The position numbers and the translations under genes were made by a program. Shown one piece after another: positions 1 through 64,000 of a DNA stretch of 64,000 nt. The stretch comes from Paenibacillus graminis (GTDB taxonomy: Bacteria > Bacillota > Bacilli > Paenibacillales > Paenibacillaceae), in NCBI RefSeq assembly GCF_000758705.1, contig NZ_CP009287.1, positions 5,456,001 to 5,520,000 of the forward strand, given 5' to 3'. Every line of letters begins with the position of its first letter. The stretch's first letter is position 1. The notes beneath the pieces were generated by a model. That model was not told the DNA's origin, ran no database searches, and was given only the letters and a program-made list of their open reading frames with translations.

Positions 1-80
1 CTGCCTTGTGGAGCCCGGACTTTCCTCCCGCGGCGTCTTCACGCGCGCCGGCGATTGTCTGTCAAACTTTCCGATCAACA
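1..80 (-). ncRNA. rnpB: RNase P RNA, 5' end only (cut by window edge)
   Basis: Catalytic RNA of ribonuclease P, which matures tRNA 5' ends. On the minus strand the sequence reads CAGACAATCGCC followed by GAGGAAAGTCCGGGCTCC, the conserved 5' region of bacterial RNase P RNA, then ACAAGGCAG. The wording GGGCTCC-AnnnGGCAG resembles the class A consensus more than the B-type RNA of B. subtilis. The gene runs off the left edge, so the catalytic core and 3' end are not seen. The 5' end is placed from the TATAAT box upstream. Confidence 0.85.
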
Positions 81-87
81 TTGTATA

Positions 88-115
88 TTATACAGACTTG
101 CATCCTGCGGTACAA
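88..115 (-). promoter_or_regulatory. Probable sigma-A promoter of rnpB
   Basis: On the minus strand a perfect TATAAT (88-93) lies 16 nt downstream of TTGTAC (110-115). Initiation about 7 nt further on falls just before the RNase P RNA consensus. The -35 box is imperfect. Confidence 0.6.
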
Positions 116-133
116 GTGGTAAATAAGAGGAAA

Positions 134-1249
134 TTAAAGAAAAGCAAACGGCTCCGTGTTCACCTTCGAAGCATGCACAGCGGTACCGTACTTATGCTCA
201 GCCAGCTTGCCCGCGATCCACTCGGCTACTTTCACCTTCATAATCTTCTCTGCATTGTGTCCCGGATCAATCAGCGTAATGCCCGCTAGAAATGCATCCT
301 GTGCCGTGTGATAGTCAATGTCCCCGGTCACGAGCACGTCCGCTCCTTTGAAGATGGCGCTGTTGTAATACTTAGCCCCGGAACCTCCCATTACAGCTGC
401 TTTGCGGATAGGTCGGTTCAAATCCCCAACGACACGAACCTGGTCAACCTGAAGCCCGCTTTTAACCGTCTCAACGAATTGCCCCAAAGTCACCGGCTCC
501 TTAAGCTTCCCTACCCGGCCCAGCCCGAAACTGCGGCCCTTCAAGTCCATAGAATAGAGATCATAAGCCACTTCTTCGTAAGGATGGGCCTTCAGCATGG
601 CCTGCACGACTTTATTCCGGATCGGCTGAGGCACAATCGTTTCAATGCGGATTTCCTCAGCACGCTCCAGCTTGCCCTTCTCACCAAGGTAAGGGTCCGA
701 TCCCTCTCTCGGGATGAAGGTTCCATAGCCTTCAATATTGAAGCTGCAGTGGCTGTAATTGCCGATCCAGCCCGCACCCGCGTTCAGGATGGCATCCAGC
801 ACCTTCTGGTGATGGTCCTTCGGCACAAATACCACCAGCTTGGAGAGCTGCTCGGTATGGATGTCCTTAATCGGCGCCCCCTCCAGGATGCCCAGAGCTT
901 CCGCCATCCAATCGTTCATGCCGCCTTCGGCCACATCCAGATTCGTATGGCTGATATAGACGGCAATATCATTTTTAATCAGCTTCTCATAGAGCTTGCC
1001 CATAGGCGTATCGGTCTGGATTCCCTTGATCGGCCGAAAAATAATCGCATGATGGGCGATAATCAGATTGCAGCCTTGTGCTATGGCTTCATCCACGACC
1101 GCGTCATTGACATCGAGCGCTACAAGAACACCGGTGATCTCTTTCTGCAGAGAACCAAGCTGCAGTCCGACGTTGTCCCATTCCTCCGCCAAATGTTTGG
1201 GAGCAAGCTGCTCCATATAACCGATTACAGTTTGTCCTTTGGCAAACAT
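134..1249 (-). CDS. Nif3-like dinuclear metal centre hexameric protein
   Basis: 371-residue member of the Nif3/YqfO/DUF34 family, cytosolic and usually hexameric, with a two-metal site; the biological reaction is not established. Visible family marks: IIAHHAIIF near residue 65 and SHTNLDVAEGG near 100 (metal ligands), plus VTGDIDYHTAQ and DPGHNAEKI near the C-terminus that complete the site. The middle (about residues 130-235) is the PII-like insertion typical of the long Gram-positive form. The start overlaps the end of trmK by 25 nt, so the two are translated from one message, the same pairing as B. subtilis yqfN-yqfO. It is the last gene before rnpB. Confidence 0.93.
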   Translation of the reverse strand: MFAKGQTVIGYMEQLAPKHLAEEWDNVGLQLGSLQKEITGVLVALDVNDAVVDEAIAQGCNLIIAHHAIIFRPIKGIQTDTPMGKLYEKLIKNDIAVYISHTNLDVAEGGMNDWMAEALGILEGAPIKDIHTEQLSKLVVFVPKDHHQKVLDAILNAGAGWIGNYSHCSFNIEGYGTFIPREGSDPYLGEKGKLERAEEIRIETIVPQPIRNKVVQAMLKAHPYEEVAYDLYSMDLKGRSFGLGRVGKLKEPVTLGQFVETVKSGLQVDQVRVVGDLNRPIRKAAVMGGSGAKYYNSAIFKGADVLVTGDIDYHTAQDAFLAGITLIDPGHNAEKIMKVKVAEWIAGKLAEHKYGTAVHASKVNTEPFAFL

Positions 1250-2001
1250 GCCAGCACCTCCACAATCTGGTTGATCTGCGCCGCAATCTGATTGCGTCTC
1301 TCCTCAGCCGAGACCTGTTCGGAGCGAGTCAGCGAAGTCAGAATCCCCTGCAGTTTGGCAATCTCTCCTTGCCATTTGGCGAAGAACGCAGCATTAGGCG
1401 CTTGCAGCAGCCATGGTCCCATCTCCAGCAGCAGCTCACGGTCACACACCGTTCCTCCGGCCAGCTGAAAATCACGGTACAACTGCTCATTTGTGATTCC
1501 TTCAGCGTCTTCTTCCCTGACTGCGGTCAGAATTTCATAGATCTTGCCGTCTTCCTCCAGAATATGCTCGGCGGTAAGCACCCAGCCATGGTTCAACAGC
1601 CAGCGGCGCAGAATATCCTCACCTACATTCGGCTGGAGCGCCAGTGTCTTCACGCCTTCAAGCTTGCCGAGGCTTAAGCCCCGGTCCAGAATCGAGGCAA
1701 TCAGCGCGCCTCCCATCCCGGCGATGGTAATGCAATCGGCTTCTCCGGGCTCCAGGACTTCCAGCCCGTCTCCGCGGCGGACGGCAATCACCTTCCCCAG
1801 TCCAGCCTCTGCTACCCCCCTGCGGGCGGCTTCGAACGGCCCCGGGTTTACTTCTCCGGCAACGGCAGAAGGCACCCGTCCGCTTGCTACAGCAGCTACA
1901 GGCAGCAGGGCATGGTCTGAGCCGATATCAGCGACAGTGCTCCCCTGCGGAATCTGCTCCAGCACAAGCTGAAGCCGGTTTGATAATTTATTGTTATTCA
2001 T
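1225..2001 (-). CDS. trmK: tRNA (adenine(22)-N(1))-methyltransferase
   Basis: 258-residue SAM-dependent methyltransferase of the TrmK/YqfN family, which makes m1A22 in tRNA. The SAM-binding motif I reads VADIGSDHALLP near residue 22, and EPGEADCITIAGMGG near the middle is the typical TrmK motif IV region. I chose the ATG at 2001 (MNNNKLSNRL), not the in-frame codon at 2091: it overlaps the TGA of the upstream membrane gene in an ATGA arrangement, and the extra N-terminal 30 residues do not look like the family. Downstream it overlaps nif3 by 25 nt. Confidence 0.93.
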   Translation of the reverse strand: MNNNKLSNRLQLVLEQIPQGSTVADIGSDHALLPVAAVASGRVPSAVAGEVNPGPFEAARRGVAEAGLGKVIAVRRGDGLEVLEPGEADCITIAGMGGALIASILDRGLSLGKLEGVKTLALQPNVGEDILRRWLLNHGWVLTAEHILEEDGKIYEILTAVREEDAEGITNEQLYRDFQLAGGTVCDRELLLEMGPWLLQAPNAAFFAKWQGEIAKLQGILTSLTRSEQVSAEERRNQIAAQINQIVEVLACLPKDKL

Positions 2002-2822
2002 GAGGTCACCCACGTTATCCATTTTTTGCGGAAAATAAACAGCAGGGCAAGACCTGCCGCAATCTTCAATATCAGTATTAACGAAACCCACTGGGGAAAA
2101 TCCTGTCTCAGCAGCAAAGCGTCAATTTCAGGCATTATCCAGAGTGCGGTACCTACTCCCAGGTAGACTCCGGAAACGCTATTCACCCGGTGATGCAGCA
2201 GCCAGCTCAGCCATACCATCAGCACGCAGAGCGGCAGATACAGCAGCTCCAATTCAAGAATCGAGGCATCCGGCCGCTGCTGCCCGAAGAACCCTGCATA
2301 CAGCAATGCCCAAAAGGCAAAACCGCAGAAATGCAATAGGCTGATCCGCAGCAAAAATCCGAGAATGACCCACAGCAATCCGCAGCCTGCTATCAGCAGA
2401 GGCCGCCAGAAACCGGGATCAAGATCATGCAGTGCAATAAGCCATAATCCGAACCCCAGTGTCAGCACGCTTCCGGCCCCTGCCAGCACGAGGCTGATCA
2501 TGTTGTTCCGGTCCCGGTAAACGGCGGAGTAGCCATAACAAACAATTAGGACACAGAGTGCGGTAGCAAGTTGCAATGGCCAGGGAAAAACGCTAAAATA
2601 AAGACTAATCAAGAAAATCAAGGAAATAATTCCAAAACCAAACAGCCATATTTTGATGCTTCCCTGCTGAAGATTACGGAGTGAAATCGGATTGCTGTCC
2701 TTCACCTCAGTCTCATCATTATAGAGGTTGGTCAGGAAATCGCAATATTGCTCCGGTAAAACCTTGCTTCTTCTCCAGTACTGAATTTCTCTTAAAATAA
2801 TTTCACGTTTTTCCAAATTCAA
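1998..2822 (-). CDS. Polytopic membrane protein of unknown function
   Basis: 274 residues. A soluble N-terminal segment of about 55 residues (EILRE/YWRRSKVLPEQYCDFL) is followed by roughly eight hydrophobic segments to the C-terminus, as in DUF2157-like membrane proteins; I do not assign it to a family with certainty. Start is a TTG at 2822 preceded by AGAGGGATG as ribosome binding site; the nearby ATG leads into a stop. It lies between the sigA terminator and trmK and overlaps trmK by 4 nt (ATGA), so it is the first gene of the membrane protein-trmK-nif3 unit. No function can be stated. Confidence 0.8.
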   Translation of the reverse strand: MNLEKREIILREIQYWRRSKVLPEQYCDFLTNLYNDETEVKDSNPISLRNLQQGSIKIWLFGFGIISLIFLISLYFSVFPWPLQLATALCVLIVCYGYSAVYRDRNNMISLVLAGAGSVLTLGFGLWLIALHDLDPGFWRPLLIAGCGLLWVILGFLLRISLLHFCGFAFWALLYAGFFGQQRPDASILELELLYLPLCVLMVWLSWLLHHRVNSVSGVYLGVGTALWIMPEIDALLLRQDFPQWVSLILILKIAAGLALLFIFRKKWITWVTS

Positions 2823-2861
2823 CGGCTCATCCCTCTTTCGGACCTTGACTCCGGCCTAAGC

Positions 2862-2898
2862 TAAAAGGACCTCCTGCCACCGTGCAGCAGAAGGTCCG
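2862..2898 (-). terminator. Rho-independent terminator after sigA
   Basis: Minus strand: GGACCTTCTGCTGCACGG pairs with the following GGCAGGAGGTCC and is followed by TTTTAG. It separates the sigA operon from the membrane protein-trmK-nif3 unit. Confidence 0.75.
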
Positions 2899-2908
2899 GT
2901 TTATGACA

Positions 2909-4042
2909 CTATTCGAGGAAATCCTTAAGACGTTTGCTGCGGCTTGGATGCCGAAGCTTGCGCAACGCCTTGGCTTCAATCTGGCGGATCCGCTCACGGG
3001 TAACACCGAACACTTTGCCGACTTCCTCAAGCGTTCTCGTCCGTCCGTCATCCAGACCGAAGCGCAGGCGAAGCACATTCTCCTCACGCTCTGTGAGCGT
3101 GTCCAGCACATCCTCCAGCTGTTCCTTCAGCAGCTCATAAGCAGCTGCGTCTGCAGGCGCAAGCGCCTCCTGATCCTCAATGAAATCACCCAAATGCGAA
3201 TCATCTTCTTCACCGATCGGTGTTTCCAGCGATACCGGCTCCTGGGCAATCTTCATAATTTCTCTGACCTTCTCAACCGTCAGCTCCATCTCGGCGGCAA
3301 TTTCCTCCGGCGAAGGCTCACGTCCAAGCTCCTGCAGCAGCTGGCGGGATACCCGGATCAGCTTGTTGATGGTTTCCACCATGTGTACCGGAATCCGGAT
3401 CGTCCGGGCCTGGTCCGCAATCGCCCGTGTGATGGCCTGGCGAATCCACCAAGTCGCATACGTACTGAATTTGAAACCTTTGTTGTGGTCAAACTTCTCA
3501 ACCGCTTTGATCAGACCCATGTTGCCTTCCTGAATCAGGTCGAGGAACAGCATGCCGCGCCCAACATAACGTTTGGCGATACTTACGACGAGCCGCAGGT
3601 TTGCTTCAGCAAGCCGGCGTTTTGCTTCCTCATCGCCGTTCTTGATTCTCATCGCCAGTTCTACCTCGTCATCAGCCGACAGCAGCGGCACGCGACCGAT
3701 CTCCTTCAGATACATCCGGACAGGGTCATTGATCTTGATTCCGGGCGGGAGTGACAAATCATCGTCAAAGCTGAAGTCATCATTGTCGCTGCCTTCATTA
3801 TCCTCGCTTGGCCGAAGGGTATTGACCTCTTCGTCATTCTCATTCACAACCTCAATACCCAAATCGCTCAGCTGCTCGTAGAATTCCTCCATTTGCTCGG
3901 GGTCCTGATCAAACGGCGACAATTTCTCCATAATATCTTTGTAGTTCAATGATGATCTTTTCTTGCCCTGCTCAATAAGCTGATCCTTAACCTGATCCAG
4001 AGTAAATTCCGCTTCCAGTTCAGTGTGCTGATCGTTCGCCAT
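2909..4042 (-). CDS. sigA: RNA polymerase primary sigma factor SigA (RpoD)
   Basis: 377-residue housekeeping sigma-70 factor directing RNA polymerase to -10/-35 promoters. Region 1.1 (residues 1-80, acidic), region 1.2 ([17 protein letters not shown] near 107), region 2 with the -10 reading helices ([20 protein letters not shown] and [14 protein letters not shown] near 190-220), region 3 and region 4 ([36 protein letters not shown]) are all intact. Length matches B. subtilis SigA (371). The start has a GGAGGGAG ribosome binding site. It lies 40 nt downstream of dnaG, the classical macromolecular synthesis operon order. Confidence 0.98.
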
Positions 4043-4082
4043 AATTCGACTCCCTCCTCCCTAGGTACATCCTGTCAACAGC

Positions 4083-5903
4083 TCATTGTCTCTCTAGGGC
4101 TATAATCTCACTTGCTATTTGTGCCGCACGCAAAAAGTCACCCGACTTCTCAGCCTGAATCATCTCTTCGCGTTTTTGTTCCATCCCGCGTTGCACGGGG
4201 TATTTCCGCACTTCACGGATACAATCATCCAGAACCTGTGTACTCCAGTCCGGAGGAGTGTCCATCATGGAAATCGCGGTTGCTGTTTTTTCCAGACGGT
4301 CATCCTGAAGCGATGATAGAAACCGGCTGATGCCGGGGGGTTTGCCTTGCGCGTAATAGGCATATAGATAAGCGGCAATTGCCGCATGATCATCGATGTT
4401 GAACTCTTCTCCGAGGCGTTCGCCAACATATGCGGCGGCATCCGGGTCCTGTATCATCCAGGACAGCAGCCGCCGTTCGGCTACATGATAAGCCGGCAGC
4501 AAAGTCGGCGTCTGCACCTGCCCTTTTTTATGCCTACCATTATTCCACCTTTTGTCGTTATTATCCCCTTCGGGAAGGTTTTTTTGCATCGACGCCCGAA
4601 GTAAATTGCAGTCCTGCTTCAAGCTATCATATGACAGCTCCAGCTCGGAGGCGATTTCGCGCAGGTAGACCTCGCGCTCTGTAGAGGAATGCAGGGAGGC
4701 AATAATCTCCAGGGCCTCCTTGACATAGGCTATTTTGCCGTCTTCCTCTAGGAGTATATGGTTTTTTTTCAGATATATAAGCTTAAATTTAATGGATGAA
4801 ACTGCTGAATCAATGACTTGCTCTTTGAACCGCTCCCCCCCATGGCGGGAGATGAATTCATCGGGATCGAGTCCGCTGGGAAGCACAGCCACCTTAACCC
4901 GCAGGCCATTGTCCTCCAGCATCGGGATCGCCTTCATTGCAGCGGCTTGTCCGGCCTTGTCGCCGTCATAAGCCAGAACGATCTCATCACCCAAACTCTT
5001 CATTAGAGCCACATGCCCCTCAGTCAGTGAGGTTCCCATGGTAGCCACTCCGTTATGCACACCTGCTTCCCAAGCCGAAATGACATCACCGTAGCCTTCA
5101 AAAAGGACGATTTGCCGCGTTTTGCGGATGGATGCTTTGGATTGGTGCAAATTGTACAGAATCCGGCTTTTGTTAAACAGTCTGCTCTCCGGGGAATTCA
5201 AGTATTTCGGCTGACCGTCTCCAAGAATTCTTCCGGCAAAAGCAATCACCTTCCCTGTGCGGTTCGCAATCGGAAAAATGACACGTCCGCGAAAGCGGTC
5301 AATATACCCTTTGCCCTCGCCTCTGGCCGACAGCAGTCCGCCCTTCTCCATCTCGGCGAGATTGAAGTTCCTTTTGTCCAGGAACTGGAGCAGGGTATCC
5401 CAGCGGTCCGGCGCGTAGCCGATCTGGAACTGGTCGATCATCTTGCCGCTGAAGCCCCGGGATCTCAAATAATCCATCGCGGCAGTGCCGTATTCCGTAT
5501 TCTTCAGCAGAAAATGATAAAATTTAGCCGACAGCTCATACGCTTGAATTAACCGGTCACGCTCAGGATCAGGAGGGGAGAGGATGCCTCCGTTTCCCTC
5601 GGGAACAGGGATATCACTTTCTTCCGCCATTATTCTGACTGCTTCGGGGAAGGATAACCCTTCGATTTCCATCCTGAATTTGATGGCATTGCCCCCCATG
5701 CCGCAGCCAAAGCAATGAAAGACGCCCCGTTCGGGGGTTACAGTGAAGGAAGGGGTTTTCTCCGAATGAAACGGGCAGAGGCCCCATAAATATTTCCCCT
5801 GCTTGGACAGATGGACAACCTTACCGACAGTATCGACAATGTCATGCCGTGCGAGGACACTCTCGATGACTTCTTCCGGAATATTACCTTGTCCGCTAGC
5901 CAC
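4083..5903 (-). CDS. dnaG: DNA primase
   Basis: About 606-residue primase that synthesises RNA primers at replication forks. N-terminal CHC2 zinc-binding domain shows CPFHSEKTPSF and CFGCG (near residues 42-68). The TOPRIM catalytic core shows LFEGYGDV and LAYDGDKAGQ (about 265-320). The C-terminal third is the helicase-binding domain, which diverges from B. subtilis. I favour the GTG at 5903, giving an N-terminus like other primases (ASGQGNIPEEVIE) with AAGGTGG just upstream; an in-frame ATG at 5918 is the alternative. Downstream neighbour is sigA; upstream is the YaiI-family gene, with a short gap of 26-39 nt. Confidence 0.96.
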   Translation of the reverse strand: MASGQGNIPEEVIESVLARHDIVDTVGKVVHLSKQGKYLWGLCPFHSEKTPSFTVTPERGVFHCFGCGMGGNAIKFRMEIEGLSFPEAVRIMAEESDIPVPEGNGGILSPPDPERDRLIQAYELSAKFYHFLLKNTEYGTAAMDYLRSRGFSGKMIDQFQIGYAPDRWDTLLQFLDKRNFNLAEMEKGGLLSARGEGKGYIDRFRGRVIFPIANRTGKVIAFAGRILGDGQPKYLNSPESRLFNKSRILYNLHQSKASIRKTRQIVLFEGYGDVISAWEAGVHNGVATMGTSLTEGHVALMKSLGDEIVLAYDGDKAGQAAAMKAIPMLEDNGLRVKVAVLPSGLDPDEFISRHGGERFKEQVIDSAVSSIKFKLIYLKKNHILLEEDGKIAYVKEALEIIASLHSSTEREVYLREIASELELSYDSLKQDCNLLRASMQKNLPEGDNNDKRWNNGRHKKGQVQTPTLLPAYHVAERRLLSWMIQDPDAAAYVGERLGEEFNIDDHAAIAAYLYAYYAQGKPPGISRFLSSLQDDRLEKTATAISMMDTPPDWSTQVLDDCIREVRKYPVQRGMEQKREEMIQAEKSGDFLRAAQIASEIIALERQ

Positions 5904-5942
5904 TTCAACCACCTTCATCTCTTAACAAATAAATATAATTCG

Positions 5943-6416
5943 CTATAGCTGGACATTCTCCTGCAAAATCGTTAAAAGTTTTGTCAGTTTATGTTGAAAA
6001 TAAATTTTTTCTTCCGCGGTGATCGCTTTCGGCCCCTTGGAATAATGGCCGCGTCTGCGCTCCACGGCTCTGGCATGCCTGCTTTCCAGCATAAAGTCCA
6101 TGCCCAAATCATCATATTCCTGTCCGCGGTTAGACAAAACCCTGCAGCGTTTGCCCAGCGCCAGCGCAGCCAGGCCGTAATCCTGCGTGACGACAATATC
6201 ACCTGCAGTAATGTGATTGGCAATGTACAGGTCGGCACTGTCAGCCCCACGATCCACTTGAACGATCGAGACGCCTTCCTCACCCCTCAACACATGATCG
6301 TATGAAGAGACCATAATTACCGGGATGCCGAAGCTCCGGGCCGCAGCAATAATTTCTTGCTTCACCGGACAAGCATCCCCGTCGACCACGATCTTCCTTG
6401 CCTGCGGCCTTTCCAT
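5943..6416 (-). CDS. YaiI/YqxD family (UPF0178, DUF188) protein
   Basis: About 157 residues of the YaiI/YqxD family, whose biochemical role is not settled; the fold is PIN-like. Family hallmarks: VDGDACPVKQEI at the N-terminus, VDRGADSADLYIANH and VTQDYGLAALAL in the middle, and RRGHYSKGPKAITAEE near the C-terminus. Three in-frame starts lie close together (TTG 6428, ATG 6422, ATG 6416); the last is best spaced from GGTGAT. It leads the yqxD-dnaG-sigA unit, as in B. subtilis. Confidence 0.88.
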   Translation of the reverse strand: MERPQARKIVVDGDACPVKQEIIAAARSFGIPVIMVSSYDHVLRGEEGVSIVQVDRGADSADLYIANHITAGDIVVTQDYGLAALALGKRCRVLSNRGQEYDDLGMDFMLESRHARAVERRRGHYSKGPKAITAEEKIYFQHKLTKLLTILQENVQL

Positions 6417-6474
6417 GCTCATCACCAAATTCCCGTGTAATATATATACGCTTTGCCAAACTGAAATCCTTCTT

Positions 6475-6504
6475 TACAAAGCATAAATACGGAACGAATG
6501 TCAA
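6475..6504 (-). promoter_or_regulatory. Candidate promoter of the yqxD-dnaG-sigA unit
   Basis: Minus strand TTGACA (6499-6504) and TTTGTA (6475-6480) with an 18-nt spacer. The -35 box is perfect, the -10 box weak. It sits within the inverted repeat described for glyS. Confidence 0.4.
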
Positions 6505-6529
6505 CATACGCATTGGCACCGTTCCGTAT
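6487..6529 (-). terminator. Inverted repeat, possible glyS terminator overlapping the next promoter
   Basis: ATACGGAACG (6487-6496) and CGTTCCGTAT (6520-6529) are perfect 10-bp arms with a 23-nt loop. No strong U-run follows on the minus strand, and the arms enclose the TTGACA of the next promoter, so it could be an operator instead. Confidence 0.35.
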
Positions 6530-6618
6530 ATTTATACCCTAAACCATCGATCTATACCATAAACTTCACAAAGTCTTGCACCTTTAGGGGATACAGATAT
6601 CAGGATCTCCTAAAGAGA

Positions 6619-8706
6619 CTACCACACCAGCTTGCCAAAATCGGCAAACGCTTTGGAATCAGCATCGATCCCGGCCAGCAGCGCCAGGCGGTTCGCACGG
6701 ATCTGCTCATCATCGGCCATAACCATTACGGAATCGAAAAATCCGGTAACCGCATCCTTCAGACCGGACAGGATCCGCAGAGCTTCCTCTGCATTTCTGG
6801 AACGGAGTGCTTCCTGGTACGGTGTGTGTATAGCCTGCCAAGTCTCATATAGCTTGCGCTCCGCTTCTTCCTTCAGCAAAGAAGGCGCTACAGCCGATCC
6901 TTCTGCGGCTTTGGCCGCCAAATTGCTGACCCGTGTCAGTGAATCCACGGTGATCTTGAAATCAGTCTGACCGTTCACAGTGTCCATAAGCGCACGGCTT
7001 CTGCCCACTACTGCCACGATGTCATCGAACCCTGCAGCAATTACCGCATCCACAACATCATAACGGACATTGTCGGATAACAGGCGTTTTACGCGCAGAC
7101 CGAAGAACTCGTACAGATTTATACGCAGATCAGGAGCAAAAGGTTTCTCTGTGCGTAAATTTTCATGCACCTCCAGGGCAGCATCAAAAATTTCCTGCAA
7201 AGAGATCGTCAGCTTATGCTCAAGGACCATCTGCACAATGCCTGCCGCCTGCCGGCGGAGGGCGTAAGGGTCCTGCGAACCGGTCGGGATAATGCCAATG
7301 GAAAAACATCCGACAATCGTGTCGATTTTATCCGCTAGGCTGACTACAAGGCCCACTTCCGAGGCAGGAACAGCGTCTCCGGCGAACCGTGGCTGATAGT
7401 GCTCGAAAATTCCTCTTGCAACTGCTTCGGATTCACCGGCTTTGCGGGCATAATCCTCGCCCATGGTACCCTGCAGCTCGGAAAATTCATTTACCATTTG
7501 CGTCACCAGATCGAATTTGCAGATATCAGCCGTCCGGCTGACTTCAGCAACTGCCTTTGCGGACAGTCCCAGCTTCGCCGCCAGCCGGTCAGCTACCGCA
7601 CGAATCCTGCGGACCTTGTCCCCGACGCTGCCCAGTTCCTCGTGATATACAATGTTCTCTAGCTTGGCCAGCGCATCGCTGATCTGCAGTTTCTGATCCT
7701 CTTCATAAAAGAACTTCGCGTCCGACAAGCGGGCACGCAGCACCTTCTCATTCCCCTTGGCGATGACATCCAGCGACTCCGCATTGCCGTTGCGGACGGT
7801 GACGAAGAAAGGCAGCAGCGCACCCGCTGCGTCAAAGACCGGGAAGTAGCGCTGATGCTCGCGCATCGAGGTAATCAGCACATCCTGCGGAATGTTGAGA
7901 AACGATGCATCAAACGTACCGAACAGCACCGTCGGCGTTTCTACGAGGAACAAGACTTCCTCCAGCAAATCCTCTTTGATGGCAATGGTCCAGCCTTTCT
8001 CTTCGGCCAGCTTATTGATCTGGTTAAGAATCAGCTCTTCGCGTTCCTTCACATCGACCAGCACATGCTGGCTGCGCATCGTTTCCACGTATTGTGCAGG
8101 CTCGGCAATTACCGCTTCAGTTCCCAGAAAACGATGACCCCGGCTTACATTTCCGGCCTTAACGCCGGTGATTTCCAGATCAATAACCTCCTGCCCGAAC
8201 AGGGCCACTAGCCAGCGGATCGGGCGGACGAATTTGAAATCATAGGCTCCCCAACGCATGTTCTTGGGGAAGGTCATTGCGCTGACAATGCCGCTCAGTC
8301 CTTCGGACAACAGCGAAGAGGTGTTTACACCGTCGCTGTTTTTGGTGGCATAGATATACTCCACACCTGCCAGCTCTTTAAAGGTAAACTGCTCCGGCGA
8401 TACCCCCTGGCTGCGGGCAAATCCAAGAGCAGCCTTGCTCCATTCGCCGCTGGCATCCAGTGCGATTTTGCGTGAAGGGCCCTTCACTTCTTCGCTGATG
8501 TCTTCTTGTTTTTCGGCGGCATCCTTCACCAGAACGGTAAGGCGGCGCGGTGTGGCATAGGCGCTGACTCCGCTATGGGAAATGCGGGATGCTTCCAGCC
8601 ATTTGACGGTTCTGTCCTTAAGCTGCTCCATCGCAGCCCGGATGAAGCGGGCCGGAACCTCTTCGAGACCGATCTCAAACAATATATCTTTAGACAAGGT
8701 CAGCAC
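6619..8706 (-). CDS. glyS: Glycine--tRNA ligase beta subunit
   Basis: 695-residue beta subunit of the alpha2-beta2 glycyl-tRNA synthetase; it binds tRNA while the alpha subunit carries the aminoacylation site. It starts [22 protein letters not shown], the family N-terminus, and contains [12 protein letters not shown] and [16 protein letters not shown] near residue 250, with the anticodon-binding DALR-like region in the C-terminal 100 residues. Length is normal (B. subtilis GlyS 679). It overlaps glyQ by 17 nt, so the subunits are translationally coupled and share the T-box leader. Confidence 0.97.
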
Positions 8707-9577
8707 CTTCTTTCTTCAGCAGCGGGAAGCCGAGCTTCTCGCGTTCCTCTAGGTATGTCGCCGCTACGGTGCGGGCTAGGTTGCGGACTCGGGTAATAAA
8801 GCCCGTTCGTTCGGTCACACTAATGGCTCCGCGCGCGTCCAGGAGGTTGAAGGTGTGTGAACATTTCAGCACATAATCGTAAGCCGGGAACACCAGATGC
8901 TGCTCCATCGCTCTGCGTGCCTCTTCTTCATAGGTGTTGAAGAGGGTGAACAGCATTTTGACATCGGAGACTTCGAATGTATAGGTGGAGTGCTCTACTT
9001 CCGGCTGATGGAACACGTCCCCGTAGGTCATGCCCTCCACCCATTCCAGGTCGAACACATTTTCCTTCTCCTGAATGTAGGAGGCCAGACGCTCCATCCC
9101 GTAAGTGATTTCGACAGCCACCGGACTGGTCTCAATGCCGCCGACCTGCTGGAAATACGTAAATTGTGTGATTTCCATTCCATCCAGCCATACTTCCCAA
9201 CCTAGGCCCGCGCAGCCCAGCGAAGGGTTCTCCCAGTTGTCTTCAACAAAACGGATGTCATGCAAGAGCGGATCTACGCCAAGCGCCTTCAGACTATCCA
9301 GATACAGCTCCTGAATGTTGTCCGGCGACGGCTTAATAATCACCTGGAACTGGTGATGCTGATACAGACGGTTCGGGTTCTCTCCGTAACGGCCGTCTGA
9401 CGGGCGGCGTGAAGGCTCCACATAAGCCACCTTCCACGGCTCCGGGCCGAGCGAACGCAGGAAGGTCATGGGGTTCATGGTTCCTGCACCTTTTTCCGTG
9501 TCATACGGCTGGACTAAAATACAGTTCTGGGCAGACCAGAACTGCTGCAGCGTCAAAATCATCTGCTGAAAATTCAT
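8690..9577 (-). CDS. glyQ: Glycine--tRNA ligase alpha subunit
   Basis: 295-residue catalytic subunit of bacterial-type glycyl-tRNA synthetase. It opens [20 protein letters not shown], followed by [14 protein letters not shown] and [17 protein letters not shown], the class II ATP and glycyl-adenylate binding segments. [19 protein letters not shown] is also diagnostic. The C-terminal [18 protein letters not shown] is present. The gene follows directly on the T-box leader and is co-translated with glyS. Confidence 0.98.
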
Positions 9578-9685
9578 ACTACCGACTCCTTCGCTTCACA
9601 AGTTTAACTGCGCCTCTTGCCATGGTTCATCTTGCCTGTTGTGCGATGGAGGCAGCACTCTTCTATCCTTGCGGTATCACAAGGC

Positions 9686-9961
9686 AAAAAAGCTCCCGCC
9701 CCCATGCCTGATGTACAGACATAGGGACGAGAGCCTGAAATATACTCCCGCGGTTCCACCCTACTTGATCTCATCGATAAATGACGAAATCCACTTTCAT
9801 TCACCGCTTTCGCACTCCCGGGTGCCATGTTCATGAACGTTGTCCTGCCAGGCTTCCACTCTCCCCGGCTCGCTTAAACGACAATGTTGTTCATTACTTT
9901 CCCGATCACTGCACGTTTCTCCATCACAGGAGCTATAACGGCATAATTATAAAAAGAAACT
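9686..9961 (-). promoter_or_regulatory. T-box riboswitch leader of glyQS with attenuator
   Basis: The minus-strand leader contains the T-box core AGGGTGGAACCGCG (9749-9762), which pairs with uncharged tRNA 3' ends. It is followed by a terminator, CTCTCGTCCC ... GGGCGGGAGC then TTTTTT (9686-9735). A long stem I region lies at about 9800-9930; a GGC glycine codon at 9824-9826 is a plausible specifier but was not confirmed by folding. High uncharged tRNA-Gly would favour the antiterminator and synthesis of GlyQS. Confidence 0.92.
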
Positions 9962-9967
9962 GAACCT

Positions 9968-9996
9968 ATAGTAACGGATTTTTTGCTTTTCGTCAA
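9968..9996 (-). promoter_or_regulatory. Sigma-A promoter of the glyQS T-box transcript
   Basis: Minus strand TTGACG (9991-9996), 17-nt spacer, TACTAT (9968-9973). Initiation near 9961 starts the T-box leader. The -35 box overlaps the recO stop codon. Confidence 0.75.
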
Positions 9997-10748
9997 ATAT
10001 TGTATTTATCAAGCTGGTCGAGGAAATTCTGCGACTTCAGCTTCAGCCCCAGCTGATGGTCCATAAAGGCCCGCATGATCTTTTTAAGTTCAGCACGGGT
10101 GCCCTCCTTCACATCCACATTGCCTAGCCTTGTGAGATCAAGCGCAGCGAACAAGCGCAGCAGCTTAAGCGCGCGAGGAGAGATCTCCATGGCAGGAGGA
10201 TCATTATGCCTGCAGCTGCGGCAGAGCACGCCCCCAAGGCGGGGACTTACCCGCAGTTCCTCATCCGGCTTGTCCAGACCGCAAACTATACAGTTGTCCA
10301 GCTGCGGCCCGTACCCTGCCGCCTGAAGAATTTTCATCTCAAAGACATTTATAATGATGCCGGGCTCCTTATCTTCCTCTAGCGCATTTAGACAGGCTGT
10401 GAGCTGGCGGAACCAAAAACTGCCGGTCTCCTCATCATGAAGTACACGGTCAAGCAGCTCGCAGGCATATGAAGCATAAGCGGCCTTGACCAGATCCTCC
10501 CGCAGCGGATGATGGGACTTCGTAATTTCACCGGCATTCAGTGTTCCGAGTCCCCCATTGTTGCGGAAAAAAACAAATTCCCCGGTAGTGAACAGCTGGA
10601 TCAGGGCAGCATGGCGGCTTTTAACTTTTTTGGCCCCGCGTACGAGGACGCCTACTTTGCCGGCGTTCTCGGTGCAAAGCGTAATAATCGCGTTCCCCTC
10701 GCCGTAGTCCATGCTGCGGATGACGATCCCTTCCACCCTGTATAGCAT
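9993..10748 (-). CDS. recO: DNA repair protein RecO
   Basis: 251-residue recombination mediator that helps load RecA in the RecFOR pathway. The N-terminal OB-fold begins MLYRVEGIVIRSMDYGEGN. The zinc-binding cysteines CIVC near residue 155 and CRSC near 178 are present. I chose ATG 10748, with GGGGGAAGAGG upstream; the in-frame codon at 10766 adds residues absent from the family. Upstream is yqzL, the usual neighbour in Bacillales. Confidence 0.95.
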   Translation of the reverse strand: MLYRVEGIVIRSMDYGEGNAIITLCTENAGKVGVLVRGAKKVKSRHAALIQLFTTGEFVFFRNNGGLGTLNAGEITKSHHPLREDLVKAAYASYACELLDRVLHDEETGSFWFRQLTACLNALEEDKEPGIIINVFEMKILQAAGYGPQLDNCIVCGLDKPDEELRVSPRLGGVLCRSCRHNDPPAMEISPRALKLLRLFAALDLTRLGNVDVKEGTRAELKKIMRAFMDHQLGLKLKSQNFLDQLDKYNI

Positions 10749-10784
10749 GCCTCTTCCCCCAACCACTCGGCAAGCAACCAGTCC

Positions 10785-10928
10785 TTATTGCGCTTCTTCA
10801 TCCAGGACCTTCTCTTCCTCCGCAGGCAGCTCCAGGCTGCCTTCCAGCGGATCTGCAGCTTGTTTGTACAGCAGATATGCATCGACATCCCCAGTTATTG
10901 CAAAATACTTCCACGAAAAGTCTCGCAT
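10785..10928 (-). CDS. yqzL: YqzL family small protein
   Basis: 47-residue protein that starts MRDFSWKYFAITGDVDAYLL, the family signature of YqzL, always found between era and recO in Bacillales. The second half is acidic (ELPAEEEKVLDEEAQ). Start ATG 10928 is preceded by GAAAGGATG. No function is known. It was identified by direct translation of the gap between recO and era. Confidence 0.85.
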   Translation of the reverse strand: MRDFSWKYFAITGDVDAYLLYKQAADPLEGSLELPAEEEKVLDEEAQ

Positions 10929-11035
10929 TCGTATTCATCCTTTCTTCGGAAACACGATGTCTCTTCAGAGATAGGATGTGCGATAGGCCAGGATCTATCC
11001 TTGCAATTCCTGCCAGCATAGCCGCAGATCGGATC

Positions 11036-11929
11036 TTAGAGGTCTTTGTGGAAGCCCAAATCACGCAGGACGCGTTCCTGGTTGCGCCAGTCTTTTTTCA
11101 CTTTTACCCACAGCTCCAGAAAAATCTTCGAACCCAGCAGGTTCTCGATATCGGTACGGGCCCGTCTCCCGACTTCCTTCAGCATTGCCCCCTGCTTGCC
11201 GATAATAATCCCCTTCTGGGAATCGCGTTCGACAAAAATAACGGCCGACACATGCACAACTCCGTTGGATTCAACGCGCATGTCCTCGATGGCTACCGCA
11301 ATGGAATGCGGTACCTCCTCGCGGGTCAAATGCAGGATTTTCTCACGGATCAGCTCCGCACAGACGAACTGCTCCGGATGGTCGGTAATCTGATCCTCAG
11401 GATAATACTGCGGGCCTTCGGGCAGGTATTTCACTACCTGATCCAGCAGTGTATTTACGTTGCTGCCGAGCTTGGCGGAAATCGGTACGATTTCGGCGAA
11501 CTCATGCAGCTTATTGTATTCGGTAATCAGCGGAAGCAGCGCTTCCGGCTCGATTTTGTCAATCTTGTTCATTACGAGGATGACCGGCGTTTTGACGTCC
11601 TTGAGCTGCTCGGCAATATAGCGGTCACCTCCGCCCATGCCTTCAGAAGCGTCCACCAGAAACAGTACAGCTTCCACCTCATGCAATGTGCTCATCGCCG
11701 TCTGGTTCATATAATCGCCCAGCTTGGACTGTCTTTTATGGATACCAGGCGTATCCAGGAATACAATCTGCGAATTATTCGCGGTGTATACCCCGTGGAT
11801 TTTATTTCTGGTGGTCTGCGGCTTATCCGACATGATGGCGATCTTCTGTCCGATCACCTGGTTCATGAGTGTCGATTTGCCTACGTTCGGTCTGCCGATA
11901 ATGGCGACAAACCCTGATTTGAATTTCAT
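11036..11929 (-). CDS. era: GTPase Era
   Basis: 297-residue essential GTPase for 30S ribosome assembly. G1 GRPNVGKST (near 12), G3 DTPGIH (near 59), G4 NKID (near 121) and the C-terminal KH RNA-binding domain with [15 protein letters not shown] (near 230) are all visible. Length matches B. subtilis Era (301). Ribosome binding site AAGGAAGAT precedes ATG 11929. It is downstream of cdd, separated by 200 nt of AT-rich sequence that may hold its own promoter. Confidence 0.97.
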
Positions 11930-12129
11930 ATGATCTTCCTTCCCGCTTCCTTCTTGGAACTTTTTAATTGTATTTTGTACAGTTATTTCAGCGTAAATCT
12001 ACATTTTTGCTGTTTCAGCTGTATTTCGCGCAATTACTTTTTGGCAAAACGGGCTGGATTTCCTACATTTAGCGAATTTAACTGCACTAACTGCAATAAA
12101 TAAAGCGATCACTGGTCTACCTCACAGCA

Positions 12130-12700
<571 letters not shown>

Positions 12701-12771
12701 AATTGAAGACAATGAAAGACGGAGCGCAAAACGCGGGTCCGCCTCTCCCATAAGCTGAAGTTGTAAACTGA

Positions 12772-13167
12772 TTATGACATAAGTCCGGTGATCCAGTCCA
12801 TCACAGGATGATAAAATACGTAGATTCCCACGATGACGGCAAAGACCGCCGTGAGCAGCACAGCCCCTGCGGCGGTGTCTTTCGCTTTTTTGGCCAAGGG
12901 ATGAATCTCCGGAGAGACCAGATCGATCGTCGCTTCAATAGCTGTGTTCAGCAGCTCGGCGGCCAGAACGAGCGTAATTGCGAGCAGCAGCAGCATCCAG
13001 CTTGACGGAGGGAGTCTGAGGATGACGGCGGCGGCAAGCACAAGTATAGCCAAAGTGCTGTGCACCTTCATATTCAGCTCGGACTTGAACGCAGAGGCAA
13101 TGCCGTGCGCCGCAAACCGAAAAGAGTGCCAGAATTTTTTATGGCCTACCGCCGTATTCTTGGCCAT
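12772..13167 (-). CDS. dgkA: Diacylglycerol/undecaprenol kinase family protein
   Basis: 131-residue integral membrane kinase of the DgkA family; in Gram-positives these act mainly as undecaprenol kinases feeding the cell wall lipid carrier pool. Three membrane segments and the catalytic stretch AELLNTAIEATIDL (near residue 70) with its conserved glutamates are visible. Start ATG 13167 overlaps the ybeY stop by one base (TAATG), so translation is coupled. Order ybeY-dgkA-cdd-era is as in B. subtilis. Confidence 0.92.
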   Translation of the reverse strand: MAKNTAVGHKKFWHSFRFAAHGIASAFKSELNMKVHSTLAILVLAAAVILRLPPSSWMLLLLAITLVLAAELLNTAIEATIDLVSPEIHPLAKKAKDTAAGAVLLTAVFAVIVGIYVFYHPVMDWITGLMS

Positions 13168-13664
13168 TAGCGTGTCAACCCAACCTGAGCCAGCACCTTT
13201 TCCTGTTTGGACATCATTTCGGCTTCCGAAACCGCATCCTGATGATCATATCCCAGCAGATGCAGGAAGCCGTGGACGAACAGGAAACCCAGTTCACGTT
13301 CCAGTGAATGGCCATATTCCAGCGCCTGCTCCTGCGCCCGGGTTACGGAGATGATGATGTCGCCCAAGACATTTGGAACATCCTCTCCTTCTTCACCTTC
13401 CTCATGGGCATATACAATTTCAAGCTCGTCTTCTCCGGTTTCGTTCATGGCAAAAGAAAGCACATCCGTTGGACGGTCAATTCCACGGTATTCCAGATTC
13501 AATTCGTGAATGCGTTCGTTATTGACAAAAGTAAGATCCACTTCGCCTTCGTCAATCCCTTCCGCTTCTCCAGCTTTTTGCAAAATACTCTCCAGCAGGG
13601 CGATCAGCTCATCGCTTATTGGGTGTTCTTCCTGTTCGTTATTCCAGACGATTGCAAGGCTCAT
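13167..13664 (-). CDS. ybeY: Endoribonuclease YbeY (16S rRNA maturation)
   Basis: 165-residue zinc-dependent endoribonuclease for rRNA 3' maturation and ribosome quality control. The zinc motif HGFLHLLGYDH is complete near residue 126. I chose ATG 13664 (MSLAIVWNNEQ): it overlaps the TGA of the HDIG gene in an ATGA arrangement, while the upstream in-frame extension to 13799 lies entirely inside that gene. Confidence 0.95.
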   Translation of the reverse strand: MSLAIVWNNEQEEHPISDELIALLESILQKAGEAEGIDEGEVDLTFVNNERIHELNLEYRGIDRPTDVLSFAMNETGEDELEIVYAHEEGEEGEDVPNVLGDIIISVTRAQEQALEYGHSLERELGFLFVHGFLHLLGYDHQDAVSEAEMMSKQEKVLAQVGLTR

Positions 13665-15916
13665 GTTGTTACGGCCCCTTCCTCTTTTTTCGGTTTTTTC
13701 ACATCCTCGGGATATTCGATCCGTGAATGAAAAATCCCCATTACCGTTTCTTTCAGCGTCCGCGCAATGGTATCCAGCTCCTTGATCGTCAGATCGCATT
13801 CATCGAACTGATGATCATCCAGACGGCTCTTGATGATTTTCTCAATCATCGTCTCCACCTGTACGACTGTAGGCTTGCGGAGCGAACGGACGGCTGCTTC
13901 CACACTGTCGGCGATTCCGACTACGGCCGATTCCTTGGACTGCGCCTTCGGTCCCGGATATCTGAAGTCCTCTTCGGTGAAATCGGGCTCGACACCTTTT
14001 TCCTCAGCCAGCTTCAGGGCTTTATGATAAAAATAATGCAGGAATGTTGTACCGTGATGCTGTTCGGCAATATCCCGGATCGGCTTCGGCAGCTTGTACT
14101 CCTTGAGCATCTCCACCCCGTCCCGGGCATGCGCCACAATGATCGACTTACTGAGCATCGGCTCAATCGAATCATGCGGATTCTCCATGTTGTTCTGATT
14201 CTCTATGAAATAAAACGGCCGCTTGGTCTTTCCGATATCGTGATAATAAGAGCCTACCCGGCAGAGCAATCCGTCTGCGCCAATCGCCTCCGCCGCCGCC
14301 TCCGACAGGTTGCCGACCATCACGCTGTGATGATAGGTTCCCGGCGTTTCCGTAAGCAGCTTGCGCAGCAGGGGATGGTTCGGATTCGACAGTTCCACCA
14401 GCTTCAGCGCCGACAAAATACCAAAGGTGGCTTCGAAGAATGGCATCAGACCGATGACCAGCACTGCAGTCAGCAGACCGCTGGCAAAGGAGAAGCCAAT
14501 CGCATATAAAGCCTGCGTCTGGTTCCAGACACCCCCGCCCAGCACATTCAGCATAAATACAGTCACGCAGCCAATCAGGGATACCATGATCCCGCCTTTC
14601 AGGAGCGTGGAGCGCTGTCCTGCACGGTGAGTGGCAAAAATGGCGACATAGCTAACAATAAGCGCAAAGAACCCGAAGGTAAAATCAAAAACGGTGTTCT
14701 GCTGCACATTCAGAATAATACTGGCAACAATGCTGAATAGAATGGAACAGAAGTAGGCCAGCGTCATATCCAGCAGCATGGTGATCAGCATCGCGCCAAT
14801 CGCAACCGGGGCCAGGAAACCGACATATGCACGTACATCTGTCTGCAGAAACGCAGCGAGCTTGACCGTAATAATCGTAATTACAAATACCAGCACGAGC
14901 ATAAGCAGCTGGGAGTTATTATACTTGAAGCCAGAAGCTCCACCAGAATACCGGATGAAAGTATACAGGCCAAAGGATAACAAAGCAGAGAGAATCAGCA
15001 GGCCAAATTGCGGCCAATAGTTGACTTCGTTGCTCAGCAGGCCATTGTCATCCAGAAGTGTATATAGCTCAGGAGTAATTAGCTCCCCTTTCGCTACAAG
15101 CACATCCCCCTGCTCAATGAACACATCGGGTGTATTCTCGCGGGCCTGCACTTTCGCTTCCTTGGTTGCTTCCTCGTCATAGAACTTGTTGCTCGTAATC
15201 ACCAGCCGCACCAGTTCCTGCACCACCTCACGGGCCGTGCGCTGGCTCAGCGAACTGACGCTTACCTGCTCGGCCACCTTAGCGCGCGCGGACTGGGCAT
15301 CGGTAATCTGGTCATTCATCAGCTTAGTGACAATATCCCGGGCCACCGGCTTCATCTCGATAATGTCCTGGGAGGTCAGCCGCGGAATTTTGATATAAGT
15401 CTCTTCCGGAATGACATAAGTCTGATCTTTGATCACGGATTGCATCTCATCCAGCAGCGTATCGGAATAGGTGCCTGCATTCCGGCTGGAGGCTACAAAA
15501 TTCAGAATAAAATCACTGGCCCGCTGCGGGATCTCCTCACGGTAAATCGCCGTTTTGTCACTTTGCGAGATCAGGTCATCCTGATTAAGGCGGTCGATCC
15601 GGTCCAGCAGGGAAGTTACAAGATTGTCCGCTCTCATAGGAATAATCGCATAGCGGTTGGTCACATTCTCAGCTGCCTCTTCCTGGGCCTTAAGCTTGGC
15701 TTTGGTGTCAAGGATTTGCTTGGGTGCGGTGATCTCCTTGGCGCTGTGGGTTCCCTCTTTGATGTCATACTTCTTGGGTACCAGGTCTGAGGACAAGCTG
15801 AAGTAGAAAACAAGCCCCAATAACAGGAAAAGAGCATAGCGCGTCACCGCGCTATACTTCCATCCGTTGTTGCTGTATACAAATCCGCTTAATTTCGATG
15901 GTTGCTTTGAGGCCAT
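13661..15916 (-). CDS. 7TM-HD family phosphohydrolase (PgpH/YqfF type)
   Basis: About 751-residue membrane protein. An N-terminal extracytoplasmic 7TMR-HDED domain (about 50-300) is followed by seven membrane segments (about 315-490) and a cytoplasmic HD domain with YHHSVMVGNLSEAAAE and YYHDIGKTKRP. The Listeria and Bacillus relatives degrade cyclic di-AMP, so that is the likely role. Start ATG 15916 follows AAAAAGGGGAC; an in-frame ATG at 15961 lies inside phoH. It overlaps ybeY by 4 nt and follows phoH by 16 nt. Confidence 0.93.
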   Translation of the reverse strand: MASKQPSKLSGFVYSNNGWKYSAVTRYALFLLLGLVFYFSLSSDLVPKKYDIKEGTHSAKEITAPKQILDTKAKLKAQEEAAENVTNRYAIIPMRADNLVTSLLDRIDRLNQDDLISQSDKTAIYREEIPQRASDFILNFVASSRNAGTYSDTLLDEMQSVIKDQTYVIPEETYIKIPRLTSQDIIEMKPVARDIVTKLMNDQITDAQSARAKVAEQVSVSSLSQRTAREVVQELVRLVITSNKFYDEEATKEAKVQARENTPDVFIEQGDVLVAKGELITPELYTLLDDNGLLSNEVNYWPQFGLLILSALLSFGLYTFIRYSGGASGFKYNNSQLLMLVLVFVITIITVKLAAFLQTDVRAYVGFLAPVAIGAMLITMLLDMTLAYFCSILFSIVASIILNVQQNTVFDFTFGFFALIVSYVAIFATHRAGQRSTLLKGGIMVSLIGCVTVFMLNVLGGGVWNQTQALYAIGFSFASGLLTAVLVIGLMPFFEATFGILSALKLVELSNPNHPLLRKLLTETPGTYHHSVMVGNLSEAAAEAIGADGLLCRVGSYYHDIGKTKRPFYFIENQNNMENPHDSIEPMLSKSIIVAHARDGVEMLKEYKLPKPIRDIAEQHHGTTFLHYFYHKALKLAEEKGVEPDFTEEDFRYPGPKAQSKESAVVGIADSVEAAVRSLRKPTVVQVETMIEKIIKSRLDDHQFDECDLTIKELDTIARTLKETVMGIFHSRIEYPEDVKKPKKEEGAVTT

Positions 15917-15932
15917 GAAGACAGTCCCCTTT

Positions 15933-16904
15933 TTATTCGAGGTTTTCGGCAGAGCGTTCATAGGCGACGATAATCTTCTGCACCAGGGAATGCCGTACTA
16001 CATCCTGTTCTGCAAAATAGACAAAGCCCAGCTCATCAATACCGGATAAAATCGTTTTGGCTTCAATCAATCCCGATTTCTTGCCACGGGGCAGGTCGAT
16101 TTGGGTCACATCCCCCGTAATCACCATCTTGGAGCCGAACCCAAGACGGGTCAGAAACATTTTCATTTGTTCCGGAGTCGTATTCTGGGCCTCATCGAGA
16201 ATGATAAAAGAATCATCCAGCGTGCGCCCGCGCATGTATGCAAGCGGAGCAATCTCAATCAGCCCGCGCTCCAGCGCTTTGGCGACCTGATCGGGGCCCA
16301 TAACGTCGTATAAGGCGTCGTAGAGCGGACGGAGATATGGATCTACCTTTTCCTGCAAATCCCCTGGAAGGAAGCCCAGGCTCTCTCCAGCTTCCACTGC
16401 CGGACGGGTAAGCACTATTCGTTTCACAGAGCCTTCCTTCAGCGCAGTAACGGCCAGCACCACTGCAAGATAGGTTTTGCCGGTACCGGCAGGCCCGATG
16501 CCGAAGACGATGTCCCGCTTTTTGATCGTGGTCACATAATGCTTCTGGCCAATCGTTTTGACGCGGATGGGCTTGCCGCGGAAGGTTGTCGTAATTTCAC
16601 CCTTGAATAAATCAAGCAGCTGGTCGGCCCGGAAATCCTTCGCCAGCTCCACCGCATACTGAATATCCCGCTCACTGAGTATGTAGCCGCTGCGGATCAG
16701 GGAGAGCAGCACACCCAGCAGCTGTCCCAGCATGTCCACTTCCCGCTCCGCACCGCGAATCGTAATTTCAGCTTCACGCGAGTCAATTACGGCAGGAATT
16801 TCACTTTCGATTATTTTTAGAAAACCATCCTGCGGGCCGAACAGGGATTGCGCTTCTCCCGCATTTTGCAAAGATATACGAATGCTTGCAGTCTGTTCTG
16901 ACAA
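15933..16904 (-). CDS. phoH: PhoH family ATPase
   Basis: 323-residue P-loop protein of the PhoH/YbeZ family, linked to RNA metabolism and ribosome maturation with YbeY. Walker A GIGPAGTGKTYLAV near residue 138 and Walker B FIILDEAQNTTPEQMK near 230 are intact. Start is TTG 16904, spaced from GAGAATGAGG. It is 15 nt downstream of yqfD and lies two genes before ybeY, the usual functional partner. Confidence 0.95.
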   Translation of the reverse strand: MSEQTASIRISLQNAGEAQSLFGPQDGFLKIIESEIPAVIDSREAEITIRGAEREVDMLGQLLGVLLSLIRSGYILSERDIQYAVELAKDFRADQLLDLFKGEITTTFRGKPIRVKTIGQKHYVTTIKKRDIVFGIGPAGTGKTYLAVVLAVTALKEGSVKRIVLTRPAVEAGESLGFLPGDLQEKVDPYLRPLYDALYDVMGPDQVAKALERGLIEIAPLAYMRGRTLDDSFIILDEAQNTTPEQMKMFLTRLGFGSKMVITGDVTQIDLPRGKKSGLIEAKTILSGIDELGFVYFAEQDVVRHSLVQKIIVAYERSAENLE

Positions 16905-16919
16905 GTAGCCTCATTCTCC

Positions 16920-18101
16920 TCAGTTGTTTACTATTGGAAGTTCTTGCGTAATTCTCTCTTCCACTTCAAAGAGCACTTTCATATAAACTTTACCATTCTC
17001 TTTCTTCTCATGCAAAATTTTTTGACTTTTAATGGTGCTGTCTGTGCCGTAACGGGCCAAAATATCATTCTTCGCCTGCGTAACCCCTTCCTCGCGCGCA
17101 GCCTCTGGCGTCAATGTTTCGGCAGTATCCAGCACCTCCATTTCCTTCTCGGTCAGCAGCCCCAGCGGCAGCTCAAAAGAACGCCAGGTCAGCGGATCAT
17201 GCTCCGCAAGTGTACGCGATTCCGCAAAGTCTGATTTGCCGTAGCCCCACAACTGGACCGCCCATTTGCCCAGCACCAGATAGGTGCGGTCCTTCCGCTC
17301 TCCTGTGTATGAGCTTCTCGTCCGCTTCAGCGGCACCTCTATATTGTATTCATGCCAGACCAGGCCTTTCACCTCGCCTTTGGCAACGACATATTCCATA
17401 TTTTCTTCATCCCCAAGCGCACCGGAAATCAGGATTTGCCCTTTTTTGACCCGGGTATTGCGGCTTACCACCGGCCTGCCCTGTTCCGCGTAGATTTCGG
17501 TCACCACCGCATCAGTCCTGCTGACCAGGTGACGCTGGGTGAGCAGCGGCTTATTCTCCGGCTGGTCGGATTCAACGATCTGGATCTTAACGCTCGTCCC
17601 CGTCCGCTGCACTCCTACCCAGGAAACACCTGAAAGCGTTGAGGTCAGCTTTTTGGAGAGCTTGTCCGGATCATCCATACGCCAAATCCACTGGAAAGGA
17701 TATACGCCCTCATGGCGTGCAGCTTGCAGAATATCCTCGGAGGCAATCCGGTTGTTCCCTTCAATCTTGACCGTCCATATCATCGAAGACAGAAGGACCA
17801 GTCCAATGCCGAACAACAGCAATCCCGCGGCAAAAAACTTCCGTTTCCACAGCTTGGCCGCATTGAACGGCAGGCCCTTCCTGGCCGTGACACGCGTACG
17901 GCAGCCTGTCTTCTTCAAGAGCGGCCGAAGGGCAAAAAAGTCATCCAGCAGCAGGTTCAGGGAAGCGCCGTTCCCGGCAGGCCTCACATCCCAGATGACG
18001 ATGTCCGCTTCAGTAACAGCATTGATAAACTTTTCCACCTGCGGTCCCGTCACATGCAGTGTAACGAACCCCCGCAGTGATGCCAAAGGCGGCTGCTTCA
18101 T
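16920..18101 (-). CDS. yqfD: Sporulation protein YqfD
   Basis: 393-residue YqfD family protein, required for efficient sporulation in B. subtilis. A cytoplasmic N-terminal domain of about 90 residues precedes one membrane segment (FAAGLLLFGIGLVLLSSMIW), then a large outer domain starting KIEGNNRIASEDILQAARHEG, which resembles the POTRA-like part of FtsQ/YabP-type proteins. Start ATG 18101 overlaps the yqfC stop by 4 nt (ATGA). Confidence 0.93.
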   Translation of the reverse strand: MKQPPLASLRGFVTLHVTGPQVEKFINAVTEADIVIWDVRPAGNGASLNLLLDDFFALRPLLKKTGCRTRVTARKGLPFNAAKLWKRKFFAAGLLLFGIGLVLLSSMIWTVKIEGNNRIASEDILQAARHEGVYPFQWIWRMDDPDKLSKKLTSTLSGVSWVGVQRTGTSVKIQIVESDQPENKPLLTQRHLVSRTDAVVTEIYAEQGRPVVSRNTRVKKGQILISGALGDEENMEYVVAKGEVKGLVWHEYNIEVPLKRTRSSYTGERKDRTYLVLGKWAVQLWGYGKSDFAESRTLAEHDPLTWRSFELPLGLLTEKEMEVLDTAETLTPEAAREEGVTQAKNDILARYGTDSTIKSQKILHEKKENGKVYMKVLFEVEERITQELPIVNN

Positions 18102-18391
18102 GAGTTCTCCTCGCTTCCCTTATATCTGATCTCCCCGATAATCCCCTCTACGGCCAGCTCCTGGCCCAGAATATTCCGGATCACCAGCCCCTCGCCGGAG
18201 ATTTCCAGCGAGCCGTTCACTAACGCAAGCCTCAGCTGCTCGGAAGAAAAATGCAGCACGCCGCGGTGGTTCTCAATATACAGCTCTTTATTGCCGATCA
18301 GGGTGATTCGGGGCAGCTCCTGCAGCACATCCTGCGGAAGATCCAGTACCCCGTTTGTCCATCCCCGCAGCCTGCGGCCAATACGGGTCAT
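18098..18391 (-). CDS. yqfC: Sporulation protein YqfC
   Basis: 97-residue YabP/YqfC family protein. The middle carries the family core LPRITLIGNKELYIENHRGV and the end VIRNILGQELAVEGIIGEI. In B. subtilis yqfCD is transcribed by sigma-E in the mother cell; here a matching promoter-like sequence lies just upstream. Ribosome binding site GGAAGGGGGAGAAG precedes ATG 18391. Co-translated with yqfD. Confidence 0.92.
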   Translation of the reverse strand: MTRIGRRLRGWTNGVLDLPQDVLQELPRITLIGNKELYIENHRGVLHFSSEQLRLALVNGSLEISGEGLVIRNILGQELAVEGIIGEIRYKGSEENS

Positions 18392-18424
18392 AAGTAGACT
18401 TCTCCCCCTTCCTGCCTTCTGTAC

Positions 18425-18453
18425 ACCTTATGCGGGAACGCTATTGTTTATGA
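18425..18453 (-). promoter_or_regulatory. Putative sigma-E promoter of yqfCD
   Basis: Minus strand TCATAAA (18447-18453), 14-nt spacer, CATAAGGT (18425-18432). This resembles the sigma-E pattern (ATA-type -35, CATAnnnT -10) and fits the mother-cell expression known for yqfCD. Confidence 0.5.
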
Positions 18454-18494
18454 ATTAGACGAGAGCACTCGTGACTTTAAACGCAGTTTTGTTC

Positions 18495-18552
18495 AAAAAA
18501 ACAAGGGTATCCCAAAGCAGCAGGCATGTAACGGCTGCTTGGGATACCCTTG
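18495..18552 (-). terminator. Strong terminator of the nfeD-floA operon
   Basis: CAAGGGTATCCCAAAGCAGC (18502-18521) pairs with GCTGCTTGGGATACCCTTG (18534-18552), followed on the minus strand by a run of seven Ts. About 19 paired bases. Confidence 0.9.
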
Positions 18553-18612
18553 TAGTAAAATCATATTCCCGGAATCAACCGGGTCTTACTGCTAAACTCT
18601 CATCAGATCGGT

Positions 18613-19212
18613 TCAGATCTGCCTGCGGTGAGAATGGGGCTGCCTCGAACGCGGCGGACCCAGTATTTCCGCCCATATCAGCCCTTCCCGCAGCGCCTTG
18701 CGGTCAGCGGCAAATTCACGGCTGCCGCTAGGGCCGGAATCAGGCCGGGCCCCCTTTTTTCCTGTGCCCGCACCGGCTGCAGACCCGTCAAATTGCAGCT
18801 GCAGCCGTTCCAGCTCCCGCTGCATCCGCTCGGCACGGGCCTGCACCCCATCCTCTTCCCCTGCTTGCTCCAACGAAAGACCTTCGCCGGTATCATAATC
18901 GGGAGAGGGGGACTCCGCAGACTCCGGCCAAGCCGGAGAAGCGTCATACTCCGCCCCGGCTCTGGACGCGGCTGGCTGGCCCGGATAAGCGGTACTGTCT
19001 CCGGGGACAGGGAATCCGCTGCGCTCTTTGGTGCCGTCCCCGTATGCCGGCCTGCTCTTCGCACGCCGGCCGGGGTTTAAGGGATGTCCGTCCCCTCCGC
19101 CGAAGGTTGGCATTCCGCCAAGCGGGGCAGAGCCCCTATTTTTACCCGCCTTGTTCAAGCCGGAAATGATTGCGATGATGATAATCGCGGCTACGTAGAT
19201 CAAGCTGCCCAT
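18613..19212 (-). CDS. Membrane-anchored low-complexity protein of unknown function
   Basis: 199 residues. One N-terminal membrane segment (LIYVAAIIIIAIISGL) is followed by a long Gly/Pro/Ser-rich, probably disordered region. A short helix comes next (ARAERMQRELERLQLQF, residues about 125-140), then an ordered-looking tail, KALREGLIWAEILGPPRSRQ. It starts 17 nt after floA and ends before the strong terminator, so it is the third gene of the nfeD-floA unit, the place of yqfB in B. subtilis, but it is not recognisably similar to YqfB. Function unknown; a link to flotillin microdomains is only suggested by position. Confidence 0.82.
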   Translation of the reverse strand: MGSLIYVAAIIIIAIISGLNKAGKNRGSAPLGGMPTFGGGDGHPLNPGRRAKSRPAYGDGTKERSGFPVPGDSTAYPGQPAASRAGAEYDASPAWPESAESPSPDYDTGEGLSLEQAGEEDGVQARAERMQRELERLQLQFDGSAAGAGTGKKGARPDSGPSGSREFAADRKALREGLIWAEILGPPRSRQPHSHRRQI

Positions 19213-19228
19213 GGGAACTCACATCCCC

Positions 19229-20230
19229 TTATTTATTGGTCGGACGGTTACTGTCGTCACCATCATTTAATTTGCCGAGCGAACCGCGCATTTGGGTGTC
19301 GGCTTCAATATTTTTGAGGTTCATGTAATCCATGACCCCAAGCTTGCCGGAACGCAGCGCTTCCGCCATAGCCAGCGGCACCTGTGACTCGGACTCGACG
19401 ACAAGCGCCTTCATCTCAACGACACGGGCTTTCATCTCCTGTTCATGCGCAACCGCCATCGCTCTGCGCTCTTCAGCTTTAGCCTGGGCAATGCGTTTGT
19501 CCGCCTCAGCCTGTTCAGTCTGCAGGTAGGCCCCGATGTTCTTGCCCACATCAACGTCAGCTATATCGATGGAGAGAATTTCAAAAGCGGTACCGGAATC
19601 AAGCCCTTTGGACAAAACAGTCCGCGAGATGGAATCGGGATTCTCCAGTACGTCTTTATGGGTGCTGCTAGAACCTACGGTTGTTACAATCCCTTCGCCG
19701 ACACGGGCGATAATCGTTTCTTCACCGGCACCGCCGACGAGACGGTCTATATTGGCCCGTACAGTCACTCTGGCCTTCACCTTAACCTCGATGCCGTTCT
19801 TGGCTACAGCAGCTACTATCGGCGTCTCAATGACCCGTGGATTAACACTCATCTGCACAGCCAGCAGTACATCACGTCCGGCCAGATCAATTGCTGCAGC
19901 CCGCGTGAATTCCAGGGGAATATCGGCACGCTGCGCAGCGATCAGCGCATTGACGACCCGGTCGACATTCCCGCCCGCCAGATAATGGCTCTCTAGCTGA
20001 TTGATGTTCACACCCAGCCCCGCCTTAGTAGCCTTGATCAGCGGATTGACGATCCGGCTTGGCGTAACCCGCCGCAGTCTCATCGCGACCAGGGTTATGA
20101 TACTGATTCTTACACCCGCAGCCCAAGCTGAAACCCATAGCATAACCGGGAAAAAGCTGAAAAACACACTCAGCACGATGATCACAACAACTGCGATCAG
20201 CAAAATAGTAATTGTAGACGCTTCAACCAT
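19229..20230 (-). CDS. floA: Flotillin-like protein FloA
   Basis: 333-residue membrane scaffold that forms functional membrane microdomains. An N-terminal membrane hairpin (about 5-45) is followed by the SPFH-like domain ([46 protein letters not shown]) and a heptad-rich flotillin region with [20 protein letters not shown]. Length equals B. subtilis FloA (331). It follows nfeD by 41 nt; the NfeD-flotillin pairing is widespread. Confidence 0.97.
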
Positions 20231-20271
20231 ACCTCTTCCGACCCCCGTAATAAATTTGTATTCTGTTCTCC

Positions 20272-21657
20272 TTACTCCGCAGTTTCTTTCACGACCACAC
20301 GTCCGCCTTCGACCTTGATCACTGAAATGGAAACCCCTGCGGCAATAAAAGAACCCTCAGTAACCACATCCACCCGCTCACCATTCAGGCTGGCCGTTCC
20401 GGCCGGGCGGAGCGGCGTGATGCTGATGCCTGAGGCTCCGACTAGACTTAGCTTCTCCAACACAGGAACAAATCCCTGCTCCTTGGTAAGACTGTCCTGT
20501 AAAATAAACCTGTTCCAGATCCCCCGCTCCTTAAAAGTGACCGCTACGATCGCAATAACCACTGCCGCTGCGGCAAAAGCAATGCCCAGGCTGAATAACG
20601 CATGCGTATAGCTGTAAGCAGCCCTTACCACACCTGCAACGAGGAGTACTGAACCAAGCAGTCCAAGTATGCCAAAGCTCGGGACAAACAGTTCCAGAAC
20701 CAGCATGACAAGTCCCAGGATGAACAGCAGCCAGGTCTCGGAACCGGCAAATCCTGCCACATAGTTGCCGAAGAAATACAGCGCGAAAGCCAATGTGCCA
20801 ATGATCCCCGGTACACCGAAGCCCGGCACCAGCATTTCGATGACAATTCCCGCTATACCTATGAAGAGCAGAATCGTCATCACAATCGGATTCGTCAGAA
20901 AATGCGACATTTTTTCCGCACCGGTGTGCTCTACTCGAAAAATGTCGTCTGTAGCATACCCCAGCGAGGCGATGGCCTCCTCAGGTGTACCGGCAATGCT
21001 GTCCGCGTAACCGGCTTTGAGCGCTTCATCGCTGCTAAGCGCGATGATCTGGCCCTGTGCCTTATTCACACCAAGTTCAGGCTTGTTCACCACAATATTT
21101 TTGTCCATCATTCCGGCGGCTATTTCCGGGTCACGCCCGTTCAGCTCAGCGGCACCGACCATTTTTGATTTCCAGTAGGATACCAGCTTGGCATCGTCCA
21201 CGCTGTCGCCTTTGCCGTCCACCAGGGAAGCCGCGCCGATCATGCTGCCCGGCTTCATGATGATGCTGCCCGCATTCAGCGCAATGTAACTGCCTGCAGA
21301 AGCCGCATCGCCTTTAATGTAGGCAGCGGTCGGAATTGTACTGTCGCGCACCATCATGCCGATCTGCTCGGCGGAGCTTACAAGACCCCCTGGGGTATCA
21401 ATTTCCAGCAGAATCAGAACGGCTCCGTAGTTCGCCGCCTCCTGAAACCCGCGCGTAAGAAAGCTCTGCAGCCCCCTCTCGATCTCCTGGTCAACAGGTA
21501 TGATGAATACAGGACCGCTTTTAGGCACTGCCGAAGCCGTTCCCGCTGCACGCGGTGCAGTTTGGTCTGCGCTTGCCGCACCCGCGAAAGGCAGCAAAAA
21601 CAGCACCAGTAAAAGTATGGAAATACCCGCTGCAGCCATTTTACGAATTTTTTTCAA
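20272..21657 (-). CDS. NfeD family protein, long form with ClpP-like protease domain
   Basis: About 461 residues, YqeZ type. Signal-like segment ([20 protein letters not shown]), then a ClpP-class serine protease domain ([44 protein letters not shown] with the serine nucleophile), four to five membrane segments (about 260-370) and a C-terminal OB-fold NfeD domain ([20 protein letters not shown]). I favour TTG 21657, preceded by GGGAGGG at good spacing, over ATG 21678, which lacks one. Works with FloA, immediately downstream. Confidence 0.93.
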
Positions 21658-21955
21658 GGCCTTCCCTCCCTTCCTCATCTATTTCCAGCCCGTAATGCTT
21701 AGTACGCCCTCTAGGCATATGCGTTTCATAATTTGACCAGATAGAACAGCCGAAAAAGGGACACAGTATTTAACTATCTTATACTGTATCCTCAAAATAA
21801 TCCGATAAACATATCCATATTTATCTTTGGGTAAACGAGTACAATCGGTGGCGCCGTGTTCCAAAAAGGAGGTCTTTCCACCGCCATTCGCCTGCCAGCA
21901 ATTCGGACAGGAGACCCCCTTATTGGGGCAGATGAAGCGATTTCGCAGGTCAAAT

Positions 21956-22378
21956 AAGGTGTTTATACCTCTCATTTGGCCCCGCAGGCCGGTTGCCGCG
22001 AGATCAGAGGTATTTATACCTCTCTTTTGGCTCCGCAGGCTGTTCGCCGCGAGATCAGAGGTATTTATACCTCTCTTTTGGCTCCGCAGGCTGTTCGCCG
22101 CGAGATCAGAGGTATTTATACCTCTCTTTTGGCTCCGCAGGCTGTTCGCCGCGAGATCAGAGGTATTTATACCTCTCTTTTGGCCCCGCAGGCTGTTCGC
22201 CGCGAGATCAGAGGTATTTATACCTCTCTTTTGGCTCCGCAGGCCGATTGCCGTGAGATCAGAGGTATTTATACCTCTCTTTTGGCTCCGCAGGCCGATT
22301 GCCGTGAGATCAGAGGTATTTATACCTCTCTTTGGCCCCGCAGGCTGTTCGCCGCGAGATCAGAGGTATAAATACCTC
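21956..22378 (+). repeat. 51-bp tandem repeat array built on a 16-bp palindrome
   Basis: Nine copies of GAGGTATTTATACCTC-like palindromes occur at 21956 (degenerate), 22007, 22058, 22109, 22160, 22211, 22262, 22313 and 22363. Spacing is exactly 51 bp, except 50 bp for the last (one T lost). The spacer TCTTTTGGCTCCGCAGGC plus TGTTCGCCGCGAGATCA is nearly identical between copies; three vary (GGCCGATTGCCGTGAGA etc). The last palindrome has its two central bases inverted (AA instead of TT). The plus strand is open in all three frames because 51 is a multiple of three; I do not call a gene. It fills the gap between the yqeY terminator and nfeD. Confidence 0.95.
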
Positions 22379-22535
22379 TCATTCCGACTCGCTGTGTCGG
22401 GATCCTTTCGAAAAAGCATACTCTTCATAAAATAGCGTCTTCTCTGTCCGCTCCACTTTGCAGAAGAATCCTATTTGTCCCAGACCGCCTACGCTTATGG
22501 CCTGAGGCTTAGTAACAAGCCGATTGTACAATAAA

Positions 22536-22563
22536 ACGAAAAACACCCCTTATCAAAGGGGTG
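22536..22563 (-). terminator. Terminator of rpsU-yqeY
   Basis: CACCCCTTATCAAAGGGGTG (22544-22563) forms a short hairpin followed on the minus strand by TTTTTCGTTTT. Confidence 0.85.
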
Positions 22564-22574
22564 CTAGCGTTATA

Positions 22575-23018
22575 TTATTGCAGAAATTGCAGAACCGCCT
22601 GGTTCACGAGTTTACCATCGGCGCGACCTTTTACCTTAGGCATCAGTGCGCTCATCACCTTACCCATTTCACTTTTCGAAGAAGCACCGGTTTCCTGGAT
22701 GGTCTGCTGTACAATTACTTTAATTTCTTCTTCGGAAAGCTGATCTGGAAGGTATTTCATGATAATCTCGATTTCTGCCTTCGTACTCGCGGCAAGCTCG
22801 TCGCGACCCGCTGATTCAAATTCTTGGAGGGCATCTTTGCGCTGTTTGATTTCACGACTAAGGATATCAAGCACTTCGTTGTCGTCTAATGTTCTCTTCA
22901 AATCTATTTCAAGATACTTTATTGTAGAACGAACCATTCGAATCGTGGAGAGTGTGAACTTGTCCTTACTCTTCATCGCTTGCTTCATATCTTCGTTTAA
23001 TCGTTCGCTAAGATTCAT
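22575..23018 (-). CDS. yqeY: GatB/YqeY domain-containing protein
   Basis: 147-residue YqeY family protein related to the tail domain of GatB. It may influence tRNA-dependent amidation or tRNA binding, but the role is unproven. It starts MNLSERLNEDMKQAMKSKDK, with KSEMGKVMSALMPKVKGRADG near residue 115, the family's conserved C-terminal motif. Ribosome binding site TAGGAGGA. It follows rpsU by 15 nt, the conserved arrangement in Firmicutes. Confidence 0.95.
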   Translation of the reverse strand: MNLSERLNEDMKQAMKSKDKFTLSTIRMVRSTIKYLEIDLKRTLDDNEVLDILSREIKQRKDALQEFESAGRDELAASTKAEIEIIMKYLPDQLSEEEIKVIVQQTIQETGASSKSEMGKVMSALMPKVKGRADGKLVNQAVLQFLQ

Positions 23019-23033
23019 GCGTGGGTAATCCTC

Positions 23034-23207
23034 CTAAAACTTTCTCTTACGAGCAGCCTCAGACTTCTTCTTGCGCTTTACGCTTGGCTTTTCATAATGC
23101 TTGCGTTTCTTCACCTCAGCCAAGACACCATCCTTAGCAATGGAACGTTTAAAGCGACGAAGTGCAGCATCAATTGTCTCGTTTTTGCGAACTTTCGTTT
23201 CAGACAC
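23034..23207 (-). CDS. rpsU: 30S ribosomal protein S21
   Basis: 57-residue S21: [19 protein letters not shown] at the N-terminus and a lysine/arginine-rich C-terminus ending [10 protein letters not shown]. The start is GTG 23207 with GGAGGGAGGG upstream; a longer in-frame reading to 23270 runs through the promoter and leader. Transcribed from the promoter at 23269-23298 with yqeY. Confidence 0.97.
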
Positions 23208-23268
23208 CAGTTTTCCCTCCCTCCGACCAGACCGTCCAAGAGCATAACAACACGGTTCATCAAATTTC

Positions 23269-23298
23269 ATTATAGGTCAAAGCGAAATAAGGTGTCAA
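23269..23298 (-). promoter_or_regulatory. Sigma-A promoter of rpsU-yqeY
   Basis: Minus strand TTGACA (23293-23298), 18-nt spacer, TATAAT (23269-23274); both boxes are perfect. Confidence 0.85.
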
Positions 23299-23348
23299 CC
23301 TTCGTGTTATTCTTTTTTTGGGCCGGGTGCTTCCATATTTGATTTCTG

Positions 23349-23708
23349 TCAGGCGTGGGATGTCGAGTTACCGACAAGTGCGCCTAATTTGGCACCGCCA
23401 AGCAAGTGATAATGGAGATGAGGCACGGCTTGTCCGCTGTCCGGTCCACAATTATTGATCAGCCGGTACCCGCTGTCCGCAATCCCGAGCTCTACGGCAA
23501 TTTGCTGTGCCACAGCGTGAATCTCGCCGATCAGCGGCAGGTCCTCTGGTGCAACATCATTCATGGAAGCAATGAACTTCTTGGGAATGATCAGCACATG
23601 AACCGGGGCTGCAGGTTCTATATCATAGAAAGCCAGAATCCGTTCATTCTCGAAGACCTTCTTGGAAGGGATTGAACCCTCAATAATTTTGCTAAACACG
23701 GTTTCCAT
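23349..23708 (-). CDS. HIT family protein (HinT-like purine nucleoside phosphoramidase)
   Basis: 119-residue histidine-triad protein, a nucleotide hydrolase acting on phosphoramidates such as AMP-lysine. It starts METVFSKIIEGSIPSKKVFE and ends with the triad HLHYHLLGG near residue 100. Start ATG 23708 is spaced from AATAGGAGGA; the in-frame extension to 23804 does not match the family. The upstream sequence CACCAAAACTAATAGGAGGA shares the extended Shine-Dalgarno motif seen at cdd, prmA and the NUDIX gene. Confidence 0.94.
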   Translation of the reverse strand: METVFSKIIEGSIPSKKVFENERILAFYDIEPAAPVHVLIIPKKFIASMNDVAPEDLPLIGEIHAVAQQIAVELGIADSGYRLINNCGPDSGQAVPHLHYHLLGGAKLGALVGNSTSHA

Positions 23709-24080
23709 GGAAATGCTTCCTCCTATTAGTTTTGGTGAGAGTACAGCAAGTTCATTCAGCTTGTGCAAGCCATGCTTGGGAATGACTTTTCTTCGCGGCA
23801 TCATAATTTATGTCTATAATCATACAGGATAATTCCGGATTGGGAAAGGCGTCAGGGAATATGCGCATTGTATAAGTCACTTTGGGACGATAATTCGTCC
23901 GGATTTTTATTGCAAGCCTCGCAAAAAACCATAATATGTTTTTTATTACATTTGTTATTTAAAAATAAAACTATTGATTTTACTTTTTATGGTAATAAAA
24001 TAAAGAAGCATTCTTTTCTGTAAATACATGAAAATGAAGAAGAAATGTAAATCCCAGAAAAAGAAGGGAGTCGTTATGAA
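23709..24080. other. Divergent intergenic region between hinT and alsSD
   Basis: 372 bases without a gene. On the plus strand a likely alsSD promoter reads TTGATT (23974-23979), 16-nt spacer, TAAAAT (23996-24001), in a very AT-rich stretch. The hinT leader occupies the left side. No AlsR regulator gene is adjacent, and no obvious operator was seen. Confidence 0.5.
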
Positions 24081-25769
24081 ATGAGTACAAGAATAGAGGA
24101 TGCTGCTGTTAAAACAATTCCTAAAGGGGCTGATGTAGTTGTCGATAGTTTAATCTCTCAGGGGGTTTCGTACGTATTCGGAATTCCTGGAGCCAAAATC
24201 GACTCCGTATTTGATGTGCTGCAGGATAGAGGCCCCAAGCTCATAGTATGCCGTCATGAGCAGAATGCCGCCTTTATGGCAGCTGCGGTAGGACGATTAA
24301 CCGGCAACCCCGGTGTATGTCTGGTAACCTCGGGTCCCGGAGCCTCCAACCTGGTGACAGGACTCGCAACGGCTAACGCAGAGAGCGACCCTGTCGTGGC
24401 CCTGGCAGGGGCTGTGCCCAGAAGCGAACGGTTAAAGCATACGCATCAGTCTATGGACGCCACCAGTTTATTCGAACCCGTCACCAAATTCAGTGCAGAG
24501 GTAGAGCATCCAGACAATATAGCCGAAGTTATGGCCAATGCCTTCCGGGATGCCAGCGGCTCGCCGCCAGGGGCAGCATTCATCAGTTTGCCCATGGATG
24601 TGCTGACAGGCGCGGCGAAGAAGTATGATCTGCACGGATTCAGTACTCCGCAGCTCGGCGCTGCTCCCTCCCATCTTATCGAAAGAACTGCAGCAGCCAT
24701 TTGTAAAGCCAGGCTGCCTGTCATTTTGCTGGGCATGAAGGCTAGTTCTGCGGCAGTCACACACGCAATCCGCAATATGATCCGGGAGAATGATCTCCCG
24801 GTTGTTGAGACTTTTCAAGCAGCCGGAGCCATCTCGCGCGGTTTGGAGAATCATTTCATGGGCCGTGTGGGACTGTTCTCCAACCAGCCGGGCGATCTGC
24901 TTCTTCAAGAGGCCGATCTGGTGCTCACGATTGGCTATGATCCGGTTGAATATGACCCTCGTCTGTGGAATGGAAAAGGCAGCCGGCAGATCTGTCATTT
25001 GGATGACCGCAGGGCAGAAATCGATAATGACTACCAGCCACAGATTGAATTGATCGGCAATATTGCCCTTAACGTAGAAGCTTTATCCTTATCTTTACAG
25101 GGCATAAGACTGCCGGAGGAATCAATGGCTACTCTGAGACAGTTACGGAACAAGCTTGAACAAGACGGAAACACTTTTCATTCCTCCAGTCCTCATCTCG
25201 TGCACCCTTTGAACTTCATCCGCACGCTGCGCCAATTAATCAGTGACCAGGTGACGGTAACTTGCGATGTGGGGTCGCACTATATCTGGATGGCACGTTA
25301 CTTCCGTTCCTATGAGCCGCGGCGGCTGCTGTTCAGCAATGGCATGCAGACCCTTGGTGTAGCTTTGCCCTGGGCGATTGCCGCTTCACTGGTGCGTCCG
25401 AACGAGAAAGTAATCTCTATCTCAGGGGATGGGGGATTTCTCTTTTCCTCGATGGAACTGGAGACGGCTGTTCGGCTGCATCTGCCGGTTATCCATGTGG
25501 TATGGCGTGACGGCTCTTATGATATGGTCGCTTTTCAACAAAGGATGAAATACGGAAGAACCTCAGGAGTACAGTTCGGAGATGTGGATATTGTGAAATA
25601 TGCGGAAAGCTTCGGAGCTGTCGGGTTAAGGGTAAACCGCCCAGAAGAACTGAAAGAGGTGCTGCAGAATGCGCTTGAACAACCGGGTCCCGTGGTAATT
25701 GATATCCCGATTGATTATTCGGATAATATCAAGCTCGGTGAAAAGCTGCTGCCTCATTCCATGAACTGA
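24081..25769 (+). CDS. alsS: Acetolactate synthase, catabolic type
   Basis: 562-residue thiamine diphosphate enzyme that condenses two pyruvates to 2-acetolactate for acetoin production. N-terminal domain: [20 protein letters not shown], with catalytic glutamate in [16 protein letters not shown] (near residue 60). ThDP-binding motif [19 protein letters not shown] near residue 450. The AlsS-type [14 protein letters not shown] and absence of an adjacent small regulatory subunit favour the FAD-independent catabolic enzyme over IlvB. Ribosome binding site AAGAAGGGAG. alsD follows 30 nt downstream. Confidence 0.96.
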
Positions 25770-25799
25770 TTTCATCATCCAAAAAGGAGTTCTTCACTC

Positions 25800-26516
25800 A
25801 TGAAAAATCATGTGATTTATCAGGCTTCTACAATGATTGCCCTGCTTAGCGGCCAGTATGACGGATCAGTCAGTTTCGGCAAGCTGAAAGAATATGGAGA
25901 TTTCGGCATCGGGACATTCCATCAGCTGGACGGTGAGATGATTGCCTTCGACGGAGGCTTCTATCATTTGTACCCGGACGGCAGCGCCAGACAGGTAAGT
26001 ATGGAGGAGAGCACTCCCTTCTCTACCGTGACCTTCTTTGAACCGGATCAGACCCTGCGGGTGCACACTCCTTTGACCCGAAGCGAACTTGAACAGGTGA
26101 TAAATACGCTGCTGCCGAGCCAAAATATATTTTATGCGGTCCGTATCGACGGGCATTTCCGCGAGGTGCACACACGCACTGTTCCGCATCAAGACAAACC
26201 TTACAAGCCCTTTGTTGAAGTGACGGAGAACCAGCCGTCGTTCCGTTTCTCTGATGAAGACGGAGTGATCGCCGGCTTCTGGATGCCAGCGTTTGTCCAG
26301 GGGATCGGAGTATCGGGATATCATCTGCATTATATTAACGATGCCCGCAGCGGAGGAGGACATGTTCTAGACTTTATAGTGGAGCACTGCACGATATCGA
26401 TTTGCAGCAGTGAGGATTTCCGGTTGAAGCTTCCGCACAATGATGGTTATTTAAAAGCCGATTTATCTACTGCTTCACTCAATGAAGACATAGCAGCCGC
26501 CGAAGGTTCCTGCTAA
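25800..26516 (+). CDS. alsD: Alpha-acetolactate decarboxylase
   Basis: 238-residue enzyme converting 2-acetolactate to acetoin. The zinc-binding histidines are in GYHLHYINDARSGGGHVLDF (near residues 178-190), with the C-terminal catalytic glutamate segment intact. It starts VIYQASTMIALLSGQYDG, the family N-terminus. Ribosome binding site AAAAAGGAG precedes ATG 25800. With alsS it makes the two-step acetoin pathway that limits acidification during overflow metabolism. Confidence 0.96.
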   Translation: MKNHVIYQASTMIALLSGQYDGSVSFGKLKEYGDFGIGTFHQLDGEMIAFDGGFYHLYPDGSARQVSMEESTPFSTVTFFEPDQTLRVHTPLTRSELEQVINTLLPSQNIFYAVRIDGHFREVHTRTVPHQDKPYKPFVEVTENQPSFRFSDEDGVIAGFWMPAFVQGIGVSGYHLHYINDARSGGGHVLDFIVEHCTISICSSEDFRLKLPHNDGYLKADLSTASLNEDIAAAEGSC

Positions 26517-26550
26517 GCGGCTAATGGCTTAACCAGAAGTTTATTTGCAC

Positions 26551-26647
26551 AAAAAAAAGAAACACCCTGCTCAGCTTAGAAAGCTGATTCGGCGGCGGAC
26601 GTATGAAAAGGAGAAAGCTCCCGGTCATACGTCCGCCGAGGTGTTTC
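26551..26647 (-). terminator. Large terminator of the addBA-sbcDC unit
   Basis: Outer stem GAAACACC/GGTGTTTC (26559-26566, 26640-26647) and inner stem CGGCGGACGTATGA/TCATACGTCCGCCG (26593-26606, 26625-26638), with a smaller hairpin AGCTTAGAAAGCT between the left arms. Eight Ts follow on the minus strand (26551-26558). It lies between convergent alsD and sbcC. Confidence 0.85.
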
Positions 26648-26725
26648 AAATGATGTCGGCTTAGCTGTATTATAACAAGGGGATGATGCTGTATCTGTGA
26701 CAGTTATCACATTAACTGCCGGGCA

Positions 26726-29700
26726 TCACATTTTCTCCAGAATAATCCGTGAGCCCCCGCCTCCCTGCTCTGCCGGGATGACAACCAGCTTGCGGGGCAG
26801 ACGTGCTCTGAGTTCGGGAACGTGGCTGATGATACCCACTGAGAGCTGATCGTTATGCAATCTTTCGAGCGAAGTGATGACTGTATCAAGCAGATCGGGG
26901 TCCAGTGTGCCGAAGCCTTCATCCAGAAAAAAGAATTGCAGCGGATACTGCCCGCGAAGCTGGATCTGCGCCGAAAGCGCCAGCGCCAGGGACAAAGAGG
27001 TCAGGAAGGTCTCCCCGCCGGACAGGGTGGATACAGGACGCCGCACACCGCCATTCCCGTCATCCCGGATCACAAACCCTCCGCCGGAATCGACCTCAAG
27101 CGCATAACGCTGCTTGCTCAGGAAACGCAGCCGCTGTGAGGCGGCCTGGCATACCTGCATCAGCTGCTCCTCGGCAATATATTCCACAAAAGCATTTCCG
27201 CGCAGCACCGTTTGCAGCTTGGACAGCCGGTCCTGAAGGGCTGCATGCTCCGAACGTTTGCCTTCCAGCTCCATCCAGCGGATATGACGGTGCTGCAGAT
27301 CTTCCAGATCACGTTCAGCGCGGGCCCGGCCCTGCAGTGCAGTCTCATCGTCTTCCTTGCACTTACGCAGTGTCTCCTGACTTTCCTGCCAGTCTTCTGC
27401 GCTCAACACAGCCCCTTCCAGCTTCTCTTCAATATTCCGCAGTTGGAGCAATGCTTCAGCTTCACCGTCACGGTGGGCCCGCACACGGGCAGCAGCCTCT
27501 GCCCGTTCCTCCGGCGCAAGTGCAGCGCCTTCCACCTCCGAGGCGGAAGCAAATGCTGAGGCCTGGAGGCAATCCTCCCAAACCGAGACTGCAGCCTCAG
27601 AATGCTCACGGGCGGACTCCGCCGCCTGACGGCTGATAGCGGCTTCCTTCACCGCATGCTGTGCTTGTTCTGCTGCCGACCGGTGAACCTGTCTGCTGCT
27701 CTCCAGTCCTGTCTGCAGCTCCTGCAGGCGCTGCTCACACTCTGCCAGCAAGGCAGCGGCTGCACGGCCGCCGGTCCACTGGAGCAGGCGCTGCTCTTTC
27801 TCCCGCTCCAGCGCTTCTTTGCCTTCAAGCTGTGCGTTCCACTGGGCCAAGTCTTTGTCCAAAGCTGCAATCTCCTCCTGCAGCGCCTGCACGGAAGTGC
27901 TCTTGTCATCCAGAAACTTGACACTGATCTCCAGCCGTCCTCTGATCTCCTCAGCCTGCTCATCCTTCTTCAGCATTTCACGGTAGGCATGTTCGGCTTC
28001 GTCCGGTGCCAGCTCCGGAAATAACTGTGACCATTCCTCCCGTAGCTGTCCCATCTGCCGGTCCAGCTCTCCGGCCTTGGCTGTCAGGCCTTGCAGCCAC
28101 ACAGCTTCGGCTTCCACCGCCGCAGCTTCCTTGTGCCCCAGCTGCTGCTGCTCCTGCAAGGAACGCTGCCACTCTGCTGCAACCCGGCGCAATTCACCGG
28201 AACGGGCCTTAAGCGCAGAGAATTCAGCTTCCAAGCGGGACAAGGCCTGCTCCTCAGGAACTGTGGCGGAGCTTGATGGAACAGGGCCTCCCGGGGAGAC
28301 GGAAGCTGCACCAGGACCTGAAGAAGCCGAACCCGGTGATGAATCAATGGAGCTCAGGGCTGCTTCAGGGCTGGAAGAGCCCAAAGGCCGCGATAGATCA
28401 AAAGAGTCCAAGCCTGCTGCAAGGCTGGAAGAGCCCGAAGGCCGTGATAGATCAAGAGAGTCCAAGCCTGCTGCAAGGCTGGAAGGTCCGGCAGAAAGCG
28501 TAGCACCGCCGCGGTGCTCCATTCCTGCAGCCGCAGGTGCTGCGAAGGATTCTGCCGCACCTTCGCCGTATACCTGCTCCAGCCAGGCTAAGTCTTGCTC
28601 CAGCAGGCTGCGGAACCAATGCCGCGTTTCAGTCGCCCGTCTGCCCAGGGTCCGGGACTGTTCGAGCCGGCGTTCCAGCTCTTCCCGCCCGCCGCTGTCC
28701 TCTGCCAGCGCGGGCGTGGGGTGGTGGAGGCTGCCGCAGACCGGGCACGGCTGCCCATCCTGCAGTTCACTGGCGAGCGAAAGAGAGAGCCGGTGCAGCT
28801 CTTGGCCCTTGAGCGCCGCCGCAAGCGTGCTTCCATGAAGCTCCAGCTGACCGGCGGCTGCCTCTGCTGCGGCCTCCCCGGCCCGCAGCTGTTCCAGGTG
28901 CAGCGCGGCGGCGGCGATTCCCCCGCCGCGCTGCGCCTCCAGCGACCGCTGCCGTTCCCCGGCAGCGGCCAGCCGCGCCTCCGCCGCTGCGAGCACCGCG
29001 GCGCGCTCGGCGCGTTCACGTTCCGCCGTCTCCCGCTGGGAGGAGGCGGAACGCAGGCCTTGCAGCCGCTGCATGGCTTCCTGCAGCGACTGCCGCTCCT
29101 GGGAGCGGACCGCTAACGGCTGCAGGCTCTGCTGCAGCTCGTGCTGGCGCTTTTGGCCCTTGGCCAAAAGCTCACGCTCCCGGGCCATGCTCTCCCGCCG
29201 GGCAGCCAGCCCGCGGGAGGCCTCGTCGCGGCGCTCCAGCACCGCTGCGCGCTCGTGCCGCAACCCGCCGAGCTCGGCTTCCAGCTCGAGCGCGCGGCGG
29301 TACGTATCCGCCCCCTGCCGGAGGGCGGGCTCCTCCGCAGCCAGCGCAGCCTGCGCAGCCGCTTCAGCTGCGGCCAGCTCCGCCGCCTTCCGCTCGGCGG
29401 CGGCAGCCTGCACCTCCTGGCCCTCCGCGCGGGCCAAGCGGCTCTTCCAAGCTTCTTCCGCACTGCGCCAGGCCTTCAGCGCAGGCAGCATCTTCCCCGC
29501 TTCATCAGACTTGCTGAGCTTCTGTTCCAGCAGGAGGATGTCCGCCTCCTGCGCAAGCAAAGCCTGAAGCTGCTCCTCGCGCCGGGCGCGCTCGTCCTGC
29601 AGCTCGCGGATGCGGGCATAACGTTCCGCCCGCTGCACCGCCTCATCCAGCCGCTTGCGGCAGTCTGCCGCCTGCCGGACCGCTTCCTGCAGCCGTTCGG

Positions 29701-30361
29701 CGGCGGCCTCAACATCCGCCTTGCCTGCACTGCCCAGCCCCTGCTGCTCAGCCTCCAGGGCCCGCAGGGCCGCCTCGTTCTCCTTGACCCGGCGGCTGAG
29801 CTTCAGCGCCAGCCCGTCGCCATACTGCTCCAGATGAAAAAGTCGCTGCAGCATTTGCCTGCGGTCCACGCCGCGCAGCGACAGAAATTCGGCAAATTTC
29901 CCCTGCGGCAGCACAACGGCACGGGTGAAATCATCCATTTTGAGCCCGATATGCTCTTCCACGCAGCGGGTAACATCCGCAAGCTTGTCGGCCATCACGT
30001 GGTCCCCATCTGCGGCAATTTCAATGAAACGGCTGATCGTATTGCTCACCGACTGGTCCCCGGTCCGTTTGAATTTCCGTTCCACCCTGTAACGGCGGGG
30101 ACCGGAAGAGGAAGTGAGCTCAAAAGTAAAAGCAACGCTTAGCTGGTCCTCGGAGTGGTTCATGATGCCCTGGGTCCCATTGACCGCACGTTCCACCTTC
30201 CCGTACATTGCCAGCGTTATCGCGTCCAGCAAGCTGGATTTGCCGCTTCCCGTCGGTCCGAAAATACCGAACAGCCCCGTCTCCGTCAGACTTCCAAAAT
30301 CAATCTCCTGCTGCTCTCTATAGCTTTGGAGTCCGGCTACTTTTAGTAGAATTGGTTTCAC
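26726..30361 (-). CDS. sbcC: Exonuclease SbcCD subunit C (Rad50-like ATPase)
   Basis: About 1211-residue SMC-like ATPase that with SbcD cleaves DNA hairpins and protein-blocked ends. Walker A GPTGSGKSSLLDAI (near 36), two long coiled coils with a zinc hook CPVCGSLHH (near 540), signature TLSGGETFLTSLSLAL and Walker B FFFLDEGFGTLDPDLLDTV in the last 100 residues. GTG 30361 is the start, preceded by GGGGAGGAG and one base after the sbcD stop. Past the hook (about residues 620-700) is a low-complexity Ser/Gly/Pro insertion with repeated SLAAGLDSxDLSRPxGSS units, absent from most SbcC proteins. Confidence 0.95.
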   Translation of the reverse strand: MKPILLKVAGLQSYREQQEIDFGSLTETGLFGIFGPTGSGKSSLLDAITLAMYGKVERAVNGTQGIMNHSEDQLSVAFTFELTSSSGPRRYRVERKFKRTGDQSVSNTISRFIEIAADGDHVMADKLADVTRCVEEHIGLKMDDFTRAVVLPQGKFAEFLSLRGVDRRQMLQRLFHLEQYGDGLALKLSRRVKENEAALRALEAEQQGLGSAGKADVEAAAERLQEAVRQAADCRKRLDEAVQRAERYARIRELQDERARREEQLQALLAQEADILLLEQKLSKSDEAGKMLPALKAWRSAEEAWKSRLARAEGQEVQAAAAERKAAELAAAEAAAQAALAAEEPALRQGADTYRRALELEAELGGLRHERAAVLERRDEASRGLAARRESMARERELLAKGQKRQHELQQSLQPLAVRSQERQSLQEAMQRLQGLRSASSQRETAERERAERAAVLAAAEARLAAAGERQRSLEAQRGGGIAAAALHLEQLRAGEAAAEAAAGQLELHGSTLAAALKGQELHRLSLSLASELQDGQPCPVCGSLHHPTPALAEDSGGREELERRLEQSRTLGRRATETRHWFRSLLEQDLAWLEQVYGEGAAESFAAPAAAGMEHRGGATLSAGPSSLAAGLDSLDLSRPSGSSSLAAGLDSFDLSRPLGSSSPEAALSSIDSSPGSASSGPGAASVSPGGPVPSSSATVPEEQALSRLEAEFSALKARSGELRRVAAEWQRSLQEQQQLGHKEAAAVEAEAVWLQGLTAKAGELDRQMGQLREEWSQLFPELAPDEAEHAYREMLKKDEQAEEIRGRLEISVKFLDDKSTSVQALQEEIAALDKDLAQWNAQLEGKEALEREKEQRLLQWTGGRAAAALLAECEQRLQELQTGLESSRQVHRSAAEQAQHAVKEAAISRQAAESAREHSEAAVSVWEDCLQASAFASASEVEGAALAPEERAEAAARVRAHRDGEAEALLQLRNIEEKLEGAVLSAEDWQESQETLRKCKEDDETALQGRARAERDLEDLQHRHIRWMELEGKRSEHAALQDRLSKLQTVLRGNAFVEYIAEEQLMQVCQAASQRLRFLSKQRYALEVDSGGGFVIRDDGNGGVRRPVSTLSGGETFLTSLSLALALSAQIQLRGQYPLQFFFLDEGFGTLDPDLLDTVITSLERLHNDQLSVGIISHVPELRARLPRKLVVIPAEQGGGGSRIILEKM

Positions 30362-30362
30362 T

Positions 30363-31544
30363 TCAGTTCTCCTCCCCTTCCACAGGCTCACGCCGCTCTT
30401 CTTCCGCCAGCTCCAGGAACAGCTCGATCAGGCTGTCCTCAGGCTCTGCCCCGCCGGTCTGCCGCTGATAGAATCTGCGGAACAGCTCCTGCACCGGCAT
30501 GCGCGAGCGGGCCATCTCCTCAAGCTCCTGCTCCATCTGCGGATAAACCGGGCGGATATGTATAATCCCCTCGCGGGATTTGCGCAGCCGCTGGATATCA
30601 TTCAGCGACATCGCTTCCGTGAGGCGGAGCTCCAGATCAATAAAAGCTGTGGCGTCCCGGCCTTCATCCAGCCAGCCGTAGACCTCCTGCAAACCGCCGG
30701 AGGACTTCCAGTTCACCAATGGACGGCCGCAGCGGAGATATATTTCCTCGAAAGAGGGCTCGCCTCCAGGCGCAACCTCAATCATTGCCACGGACTTCGC
30801 CTGCCCGGCTTCGGAGAAGCTGTAGGCCAGCGGCGATCCGCTGTAACGGATCATGTTGCCGCCTTTTACGCGCTGGGCGCGGTGAAGATGCCCAAGCGCT
30901 GTATACTGTGCACCGCATGACAAAGCTGAAGGATCTACAGTGTACGCTCCCCCGACCTGAATAGGCCGCTCGGAGTCACTCTCCACTCCGCCCAGCACAT
31001 AAATATGGCTCATCGCCAGATTGACGGTCTGCGGCGTGAATTCCCGGCCCAGCAGATTCATCAGCCTGCCAACCCGTGCACTATAGGCAAGGCGGAGTTC
31101 ATCTTCCCCCGCATCCCCGGCAAGGAGCTCGCCAAGCCGTGCTTCTGAGGGATAAGGGAGCGCAGCGATTTTGGCAACCTCGCCTGTACGTACGGCATGA
31201 ACCGTCACCGGTTCGGAGGTAGGCATGCCTACCAGAGTAATGCCTTGTCTGCGGACAAGCGGGGATACGGACGCGACACGCTCAGGCTGATCGTGATTGC
31301 CGGAGATGACCACAAGCGGCCTGCCATTTGCCGTTAGCCGGGCGGCTGCATCGTAGAATAACTGCTCCGCCGCTGCCGGCGGATTCACGGAATCGTAGAC
31401 ATCTCCCGCCATCAGTATAAGATCTGCCTGGGAAGCATCGGCAATCTCCACCAGCTCATCGATGAACTGCTCCTGCTCCTTCTGCCGGCTTCTTCCTTCC
31501 AGCATCCGCCCCAGATGCCAGTCCCCCGTATGCAATATGCGCAT
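30363..31544 (-). CDS. sbcD: Exonuclease SbcCD subunit D (Mre11-like nuclease)
   Basis: 393-residue manganese-dependent nuclease subunit. Phosphoesterase motifs: GDWHLGR (near 7), MAGDVYDS (near 46), VISGNHDQPERV (near 80), and H-x-H type motif LGHLHRAQRV (near 220). The C-terminal capping domain is present. Start ATG 31544. The stop is one base from the sbcC start, so the two subunits are co-translated. Confidence 0.96.
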   Translation of the reverse strand: MRILHTGDWHLGRMLEGRSRQKEQEQFIDELVEIADASQADLILMAGDVYDSVNPPAAAEQLFYDAAARLTANGRPLVVISGNHDQPERVASVSPLVRRQGITLVGMPTSEPVTVHAVRTGEVAKIAALPYPSEARLGELLAGDAGEDELRLAYSARVGRLMNLLGREFTPQTVNLAMSHIYVLGGVESDSERPIQVGGAYTVDPSALSCGAQYTALGHLHRAQRVKGGNMIRYSGSPLAYSFSEAGQAKSVAMIEVAPGGEPSFEEIYLRCGRPLVNWKSSGGLQEVYGWLDEGRDATAFIDLELRLTEAMSLNDIQRLRKSREGIIHIRPVYPQMEQELEEMARSRMPVQELFRRFYQRQTGGAEPEDSLIELFLELAEEERREPVEGEEN

Positions 31545-31702
31545 TTACACCCTCTTTTCCCCGCCCGTCATGCGGCTTTGATAGATAAATAAATTAATAA
31601 ATTGATACATTGCTCAATTTGCTTGATTAGCAGATTAATAGTTTGATTGATCGAACGATAAATTGATAGATTGATAAATCACAATCATATCCAATGATAG
31701 AT
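31545..31702. repeat. AT-rich imperfect repeats between sbcD and addA
   Basis: About 130 bp of ATTGAT/GATAAAT/ATTAAT words repeated imperfectly, for example ATTGATAGATTGATAAAT, at much lower GC than the surrounding genes. No hairpin terminator was identified. It may contain an internal promoter or be slippage-generated filler. Confidence 0.5.
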
Positions 31703-34700
31703 TTATAGCTTCACTGCATGTCCGCCGTCAAAAAAGTACAGCCAGATCTCACGGACCGGCTCCCCCAGAATGTCCAGCAGCGCCTTGCTGTAGAGCTCCA
31801 GCTGAAAACGGTATTTCTCCTTGAGCGATTCCAGTCCCCCCTGATGTTCCAGCACAGCATCGGTCTTATAATCCAGCAGAATCAGTTGCCCCTCTTCCCG
31901 GAATAGGCAGTCGATAACGCCTTGAATCAGGACAGATTCACCAAAGGATGCGTTTCCTGCAGGAGTTTCGAGCCCCGATGCCGCTTCATTCAGATACTCA
32001 AGGCCATGATAGGCTTTGCCCGCCGGCACCATATAGCTGAACGGCTGCTCTCTTACTTTCCATGAAGCTCCGATCAGTCTGCGGCCCATCTCTCCTGTGT
32101 AAAACGCCTCAATATCACTAATTTCAACAGCCTCAGCCTGCTCGCCGGTAAGAATGGCTAACCGCGTAAGACGCGCGATTGTAGCTTCCAGAACAGACCG
32201 GTCTACCTCACCTTCCAGCGGCACATGCTGCATAACGGTATGGTAGGCTGTCCCCCGTTCTGAAGGCGACAAGCCCCGCTTCTCCATAAACTTCGGACGC
32301 TGGAGATGCAGACTGTCCGTCCCTGCCGTCCTACTAGCCAGGCTGTGACCCGCACCAGCGGGCAGGGATTCTTCCAGCAGGTCGTATGACGGCTGCTCCT
32401 GCATGGACAGCATCGATTTCAGTTCGGTGACAGAGGTTTTAGCGGGAATCCCGGATGCGGCTGCATAAGGATACACCCACTTCAGGCGTTCGGTTACTTC
32501 GGCCTCTCTTGCAGCGCTCCTCTTGGGGACACTGCGGCCGTGCCGGAGGGATTCAAGCACGGCCTGCCGTTCCTCATTCTGGTCCCCAGTACCAGACGCA
32601 GCCAGGGCTGACCCGGAACTGAGCTCCTGTGCGTTCACCGCAGAGATGCTCCAATTGGAGGCATCGCCATGGAGCACCGCAGATACAGGTCCATTGGTTC
32701 CTGCCAGCTTGCGGAGGACAGCTGCGCTGGGATGGCGGATCAGCGCCGGTCCCACCCAATCCAAATAGCTGCGGCCCCGGGCCAGCATATGGTCCTCCAG
32801 CAGCATTTGCTCCCGGCCCTGCACACTGCTCCAGCCTGCAAGGGTACGGGGTAAATCCCGCACGGTGCCGACCAAGATCATCTTGTCGCGCGGCCGGGTT
32901 AATCCGACATAGAGCACACGCATTTCCTCGGCCAGCAGTTCCAGACGTGAACGGCGGCTAATCGCCAGATAAGGCAGTGTTGGATAACTGACCCGGGTCT
33001 CCCGCTCTACAAAACGCGGCCCGAATCCGAGCTCTTTATGCATCAGGAAGGGAGAATACAAATCCTGGCGGTTGAACGGCTTGGCCATTCCTGCCAGGAA
33101 GACCACGGGAAACTCCAGACCTTTAGACTTGTGGATGGTCATAATTCGGACCCCGCCAGCTTCCTCGCCGGTTCCTCCCGCTGCTCCCAGGTCGCCGCCG
33201 TTTTCTCTCAGCCGGCTGATGAATACCAGGAAACGGAACAAGCCGCGTGCATTGGTATCCTTCTCAAACTGAACAGCCCGGTCGTACAGCGCTGTAAGAT
33301 TATTCTGGCGCTGAAAGCCTCCAGGCAGGCCGCCGACCCATTCCAGATAGCCGCTCTCTGCGTAGATACGCCAGATCAGAGTACTAAGGCTTCCCTGGCG
33401 GGCAGCAGTTCTCCAGCCTTCAAGCCGCTTCAGAAAAACTTGCAGCTTCTTTTGAAGTTTCCCGGAAATCTCCGGCATAGCCGCTTCTCCTGCCATTTTG
33501 CCTGCTAACGGACCGCCTTCTGCTGGGCTTTCTTCACTAGGTGCAGCGTGATCGGCTGCGTGGGCTGCGCCTGACTTGAACGCATGATGTTCGCCAAGCC
33601 CATTCTCTGACTCAATCCGCTCTCCGGCAGCCGCCAGCACTGCATCGAAAAAAGAACCATCGCTGCAGAGACGCACCGCTGCCAGCTCTTCCTCGCGCAG
33701 ATTCACTACAGGCGAACGGAGGACGCCGGCCAGCGGAATATCCTGCCTGGGGTTGTCCACAATCTGCAGCAGCGAAAGGGCAATTTCCACTTCGGTAGCC
33801 TGAAAATATCCTTTGTTCTGATCCCCATATGCCGGAATGCCCTCCAGGCGCAGTTCTTCGACCATCAGCGGAGTCCAGATCCGCGCCGACCGCAGGAGAA
33901 TGACAATGTCTCCGTAAACAACCGGCCGCATGATCTTCAAGGCTTTATCATAGATCATCAGCGGCTCACCGCCGCTCATGCCGGTCATCTGGGAGATGCG
34001 CCGGACGATGGCTCTTGCTTCAAGCTGTGCGGTTTCACTTTCCATTGCTTCATTTTCTTGCGGAGGAAGCTCTCCGTCCTCTGCAGTTTCCTCAGCACGT
34101 GAAGATAAGGATGTTCCCCGGTCAATAAGCAGCAGCTCAGGGGCAAAATAAGTATCCGGCCCATTCTCTGCCGCACCCGGAAAATGGGCGCCGTAAACCA
34201 GCTCGGCCCGCTCATCGTAGCTTATTTCAGCAACCGTACTGTCCATAATCTGCCGGAAAATCATATTCACGGCATTTACGACCTCCAGACGGCTGCGGAA
34301 ATTGCGGGCCAGATCAATTACGGAGCCGCCGCCGGGCTTGCCCGGTTCAAGGGCTTCAACAGCCCCGGCAGCCTCCCGGCTGCCGGTTAAGGCATCATTG
34401 CTGCTGTCCGCGGCTGAACCAAAGCTCTTATACTTATCCAGGAACAATCCCGGCTCCGCCAGCCGGAAACGGTAAATGCTCTGCTTCATATCTCCGACCA
34501 TAAAACGGTTTCCCGGCGATTCCCGGGAAATCAGCCGCACAATTTCCTCCTGCACGCTGTTCGTATCCTGATATTCATCCAGCAGTACCTCGTCGAACTG
34601 GTCCCGGTACTCCATAGCCGCATCTGAAGGCAGCGAATGTCCGGGTTCTGAATCTTCATGCCGCAGGATTTGCAGGCAATAATGCTCCAGGTCGCTGAAA

Positions 34701-35860
34701 TCCACCAATCCCCGGCCTGCCTTCTCGATCCGGTAGCGTTCCCCGAATTCGATGACCGTCTCAGCCAGCTCGCGCATCAGCGGGGCGGCCTCATGCAGTT
34801 CACCCAAAAAGGCTTCGGCGGGGCGGCCAAAAAGCGATTTTTGCAGCTCCAGCAAGCTTTTCTTCACATTGTCGCGCAGTTCCTTAACCCGCTCCTGCAG
34901 CCCCGGGTCGGTCGAATCCTTCTTGCAGGCCTTCAGCTTCCCAAACGATATTTCGATAAAAATATCATACAGCTCAGCCCACGGACGGAATTCCAGCGCT
35001 TCCTGCAGCGACTGCACCATTTCCAGATCCGCAGCCAGATTGTCCGCGTAGGGGGCAGGGCCGCCGGGCTGCAGGGCAATTTCCCGGCCCTGGCGGAGCT
35101 GGCTCGCCGCCCCGTCCAGCGTGAGCTTCGCTTCGGCCAGGATGCTCTGCACCCATGACGTGCGGCTCAGGGCATCTGTATCCGGCAGGGAGAAATCCGC
35201 TGCGGTGTCCCGCAGCCACAGTGCCGGCCAGGGATGGCTCCGCGCAAAATCATGCAGCCGCTGAATCAGGGAGTGGACGGCATCATCGCTGCGCTCGCCG
35301 CTGAACCAGTCAGCCAGCCGCACAAATACTGTATCCTCCCCGTCTTCGGCAACCTCTCCATATTTCTCTTCCAGCAGCTCCTCCAGCAGCTCCTGGCGCA
35401 TCATCTCCGCCTCATGCTCATTCAGAATCCGGAAGCCCGGATCAATGGGGATGAGCTGGTAATAACGCCGGATCACCTCCAGGCAAAAGGAATGCAACGT
35501 CGTAATCGAAGCTCTGCCAAGCAGGGCAAGCTGACGCCGCAGATGCTCATTGCCATGGTTTCCTTCTTCTTCCCCGGAGCTTTCTTCCTCCAGCTTCCGT
35601 TCCAATGCCTCGCGGATGCGCTGCCGCATTTCAGCAGCCGCTGCTTTGGTAAAGGTAGCCACCAGCAGCCTGTCCACACTGAACCCGTTCTTCTCATTGC
35701 TGATTTTACGGATAATCCGCTCCACCAGCACCGCTGTTTTGCCGGAGCCCGCTGCTGCCGCGACCAGGATATCGTCACCGCTCTCGGCAATGGCGCGCCA
35801 CTGGTCATCGCTCCATAGGCTGCCTTTTGGTTTCGGTTCTATTTCCGCTCTGCGTATCAT
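31703..35860 (-). CDS. addA: ATP-dependent helicase/nuclease subunit AddA
   Basis: 1385-residue UvrD-type helicase with a C-terminal RecB-type nuclease; with AddB it processes double-strand breaks to Chi-regulated 3' tails. Walker A AAAAGSGKTAVLVERI (near 34), DEYQDTNSVQEEIV (motif II), GDMKQSIYRFR (motif III), motifs V/VI VRIMTIHKSKGLEFPVVFL and VLYVGLTRPRDKM, and nuclease LIQGVIDCLF/LLDYKTD are intact. It is longer than B. subtilis AddA (1232), through hydrophilic insertions such as SAADSSNDALTGSREAAGAV and an Ala/Gly/Glu-rich stretch near 770-800. ATG 35860 overlaps the addB stop (ATGA). Confidence 0.96.
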   Translation of the reverse strand: MIRRAEIEPKPKGSLWSDDQWRAIAESGDDILVAAAAGSGKTAVLVERIIRKISNEKNGFSVDRLLVATFTKAAAAEMRQRIREALERKLEEESSGEEEGNHGNEHLRRQLALLGRASITTLHSFCLEVIRRYYQLIPIDPGFRILNEHEAEMMRQELLEELLEEKYGEVAEDGEDTVFVRLADWFSGERSDDAVHSLIQRLHDFARSHPWPALWLRDTAADFSLPDTDALSRTSWVQSILAEAKLTLDGAASQLRQGREIALQPGGPAPYADNLAADLEMVQSLQEALEFRPWAELYDIFIEISFGKLKACKKDSTDPGLQERVKELRDNVKKSLLELQKSLFGRPAEAFLGELHEAAPLMRELAETVIEFGERYRIEKAGRGLVDFSDLEHYCLQILRHEDSEPGHSLPSDAAMEYRDQFDEVLLDEYQDTNSVQEEIVRLISRESPGNRFMVGDMKQSIYRFRLAEPGLFLDKYKSFGSAADSSNDALTGSREAAGAVEALEPGKPGGGSVIDLARNFRSRLEVVNAVNMIFRQIMDSTVAEISYDERAELVYGAHFPGAAENGPDTYFAPELLLIDRGTSLSSRAEETAEDGELPPQENEAMESETAQLEARAIVRRISQMTGMSGGEPLMIYDKALKIMRPVVYGDIVILLRSARIWTPLMVEELRLEGIPAYGDQNKGYFQATEVEIALSLLQIVDNPRQDIPLAGVLRSPVVNLREEELAAVRLCSDGSFFDAVLAAAGERIESENGLGEHHAFKSGAAHAADHAAPSEESPAEGGPLAGKMAGEAAMPEISGKLQKKLQVFLKRLEGWRTAARQGSLSTLIWRIYAESGYLEWVGGLPGGFQRQNNLTALYDRAVQFEKDTNARGLFRFLVFISRLRENGGDLGAAGGTGEEAGGVRIMTIHKSKGLEFPVVFLAGMAKPFNRQDLYSPFLMHKELGFGPRFVERETRVSYPTLPYLAISRRSRLELLAEEMRVLYVGLTRPRDKMILVGTVRDLPRTLAGWSSVQGREQMLLEDHMLARGRSYLDWVGPALIRHPSAAVLRKLAGTNGPVSAVLHGDASNWSISAVNAQELSSGSALAASGTGDQNEERQAVLESLRHGRSVPKRSAAREAEVTERLKWVYPYAAASGIPAKTSVTELKSMLSMQEQPSYDLLEESLPAGAGHSLASRTAGTDSLHLQRPKFMEKRGLSPSERGTAYHTVMQHVPLEGEVDRSVLEATIARLTRLAILTGEQAEAVEISDIEAFYTGEMGRRLIGASWKVREQPFSYMVPAGKAYHGLEYLNEAASGLETPAGNASFGESVLIQGVIDCLFREEGQLILLDYKTDAVLEHQGGLESLKEKYRFQLELYSKALLDILGEPVREIWLYFFDGGHAVKL

Positions 35861-38800
35861 GGCTTCTCTCCTCCTTCGCGGGACAGCAGGTCCCAAATGA
35901 CTTCCTTGCCCGGCTTGCCGAGATTGTTGTAGGCATTGCCTTCCACGGCCTCATCGAATTGGCATACCGGCCGGAAAGAGCAGAAGGTGCAAGCCGTTTC
36001 CTGTTGTATCCGGTAGGGCTGGATCGCTACATCCCCTTCAGTAATGCGTGTCCCGATATCAGAGATGGTGCTGCGCACGGAGGACAGCAAATGCCCCCAC
36101 TGCTCGGGAGTGGCCACCGAAGCGCTGCTGTAAAAGCTCCCGTCGCTCTTCAGCGCCACCGGCACGATTGAAGAATGTCCCTTATCCAGAGCGGTATCCA
36201 TCAGGGAGACCACTTCACGGTCCGCTGTAAGCAGCCCCTTCATCTTGAAGCGCTTCATCAGCTCCTGCTCTGCCTGCTCGCGGTTCATGCCGTTCGCTGA
36301 AGTCAGCAGCGGATCATGCACATGGAAATAGAGCGTTCCTGCCGGCAGAGCGGTTTGTCCAAGCCACTGCTCCGAATACGTAAGCAGAACATCCAGGTAG
36401 GTCAGCATTTGCAGGGACAGTCCGTAATAGACCTCATGCAGTTTGAGGTCTTTATGGCTTGATTTGTAGTCAATGACCCGCAGCAGGATGCCCTGTTCGC
36501 CTTCAGCCATGTCCACACGGTCGATCCGGCCTACTACCTCCATCACACAGCCGTTCGGCAGTGTAATCCTCAGCGGCGGAAGATCTTTGCCCGGGCCAAA
36601 GTCCAGCTCCAGCCCCACCGGCTCAAAACTGCCTCTTCTGGCATGTTCACCGAGGATGACAGAAGCACGGCCGACAATATTTTTGAGCTTGCGGGAGATA
36701 TACCCGTAGCGTTTGCTGCTCATTAGAATTTCGCCCTGCAGGAGCGGAGAGAGCCGGTCCACGGTCTCTCCGGCTTCACGGCGGCATTCCTCCGCAGACA
36801 TGCTTCCCCAGCTCCGTCCCTGCTTCTGCAGCCGCTGGGCCATATCGCTTAGAGCGGCATGGAACAGTTGTCCAATGTCCGGTGCCTTCAGCTTATAAAG
36901 CTGGCGTTCTTTCAGTCTCAGGCCGTAAGAAGCGAAATGCGAAAAGGCACAGGCCACGAACTTCTCCATGCGTGACACACTTCCGCGAAGCGTTGTTCCG
37001 CCGTACAGACGCAGACTCGTCTCCCGCTTCAACCGGATTCCTTCGTTGCGGTAGAACAGGGAGCCGAGCAGCCGTTCCAGCTTCGGTCCATGCTCCGCAT
37101 CCGTGATAAACCAGTTATAGACATCCCACCAAACTGCCGGAATCTCCACCCCCTGGCGATATTGCCGAAGCTGCATAATGAGCATGCGCAGCGTCTGCTC
37201 CGGCTGGCTGACAAAGCTCATATGCAGTGCTTCCAGGTTCTCTGTATCATCTGAGCTTCCAGCTGCAGACGATGGAAAGCCGGAAACAAAATATTCTTTC
37301 AGCGCTCCAGGAAACATGCCGTGCAATTGGCGGATGATTTCCGATGGCAGCAGCGCCTTACCTTCTTCATCAGCAGTCGCATAGCTGATCCAGAGCTTGC
37401 GGCTCGCCGTAGTGAGTGTATTGTAGATCAGAAAGCGCTCATCCAGCAGCTTGCGGGAAGAACCGGGAGCAAGCTCCATGCCCGAATTCTCCAGCAGCAG
37501 GCGTTCTCCTTCCGAGAGAATGCCGTCTTCCTTGAACTGGGCAGGGACAACGCCTTCATTAAATCCCAGCAAAAAGGCATATTTGACACCCGATACCCGG
37601 GTGCGGTCCATAGTCCCTACCAGTACCTGATCCAATGCGGGGGGCACAAGCCCCATCTTCAGTTCAGCCAGACCTGTCTCCAGCACCCCGGCGAAAACAT
37701 CAAACTCCATTCTTTCATTGCCCATCATCTCCGCAATCTGATCCAGAAGGTCCAGCACGGCACCCCACAGCTGCGTGTGCTCCCGGGCTGCCTCAGGCTG
37801 TCCAAGCTCCAAAGCCTGGGCGCTCATCCGCTCCAGCTTGCGCGCGGCATCCATATCCTGCAAAAGAAAGTATACCGCTTTGCACAACTCCAGACCGCTG
37901 CGGCTTTTTTTGATCCGCTGTTCAAAAGCCTGCAGCGGACCCGTAATCACCTCACGGCACGCCTCCATTCTCGCCAGCAGCTCTTCATCCACAACTCTGG
38001 CACCCTCCAGGGAAAGGCTCGGAATTCCTTTCCAGGACCGGCCATCCGTCCAGCGGTAGCCCTGGATGCCGCAAGCCAGCACGTAATTCTCCAGCGCATC
38101 CATATCCGCTCGGGTTACACTGCGGTCGAGCGGCAGCAGCAGCTCTGTCTTCACACAGCGGAACACATCCTCATACCGCCACCGGCGGCGTACCACATCA
38201 AAGGCAGAGCGGATAAACTCCACCAGCGGATGATGCAGCTCGTTCATTTTTTGGTCAAGGAAGAACGGGATTCCGTAATCCTGGAAAAGAGGGGCCACAA
38301 GCTGCTCATAATCGGCAATATTGCGCATGAATACAGCCATCTCCCCGTATTTCACCCCTTCCTCACGGGCCAGCCGGAGCATTTCCCGCAGGCTTCCTTC
38401 CACCTCGGCTCTGCGCGAAGCTGCCGCTGTAAGGGTAATGGCCTCTGCAACGGCAGAAGCTGTACCGCTCCAGCGGTTCCGGCGTCCAAACCCCCGCTCC
38501 AAGTGGGCAAGAACAGGACTCCCGGCAAACCGCGGCAGCACCGGCGGCGCCAGCAGCTCGTCCCACACGGACAGCCTCATTTCCTCAGCCATCCCGCGCA
38601 GCTTGATGTAGGAAACCGCGCTAGGATGGAACAGCTCCAATTCATGAGGCTGCAATCCCGGAGGATAACTCCGGTCCAGTGTCAATGAGATCGTAACCTT
38701 AGCGGCATACTGCATCAGCTCCCGCAGCACAGCAAACTCCTGTGTGGTGAAGCCGTGAAAGCCGTCGACCCAGATTTCCGAACCCCGAATATAGGAGGAT

Positions 38801-39387
38801 TCCTGAATATGTTCCGCCAGCTCAGCAAGGCGGTCCTCTTCATCGATGTACAGCTGGGACATTTCCTGTTCCAGCTCGCTGAACACGATATGTAAATCTT
38901 CCAGCTTGCTGGCAAGAATTGGACTCCGCAGGGCGGAATCCGACATCCCCAGCAACTGCTCCTCCAGATCGGCTGCCCCCAGGCAGCAGCGCTTCAGCTC
39001 GGTATGAAGCTGGCTAAGCCGCTCCACAAAACCCGGCCTGTCACTTGATGCCCCGAACAGCTTCAGCTCTTCCTTGCGGCGGCTGATAATCTTGTAAATC
39101 AGCATCTTCTTGCCTTCCTCGCTGATCGGCAGGCTGGCGCTGCCCCCGGTCTCCTGCTTCACCCGGTAGGCCAGCCGCGAGAAGCTCAGGGTCTGGGCGC
39201 GGATGCTGCCCTTCGTCTTGCCCGTCTTCAGCAGCCCTTGCTCCGCACCGAAGGAGCCCTGCTCCGGAACAAGCACGATCATCGGGGCGCCCAGCGGCTC
39301 CGCCTCAAGGCGTGAAGATACCGTCTCCCATATTTTTGTTGTCTTGCCGCTGCCCGAGCGGCCAATCAAAAAGTGTACCGTCATCAC
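35857..39387 (-). CDS. addB: ATP-dependent helicase/deoxyribonuclease subunit AddB
   Basis: 1176-residue partner of AddA. N-terminal P-loop FLIGRSGSGKTTKIWE, inactive helicase body, and C-terminal RecB-type nuclease with LLRVIDYKSSHKDLKL. The iron-sulfur cluster cysteines are visible: ACAFSHF (near 795) and CTFCSFRPVCQFDE (near 1135). Length matches B. subtilis AddB (1166). GGAAGGAG precedes GTG 39387 (ATG 39384 is the alternative). First gene of the addB-addA-sbcD-sbcC series. Confidence 0.96.
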   Translation of the reverse strand: MMTVHFLIGRSGSGKTTKIWETVSSRLEAEPLGAPMIVLVPEQGSFGAEQGLLKTGKTKGSIRAQTLSFSRLAYRVKQETGGSASLPISEEGKKMLIYKIISRRKEELKLFGASSDRPGFVERLSQLHTELKRCCLGAADLEEQLLGMSDSALRSPILASKLEDLHIVFSELEQEMSQLYIDEEDRLAELAEHIQESSYIRGSEIWVDGFHGFTTQEFAVLRELMQYAAKVTISLTLDRSYPPGLQPHELELFHPSAVSYIKLRGMAEEMRLSVWDELLAPPVLPRFAGSPVLAHLERGFGRRNRWSGTASAVAEAITLTAAASRRAEVEGSLREMLRLAREEGVKYGEMAVFMRNIADYEQLVAPLFQDYGIPFFLDQKMNELHHPLVEFIRSAFDVVRRRWRYEDVFRCVKTELLLPLDRSVTRADMDALENYVLACGIQGYRWTDGRSWKGIPSLSLEGARVVDEELLARMEACREVITGPLQAFEQRIKKSRSGLELCKAVYFLLQDMDAARKLERMSAQALELGQPEAAREHTQLWGAVLDLLDQIAEMMGNERMEFDVFAGVLETGLAELKMGLVPPALDQVLVGTMDRTRVSGVKYAFLLGFNEGVVPAQFKEDGILSEGERLLLENSGMELAPGSSRKLLDERFLIYNTLTTASRKLWISYATADEEGKALLPSEIIRQLHGMFPGALKEYFVSGFPSSAAGSSDDTENLEALHMSFVSQPEQTLRMLIMQLRQYRQGVEIPAVWWDVYNWFITDAEHGPKLERLLGSLFYRNEGIRLKRETSLRLYGGTTLRGSVSRMEKFVACAFSHFASYGLRLKERQLYKLKAPDIGQLFHAALSDMAQRLQKQGRSWGSMSAEECRREAGETVDRLSPLLQGEILMSSKRYGYISRKLKNIVGRASVILGEHARRGSFEPVGLELDFGPGKDLPPLRITLPNGCVMEVVGRIDRVDMAEGEQGILLRVIDYKSSHKDLKLHEVYYGLSLQMLTYLDVLLTYSEQWLGQTALPAGTLYFHVHDPLLTSANGMNREQAEQELMKRFKMKGLLTADREVVSLMDTALDKGHSSIVPVALKSDGSFYSSASVATPEQWGHLLSSVRSTISDIGTRITEGDVAIQPYRIQQETACTFCSFRPVCQFDEAVEGNAYNNLGKPGKEVIWDLLSREGGEKP

Positions 39388-39637
39388 AGTAGACTCCTTC
39401 CATAGCGGAGAATAGGTTCAAAAATTACGTAAAACTAAAATTATCTAATCTATTTGGTCAACCCTACTATGACAATGCATTTGTTTATGATCCATTCAAC
39501 GGAATTTTTGCTTTTACTTTCACCCGTGGCAGCTGCTTGGAATGAACCCTTATAACGACATTTCTGCCGCTCATTTCACCACCGCTGTCCGCCCCTGCTA
39601 ATCCTCTGCATTCAGAAAGTAGAATACATATACTATA
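39388..39637. other. Intergenic region between addB and the insertion element
   Basis: 250 bases with no gene. The addB promoter should lie here but no convincing -35/-10 pair was found. Nothing else was recognised. Confidence 0.4.
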
Positions 39638-39770
39638 TTGACACTCCCACAGCTAAAGCAGTGGGATTCTTGGGTGATTAAGTCGAAGTGCATTTCTGCT
39701 ATCGAAGTATGACCCCAAGATTGGGCTGTGCCATCAGCCCTCCTAAGACAGTGCGTTTTAACATCTTAGG
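39638..39770 (-). ncRNA. Putative omega (right-end) RNA of TnpB
   Basis: In TnpB systems the guide RNA comes from the tnpB 3' end through the element's right end. The equivalent segment here includes the hairpins AGGGCTGATGGCACAGCCC and CCCACTGCTTTAGCTGTGGG and ends at TCAA; the guide would be the flank from 39637 downwards. No promoter or processing site was verified. Confidence 0.35.
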
Positions 39771-40740
39771 CTGATTGACTATGACCACCAATCACAGGTG
39801 CGTGAATGATATTCATTGCACCGACTTTATCACGATGCGTATGAAACCCGCATGGACACGAATATTTTCTATCTATCGCTTTATTTAGCGTAGAGCAAGA
39901 TGGACATTTTTGCGATGTATACGCTGGATTCACATATTCCACTTTGATCCCTGCCATCTTTGCTTTGTATTCAATGAATTGTGCCAAGCGATAGAATGAC
40001 CATGTATGCACATTCTTTTCGTTTTTACGACTTGTTCTTGTCGTTTTTCTGATGTTTGTCAGCTTCTCTAAGTGAATGACTGACACTTGATTCTTAATGG
40101 CAAAATTGACAATTTGTCTACTTACTTTATGGTCCTTATCTTTCATCCATCGTTGTTCTTTATGATCCAGTTTACGAATAGCACGCAGCTTTTTCTTCTT
40201 TCCTAATCCTTTTCGTTCACTACGGAACTTTCGTTTCATATATTTGTTTTCTCTACCATTTCCAAAAAATCTCGTCTTCCCCTCGCTAGTCACAGCAACA
40301 GCAGGGACTTTTAATCCCAAATCAATGCCTATTACCTGTTCGCCTGTGGTTGTCTCTGTAGGAATTTCAAGTGAAACTTGAGCAAACCATTTTCCTGATT
40401 TCTCAACGATTCTCATCAGACCACATGTTGCATTTTGAAGAAATTGTTGATCTCTTTCTGTTAAAAGAGCAGGAAAAATCGTCTTCTTCACTTTGTTGTC
40501 CACGATGATCGGAAAAGCAATAGAGGCATGGCCAATGGAATAGTTTTGATTGTTGATATAGTAGGTTGGTTTCCTTAGTATTGGACGCTTCTTTTCCTTC
40601 TTCGTTTTCTTAAATACGCTTTTAGCATCACGAATTGCTTGATTAAGTACAGCAGAAGGGAGTTTCGCTTCTACATCTTTCGTTGTGAGTTTGGGGAATG
40701 AACCTTCTTTTTCTGCTTGTTCTGTTAATGAATTAATCAC
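39766..40740 (-). CDS. TnpB-like RNA-guided endonuclease, N-terminus replaced by a TnpA fragment
   Basis: 324 residues from GTG 40740. RuvC-type residues of TnpB/OrfB are present: VIGIDLGLKVPAVAV (Asp), VIHLEKLTNI (Glu), HRDKVGAMNI (Asp). So is a zinc finger CPSC...CPCG. Upstream the same frame stays open to about 40888 and encodes NTTVSLIHYHFVFCPRYRKK, the start of an IS200 TnpA, joined directly to FIELKLLSREYIRVINS of TnpB. An internal deletion thus removed most of tnpA and the first part of tnpB. No in-frame ATG/GTG/TTG exists in the TnpA part; the ATG at 40874 is one base out of frame. Catalytic residues remain but the N-terminal wedge region is lost, so activity is doubtful. Confidence 0.8.
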   Translation of the reverse strand: MINSLTEQAEKEGSFPKLTTKDVEAKLPSAVLNQAIRDAKSVFKKTKKEKKRPILRKPTYYINNQNYSIGHASIAFPIIVDNKVKKTIFPALLTERDQQFLQNATCGLMRIVEKSGKWFAQVSLEIPTETTTGEQVIGIDLGLKVPAVAVTSEGKTRFFGNGRENKYMKRKFRSERKGLGKKKKLRAIRKLDHKEQRWMKDKDHKVSRQIVNFAIKNQVSVIHLEKLTNIRKTTRTSRKNEKNVHTWSFYRLAQFIEYKAKMAGIKVEYVNPAYTSQKCPSCSTLNKAIDRKYSCPCGFHTHRDKVGAMNIIHAPVIGGHSQSA

Positions 40741-41108
40741 TCGAATATATTCTCTGCTTAATAACTTTAATTCGATAAATTTAAGAAAGATTTTCTTTCG
40801 ATATCGTGGACAAAAAACAAAGTGATAATGGATTAGCGATACGGTTGTGTTGGTTCTTCTATAATTTCCAACATTTATTGTATCAGTTTATGTTTAACAT
40901 GATAACCAAAAAAAGTTGGAACATTAACATATCTTAGGACACGCCTCTCGCTATCATCCCACACCTAAAGGAGTGGGCCTTCTCGCTCAAAAAATTCTGT
41001 AATATATTGCGGGCTGAAATTCGAAAGTTTCAGATGAATCCGTCCCAATAGTATAGCATACCTCTCCCAGCAAGAACATATGTTTGCCATTCTTTTCATA
41101 TATGCGTC

Positions 41109-41146
41109 AAAAAGAAGAGACCCATGATCAACACGGGCCTCCTCTG
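41109..41146 (-). terminator. Terminator of rlmI
   Basis: Minus strand AGAGGAGGCCCGTGTTGATC pairs with the following CATGGGTCTCTTCT and runs into TTTTTG. About 25 nt after the rlmI stop. Confidence 0.7.
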
Positions 41147-41176
41147 TTATTAACCTTCTCGGTCGTTATAAGGCGT

Positions 41177-42577
41177 TTATTTGCTGCGTACCTCAAAAAT
41201 AGCAAATTTCAAATAGTGGCCTTCGTCTACACCGAGAATTTGCGGATGATCTTTGCCAGCGGCCCGCCACTCAATGAGACGGAGTACTTTGCCGGCATCC
41301 TTCGCCGCTTCGGCGATGGTATCCAGGAACAGCTGCGGCTGCATGTGGTAAGAGCAGCTTGCCGTTACGAGATAGCCACCCTCGTTGACGAGCTTCATGC
41401 CGTGCAGGTTGATGTCCTTGTAGCCGCGGCAGGCTCCAGCCACCGCACTTTTGGTCTTGGCAAAAGCAGGCGGATCAAGGATTACGACATCCCAGGTGCG
41501 CCCGCCGCCGGCAGTCATCGGCTTAGCGGTATCTGTTTTGGCGGCAGCAGGTTTGGCGCCTGGGTTAGCATCCGTTTTACCGGTAGCCCGCTCGGAGCGC
41601 TCTTCCAGACCTTTTACCTGATTGCGCAGGAAGGCAAAAGCATCGTCTACCACAAACTCCACCCGGTCGCTGAAACCGTTCAACTCAACGTTTGCTTTGG
41701 CGCTCTCGATGGCATGTGCGGAAACGTCCAGGCAGGTGACCTTCTTGGCTCCGTATTTGCAGGCATGGAGGGTGAAGCTGCCGGTATGCGCGAAGCATTC
41801 CAGCACCGTCGCACCGTCCCAATAAGGGAAGGTAACCGGCTTGCCGCTTTTATTGACCGGAAGAGTCTGAACCGTTCCGTCCTCTGCCGCAACCTCCTGC
41901 AGCGTGATCCCGCTGCGTCCGCCCCAGCCTTGGATCAGCGGAGCAATGGAAGCCCGGTTCTCGCGCTGGTCAAAAAAGTATCCTGTCTTCTGGCCCTCTT
42001 CTATATCAACGATCACCTTGAGGCCATTCTCACTCACCGTAATGTGGCGCGGACACTCCCCGTACAGCACTCCGGTTCTCTGTTCCAGCCCTTCCAGCTC
42101 ACGGACGCTGACATCACTGCGCTCATATATGCCGCGCGGTACAACGACTTCCACCAGCGCCTGCACAATCTGATCGCGGCACTTGTCCATCCCCAGCGTC
42201 AACAGCTGCACTACCAGAACCTCGCCAAACCGGTCGATAATCAGGCCGGGCAGAAAATCCGCTTCACCATATACCAGGCGGTATGCATCCGCTCCCGGCA
42301 GAAACCGTTGTCTATGGCGCAGGCAGCTTGCAAACCGCTCAGCAAAAAAAGCGGTATCCATAGCCGCCAGCGGATTCCGGTCGAGAATTCTCACCCGGAT
42401 CTGTGAAGCGGGATTGTAATAACCCGTCGCCAGATATCTCCCTTGATGATTAAGCACATCCACTAATCCGCCAGGCTGCGGCTCTCCGTCTACAGATGCT
42501 ACCTCGCTGGCGTAGACCCAAGGATGGCCCTGCTCCAACCTTTTTTTACGGCTGCGTTCCAAGATAACTGATGCCAA
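41177..42577 (-). CDS. Class I SAM-dependent rRNA methyltransferase, RlmI type
   Basis: About 466 residues. N-terminal PUA-like domain (RSRKKRLEQGHPWVYASEV), then a Rossmann methyltransferase with FAHTGSFTLHACKYGAKKVTCLD (motif I) and DVVILDPPAFAKTKS (motif IV). Relatives methylate a cytosine in 23S rRNA. A Lys/Ala/Thr/Pro-rich insertion of about 30 residues (KTDANPGAKPAAAKTDTAKP) separates motifs III and IV. TTG 42577 is favoured (AGGGAG, 9-nt spacing); TTG 42586 or ATG 42637 are possible. Divergent from the cotransporter gene. Confidence 0.88.
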   Translation of the reverse strand: MASVILERSRKKRLEQGHPWVYASEVASVDGEPQPGGLVDVLNHQGRYLATGYYNPASQIRVRILDRNPLAAMDTAFFAERFASCLRHRQRFLPGADAYRLVYGEADFLPGLIIDRFGEVLVVQLLTLGMDKCRDQIVQALVEVVVPRGIYERSDVSVRELEGLEQRTGVLYGECPRHITVSENGLKVIVDIEEGQKTGYFFDQRENRASIAPLIQGWGGRSGITLQEVAAEDGTVQTLPVNKSGKPVTFPYWDGATVLECFAHTGSFTLHACKYGAKKVTCLDVSAHAIESAKANVELNGFSDRVEFVVDDAFAFLRNQVKGLEERSERATGKTDANPGAKPAAAKTDTAKPMTAGGGRTWDVVILDPPAFAKTKSAVAGACRGYKDINLHGMKLVNEGGYLVTASCSYHMQPQLFLDTIAEAAKDAGKVLRLIEWRAAGKDHPQILGVDEGHYLKFAIFEVRSK

Positions 42578-42676
42578 TACTTTCAACTCCCTGTTCTTGT
42601 TGATGAATTCTATACATGTCCACTTCGCTGCATTCATATATTGGTGTACAACCCCGTTCAAAGGAGCTTGCCCCTT

Positions 42677-43666
42677 ATGATCCGTGATCTGCTGTTCCCT
42701 GTCATATATGGCCTTGTTATTTTCCTCGCCGGCATGAAGCTGATGGAAGCGGCGCTGGCGAAGCTCGCCGGCCCTCTGCTGACGCGAAGCCTGCATAAAG
42801 CAACCTCCACACCGTTAAAAGGCCTGATCGCCAGCAGCCTGCTGTCGGCGCTGCTTCAGAGCAGCACCGCCGTAACGGTACTGACCATCGGCATGGTTAA
42901 TGCCGGATTGCTGACGTATGCCAGGACACTCGGCATCATCCTTGGCAGCAACATCGGCACCTGCCTGACCACGGAGCTGATCGGCCTGCAGATCAGCCAG
43001 ATGGTCGCGCCGCTGCTGGTCGTATCGCTGTGCCTGTGGGCGGCGGCCGTCATGCTTGGCGAACTGCCGGCCCCAAGCCCAAGGGCAGCAGCAGCCTGCC
43101 GCAGGCTGTCCACACCGCTGCAGTTCACCAGCCTGGCGGCAGCCGGCTTTTCGCTTGTCCTCTGGGGCATCGCGGTCATGCAGTCAATCGGTCCTGCTCT
43201 GCAGGCCAGCGGCTTGTTCCGCTGGTTCCTGGACCATGCCGCAACCAGCGCGCTCTGGGGGCTGGCTGCCGGAGCCTGCCTGACGGCAATGCTACACAGC
43301 AGCGCGGCGGTCATTGGCATGGCGATGGGCCTCGCCAGCTCAGGCGTCATGCCGCCCGGGCTTGGCATCGCCATCGTGCTTGGCGCCAACGTTGGTACCT
43401 GCGTCACAGCCGTAATCGCCGCAATCGGCGGCTCGGCTTCCGGCAAATTTGTCGCCGGCTCGCATGTAGCGCTTAATGTCGGCGGCGCCCTGCTGTTCCT
43501 GCCTTTTATTCAGCAGCTTCAGGTCTTGTCCGCCTGGATTGGCGGCGGTCCGGCCACCCAGCTCGCCCATGCCCAGACGATCTTCAATGTCGTCTGCTCC
43601 CTTGGTGTGCTGCCGCTATGCTACCTGCCGGTATGGACCCGGTTGGAGAAACGGCTGCAATCGTAA
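42677..43666 (+). CDS. Na/Pi cotransporter family protein (YqeW type)
   Basis: About 329 residues, with the duplicated Na/Pi cotransporter motif: LLQSSTAVTVLTIGMVNAGL with GSNIGTCLTTELIG in the first half, and MLHSSAAVIGMAMGLASSG with GANVGTCVTAVIAAIGG in the second. About eight to nine membrane segments. ATG 42677 is preceded by AAAGGAG; the upstream in-frame codon at 42641 has no such site. In B. subtilis yqeW lies between mtaB (yqeV) and rpsU; here it has the opposite strand and distant neighbours. Confidence 0.92.
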   Translation: MIRDLLFPVIYGLVIFLAGMKLMEAALAKLAGPLLTRSLHKATSTPLKGLIASSLLSALLQSSTAVTVLTIGMVNAGLLTYARTLGIILGSNIGTCLTTELIGLQISQMVAPLLVVSLCLWAAAVMLGELPAPSPRAAAACRRLSTPLQFTSLAAAGFSLVLWGIAVMQSIGPALQASGLFRWFLDHAATSALWGLAAGACLTAMLHSSAAVIGMAMGLASSGVMPPGLGIAIVLGANVGTCVTAVIAAIGGSASGKFVAGSHVALNVGGALLFLPFIQQLQVLSAWIGGGPATQLAHAQTIFNVVCSLGVLPLCYLPVWTRLEKRLQS

Positions 43667-43887
43667 CCGCTTGTGCTTCCGGGGGAACCGGAAGCGCAAG
43701 CTTCAACAGGGACGCGCCAGCACGCCTGGCGCTGTATGATGCTGTATCATTATACTTCAATCCGCGCTGCAGTTCTAATGCTATTCAAGAACCATACGGC
43801 TGCGCCGTCCTTGACTGGATAAGGTAGCCGTTTTGGATTTCAGTTTAGCGTCGCCTGAGAACCTTTTATGAATCCATCGGCAGTTCC

Positions 43888-44114
43888 AAGTGGAAAAAGG
43901 GTAACTAATTTGCTCGTCCCACCATGTTCCGCGCAGGTTAAGTGGAAAAAGGTTAACTAATTCAGCTCATATCACTCCTGACGAAGGAATATGACCCAAT
44001 TAAGTTTCCTTTTTCCACTTAGACCTTATATTTGTTGATTTCAGGGAGAAATAAGCTCCTTTTTTCCAACTAGCACTGCTCACTTGCTTTTTCGCAGCGT
44101 TAGTTGGAAAAAGG
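43888..44114. repeat. Cluster of dispersed GTGGAAAAAGG/GTTGGAAAAAGG repeats in both orientations
   Basis: Copies: AAGTGGAAAAAGGGTAACTA (43888-43907), TAAGTGGAAAAAGGTTAACT (43939-43958), inverted CCTTTTTCCACTTA (44008-44021), inverted TCCTTTTTTCCAACTA (44057-44072) and TAGTTGGAAAAAGG (44101-44114). Two copies extend to CTAATT. They fill the 580-base gene-free stretch between the cotransporter and the Ig-like protein. I see no gene there. Confidence 0.75.
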
Positions 44115-44163
44115 CTGCCGAATCCGATCGGCTCCGACTAATTTCTACTTTGGTGATTTATTG

Positions 44164-44203
44164 AAAAAACCCGCCACCCCCTTAAAGGCGGGTATGCGGG
44201 TTT
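44164..44203 (-). terminator. Terminator of the Ig-like protein gene
   Basis: Minus strand AAACCCGCATACCCGCC pairs with GGGGGTGGCGGGTT through AACCCGC/GCGGGTT and an inner CCCGCC/GGTGG, followed by TTTTTTC. Confidence 0.75.
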
Positions 44204-44249
44204 ATGAAATCTCTTATGGCAGGTTCCCCGTTTGAACGGAGAAACCAAT

Positions 44250-46496
44250 TTATTTCACGGTAACAGATACCGTTACCGTTTTGTTATTGTATTTGCCCTT
44301 GATTGAGGTTGTGCCTTTACCAACGGCAGTGATGATCCCGGAAGCGCTGACCTTGGCTACAGAAGGCCTGGAGCTTGTCCATACCGTGCTTCCTGTGACC
44401 GTAGCTGTCTTGCCGGTATCATACAGAGCAGTTACCACTACTCCTTGCGAAGCGCCCGGCGCCAGCTTCAGTCTGGTTTCGCTGACCGTAAGCTTGGTCA
44501 GCTTAGGCACAACTGTGATCTTGACCGTTGCTGTAATTCCCTGGTAGGACCCTGTCAAAGTCGCTGTACCTTCGCCAACCGCTTTTACCGAAGTCCCTTT
44601 TACGGCAGCCACCGCTGAATTGGAGGACTCCCAGTTCATAGCGCCGGAGAAATTCGCCGTTTTACCGTTCGAGAAGGTTCCTGTCACCTTGATCGATTTG
44701 GAGGCTTTAACGTTCATTTCCAGCACGCTAGGTTCTACCAGCAGCTTCACAACCTTCTGCTCAATCGTTACCGGAATGCTGATGGTCTTGTTGGAATAGG
44801 TACCTTTCAGAGTCGCAGAGCCTTTGGCCAGCCCCTTCATCGTTTTGCCGGCAGCGGTCTGTTTGATTACCGCATTGCTGCCGCTGAACTCCCATTTAAT
44901 CGTCTGGGTGACATCCAGCTCATCCCCGTTCTCCAGCACCGCCTTAACCCCAGGCAGCGGCGCCTCTTCGCCAATAACCAGACTCTGCGGATCTTCAGGC
45001 CCGATCAGCACAAGCACTTTATTCAGAACCGTCACTTTCAGTTCCACACTTTTACTGCGGATGGCCGAAGGAGATGCTGCTGCAGTGCTATTCTTGATCT
45101 TACCGGTAACAGTAACCGTGCCTGCCTTGCCGCCAACAAGCTTGCCGTCCTTGATCTGCGCGATCCCTTCATCGGCGGAGGTCCACTCGATTTGATCACT
45201 GATTTCAAGTTTGGTTCCGTCATACTTTGTCCCGCTTACTTTTGGCAGACTCTCGGAGTCCGCCGTAAAGAGCTCCTGCTCGGTTTTATCTGCAGTTAAT
45301 TCAGTAAGGCTCGGCAATACAGTAAGCTTGAATGACTTGCTGACACCGAGATACTCCCCTTTGATCACTGTAGTCCCGACTGCTTTGGCCGTGACGGTAG
45401 CTGCAGCATCTTCTGAAGCCACAGAATCGGCTGTCACTGTCGCTGCCAGCTGATTGTCAGAGCTCCAGACCGTACGTGCAGATTGATTTTGGGACGAATT
45501 CACGGCATCCCGGACGAAAGACTTAACCTTAAGGCTTTCTCCAAGAAAAAGAGTCTGATCACCCTCGGGATTCAGCAGCAACGCCTCATATGGCGTACGC
45601 ACATAGATATCTACTGATTTGGAAACCCCGAGATAGCTCGCTGTAATAACAGCCTTGCCTGTTCCTACTATTGTAATCTTACCGGCCTCTACCTTGGCAA
45701 TGCTCTCATTCGAGGTTGTCCATTGCGCATCCGCAGCAATATCCTTTTCCGGGCTGCTTTCGGTTGCTTTGGTCACTGCGGACAATTGCACAGGTGAGTC
45801 GCCGACCAGCAGTTCCATTTCCTTGACGGCTGTGTCTTTCGCTTTATCCTTCAGCACAATGGCTGAATACGGGAGCTGCACCACAGCTTTGAAAGTGGCG
45901 GTCAACCCTTTGTATTTAGCTGTAACCGTTGACTTCCCTTCACCCACAAGGGTGATTTTGCCGTCCTCAATCGTAAGTACATTCGGATTGGAGCTGGTCC
46001 AGTCCGCATCGGCTGACACATCTTTTACAGAAGTGGCTGATTCTCCGCCAACGGCCTTGGCTTTGACCCGCAGTGTCTCTTCACTGTCGCCGAGTTTATA
46101 GTTGCCATCGGAGCTGCGCTCCAATGTTAATTCCTTGAAGGGATGGGTTACGGATACCTCAAGCGTAGCTATCGCATTGTTGTAGGTTGCTGTAATCATC
46201 GCAGTACCAGTGCTTACCGCGGTTAGCAATCCGTTGGCTACTTTGACAACATTCGTATTAGAAGAAGTCCAGATAGCCGCAGCCGTAATATCTCTTTTGG
46301 AAGAAGATCCCTCCAAGCTGGCATATACCTTAAGCTGCTTGGGTGTCTGTCCAACGGTAAGTTCTACTTTTGCGGAGCTGTCGAATTCAATGGAATTGAG
46401 GTCGCCAGTAGCTGCAAAGACGTTTACCGGAAAAACTGCAAAAGTCAGCAATATCATAATGAGGATCATTTTCGTCATTTTCCTGTACACAGTCAT
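44250..46496 (-). CDS. Secreted protein of tandem bacterial Ig-like (Big_2) domains
   Basis: 748 residues. Signal peptide (MTKMILIMILLTFAVFPVNVFAA), then about eight repeats of 80-95 residues with the Big_2 pattern TWTSSN...V...DGxITxVGxGxxTITATY. Examples are IWTSSNTNVVKVANGLLTAV and VWTSSRPSVAKVSASGIITA. No anchor or enzyme domain follows the last repeat, so it is probably a free or wall-associated surface protein; the ligand is unknown. Monocistronic with its own terminator. Confidence 0.88.
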   Translation of the reverse strand: MTVYRKMTKMILIMILLTFAVFPVNVFAATGDLNSIEFDSSAKVELTVGQTPKQLKVYASLEGSSSKRDITAAAIWTSSNTNVVKVANGLLTAVSTGTAMITATYNNAIATLEVSVTHPFKELTLERSSDGNYKLGDSEETLRVKAKAVGGESATSVKDVSADADWTSSNPNVLTIEDGKITLVGEGKSTVTAKYKGLTATFKAVVQLPYSAIVLKDKAKDTAVKEMELLVGDSPVQLSAVTKATESSPEKDIAADAQWTTSNESIAKVEAGKITIVGTGKAVITASYLGVSKSVDIYVRTPYEALLLNPEGDQTLFLGESLKVKSFVRDAVNSSQNQSARTVWSSDNQLAATVTADSVASEDAAATVTAKAVGTTVIKGEYLGVSKSFKLTVLPSLTELTADKTEQELFTADSESLPKVSGTKYDGTKLEISDQIEWTSADEGIAQIKDGKLVGGKAGTVTVTGKIKNSTAAASPSAIRSKSVELKVTVLNKVLVLIGPEDPQSLVIGEEAPLPGVKAVLENGDELDVTQTIKWEFSGSNAVIKQTAAGKTMKGLAKGSATLKGTYSNKTISIPVTIEQKVVKLLVEPSVLEMNVKASKSIKVTGTFSNGKTANFSGAMNWESSNSAVAAVKGTSVKAVGEGTATLTGSYQGITATVKITVVPKLTKLTVSETRLKLAPGASQGVVVTALYDTGKTATVTGSTVWTSSRPSVAKVSASGIITAVGKGTTSIKGKYNNKTVTVSVTVK

Positions 46497-46625
46497 TGTT
46501 TCTCTCCTTAGGCATTAAAATTGTCGGTGCTCATTTTCCACACTCTTCCACTATATCGACAATTACGGCCTAAGTGTTTACCCTATTATCAGATTATTTT
46601 CAGTAGCAGCCAAATTCGGGACTTT

Positions 46626-47063
46626 CTAACTAGACGGTTTCACACCCAGCAGAGATAAAGCTTTTCGCAGAACCTGGATATTATTCGAGTACGAATGGGC
46701 TGTTCCCCGTATCCAGGCAGCCGCCGGATCATGCCATTCCACAGCGTTAATCTCCTCGGTCTGCGCCTTGGTCTCACCGCCTACAGACTCCACCAGAAAG
46801 TAATGAACCTCCTTATTCACTAAGCCGTGAACCGGATGCTGAAACGTATATTTAATCACATCAATGGGCGCTTTGATCACCCCGATTGTCCCTGTCTCCT
46901 CGCGGATTTCGCGCAATGCGGTCTCCTCCACAGTTTCCCCCTGCTCCATCTTGCCTTTGGGCAGCGAAATTTTGCCGTACCGGTCTACAATGAGCTGAAC
47001 CTCCAGACCGTCCGCCCCTTTCCGGTAGACTACTCCGCCCGCTGAAATCTGTTTGTATGCCAT
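46626..47063 (-). CDS. NUDIX hydrolase
   Basis: 145-residue NUDIX domain protein. The Nudix box begins GKMEQGETVEETALREIREETG (residues about 38-60; the core G-x5-E-x7-REUxEE is intact). The substrate, probably a nucleoside diphosphate derivative, cannot be read from sequence. ATG 47063 is favoured over 47069 since it is correctly spaced from TAGGAGGA. The leader carries a 10-bp inverted repeat reaching the Shine-Dalgarno region. Confidence 0.9.
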   Translation of the reverse strand: MAYKQISAGGVVYRKGADGLEVQLIVDRYGKISLPKGKMEQGETVEETALREIREETGTIGVIKAPIDVIKYTFQHPVHGLVNKEVHYFLVESVGGETKAQTEEINAVEWHDPAAAWIRGTAHSYSNNIQVLRKALSLLGVKPSS

Positions 47064-47152
47064 ATTCATCCTCCTAAAAGTTTTGCGGGCATCTTCTCCT
47101 CATTCCACTCTGCGCAAAACTTGTTTCGCAAGCGTATGCTCCTCTGATTATA
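47064..47152 (-). promoter_or_regulatory. NUDIX leader with inverted repeat beside the Shine-Dalgarno
   Basis: TATAAT at 47147-47152 suggests a start near 47140. The roughly 77-nt leader then contains AAGTTTTGCG (47113-47122 on the minus strand), exactly complementary to CGCAAAACTT (47078-47087), which abuts TTAGGAGGA (47069-47077). An alternative hairpin GCGAAAC/GTTTTGC can form with the upstream arm. The two pairings are mutually exclusive, as in a translational switch; no ligand or protein is known. Confidence 0.5.
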
Positions 47153-47165
47153 TTACCCTAATAGC

Positions 47166-47190
47166 AAAACAGCCCCACTGTGTGGGGCGT
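47166..47190 (-). terminator. Terminator-like hairpin between mtaB and the NUDIX gene
   Basis: GCCCCAC-TGT-GTGGGGC (47172-47188), with TGTTTTGC on the minus strand. It is placed to end the mtaB transcript. Confidence 0.7.
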
Positions 47191-47296
47191 TTCGTTAAAC
47201 ACGCTGTGAAGTGAAAAAAACATGCTCATGTCCCCGTTCTATCCGTCAGACGAAGCCGGTTCAACGTTCACTTTCCGTCATTATGCCAAAATAGTC

Positions 47297-48640
47297 CTAC
47301 TGCACAATCCGGCGGAGCCCGCTCCGGCTCACGCTGACCAGCTCACCACGGCATTCGTTCACTCCTGCCTCGGTAATCTTCACCTGGCAGAGCTCTCCCT
47401 GCAGCGAGTCATCGCCGCCGAAGAAGACCTGCAGATAGTTGTCGCTGAAGCCATGCTGTGTGCTGCGCCCGGGAGCATTCTTGGCCGATCTCTCGGCAAT
47501 GACAGATACCGTCTTGCCGACAAACTTGCGGGCATAAGCCAGCTGCATTTCTTCTGAGAGGTCGATCAGCTGCTGAACGCGGGCGTTCTTGATGTCCTCA
47601 TCCACCTGGTTCAGCATCCGTGCTGCCGGAGTCCCTGTCCGCTTGGAATAAGGGAATACATGCATCTCCGAGTAATTGACCGCCTTCATGAAATCGTAGC
47701 CGGCGCGGAACATTTCCTCAGTTTCACCCGGGAAGCCGACGATCACATCAGTGGTGATACCTACATCCGGCATCGCCTGCCGGATCAGCTCCATTTTGGC
47801 GTAATACTCTTCTGTCGTATATTTGCGCCGCATCGCCTTCAGCACTTCGTTATGTCCCGCCTGCAGCGGAATATGCAGATGACGGCACATTTTGGAGCTG
47901 CGGTTCAGCACCTCCAGCAGCTTCCCGTCAATCTGGCTGGCTTCAATCGAGCTGATGCGCACCCGCTCCAGACCATCCACCTGGTCCAGCTCCCACAGCA
48001 GATCGGCAAGCCGGTAGTTCTCCAGATCATCCCCATAACCTCCGGTATGAATTCCGGTCAGGACAAATTCCTTATATCCGGCTTCCACCAGCTGATGCGC
48101 CTGGGCCACAATCGACTTCGGATCACGGCTGCGCGACAAGCCGCGCGACCAGGGAATAATGCAGAAGGTGCAGAAGTTGTTGCAGCCATCCTGGATTTTC
48201 ATAAAAGCCCGCGTCCGGTCGGCAAAGCCCGGCACATCCAGCTCCTCGAATTCCCGTGTCTTCATAATGTTGCGGACAGCGTTCACCGGCTGGCGGGATT
48301 CCCGGATGTTCTTCACATGGGTCATGATGTGCTCGCGGTCCTGGTTCCCGATCACGAGATCGACTCCTGGAATATCAAGAATCTCACCGGGCGAGGTCTG
48401 CGCATAGCAGCCCGTTACAGCCACAATCGCTTCCGGATTGCGGCGTACGGCGCGGCGGATCATTTGGCGGCTTTTTTTATCGCCTGTGTTGGTTACTGTA
48501 CATGTATTGATCAAATAGACATCGGCGGGCCCTTCGAAATCAACCTGCTCGTAACCTTCATTTTTGAAAAGCTGCCAGATGGCTTCAGTGTCATAGAAAT
48601 TCACTTTACAACCTAAAGTATAAAATGCTACGGATGGCAT
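47297..48640 (-). CDS. mtaB: tRNA (N6-threonylcarbamoyladenosine(37)-C2)-methylthiotransferase MtaB
   Basis: 447-residue radical SAM methylthiotransferase that makes ms2t6A37 in tRNA. UPF0004 domain cysteines are in VAFYTLGCKVNFYDTEA, VYLINTCTVTN and VAVTGCYAQTSP. The radical SAM cluster motif is CNNFCTFCIIPWSRG (CxxxCxxC) near residue 149. The C-terminal TRAM domain begins RSAKNAPGRSTQHGFSDNYL. Start ATG 48640, 3 nt after the rsmE stop. The prmA-rsmE-mtaB order matches B. subtilis yqeT-yqeU-yqeV. Confidence 0.96.
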   Translation of the reverse strand: MPSVAFYTLGCKVNFYDTEAIWQLFKNEGYEQVDFEGPADVYLINTCTVTNTGDKKSRQMIRRAVRRNPEAIVAVTGCYAQTSPGEILDIPGVDLVIGNQDREHIMTHVKNIRESRQPVNAVRNIMKTREFEELDVPGFADRTRAFMKIQDGCNNFCTFCIIPWSRGLSRSRDPKSIVAQAHQLVEAGYKEFVLTGIHTGGYGDDLENYRLADLLWELDQVDGLERVRISSIEASQIDGKLLEVLNRSSKMCRHLHIPLQAGHNEVLKAMRRKYTTEEYYAKMELIRQAMPDVGITTDVIVGFPGETEEMFRAGYDFMKAVNYSEMHVFPYSKRTGTPAARMLNQVDEDIKNARVQQLIDLSEEMQLAYARKFVGKTVSVIAERSAKNAPGRSTQHGFSDNYLQVFFGGDDSLQGELCQVKITEAGVNECRGELVSVSRSGLRRIVQ

Positions 48641-48643
48641 TGT

Positions 48644-49408
48644 TCAAGCTCCCCCCATTTCTCCGGATTCATATAAAATACAGGCTGCGGCTACCATGCC
48701 TGCCGTCTCGCAGCGCAGAATGCGCGGCCCGAGCCCGACAGACACGGCCCCGGCCTCTTCAGCCGCACGGCATTCCTCCGGACTGAAGCCGCCTTCAGGA
48801 CCGACAACGACCATAACCTTACCTGGAGACTGCGGCGGCAAGGCGGACAGCCAGGGAGCGGCCGCGCTGCGGAGCTGCAGGCCTTCTTCTTTTTCATAAC
48901 AGAAATACACAGCGTCATACTCCCCGAAGCTCTTCAGCAGCAGCTTCCAGCTAAGCGGTGAATGCACTTCCGGAACGATGTTCCGGTGTGCCTGTTCAGC
49001 GGCCTCTTTACAGATTTTGCGCCAGCGCTCCAGCCGTTTGCTCTCCTTGCGCTCGTCATACTGCACGATCGTGCGCTCCGAAAGGAAGGGGATAAAGCCC
49101 ACCGCGCCGATTTCGGTGCATTTCTGGATTACCGTCTCCAGCTTGTCTCCTTTGGGCAGACTTTGGGCTACTGTGATTTTGATCCGCGGCTCATGCGTCA
49201 TATCCAGCAGTTCCAGGATACTAACGGTCACTTCACCCATCTCAATCCCGGCAATCTCCACCAGCGCCTCCCGGGAGACTCCGTCGCTGACGATCAGCTT
49301 GTCCCCGGCCTTGCCGCGCATGACCTTAGCGATATGGCGGGCATCCTCTCCGCTGATGACTACCGTGTCCGGCTGAAACTGCTCCGGTGTTACAAAATAA
49401 CGCTGCAT
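48644..49408 (-). CDS. rsmE: 16S rRNA (uracil(1498)-N(3))-methyltransferase
   Basis: 254-residue SPOUT-class methyltransferase. N-terminal PUA-like domain (MQRYFVTPEQF...ARHIAKVMRGKAGDKLIVSD), SPOUT knot with VVVGPEGGFSPEE and GLGPRILRCETAGMVAA near the C-terminus. I chose ATG 49408 (MQRYFV), the canonical start, not the in-frame codon at 49492. Confidence 0.95.
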   Translation of the reverse strand: MQRYFVTPEQFQPDTVVISGEDARHIAKVMRGKAGDKLIVSDGVSREALVEIAGIEMGEVTVSILELLDMTHEPRIKITVAQSLPKGDKLETVIQKCTEIGAVGFIPFLSERTIVQYDERKESKRLERWRKICKEAAEQAHRNIVPEVHSPLSWKLLLKSFGEYDAVYFCYEKEEGLQLRSAAAPWLSALPPQSPGKVMVVVGPEGGFSPEECRAAEEAGAVSVGLGPRILRCETAGMVAAACILYESGEMGGA

Positions 49409-49555
49409 ATTCTCATCATCCTGTCCCTTATTCAGCATTAAAGCGGCAGCGTTCCTGCTTCCCCAGGTTCCCTGCCGCCGCTCTGCATACATCTATGTCC
49501 TCTAAAAATACCACGTTACATCATACAACGTTTGCCTGGCTGTGAACAGTCCCAG

Positions 49556-50248
49556 TTACAGCTTTCCATATCCAAACAGGCTAAGAAACATATTAATGAA
49601 ATTATTTGCGATTTGCAGGGACCAGTCATTCAATGGCCCGATCGTATACGCGCTTAATCCGGGAATAAAGATAATAAGCAAAAAGATAAAGACCGTCCAC
49701 TGCTCATACTGCTGCAGCTTGCCGCGGATCGGCCGCGGTGCGATATCCTCTATAATCCGGTAGCCGTCCAGAGGCGGCAGGGGAATCAGATTAAACAAGA
49801 ACAAGAAGAAATTGAACGGAATGAACATGCCGAAGAACCAGTAAACGGCTCTTAACAATTGTTCATTTGCAATGGAATCCATTACGCCCGTTGCATAAAG
49901 TGCAGCATAGATCAGCGCACCGATAATACCGAGCAAAAAATTGCTGAGCGGTCCAGCTGCGGACACAATAACCCCCATCAACCGGGGCCGTCTGAAGTTG
50001 TCGCGGTTCACCGGAACCGGACGGGCCCAGCCGAATCCGGCAAGGAGCAGCAGGATAATACCGAACAGATCAAAGTGAACGGCCGGGTTCAGCGTCATGC
50101 GGCCAAGCAGTCTGGCTGTCGGATCGCCGAACTTATTGGCAAAGTATGCATGGGCGAACTCATGCACAGTAAATGCGATTACAATCGTAATCAGAAAAAA
50201 CGGAAGCTGCTGCAGGGGATATACTAGAATTCGATCAAGTGAATCCAT
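49556..50248 (-). CDS. Site-2 protease family membrane metalloprotease
   Basis: 230 residues, M50 family, YwhC/YydH-like rather than SpoIVFB. Zinc motif HEFAHAYFANKFGD (HExxH type, near residue 25) and C-terminal NLIPLPPLDGYRI with the Asp ligand. Five to six membrane segments. ATG 50248 follows GAAAGAGGT and is 2 nt from the prmA stop, so it is co-transcribed between prmA and rsmE; substrate unknown. Confidence 0.9.
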   Translation of the reverse strand: MDSLDRILVYPLQQLPFFLITIVIAFTVHEFAHAYFANKFGDPTARLLGRMTLNPAVHFDLFGIILLLLAGFGWARPVPVNRDNFRRPRLMGVIVSAAGPLSNFLLGIIGALIYAALYATGVMDSIANEQLLRAVYWFFGMFIPFNFFLFLFNLIPLPPLDGYRIIEDIAPRPIRGKLQQYEQWTVFIFLLIIFIPGLSAYTIGPLNDWSLQIANNFINMFLSLFGYGKL

Positions 50249-50250
50249 TT

Positions 50251-51312
50251 TTACCTCTTTCCGGCTGTAAACGCCACCCAATCTTCTTCACGGGATACTT
50301 CCATAATCTCAAAACCGGAAGACACCAGCGCTTTCGCCACGAGCTCTTCCTTATCCTTATAAATACCGGAGGTGATATAGATTCCGCCCGGCTGCAGGGC
50401 ACGGTAGACATCATCCGTGAACAGGACAATAATCTCCGCCAAAATATTGGCGACCACAATCTTCACCGGGAGGGTAACGCCATATCCCGATTCGCTTCCC
50501 GGACCGGCAGAAACTGCCCCGGGTTCCAGCGGATGGCTAGGCCTTGCCGAAGGCCACATCTCTCCGGCTGCCGTATCCAGCGCCCGTTCGCCGCCGCCCA
50601 GCAGCGACAGAAGATCGCTTTCCTTTACTGCAATTCTATCCTGCAGACGGTTTAGCGCCACATTCTCGCGCGCACTGTTCACTGCCACCGGGTCCAGATC
50701 CAGCGCAAGCACCGACTTGGCGCCCAGCAGAATTGCACCTACGGCAAGAATGCCGGAACCCGTACCAACGTCGATCACCTCTTCGCCGCCTTGGATATGC
50801 TGTTCCAGTGCACGCAGGCACAGCGCCGTCGTTGGATGGGTTCCGGTTCCGAAGGCCATTCCGGGATCAAGCTCAATAATCTTTTCAGCGGAGTCTGCGG
50901 GGGTGTATTCTTCCCAGGTCGGCTTAATCGTCAGCCTGTCCGATACACGCAGTGGCTTGAAATACTGCTTCCAGGCATGTGCCCAATCATCCTCATCCAC
51001 TGTTTTCCAGGAAATCAGCGCCTGGCCGGGGTCGATCCCGAACCCGCGCAACTCGGCAACTCTTGGAGCAAGTTCTTCTATAATATCGTCCATGGAGACA
51101 GTTTCGGCATAATAGCCTTTAATCACTGCTTCCCCTTCAGGGATATCATTGAGCGGTTCATCGTATAATTCACCGTAACGGGTGTCCCGTGTTTTGTTCA
51201 GCGTTCCCGATTCCTCAATGGAAACACCGCCTGCTCCGGCTTCATACAGCAGATTGGATATCATCTCCTGCGCTTCTTCTGTTGTATGTACCGTCAGTTC
51301 GTGCCATAACAT
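50251..51312 (-). CDS. prmA: Ribosomal protein L11 methyltransferase
   Basis: 353-residue trimethylase of L11. N-terminal substrate domain (MLWHELTVHTTEEAQEMISN), linker, then Rossmann domain with VIDVGTGSGILAVGAILLGA (motif I) and VANILAEII (motif IV). Longer than the usual ~312 because of a roughly 40-residue Ala/Gly/Pro-rich insertion (ERALDTAAGEMWPSARPSHP...) between motifs III and IV. ATG 51312 has AGGAGGA upstream within the extended motif CAAAACTTTTAGGAGGA. Confidence 0.94.
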   Translation of the reverse strand: MLWHELTVHTTEEAQEMISNLLYEAGAGGVSIEESGTLNKTRDTRYGELYDEPLNDIPEGEAVIKGYYAETVSMDDIIEELAPRVAELRGFGIDPGQALISWKTVDEDDWAHAWKQYFKPLRVSDRLTIKPTWEEYTPADSAEKIIELDPGMAFGTGTHPTTALCLRALEQHIQGGEEVIDVGTGSGILAVGAILLGAKSVLALDLDPVAVNSARENVALNRLQDRIAVKESDLLSLLGGGERALDTAAGEMWPSARPSHPLEPGAVSAGPGSESGYGVTLPVKIVVANILAEIIVLFTDDVYRALQPGGIYITSGIYKDKEELVAKALVSSGFEIMEVSREEDWVAFTAGKR

Positions 51313-51397
51313 GTGTGTGGGTCCTCCTAAAAGTTTTGTAACCATTGAACATTTAACAGTATACCATTTCTTCCCCGGGTAGCGCCAAAACTGCCCT

Positions 51398-51976
51398 TCA
51401 GATGTCCGAACCCCGCTTGCTGCTGTGGCAAAAGCAATCCGTCGTATGGTCATCCACCATGCCGGAGGCCTGCATAAACGCATAGCAAATGGTGGAGCCG
51501 ACAAACTTCATCCCTTTTTTCTTCAGCGCCTTGCTCATCTGGTCGGACTGAGGACTGGTAGCCGGAACCTCAGACCGTGCTGCCCATTTGTTAATCACCG
51601 GCTTTCCACCCGTAAAACTCCAGAGAACTTTTGCAAAGCCGCCCGCTTCCCGGCTAATCTCCTGAAACACCGCAGCATTTTGAATGACCGCTTGAATCTT
51701 CAGCCGGTTGCGGATAATTCCCGTGTCCTGCATTAAAGCTTCGATCTTCGCTTCGTCATACAGCACGATCTTTTCCGGATCAAATCCGTCGAATACTTCA
51801 CGGAAGTGCTCCCGTTTTTTCAATACCGTATACCAGCTCAGCCCGGCCTGCATGCCCTCCAGCATCATCAGCTCGAACAGCTTCCGGTCATCATACAGGG
51901 GTTTTCCCCATTCCTCATCATGATAAGCTATATACAGCGGGTCTTCATTGACCCAGCCACAGCGTGTGATCTGCAA
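51398..51976 (-). CDS. tag: DNA-3-methyladenine glycosylase I
   Basis: 192-residue base-excision enzyme removing 3-methyladenine. It begins RCGWVNEDPLYIAYHDEEWG with the zinc-binding cysteine and His, and has FELMMLEGMQAGLSW (HhH region) and KFVGSTICYAFMQASGMVDDH with the remaining zinc ligands near the C-terminus. The start is TTG 51976, correctly spaced from AAAGGAGAG; the in-frame extension to 52105 runs into the terminator of the next gene. Confidence 0.94.
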   Translation of the reverse strand: MQITRCGWVNEDPLYIAYHDEEWGKPLYDDRKLFELMMLEGMQAGLSWYTVLKKREHFREVFDGFDPEKIVLYDEAKIEALMQDTGIIRNRLKIQAVIQNAAVFQEISREAGGFAKVLWSFTGGKPVINKWAARSEVPATSPQSDQMSKALKKKGMKFVGSTICYAFMQASGMVDDHTTDCFCHSSKRGSDI

Positions 51977-52084
51977 AATTAAGTTCTCTCCTTTTTCAGC
52001 TATATGCCTCAGAATCAAATTAATCATACCATTTTCCTGTTCAAAAGCCTCCCTTACCCTACGTACGCAGCAGGGTTTCGTGGC

Positions 52085-52128
52085 AAAATAAAGAGGCGTC
52101 CGCACCCGCCTAGGGTTCTGGACACCTC
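52085..52128 (-). terminator. Terminator of the sigma fragment-DUF4179 unit
   Basis: GGAGGTGTCC and GGACGCCTC (minus strand) pair across an 18-nt loop, followed by TTTATTTT. Confidence 0.65.
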
Positions 52129-52177
52129 CAACCTGCTAAAAAACAGTTTCTTCTTTATCCTAATCATCACTTAGAAT

Positions 52178-53842
52178 TTAAGGCTGCAGCTGCACCCGCG
52201 TCTCTTTGCCGGGGTCGTCGGTCGTGTAAAAGTACATATATATCGATGCTTCTGTGTCTGAGAAGTCCTTATAGACATCAATGGCTTTATTGTTCCCGTC
52301 CCCGCTGAAATTGGAGGTTACGGGTTTACCAGGCAGATTTTTATAATTTTCGCCCAAATGAGTCTGGTTGATCCCCCCGAAATGAGGATCATCACTGCCC
52401 GTTTCGATGTACAGATCTTTTCCCTGCATGTAATACGTCCATTTCACAGGATAACCGCCAACATCGCGGATCAAGGTCTGCTTCTCGGTAGAGATATTCG
52501 TTAAAAGTGTCGGAGTTTTATCTTCGGTATGAATGGTGACTTTATATTTTCCGACAAAAGTAATCGGTGTGCTCTCATCGATCACCAATCCCGCAGGACG
52601 CTCAAAACGGAGATTAAGCAGCCCGGAGTCCTCCTTGGAATACCCAAAGTATCTCCCCTCAAGGGTCTTGCCGCTCACCTCTAAAGAATATTTTTCATAT
52701 GGCAGCTGCCGTCTGAAGCTTTTGCCCTCAGTTCTTATGGAGAGACGGACTTGCGTGGGAGTAACCGACAATTTCTCAATGGTGTTATCGGTGTCGCCCG
52801 TCTCCAGCGGAAGCTGCAGTGCCTGGATATGCGTTCCGCTCTCCATCTGCTTTTTGCTTAATTTCAGTTCAAAAGACCAGGGTCCGGCAATGTTCCGCTC
52901 CTGCTTAGTGTACTCCAGCTTGAAGGTGGTCTGCCCTGCAGTGATATCGCCTGTTTTAAAATACTGCTTCATCTTGTATTCCCCATGGTCTCCCGGTTCG
53001 CCGAAGGTGCCGCCAGACAGATCCGCCACACGGGTTGTGCCGTTGTAGGCGACAAGCTGCGGGAATATCCCTTCCTTGTTCCTAGGATCGTCGAACGTGA
53101 CGGCTGAAGAGAGCAGCAGCTTATCTTTGCTTTGGGCGAAGGGCTGGATTTCTATCTTGTGCATCCCCTCTCTGCCTATCGGAAAGCTCTGCGACTTCAT
53201 GGATTCAACGTCCAACGGAATCTCCAGATCCTGCACGCTTACGGCCTTTACTGCATCTGCAGCCAAGGTTATCTGCTCTGTGTCCTGCCCGGGCACCCAA
53301 TCACTCTCAAAATAGCCGTTATACCGTTTATTCTCCTCATCCCACTGCTCGTAATTATACTCCCCTTCCTTAGAACGCTCCTTCGCCCCCTGTAAGGTCA
53401 TCCCCTTTACACTCCAAAAATCAGTGTCCGTATGTGCTCCGACATCCAGACTGTAGAGAATAACTGTGCGGTTCTCATCCACAATCGCTGTACGGAGAGT
53501 GAGCGTCACCCCGTCCCTGGTGATGGATTGACCCAGCTGCTGGCCAAGGTTCTGGTCCAATGCCGTCTGTATTCCCTCGTTGCTGCTTAGAAGATTGCCC
53601 CAGTTATAATGAACCGCCGCATATACAGGAACCGCAGCCACTAACACACTAAGCGAAGCCGCTGCAGCAATTTTACTCCAGTTCCTTGTCCGGCGGGAGC
53701 CCGCAGGTGCGCTGCTGCCCCGGAGCCCGGAAGAGTTGCGCTCTGCTTGTTCAATCCGTGTCCACATTTCCTCGAAATCGGGATATTTGACAGCCTGATC
53801 TTCATTTAATTGATGCTTGAGTGCATGCTCCAGCTTGTTCAT
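52178..53842 (-). CDS. DUF4179 domain-containing membrane protein (anti-sigma-like)
   Basis: 554 residues. Cytoplasmic N-terminus of about 55 residues (EDQAVKYPDFEEMWTRIEQAE), one membrane segment (KIAAAASLSVLVAAVPVYAAV), then a large extracytoplasmic region with the DUF4179 domain (NWGNLLSSNEGIQTALDQNLG; TRDGVTLTLRTAIVDENRTVI). Such genes usually pair with an ECF sigma factor and are treated as anti-sigma or sensor proteins. Here the sigma gene overlapping it by 41 nt has lost its N-terminal half. ATG 53842 follows GGAAAGGAGAAC. Confidence 0.88.
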   Translation of the reverse strand: MNKLEHALKHQLNEDQAVKYPDFEEMWTRIEQAERNSSGLRGSSAPAGSRRTRNWSKIAAAASLSVLVAAVPVYAAVHYNWGNLLSSNEGIQTALDQNLGQQLGQSITRDGVTLTLRTAIVDENRTVILYSLDVGAHTDTDFWSVKGMTLQGAKERSKEGEYNYEQWDEENKRYNGYFESDWVPGQDTEQITLAADAVKAVSVQDLEIPLDVESMKSQSFPIGREGMHKIEIQPFAQSKDKLLLSSAVTFDDPRNKEGIFPQLVAYNGTTRVADLSGGTFGEPGDHGEYKMKQYFKTGDITAGQTTFKLEYTKQERNIAGPWSFELKLSKKQMESGTHIQALQLPLETGDTDNTIEKLSVTPTQVRLSIRTEGKSFRRQLPYEKYSLEVSGKTLEGRYFGYSKEDSGLLNLRFERPAGLVIDESTPITFVGKYKVTIHTEDKTPTLLTNISTEKQTLIRDVGGYPVKWTYYMQGKDLYIETGSDDPHFGGINQTHLGENYKNLPGKPVTSNFSGDGNNKAIDVYKDFSDTEASIYMYFYTTDDPGKETRVQLQP

Positions 53843-54050
53843 AGTGTTCTCCTTTCCATTCCTGTTCCGGGATTCCAGTTTCCAACAGCACTTTCTTCAT
53901 CAGCTTCAGACCCTTATGCAGCCTTGATTTGGTCGTTCCGAGCGGAATGGACAGGGCCTCAGACACTTCATTCAGACTGAAGTCGTGCAGGTATCTTAAG
54001 GTCAGCACCGCCCGGATCTTCACAGGGAGCAATTCCCGGTTGCTCTCCAA
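53802..54050 (-). pseudogene. ECF sigma factor reduced to region 4
   Basis: 82 residues from TTG 54050. RAVLTLRYLHDFSLNEVSEALSI and GTTKSRLHKGLKLMKKVLLE match sigma region 4 (helix-turn-helix). The region 2 domain of about 90 residues that binds core polymerase and the -10 box is absent. The frame closes upstream, and the MCP terminator lies only 77 nt away. A ribosome binding site (AAGGAG) precedes the TTG, so a short protein may still be made. Either a 5' deletion remnant or a stand-alone DNA-binding region 4. Confidence 0.75.
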
Positions 54051-54126
54051 TTTATACGCTCTCCTTTCCTGTCTTATCTGCCTATGTATTCAACAAACAA
54101 GCTTGGAAAAAGGTTCATTTCCTGCT

Positions 54127-54178
54127 TAAAAAAAAAGCAGCACAGCCTCCTCTATAATAAAAGGGCCTGCGCTGCGTA
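54127..54178 (-). terminator. Terminator of the chemoreceptor gene
   Basis: GCAGCGCAGGCCC and GGAGGCTGTGCTGC pair on the minus strand and are followed by nine Ts. Confidence 0.85.
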
Positions 54179-54208
54179 TGTACGATCGTTAGCTGCTTGA
54201 AGGCAAAA

Positions 54209-55120
54209 TCAGATGATGCTCAACACTTCGCGCGCCTGGTTGTCCAGCTCCTGCGCAGAGGTCGAGATCCCGGTAAACTCCTGCAGGGCGACTTCAATCT
54301 GCCGCTGGCCTTCCTCCACCGTGTCCTGAACCTGATCCATTCCTGTGGACATTCTGCCAATTTCCTCAGTGATCCCCTTGACACTCTCCCGGACCTCAGC
54401 GATGGAATCCTGCACCATGGCCGACAGCTTTCGGACCTCCTTGGCTACCACATCAAATCCCCGGCCGAATTCTCCGGCGTGAGCCGCTTCAATTGCCGCA
54501 TTCAGCGCCAGGAGATGAGTCTGTGAGGCAATATCGCGTATCGTTTGCACCACGCCTTGAATATCCCCGGCTTTCGTCTGCAGATTGGACAGTGTCAGGA
54601 TGTTCTCACTGGAGACGCCGGCAATTTTGTCAATGCTCAGCAGCAGCTCCCGGCTCCGCTCAATGCCCTGTTCCGCGCGCTGACTGAGACTGTCGGCCAT
54701 CTCCTGCATCCGTTCCACCAGATTGCTCATATTGGTTTGTCTATTGGTAATATTGGTAGCGACCTTCGTCACACCAATGATCTGCTTGTCCGCCTCATCA
54801 TAAATAGGCATATAAGTAGCTTCCAGCCAAACCGAACCGCCCTCCGAGTCCATCCGCTCAATTTTATCCTGAAAGCTCTTGCCGGTAAGCAGATCCTGCC
54901 AGAAGATTTCATAGTCCGGACTGTTCACAAATGCGGGGAAACAGAAATCCCGATGCTGCATCCCGTACATATCCTCCGATCTGTATTTCATGGTACTGGC
55001 GAACACCTCATTGACATAAGCCACTCTGCGGTCAAGTGTGAAGCGGATCAGGGCGATATTTTTCTCCAAGGCTTTAACAACGAGGGCATCTGTAACTTCC
55101 TGGGCTAATCCATTGTCCAT
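54209..55120 (-). CDS. Soluble PAS-domain methyl-accepting chemotaxis protein
   Basis: 303 residues without membrane segments. An N-terminal PAS domain (FTLDRRVAYVNEVFASTMKY...MYGMQHRDFCFP) includes its PAC end (DEADKQIIGVTKVATNIT). It is followed by the cytoplasmic signalling hairpin with LLALNAAIEAAHAGEFGRGFD, the CheA/CheW-contact tip. Probably senses an intracellular redox or small-molecule signal. Start ATG 55120. No other chemotaxis gene is nearby. Confidence 0.92.
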   Translation of the reverse strand: MDNGLAQEVTDALVVKALEKNIALIRFTLDRRVAYVNEVFASTMKYRSEDMYGMQHRDFCFPAFVNSPDYEIFWQDLLTGKSFQDKIERMDSEGGSVWLEATYMPIYDEADKQIIGVTKVATNITNRQTNMSNLVERMQEMADSLSQRAEQGIERSRELLLSIDKIAGVSSENILTLSNLQTKAGDIQGVVQTIRDIASQTHLLALNAAIEAAHAGEFGRGFDVVAKEVRKLSAMVQDSIAEVRESVKGITEEIGRMSTGMDQVQDTVEEGQRQIEVALQEFTGISTSAQELDNQAREVLSII

Positions 55121-55437
55121 CTGTGATTTCTCCCCGTAAACTCAATTTTAAATAGCTGCGGTTCGCCTGTTATCATTATCAGGCTATATTCCATATTAAC
55201 GGTAAATTCGACCGATTGGATTACAAAAGTGACGAATATTCCCGAACCAAGCTCCTGGATGCATGTATTAAGAAAGTCTATTGCCAAGATGATACGGCCA
55301 GGATGAGCCTTAGTGGCGCGATCAGCCGTAAATTTTGTCTTGTAATGTCGAAATTTGTTTAGAGTTTGTTTAGAGCCATCTGATAAGGTAATTAAACTTA
55401 CAATTTAATTTATTTCTACTACTGAGGAGGAAGCTTT
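55121..55437 (+). promoter_or_regulatory. Intergenic region with tandem 11-bp repeat upstream of the SLH gene
   Basis: 317 bases without a convincing gene. TTTGTTTAGAG occurs twice head to tail at 55354-55364 and 55365-55375, about 65 bp before the SLH start. One helical turn per repeat is the spacing used by dimeric OmpR-type regulators. GAGGAGG at 55424-55430 is the SLH ribosome binding site. Confidence 0.5.
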
Positions 55438-57903
55438 TTGAACAAACAACAGATCGTAAGTTCTTTGCTGGCCATCACGCTTTTGGCGGCCCCTCTGGCA
55501 TCGCCAAAGGCGAATGCCGCAGCCCTGTTCTCTGATATTAACAACTCCTATGCAAAGGAAGCCATATTGGAGTTGCTCGATAAAGGCATCATCAGCGGAA
55601 TAGGGGACAACAGGTTTGATCCCTCAGGCCAGCTTAAACGGCAGGATTTTGCAATTATTCTCGCAAAAACGCTGAGTCTCGATACCACAACTATACCTTC
55701 CGTTCCCACATTCAGCGATGTGCCTAAGAGCAGTTATGCCTATAATGCTGTAGAGGCTGTCTATCAGGCCGGATGGATTAATGGTTTGGGAAATGGCCGG
55801 TTCGCCGCCGGCAGCCCACTGTCCAGACAAGATATGATCGTAATTTTTGTAAGGGCTCTGGGTATTGAAGCTTCCGACAAAAGCTCCTTCCTGCCGTTTG
55901 CCGACAGCGCAAAAATCGCCGATTATGCCAAGGCTTCGGTTGCAGCCGCACTAGAATATGGCCTCATCCAGGGAGAGGGCGGCAATTTATTCAACCCGGC
56001 CTCAAATGCGGACCGCCAGAGTGTAGCCTTGGTTGCCTCCAAGTTCATCAAGGTCAAAGAGGCTGCCGCAGCACCTGCTTCCCAGGCTACGCCTACTGTG
56101 ACTGCAACACCAGCTGTTACATCGTCACCACAGCCAACCGCCACTCCTTTGACGGTCTACACGTCTGTTTATTATCCGGAGCAGACCGCCGCTCCTTCGC
56201 CGGAGCCAACGGCTGCCCCTACACCGGAGCCGACGCCTGTTCCTACACCGGAGCCGACACCTGTTCCTACACCGGAGCCGACGCCTGTCCCTACACCGGA
56301 GCCGACGCCTGTTCCTACACCGGAGCCGACACCTGTTCCTACACCGGAGCCGACGCCTGTCCCTACACCGGAGCCGACGCCTGTTCCTACACCGGAGCCG
56401 ACACCTGTTCCTACACCGGAGCCGACACCGGATACAACAGCGCCTGATGTCGATGCAGCAAAATTCGCGGCTGTTGACAACTACAACGGAACCTTGGATC
56501 AGCTATATGGAGTTGAATCTGCCGTGAGTGAAGAAGGAGCGGTGGTCCAAGCCTATCCATGGAAAGATATTAACGAGAATGGATGGGCCGACAAAGATGA
56601 ACTTAGTACAGCCATTCCACTGGGCGCTAGCCTTGCTGACGGTTCTGTGACCGCTGCGGACATCGGTGATTTTTCAGCCGGAAACTATACTGTCGTAATT
56701 ACCGCTACTGATTCAGCGGGGAATGAATCTCCCAAGGATGCGGCACATGCTTTCAGCTTTTCATTGACCAAAAATGAAGTGCCTGACGTAACCGCTCCTG
56801 AAGTGGATGTGCTCAAGTTTACGGCTGTCGATAATTATAACGGGACGCAGGACCAGCTTACCGGTGCCGCTTCCGCAATTAGTGAACAAGACGCAGCCGT
56901 TCAAGTCTACAGATGGAATGACATGAATGAGAACAGCCAGGTTGATGAGGGTGAATTGGGTGCTGCCCTTTCTGTGGGCACAAGCGCTGAAGACGGTTCC
57001 GTGGCCGCTGGGAACATCGGTGACCTTCCGGCCGGCAATTATCATTTTGTGATTACTGCCACGGATGCATCCGGGAACGAATCAGCGAAGGATGTTGAAC
57101 ATGCCGTCAGCTTTTCATTTATCAAAAATGAAGCTCCTGACTTAACCGCCCCTGAAGTGGATGTGCTCAAGTTTACGGCCGTTGATAATTATAACGGGAC
57201 GCAGGACCAGCTTACCGGTGCCGCTTCCGCAATTAGTGAACAAGACGCAGCCGTTCAAGTCTACAGATGGAATGACGTGAATGAAAACAGCCAGGTTGAT
57301 GAGGGTGAATTGGGGGATGCCCTTTCTGTGGGCACAAGCGCTGAAGACGGTTCCGTGGCCGCTGGGAACATCGGTGACCTTCCGGCCGGCAATTATCATT
57401 TTGTGATTACTGCCACGGATGCATCCGGGAACGAATCAGCGAAGGATGTTGAACATGCCATAGAAATCATACTGCAAAAATCGACAGCTCCAACCCTGCC
57501 TTCCCTCTTATACGGATTTGACGGGGCTGGCAGCAAAACGAAGTATTTTACACCCGGAAGCACAGCACCTACGGTCCGTTTCGATTTTTTCAGCAGTGAA
57601 AAATTCACCAATGCGATTATAGAAGTTACCTTGGAGGGGCTGACCTTCAGCACCAATGACTACTATAGCATCAGCGGCTGGGTTCATCCGACTGCAGGTC
57701 AGATCAGCAATGGCGGGCACACACTCACTTTCACGGGTAACGCATCGGCGACGTCGGATATTGCCTTCCAGCTTCAAAACAAGAACATTCCCGCTGCTGG
57801 AACTTACAAGATTAAATACAGAGCGGATGCTGACGGGACAGGAACTGCCAGAGTATTCTCGGAAGAGCAGTACATTACCCTGATTTCTGGTTATCCGAAT
57901 TGA
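55438..57903 (+). CDS. Surface protein: three SLH domains, Pro-Thr-Glu stalk, three repeat domains
   Basis: 821 residues from TTG 55438. Signal peptide ([17 protein letters not shown]...ANA). Three S-layer homology domains (about 30-85, 90-145, 150-205) that bind pyruvylated wall polymer. A stalk of nine PTPEPTPV octapeptides (about 262-331). Three 118-residue EF-hand-like/Ig-like units each starting PDVDxx[19 protein letters not shown] and containing a calcium-loop-like DxNExxxxDExEL segment; units 2 and 3 are almost identical. A unique C-terminal domain of about 140 residues follows. Likely displayed on the cell surface; function unknown. Confidence 0.9.
56221..56430 (+). repeat. 24-bp coding repeats with 72-bp higher-order period
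   Basis: Nine copies of ACACCGGAGCCG plus a variable half encode PTPEPTPV. The variable halves cycle ACGCCTGTTCCT, ACACCTGTTCCT, ACGCCTGTCCCT in order, so the array grew by copying blocks of three. Confidence 0.9.
56443..57475 (+). repeat. Three tandem 354-bp coding repeats in the SLH gene
   Basis: Units begin at 56443, 56797 and 57151. Units 2 and 3 differ at only a few bases (for example ATGAATGAG/GTGAATGAA), showing a recent duplication. Unit 1 is clearly diverged. Confidence 0.9.
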
Positions 57904-57935
57904 TTACAGCTCCAAGGCTCCAATCGTAAAGAAAA

Positions 57936-57990
57936 ACAAAAAGCCGGGGGATGTTCCGCAGACCTGTACATAGGGTCTGGGATTCCCCCG
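57936..57990 (-). terminator. Second terminator, minus strand
   Basis: Minus strand CGGGGGAAT...CAGACCC / GGTCTG...ATCCCCCGG, then TTTTTGTTTTTC. It follows the bidirectional terminator and would stop read-through from the DUF2935 gene. Confidence 0.7.
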
Positions 57991-57995
57991 TTCAC

Positions 57996-58031
57996 CCCAA
58001 AAACCGCCAGTGCATCACCGGCGGTTTTTGG
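57996..58031 (+). terminator. Bidirectional terminator between the SLH and DUF2935 genes
   Basis: CCAAAAACCGCC and GGCGGTTTTTGG are perfect arms around AGTGCATCACC. On the plus strand TTTTTGGGCTTTT follows; on the minus strand TTTTTGGGG. Confidence 0.85.
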
Positions 58032-58054
58032 GCTTTTCGCCTGGAGTTTCTATT

Positions 58055-58903
58055 CTAATAAAGGATTTCGCGCTTGTTCACTTTTACGCCGGATAAGGAT
58101 TGGTCGAACATATCGAGGATGAAGAGAAACCGCTCAGCTTCACGGAATACATGGTCCGCAAGCAAAGGATGGATAATGCTTTTTATCCGGCATTCTTCGA
58201 TTAAGTCCCGTGCGGTTTTCTTGAAATCACGCAATGATTTTACAGACACCCGGTTTTCGTCTACGAATTGGCTGAGGAGCGGAACTGTCTGGGATTGAGG
58301 GCGCATGTGGCTCAAATCCACCGCCTGGAACACCAGCTTATCAAAATCATTGCTGAATTCCCGCGCTTGATCGACTAATTTCCGTTCCGACGGGTCAAGC
58401 AAATGACCTATAAATTTGGCATGATCGGCCATGATCTTCAGGAAAAATACATTCTCGTCAATAATGGCATCAGGCAGCGGTTCGAGTGTTCCTGAGTTGA
58501 GTTCCTCCAAGCGGTTACGGAAATAATTAGCCTCCCGGCTCACATGGTCTACCAGCAAAGGGAAGTTGGTTTGTCCCGGAAGCTTGCATTGCAATATAAG
58601 GCCGAGCACCTTTCTTTTGAATGCCCAAATATTAGTAGCCGCAATCCGAACCTCTGTGTTAAAAGCCTGAATGATGTGAGGGTCAGTTTCGGGCTGAAAT
58701 TCATAGGCTCTTCTCTCGATTTCCTCAAAAACAGCGTAAAACTGGTTAGCTTCATTCTTCAGCTGCGTATCCTCAGCTCTAAACCCCAGACCCAAAAATA
58801 ATGAATGTTCCTTCATGATCCTGGACCAAAAGCGTATTTCATCTAGCGACCGGGCAACAAATTCATCCAAGTCCAATCCCTCCCTTGCGTAAATGGAATT
58901 CAT
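58055..58903 (-). CDS. DUF2935 domain-containing protein
   Basis: 282-residue, mostly helical cytosolic protein with two copies of the DUF2935 four-helix bundle. Repeat 1: LDEIRFWSRIMKEHSLFLGLGF; repeat 2: IIDENVFFLKIMADHAKFIGHLL. Each copy has E/H residues in ExxFWxxIMxEHxxF that could bind metal, as in ferritin-like bundles. Function unknown. Convergent with the SLH gene. Confidence 0.88.
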   Translation of the reverse strand: MNSIYAREGLDLDEFVARSLDEIRFWSRIMKEHSLFLGLGFRAEDTQLKNEANQFYAVFEEIERRAYEFQPETDPHIIQAFNTEVRIAATNIWAFKRKVLGLILQCKLPGQTNFPLLVDHVSREANYFRNRLEELNSGTLEPLPDAIIDENVFFLKIMADHAKFIGHLLDPSERKLVDQAREFSNDFDKLVFQAVDLSHMRPQSQTVPLLSQFVDENRVSVKSLRDFKKTARDLIEECRIKSIIHPLLADHVFREAERFLFILDMFDQSLSGVKVNKREILY

Positions 58904-59028
58904 CTACAGCTAAGCATATGGAGTTTTATTGTCCCCTATGATCATTGCCCAGCAATTATTGCTGAATGGATTCCAGCACAAACAGACCGCCTTGCAGCGG
59001 CCCTAATATATTCCTCTCAATAAATTCT

Positions 59029-59139
59029 TCACTTATAGAACTCGCCGTTCATTACCAGCAATTCGTCATAAGTAGCGGCCTCGACGATCCAGTCTTTCTC
59101 CATCAGAACAATCGGATCGGCATTTTCCTTGTTGTCTAG
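59029..59139 (-). pseudogene. C-terminal remnant of an ABC exporter ATPase
   Basis: The minus-strand frame ending at TGA 59029-59031 reads NKENADPIVLMEKDWIVEAA then TYDELLVMNGEFYK. This matches the last 40 residues of ABC exporter ATPases (NADxIxVLExGxIVExGTHxELLxxxGxY). Nothing upstream continues it, so the rest of the gene has been lost. The other parts of the 306-base gap show nothing recognisable. Confidence 0.6.
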
Positions 59140-59209
59140 TCTAGCTAGACTTGCTAAGCCGCCATCTTGCCTTCATAGCGTAAGCGCAGCAAGAGCGTTT
59201 ACCCTTCCA

Positions 59210-60298
59210 TCAATTCGGAAGGGTGTCATCACCAACCTCCGATATCAATTCACTTACTGTCGTGTCCGGATCAAGCCATAATTCGATCAATTCATGGGTA
59301 TTCCGTACATCTTCTTCATCCAGAATATAATACCATTGGTCTGTCCGTTTGTCGGTTCCCTGCATCATATGGCTGGTGATTTGCGGGGTGCCGCTTTCAA
59401 AGATAACCTTTTTCGCCAGCTCCAACATAAGATCGGCTTTCATATTGGTTTTAAAATTTTCGCCAGCGAGCTCCATAATTTGTTTAATATTAGAAATATT
59501 TCTTATATTTTTCATTCTTTCCAAGGCTGCCTTAAGGAATATTCTCTGTCTCTCAGTACGCTTAAAATCCGAATCTTCCCGGTATCTTACATACATTAAG
59601 GCTTCCCTTCCTGAATAGATCGGTTTGTTCGGCTCAACACGAAGCTTTTCATGGGCCGGATTCTTGTTTTCAATAAGTTTTGTAATCGGCAGCTCCACTC
59701 CTCCGAGTGCATCCACGACTTCTACCAACCCGTTAAAATTGATAGTTGCATAATAGTTAATCGGTGCATCCAGCAAATTCCGGACCGTATCCACACTCAT
59801 TTGCGCTCCACCGTAAGAGTGCGCTGCATTGATTTTCGTATTCCTTCTTGCTCCCTTAACGTTCTCTGCCCCAACAATTTTGGTATAGGAATCCCGCGGA
59901 ATTGAAACGAACAGGACTTTATTATCTTTTGGCCGGACCACAGAATAAATAATTGAATCGGACAGCCCATTCTCATTTTTCCGCTGATCTGTACCAAGCA
60001 GCAATAAAGAGAATGGCGGACTTTTATCCAGCTTAGTTGAAACATCAAAAGTCTCATCGTTGTTATCTTTGAGCGGAACATATGAATTCTTAAGCGTACC
60101 CTCAACCGTCGGTGCAACAACATGGTCAAAACCGAACATCATTAATTCCTTTCGAAACACAAAGGATGAGATACCTGCGATGATAATGAAAGCTAGCATA
60201 AAGATCCATATCTTTTTTTTTCGTTTACTCTGTTTTTTCGATTTTTTCTTACCTGTCCTCTGTAATAATGATAACTGGTTTTCATTGTTCTTTTTCAT
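59210..60298 (-). CDS. LytR-CpsA-Psr (LCP) family cell wall ligase
   Basis: 362 residues. Basic cytoplasmic N-terminus, one membrane segment (IWIFMLAFIIIAGISSFVF), then the LCP domain: FSLLLLGTDQRKNENGLSDSI (near 95), VLFVSIPRDSYTKI (near 125) with the lipid phosphate-binding arginine, and EALMYVRYREDSDFKRTERQR (near 235). LCP enzymes attach teichoic acids or other polymers to peptidoglycan. Start ATG 60298 with AGGAAAGGTTCG upstream. Confidence 0.92.
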   Translation of the reverse strand: MKKNNENQLSLLQRTGKKKSKKQSKRKKKIWIFMLAFIIIAGISSFVFRKELMMFGFDHVVAPTVEGTLKNSYVPLKDNNDETFDVSTKLDKSPPFSLLLLGTDQRKNENGLSDSIIYSVVRPKDNKVLFVSIPRDSYTKIVGAENVKGARRNTKINAAHSYGGAQMSVDTVRNLLDAPINYYATINFNGLVEVVDALGGVELPITKLIENKNPAHEKLRVEPNKPIYSGREALMYVRYREDSDFKRTERQRIFLKAALERMKNIRNISNIKQIMELAGENFKTNMKADLMLELAKKVIFESGTPQITSHMMQGTDKRTDQWYYILDEEDVRNTHELIELWLDPDTTVSELISEVGDDTLPN

Positions 60299-60452
60299 TT
60301 TCTGAACGAACCTTTCCTTATAAAAATAATAAAATAGATAAGTTGAAGCCGATTGTAAATTTTATAACATAAGGATAATATTACTATACTTTTACTCTAA
60401 TTTACAAACTATCTTTCTCTTGACAATCTACTTTAATTATGATCGGAATTTT

Positions 60453-60520
60453 CTTTACAAGATATTTATGACTTAGTTATTAAAGAACCCCCAAAAAAAT
60501 TCTATTCTTTAATAAAGAAC
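60453..60520 (+). promoter_or_regulatory. Promoter/operator region of the cysteine-rich peptide genes
   Basis: TAAAGAAC occurs at 60481-60488 and again at 60513-60520, exactly 32 bp apart (three helical turns). The second copy forms the inverted repeat TTCTTTA-A-TAAAGAA (60505-60519). A weak promoter TTTACA...TTATTA lies just before. These are candidate sites for the winged-helix regulator encoded at 63648-63989. Confidence 0.4.
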
Positions 60521-60556
60521 TAAAATATACATTTTTTTCGGAAAGGAGGTGTATTC

Positions 60557-60739
60557 ATGTCTTGTCCAAGTGGCTATACCTATGTTGACAAATGTGATTC
60601 AAAGTTAACTTGCGAAGATGGTTGTGACATCTGGGGTGTAGGCTGGTGGCATCATTATGATCGTTGTAAGGATTCCTCTGGTCAAACAATTTGCAATTAT
60701 GTTAACTCCACCTATTATGGATGTGATTGTAAATTTTAG
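60557..60739 (+). CDS. Small cysteine-rich peptide (8 Cys), putative modified or disulfide-rich product
   Basis: 60 residues beginning MSCPSGYTYVDKCDSKLTC and ending STYYGCDCKF. Cysteines at 3, 13, 19, 23, 37, 46, 56 and 58; aromatic-rich centre (WGVGWWHHYD). No signal peptide or obvious leader. Start ATG 60557 has a near-perfect GGAAAGGAGGTG ribosome binding site, so the gene is clearly meant to be translated well. I do not recognise the family. A second, related peptide gene follows 53 nt downstream, and a convergent operon with a cysteine desulfurase and three CxxC proteins faces it. A ribosomally made, sulfur-modified or disulfide-bonded peptide is the best inference. Confidence 0.8.
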   Translation: MSCPSGYTYVDKCDSKLTCEDGCDIWGVGWWHHYDRCKDSSGQTICNYVNSTYYGCDCKF

Positions 60740-60792
60740 CTATTGAGATCAATAAACCCAACAAAATTGATAATTAAGGGAGAGGAATCAGT

Positions 60793-60980
60793 ATGGCTAG
60801 TTGTATTGAGGGATGGACTGAGATTACCGACTGCAAGAGCAATTTTTCATGTAATACTAGCCAGGTTTGCAGTACACTGCCTGTACTCGAATATACATGG
60901 TATGAACACAAATATGTTTGATGCAGAAATGATACAACTGGAGCGACCGACTGCTTTTGAAAGTTATTATTCCCAATGCT
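60793..60980 (+). pseudogene. Second cysteine-rich peptide gene, interrupted
   Basis: ATG 60793, preceded by AAGGGAGAGG, encodes MASCIEGWTEITDCKSNFSC and on to residue 42 (YEHKYV), where TGA stops it (60919-60921). Past the stop the frame continues CRNDTTGATDCF, and a +1 shift gives ESYYSQCC then stop. Aligned with the first peptide, both share C-x9-C-x5-C at the start and comparable cysteines at the end, so this is a paralogue carrying one nonsense codon and one frameshift. The first 42 residues (four Cys) could still be made. The overlapping frame at 60743-60985 has no ribosome binding site. Confidence 0.65.
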
Positions 60981-61014
60981 GTTGACGGGAAAGGTTGAAT
61001 AGCAGATAGATATC

Positions 61015-61043
61015 AGGCTGTCCAGCTACAGAATGGACAGCCT
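61015..61043 (+). terminator. Hairpin after the peptide genes
   Basis: AGGCTGTCC and GGACAGCCT form perfect 9-bp arms around AGCTACAGAAT. A T-run (CCTTTTTATT) follows 13 nt later on the plus strand, so termination strength is uncertain. Confidence 0.55.
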
Positions 61044-61093
61044 AATATCTATACCTTTTTATTCACCCCAATCAAACCGCCGTCCGTTTTTGT

Positions 61094-61549
61094 TTATCCG
61101 CTATTACTATCCAAACTTGCCCTAGCATCCTCATAAACTAATTTATAGTATTCGTTACCACAGACATAACTCTTTAATACTACTCCATTACGAGCGACTC
61201 CGTATAACCATGGCGTATTATCCGTTTTTAATTTTTCTTTCATATCGTGTACTGCATATTTGGATATTGAAACATTCTCCGGAAATTCATTTCGCAAATA
61301 TTCAATTTTCTCGTCAGGACCATCCGCTAGTATTAATAAGTTAACAGGTCCATGAGCTTCCAAAAAGATACTCAACTCCTCAAGTGCTGATATACACGCC
61401 TTGCAGTATACACTTAACAATATAACTAATAGATAGTCATCCACAAGTTCATTAAAATATCCTCCATTGGTCAGCTTAATATTGGGGAAAGTTTCGCCTA
61501 TTTCAAGCGTTTTGGGCCTATGGTCATGAAACTTGAACAGGTTCGTCAT
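61094..61549 (-). CDS. Thioredoxin-fold CxxC protein A
   Basis: 151 residues, redoxin/TlpA-like. N-terminal IGETFPNIKLTNGGYFNELV is the AhpC-TSA-like entry, then strand LLVILLSV and active site CKAC (C49, C52), helix, and strands LLILADG and GVVLKSYVCG (extra C near 135). No signal peptide or lipobox, so it is probably cytoplasmic, unlike most TlpA proteins. GGAAGGAGG precedes ATG 61549. It is the last gene of the minus-strand operon, 18 nt after the cysteine desulfurase, and resembles proteins B and C upstream. Confidence 0.78.
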   Translation of the reverse strand: MTNLFKFHDHRPKTLEIGETFPNIKLTNGGYFNELVDDYLLVILLSVYCKACISALEELSIFLEAHGPVNLLILADGPDEKIEYLRNEFPENVSISKYAVHDMKEKLKTDNTPWLYGVARNGVVLKSYVCGNEYYKLVYEDARASLDSNSG

Positions 61550-61567
61550 ATCATCCTCCTTCCTCCA

Positions 61568-62788
61568 TCACACATATGTTGGCTTTTCTAGAGAATTCTC
61601 ATAGTCATTCAAGCAACGTTTAACCCCCGCCGAATCAAGCTCTTCTAACACACTTACAAGCGCAGATATAAGCCTGTCCATACACTCGAGATCATAGGTT
61701 TCGTTATAGCTTACTCTTATACTGCTTCCGCTGATCGCTGTGGTTTTGCCCATTGCCGACAAAATACGGCTTGCCTTGACAGAAGTTGATGAACAAGCCG
61801 ATTGTGAGGAAGCACAAATTCCTTTTCGCTCAAGCAAGTTTAGCAGCAAAGCAGAAGATACATTCGGAACAGATATATTCATAATATGCGGTGCTCCATA
61901 AGGTGCAAGAGGGCTGTTGATTACAATACCGTCAATTCCCTTTAATCTTGAAAGCAAATAGCTATAGTTTTGTTGGAGTATGTCTTTTCTTTCCTGCATT
62001 CTGAAGATGGACAACTCGATCGCTTTGGCGAGAGCCCAGATGATGGGAACATTAATTGTACCCGAACGCAGCTCCATTTCCTGCCCACCGCCGTACAGAA
62101 GAGGTTCAATGCTAATCGCTTCCTTCTTCACCAGAACACCTACTCCCTTTGGAGCACCGATCTTATGTCCGGAAATGACATATAAATCAATGTTTGCGAG
62201 AGACAGATCGACTTTCCCTAATCCCTGTACTCCATCAACATGAAAACAAATGTCAGGATAATTTGTTTTGAGCATTTCTCCAATCTCTGCTACGGGTTGA
62301 ATAGCACCTGTCTCATTATTGACATGCATTATACTGACCAGAACCGTATTGGGCTGGATTAACCCCACCAAATGTTTTACATCCACCAGACCGTCGGGGT
62401 TTGTTTTTAAATAGGAGACGGATACTCCCTCAGTCTCCAGTCTTTTGTAACAATTCAAAACAGACGGATGTTCTATTTCAGTTGTAATTACATGAAGAAG
62501 GCCAATATGTTGTTTACGAAAATGGTTGATGTAACCAAATATAGCCATATTATTACTTTCTGTCGCTCCTGAGGTAAAAATTATTTCGATTGGGCTCACC
62601 TTCAGTGACTCACCGATTATTTTACGAGAAAGCTCCAGCCTTTGATTCGCCTCCATTCCAAAAAAATGCGTGGATGAAGGATTGGCGTTCATATTGAAAT
62701 TTTCTGTTGCAGCCTGAAACACTTTTAAAATTTCAGGATGGATCGGTGCTGTGGCCGCGCAATCGAAATAAATTTTTTTTTTATCCAT
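61568..62788 (-). CDS. Cysteine desulfurase, NifS/IscS-like (group II-like active site)
   Basis: 406-residue PLP enzyme that takes sulfur from cysteine as an enzyme-bound persulfide. IYFDCAATAPIHPEILKVF at the N-terminus, FTSGATESNNMAIFGY (PLP phosphate), VSIMHVNNETGAIQPV, HVDGVQGLGKVDLSL, SGHKIGAPKGVGVLV (Schiff-base lysine) and the active cysteine in CASSQSACSSTSVKASRI (near 332) are all present. No iscU or tRNA thiolation gene is adjacent; the neighbours are thioredoxin-fold proteins and cysteine-rich peptides, pointing to a dedicated role. Starts 4 nt after protein B. Confidence 0.92.
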   Translation of the reverse strand: MDKKKIYFDCAATAPIHPEILKVFQAATENFNMNANPSSTHFFGMEANQRLELSRKIIGESLKVSPIEIIFTSGATESNNMAIFGYINHFRKQHIGLLHVITTEIEHPSVLNCYKRLETEGVSVSYLKTNPDGLVDVKHLVGLIQPNTVLVSIMHVNNETGAIQPVAEIGEMLKTNYPDICFHVDGVQGLGKVDLSLANIDLYVISGHKIGAPKGVGVLVKKEAISIEPLLYGGGQEMELRSGTINVPIIWALAKAIELSIFRMQERKDILQQNYSYLLSRLKGIDGIVINSPLAPYGAPHIMNISVPNVSSALLLNLLERKGICASSQSACSSTSVKASRILSAMGKTTAISGSSIRVSYNETYDLECMDRLISALVSVLEELDSAGVKRCLNDYENSLEKPTYV

Positions 62789-62792
62789 TTCT

Positions 62793-63200
62793 TTAATCTC
62801 CTATCTTTTTGATTAATTCATTCCAAGATTCAATTTTTATAAAATTCGGTACACTCGAATGATTTAATTTGATTACATAGGGCATTTTATATTGCGACAA
62901 TTTCTGAAGCGATACTGTTTCGTAAGTTCCTGTCATCGGTCCCGAAATTCGATATAATTCTTTTATCGCGGCCATTGCACCATAATCCCCACAGTCCAGG
63001 ACCAGCAATATTTTATGATCAGTAAAAAACTGTTGATTATCTTCATATGAGGAAAGAATATTCATGCAGGTCAAACAGTACATTGATAGAAACAACAATG
63101 AATCGAATTTTTTGAATAAATCCTCAGCTTGGATTAGTTTCAGAACTTCTTTGCTGTCCCAGCGCTCAGTTTGTGTCTCATGCAACTTACTGAAAATCAT
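62793..63200 (-). CDS. Thioredoxin-fold CxxC protein B
   Basis: 135 residues. Short N-terminus, hydrophobic strand LLFLSMY, active site CLTC (C42, C45), then ILLVLDCGDY and a C-terminal cis-Pro-like region YKMPYVIKLN. Same layout as proteins A and C but with low identity. No signal peptide. ATG 63200 overlaps the stop of protein C in an ATGA arrangement and has GAGGTG upstream. Probably hands sulfur or electrons to or from the desulfurase next to it; this is inference from position. Confidence 0.72.
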   Translation of the reverse strand: MIFSKLHETQTERWDSKEVLKLIQAEDLFKKFDSLLFLSMYCLTCMNILSSYEDNQQFFTDHKILLVLDCGDYGAMAAIKELYRISGPMTGTYETVSLQKLSQYKMPYVIKLNHSSVPNFIKIESWNELIKKIGD

Positions 63201-63631
63201 GGCTTCACCTCATTTATGAATTCAATACGGAGTATATCTTGCATGTGAGATAGATTTATCCATTTTCCAGAACCGATAATAATATTGTTCTGATCCACGA
63301 CATAGTAGTACGGTTTGGAGTATGCCTTCAGCAATTTAAATTCGTCACTTTCCAGCCCTTGAACGGGGTAGCGATTCATGAGATATTCAGTAAGTTGTTG
63401 ATTCTCAATATACGATCCATCCGTCAACAAAACAATATTTATCCTGCTTATAGGCCCACAGCTCTTCAGCTCTTCAATCATTTCCATGCACCTTAAGCAG
63501 TTAAAAGATAAACATATAAGCAGATTTCGATTAGAAGTATACCTCTGATTCAGTGGCAGCATTTCGCCCTTTGCTAGAATCTCAACATCCTCTGCCATCC
63601 TCATTTGAAATATCTCTGAGAATTTGGACAT
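63197..63631 (-). CDS. Thioredoxin-fold CxxC protein C
   Basis: 144 residues. Strand LLICLSF, active site CLRC (C45, C48), helix MEMIEELKSC, strand INIVLLTDGS, cis-Pro-like KPYYYVVDQNNIIIGSGKW. The arrangement matches redoxin domains, and a further cysteine at 40 precedes the motif. GGAGAGG precedes ATG 63631. It lies 16 nt after the winged-helix gene, so the regulator and A, B, C and desulfurase appear to be one transcript. Confidence 0.74.
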   Translation of the reverse strand: MSKFSEIFQMRMAEDVEILAKGEMLPLNQRYTSNRNLLICLSFNCLRCMEMIEELKSCGPISRINIVLLTDGSYIENQQLTEYLMNRYPVQGLESDEFKLLKAYSKPYYYVVDQNNIIIGSGKWINLSHMQDILRIEFINEVKP

Positions 63632-63647
63632 CGCTCGTCCTCTCCAT

Positions 63648-63989
63648 TCAGATGGAAGTATTGCAGCACTTTAGCATATACCCCCCGCCTTTCCTCGTAA
63701 TCAGATAGGTAGGCTGTTTAGGGTCGTCCTCAATTTTGCTGCGCAATTTTTGAATGGTCATATATACATTCGCTTCTGAACCAATGCCACTCCAAATCGA
63801 TTTCAACAAGTCTTCGGAATTGACGATGCAATCACAATTTTGGGTTAAAATTTGCATAACCTCCGTTTCACGAGGACTGAGATAAATGATTTTGTTGTTT
63901 TTACGGACCGCTCTTTTTTTCAGATCAAAGAATAGATAGCTGCTGTCCAAGGCCTGTGGCAAATCAGGAATATTTCTTTTAATGATCAT
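63648..63989 (-). CDS. Stand-alone OmpR/PhoB-type winged-helix DNA-binding protein
   Basis: 113 residues consisting of little more than the C-terminal DNA-binding domain of response regulators: IIYLSPRETEVMQILTQNCD, VNSEDLLKSIW, VYMTIQKLRSKIEDDP (recognition helix) and YLITRKGGGYML (wing). No receiver domain is visible; ATG 63989 lies 11 bases from the window edge and no ribosome binding site is seen in the remaining bases, so the true start might lie beyond. Likely controls the peptide genes or its own operon. Confidence 0.78.
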   Translation of the reverse strand: MIIKRNIPDLPQALDSSYLFFDLKKRAVRKNNKIIYLSPRETEVMQILTQNCDCIVNSEDLLKSIWSGIGSEANVYMTIQKLRSKIEDDPKQPTYLITRKGGGYMLKCCNTSI

Positions 63990-64000
63990 GTTAGTTTTCG

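Follow-up and report, generated by a model that had tools for sequence, protein, structure and literature searches.

The cassette at the right edge of the window (the whole 64,000-nucleotide stretch of Paenibacillus graminis DNA under analysis) is predicted, with good support from sequence comparison, to be a biosynthesis locus for laterosporulin-type bacteriocins, and its gene set probably makes and folds small cysteine-rich peptides of presumed antibacterial activity. Within this group of loci, a dedicated cysteine desulfurase is found preferentially at those without MauE, the presumed disulfide oxidant. The reading that accounts for the whole arrangement, to which we assign a probability of roughly 0.55, is a laterosporulin-type locus in which the desulfurase would have replaced MauE as the re-oxidant of thioredoxin-like CxxC proteins, by a chemistry that we infer.

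Gene content of the cassette

The cassette is cut by the window edge and continues for about 4 kb to the right, ending at a window-equivalent position of about 68041. Features beyond the edge are given in L004 coordinates (L004 position equals window position minus 59000).

60557..60739, plus strand: peptide 1, leaderless, 60 aa, 8 Cys (ORF and Shine-Dalgarno (SD) sequence; alignment with other cassette peptides)
60793..60921, plus strand: interrupted peptide 2 (ORF, in-frame TGA)
61094..61549, minus strand: thioredoxin-like protein (A of the first-pass annotation), CKAC, 151 aa (ORF, sequence comparison)
61568..62788, minus strand: cassette-type cysteine desulfurase, 406 aa (PF00266, IscS-type matches, catalytic residues, clade)
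62793..63200, minus strand: thioredoxin-like protein (B), CLTC, 135 aa (ORF, sequence comparison)
63197..63631, minus strand: thioredoxin-like protein (C), CLRC, 144 aa (phmmer, AlphaFold, Foldseek, weak MauD match)
63648..64000, minus strand: OmpR-type regulator, C-terminal part of 206 aa (Pfam; start at window-equivalent 64268, outside the window)
L004 5343-5540, minus strand: peptide 3, 8 Cys, right of the window
L004 5620-6237, minus strand: regulator 2, OmpR-type, right of the window
L004 6388-6855, plus strand: Trx D, CxxC protein, right of the window
L004 6845-8611, plus strand: ABC exporter, right of the window
L004 8586-9041, plus strand: Trx E, CxxC protein, right of the window

The first-pass annotation had described a tightly packed minus-strand run with an ATGA overlap, and the genes from 63631 to 61094 indeed lie close together, with about 5 and 19 nt at two junctions and a 4-nt overlap at the third (63197-63200); the regulator gene is about 16 nt upstream. 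Its desulfurase and its three CxxC proteins are likewise borne out, the cassette as a whole encoding five CxxC proteins in total. The supposed stand-alone winged-helix protein is in fact the C-terminal Trans_reg_C domain (Pfam) of the 206-aa regulator, in whose N-terminal half no Pfam match above the cut-off was found; both cassette regulators are OmpR-type and neither is a bare winged helix. Extension to the right, which had been proposed in search of a transporter and MauE among other genes, yielded the first of these in the form of the ABC exporter, while MauE is absent at the locus. The host is a soil bacterium.

Cysteine-rich peptides

Peptides 1 and 3 are the products of short, leaderless, cysteine-rich genes, each with its own SD. 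Two plus-strand peptide genes had been proposed, and the first stands as described: it begins MSCPSGYTY and is preceded by the SD AAAGGAGGTG. The second is an interrupted copy, because an in-frame TGA (60919-60921) stops the frame after 42 aa and 4 Cys; past the TGA the frame still looks peptide-like.

A possible relationship of these peptides to laterosporulin was examined for groups and for single peptides. Profiles of the window group and the laterosporulin group, the latter including the peptides of L234 and L235 assigned by look, align at 91% probability, and for five of 12 window-group peptides no more than 1/300 Cys-fixed shuffles score as high. Taken singly, neither peptide 1 (equalled by 117/300 Cys-fixed shuffles) nor peptide 3 (23/300) matches laterosporulin beyond such shuffles. 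A laterosporulin homologue compared with a five-peptide profile gave a weak signal, with 10/1000 Cys-fixed and 28/1000 full shuffles scoring as high. Alignment A1, which comprises peptides 1 and 3 plus the peptides of three other loci, found no match to laterosporulin among PDB sequences, and a direct sequence link from A1 to solved structures was dropped, its sole match being at chance level (E 1.2). The model of peptide 3, compared with a view to the defensin-like, three-disulfide fold of the laterosporulin family, is of modest confidence (pLDDT 73), and a fold search with it returned nothing below E 2. A resemblance to MauA had suggested that the peptides share its origin, an idea abandoned for want of a Pfam match; no methylamine dehydrogenase match occurs in the peptides or the scanned cassette proteins.

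Relationship to the laterosporulin locus

Laterosporulin is a class IId bacteriocin with three disulfides (PMC6510442). Its locus in Brevibacillus (PMC3293901, PMC6510442; here L103-L105) shares with the window's cassette a leaderless cysteine-rich peptide gene, an ABC exporter, a regulator and two soluble thioredoxin-like proteins, one of which is homologous to the 63197-63631 protein. From this homology and gene content the locus is therefore assigned to the laterosporulin type, and the earlier view that no described class fits has to be given up, the desulfurase being the extra element. The two exporters match at E 5e-73. In phmmer comparisons the partner protein of the laterosporulin locus (144 aa) was matched by the 63197-63631 protein with E-values of 1e-8 to 3e-7, and itself had matches in the other 14 cassettes with E-values of 1e-24 to 9e-11. 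The laterosporulin locus differs by encoding MauE, together with a DUF6941 protein and a small membrane protein, and by lacking a desulfurase, whereas that of the window has a desulfurase, five CxxC proteins and no MauE; the peptides have eight cysteines in the window and six in laterosporulin.

The thioredoxin fold was checked on the 63197-63631 protein, one of the three CxxC proteins in the window. Its AlphaFold model (pLDDT 82) has CcmG as best Foldseek match (E 1.5e-6); the CxxC lies at a helix start and a conserved proline precedes the next strand, and C45, C48 and P107 are invariant across 18 sequences of this partner type. The same protein resembles MauD of methylamine dehydrogenase maturation at E 4e-4, a score below the cut-off, and MauE is present at most related loci. 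The MauD/MauE-like maturation invoked by the first-pass annotation was the right analogy. Unlike the window's cassette, the mau cluster encodes a methylamine dehydrogenase subunit, to which the window's scanned proteins have no match, and the window's genome has no MauE match at E <= 1e-3. Among candidate RiPP families of Streptomyces (decRiPPter, PMC7794033), a predicted precursor containing eight or more of one residue, taken from the context to be cysteine, has mauE as a neighbour, and in one family mauD too; these families are predictions from another phylum, and the available part of that paper mentions no desulfurase.

These comparisons make laterosporulin a member of a wider family of gene clusters that bring their own folding machinery. 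The literature covered says little about its maturation genes, and expression from a cloned 4 kb fragment of the locus was reported to fail (PMC6510442), an outcome on which dedicated folding machinery could bear. The reported insensitivity of laterosporulin activity to DTT counts against a reading built on disulfide formation, as the bonds may be dispensable for killing.

The cassette desulfurase and its association with peptides

The protein encoded at 61568-62788 is an aminotransferase of class V (PF00266, E 3e-67) with the features of a group I cysteine desulfurase: catalytic His107, the PLP lysine Lys209 and Cys332 are all present, and these residues are kept in 15/15 cassette desulfurases. 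Its NCBIfam scores fall below the cut-offs for both NifS (307 bits vs 530.75) and IscS (276.7 vs 643.2). The initial set of 39 desulfurase matches could not be accepted as cassettes throughout, since 25 adjoin a gene that, judged by eye, is ThiI-like; these loci were set aside as housekeeping and served as controls. The ThiI-linked NifS/IscS-type enzymes share the fold family and the catalytic His, Lys and Cys and are closest in the tree, but the desulfurases of the 15 cassettes form one separate clade (SH-aLRT 99, quick method) next to peptide loci. In this tree the enzyme of the window sits on a long branch.

The co-occurrence with peptides exceeds chance: by one fixed rule, a cysteine-rich, SD-preceded small ORF is present at 14/15 desulfurase loci, 16/23 related desulfurase-free loci and 2/25 controls, the two control ORFs being alike each other and unlike the cassette peptides. 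The figure of 16/23 is a low count, because the strict rule fails to pick up even the laterosporulin genes, three in number, or those of L234, L236 and L237. The proposed association of desulfurase and CxxC proteins with leaderless cysteine-rich peptides thus survived the neighbourhood search that had been preset as its refutation test, L067 being the one desulfurase locus without a detectable peptide. Within the text it covered, a literature search, in which one term also matched longer words, turned up no paper that reports a desulfurase at loci of this kind.

Proposed replacement of MauE by the desulfurase

In 33/34 desulfurase-free genomes vs 6/14 desulfurase genomes, a MauE gene lies no more than 6 kb from that of the partner protein (Fisher 6e-5, with related loci counted separately and hence non-independent; the MauE of L103, missed by the ORF caller, was found and confirmed otherwise). 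In the remaining eight of 14, no genome-wide MauE match better than E 3e-5 was found, and the window's genome (G000) has none at E <= 1e-3. The two genes can coexist, because six of the 15 desulfurase loci, a single subclade (L068-L072 and L074), carry both; L222 has neither. L073 and L223 share 87% DNA identity flanking a gap that removes the MauE domain along with the greater part of its gene. L073 keeps the last ~32 codons of the lost gene (66% identity, E 1e-9); downstream of the remnant it has a desulfurase, which L223 lacks. L083 and L233 share their chromosomal site, and there one has a desulfurase, the other MauE.

Proposed mechanism and alternatives

The leaderless peptides would be made in the cytosol, folded oxidatively by the soluble CxxC proteins and carried out by the dedicated ABC exporter, with the pair of local OmpR-type regulators presumably in control. 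MauE, a membrane protein, would re-oxidise the CxxC proteins in most relatives; in the window's branch the dedicated desulfurase would act in place of the absent MauE. It may transfer sulfane sulfur from L-cysteine to a CxxC cysteine as a persulfide, which the second CxxC cysteine would attack to give oxidised CxxC protein, H2S and alanine, and the oxidised protein would then form the peptide disulfides. The known discharge of the desulfurase persulfide by dithiols such as DTT, which are oxidised in the process, is in line with this. Both the oxidant role of MauE and the sulfur transfer to CxxC proteins are proposed roles. That L-cysteine sulfur via the desulfurase, not oxygen or quinone via a membrane oxidase, drives the cytosolic folding of a secreted peptide, and replaced MauE in one branch of laterosporulin-type loci, is put forward more tentatively, at somewhat short of even odds; if true, it would be a disulfide-making route without oxygen or quinone and a new way to power disulfide formation.

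Sulfur might instead enter the product, much as the first-pass annotation had suggested, the CxxC proteins passing the persulfide to the peptide to give trisulfide, polysulfide or persulfide groups. The desulfurase gene neighbours the partner CxxC gene in 10/15 cassettes, a peptide gene intervening in one of them, and lies next but one to it in the window, and the six cassettes with both desulfurase and MauE look as if the two had separate tasks. Yet the same kind of peptide is encoded by related loci without a desulfurase, and MauE and desulfurase swap at otherwise colinear loci, which makes this route unlikely. It is more doubtful still that chance brought the desulfurase into the locus, either as a passenger or as an enzyme of general sulfur metabolism (Fe-S clusters, tRNA thiolation): its nearest relatives are housekeeping enzymes, but the cassette clade is single, its catalytic residues are kept, a peptide gene is nearby in nearly every case, and other desulfurase copies remain in genomes examined (e.g. 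G000, G146, G208).

Eight-cysteine peptides alongside a sulfur donor would also suit metal or Fe-S binding, with the desulfurase helping assembly, but a Pfam scan of ten proteins from the window's cassette found no scaffold or iron protein and the characterised relative laterosporulin has three disulfides (PMC6510442), so that we consider this very improbable. The same scan gave no ATP-dependent activating enzyme of a thioamide/YcaO-type RiPP pathway, leaving the thioamide formation once suggested for the operon unsupported.

Distribution of the partner protein

In a phylum-wide search the partner protein was found at E <= 1e-12 in 1/378 sampled genomes, the window's own. A profile scan of 80 genome-contig loci detected it in five, of which four were loci already known and one, L106, was a new cassette.

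The cassette and its rightward continuation

The window (5456001-5520000 of a single-contig genome of 7.17 Mb) ends within a cassette, by which we mean a laterosporulin-type locus with a dedicated cysteine desulfurase. The 8-cysteine peptide and the minus-strand gene run (63631-61094) of the first-pass annotation are both borne out, and the second peptide (start 60793) comprises 42 residues followed by an in-frame TGA.

60557-60739, plus strand: peptide 1, 60 aa, 8 Cys

The regulator gene extends past the window edge and encodes 206 residues with a C-terminal Trans_reg_C domain. Beyond it, on the extended contig L004, lie in order an 8-cysteine peptide 3, a second, paralogous regulator, thioredoxin-like protein D, an ABC exporter and thioredoxin-like protein E. 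The hydrophobic peak of all five CxxC proteins is the strand preceding the CxxC, exceeding 1.9 (Kyte-Doolittle) in protein E only, and we read the five as soluble from this profile. Directly to the right of the cassette (L004 9926-11279, window-equivalent 68926-70279), an ABC transporter fragment set against an MFS-type transporter frame (by look) perhaps represents decayed or rearranged transporter genes. Elsewhere in the window, 55438-57903 is a large ORF, surface-layer-type by look, with a long Pro-Thr-Pro-Glu repeat run and repeated C-terminal modules.

Kinship with laterosporulin loci

The cysteine pattern of the peptides first suggested the name laterosporulin. A search of 299 genomes of the class with the homologue sequence printed in the excerpted text of PMC6510442 returned three full-length loci and a fourth, weak match (L102). 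Each of the three encodes a LuxR-type regulator (by look), the peptide, a Trx-like protein, an exporter, a second Trx-like protein, MauE (PF07291) and two additional small proteins, the first of them a membrane protein; no desulfurase was seen in them. MauE and DUF6941 were identified by Pfam in L105. The second Trx-like protein has a homologue in every cassette, the exporter is homologous to cassette exporters where these were matched, and three cassettes encode relatives of the DUF6941 protein.

L035 2879, L083 5876, L106 7713, L105 13593: DUF6941 family protein, recurrent in laterosporulin-type loci (named in L105)

Peptides 1 and 3 gave no match to laterosporulin on their own; their relation to it would run via group profiles and the common machinery. 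The excerpted account in PMC3293901 gives the laterosporulin locus as regulator, hypothetical protein, ABC transporter and dehydrogenase, without the word thioredoxin, and reports that laterosporulin activity is unaltered by DTT.

A single clade of desulfurases

With the window's enzyme as query against 392 genomes of the order, all matches at E <= 1e-89 were fetched (39, the window's own included): 14 are cassettes resembling the window's and 25 adjoin a ThiI-like gene (identified by eye). An additional scan of genome contigs supplied a fifteenth cassette, L106 of Paenibacillus sp. 2.1, which holds an unrelated, transposase-like ORF (by look; 6033-7595). In a quick-method tree of 54 sequences, to which we chose 39 desulfurases from outside the cassettes, all 15 cassette enzymes form a single clade (SH-aLRT 99) adjoining the ThiI-linked enzymes, the window's on a long branch. 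Catalytic His, Lys and Cys are present in 15/15.

MauE and the desulfurase across genomes

The partner protein (the Trx-like CxxC protein at 63197-63631 in the window) was searched as profile A2 (14 rows) in 384 genomes of the order, and 101 matched at E <= 1e-6, many weakly. The desulfurase-free set comprises all 33 genomes whose best match reached E <= 1e-18, plus G515; for 13 of these 34 the absence of the desulfurase rests on the order-wide search, whose genome sample is possibly not identical, and for the others the locus itself was fetched. By eye, 33 of the 34 have PF07291 no more than 6 kb from the partner gene; the exception, G040, has none within that distance, nor was any matching exporter found. 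Among the 14 desulfurase genomes of the order, MauE is at the locus in six, which form one nested subclade. Four (G000, which holds the window, G038, G118 and G306) have no MauE match at E <= 1e-3, and G050, G054, G208 and G146 have weak, partial matches only; the best (G146, E 3e-5) barely meets the Pfam cut-off together with its neighbours in frame. MauE was not found within the 21 kb locus of L106. The contrast gives a Fisher value of 6e-5, or 5e-7 with the six MauE-bearing desulfurase genomes taken as one; neither value allows for common ancestry among the other genomes sampled.

Probable replacement pairs and a possible mechanism

Two natural pairs are the best evidence that MauE and the desulfurase may do the same job. 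L073, which has the desulfurase, and L223, which has MauE, share 87% DNA identity across blocks of 4.4 and 1.9 kb; between these blocks, ~780 bp of L223, most of its MauE gene, stands against ~40 bp in L073. Since L073 keeps the last ~32 codons of the gene (66% identity, E 1e-9), a tail outside the Pfam domain, the change was probably loss of MauE in L073 rather than gain in L223. The desulfurase gene of L073 follows the exporter gene; L223 lacks one, its single weak tblastn match (80 residues, E 7e-4) falling inside the permease gene, and genome G004 encodes just two further desulfurases, both elsewhere. In the second pair, L083 and L233, the flanks are 96-98% identical and the chromosomal site is therefore the same; the clusters differ (protein identity 25-57%): the desulfurase occurs in one, MauE together with a 119-residue protein in the other.

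The partner protein has a CcmG/ResA-like thioredoxin fold with an invariant Cys-x-x-Cys and Pro. There is published speculation that MauE makes the disulfide bridges of methylamine dehydrogenase (PMC7794033, in excerpt), and thioredoxins are described as removing persulfide, releasing H2S (PMC11763069, in excerpt). Joining these two published statements to the catalytic residues and the Trx fold, we infer that a desulfurase feeding the CxxC protein would amount to a cysteine-driven dithiol oxidase. Given the six loci that have both MauE and desulfurase, the desulfurase may serve a distinct sulfur role.

Peptides of the desulfurase-free loci

Of 20 desulfurase-free loci fetched for comparison, 19 have a cysteine-rich peptide close to the partner gene by eye, L222 being the one with none. 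A fixed rule for cysteine-rich, SD-preceded small ORFs scores 16/20 positive, and 0/3 laterosporulin loci. In L221 a cysteine-rich peptide gene stands in tandem as two identical copies (12182 and 12472). A solute-binding-type lipoprotein (PF01547) adjoins the peptide locus in L224 (4733-6022), and others of this type, by look, do so in L069, L071, L236 and L237; they are candidate immunity proteins.
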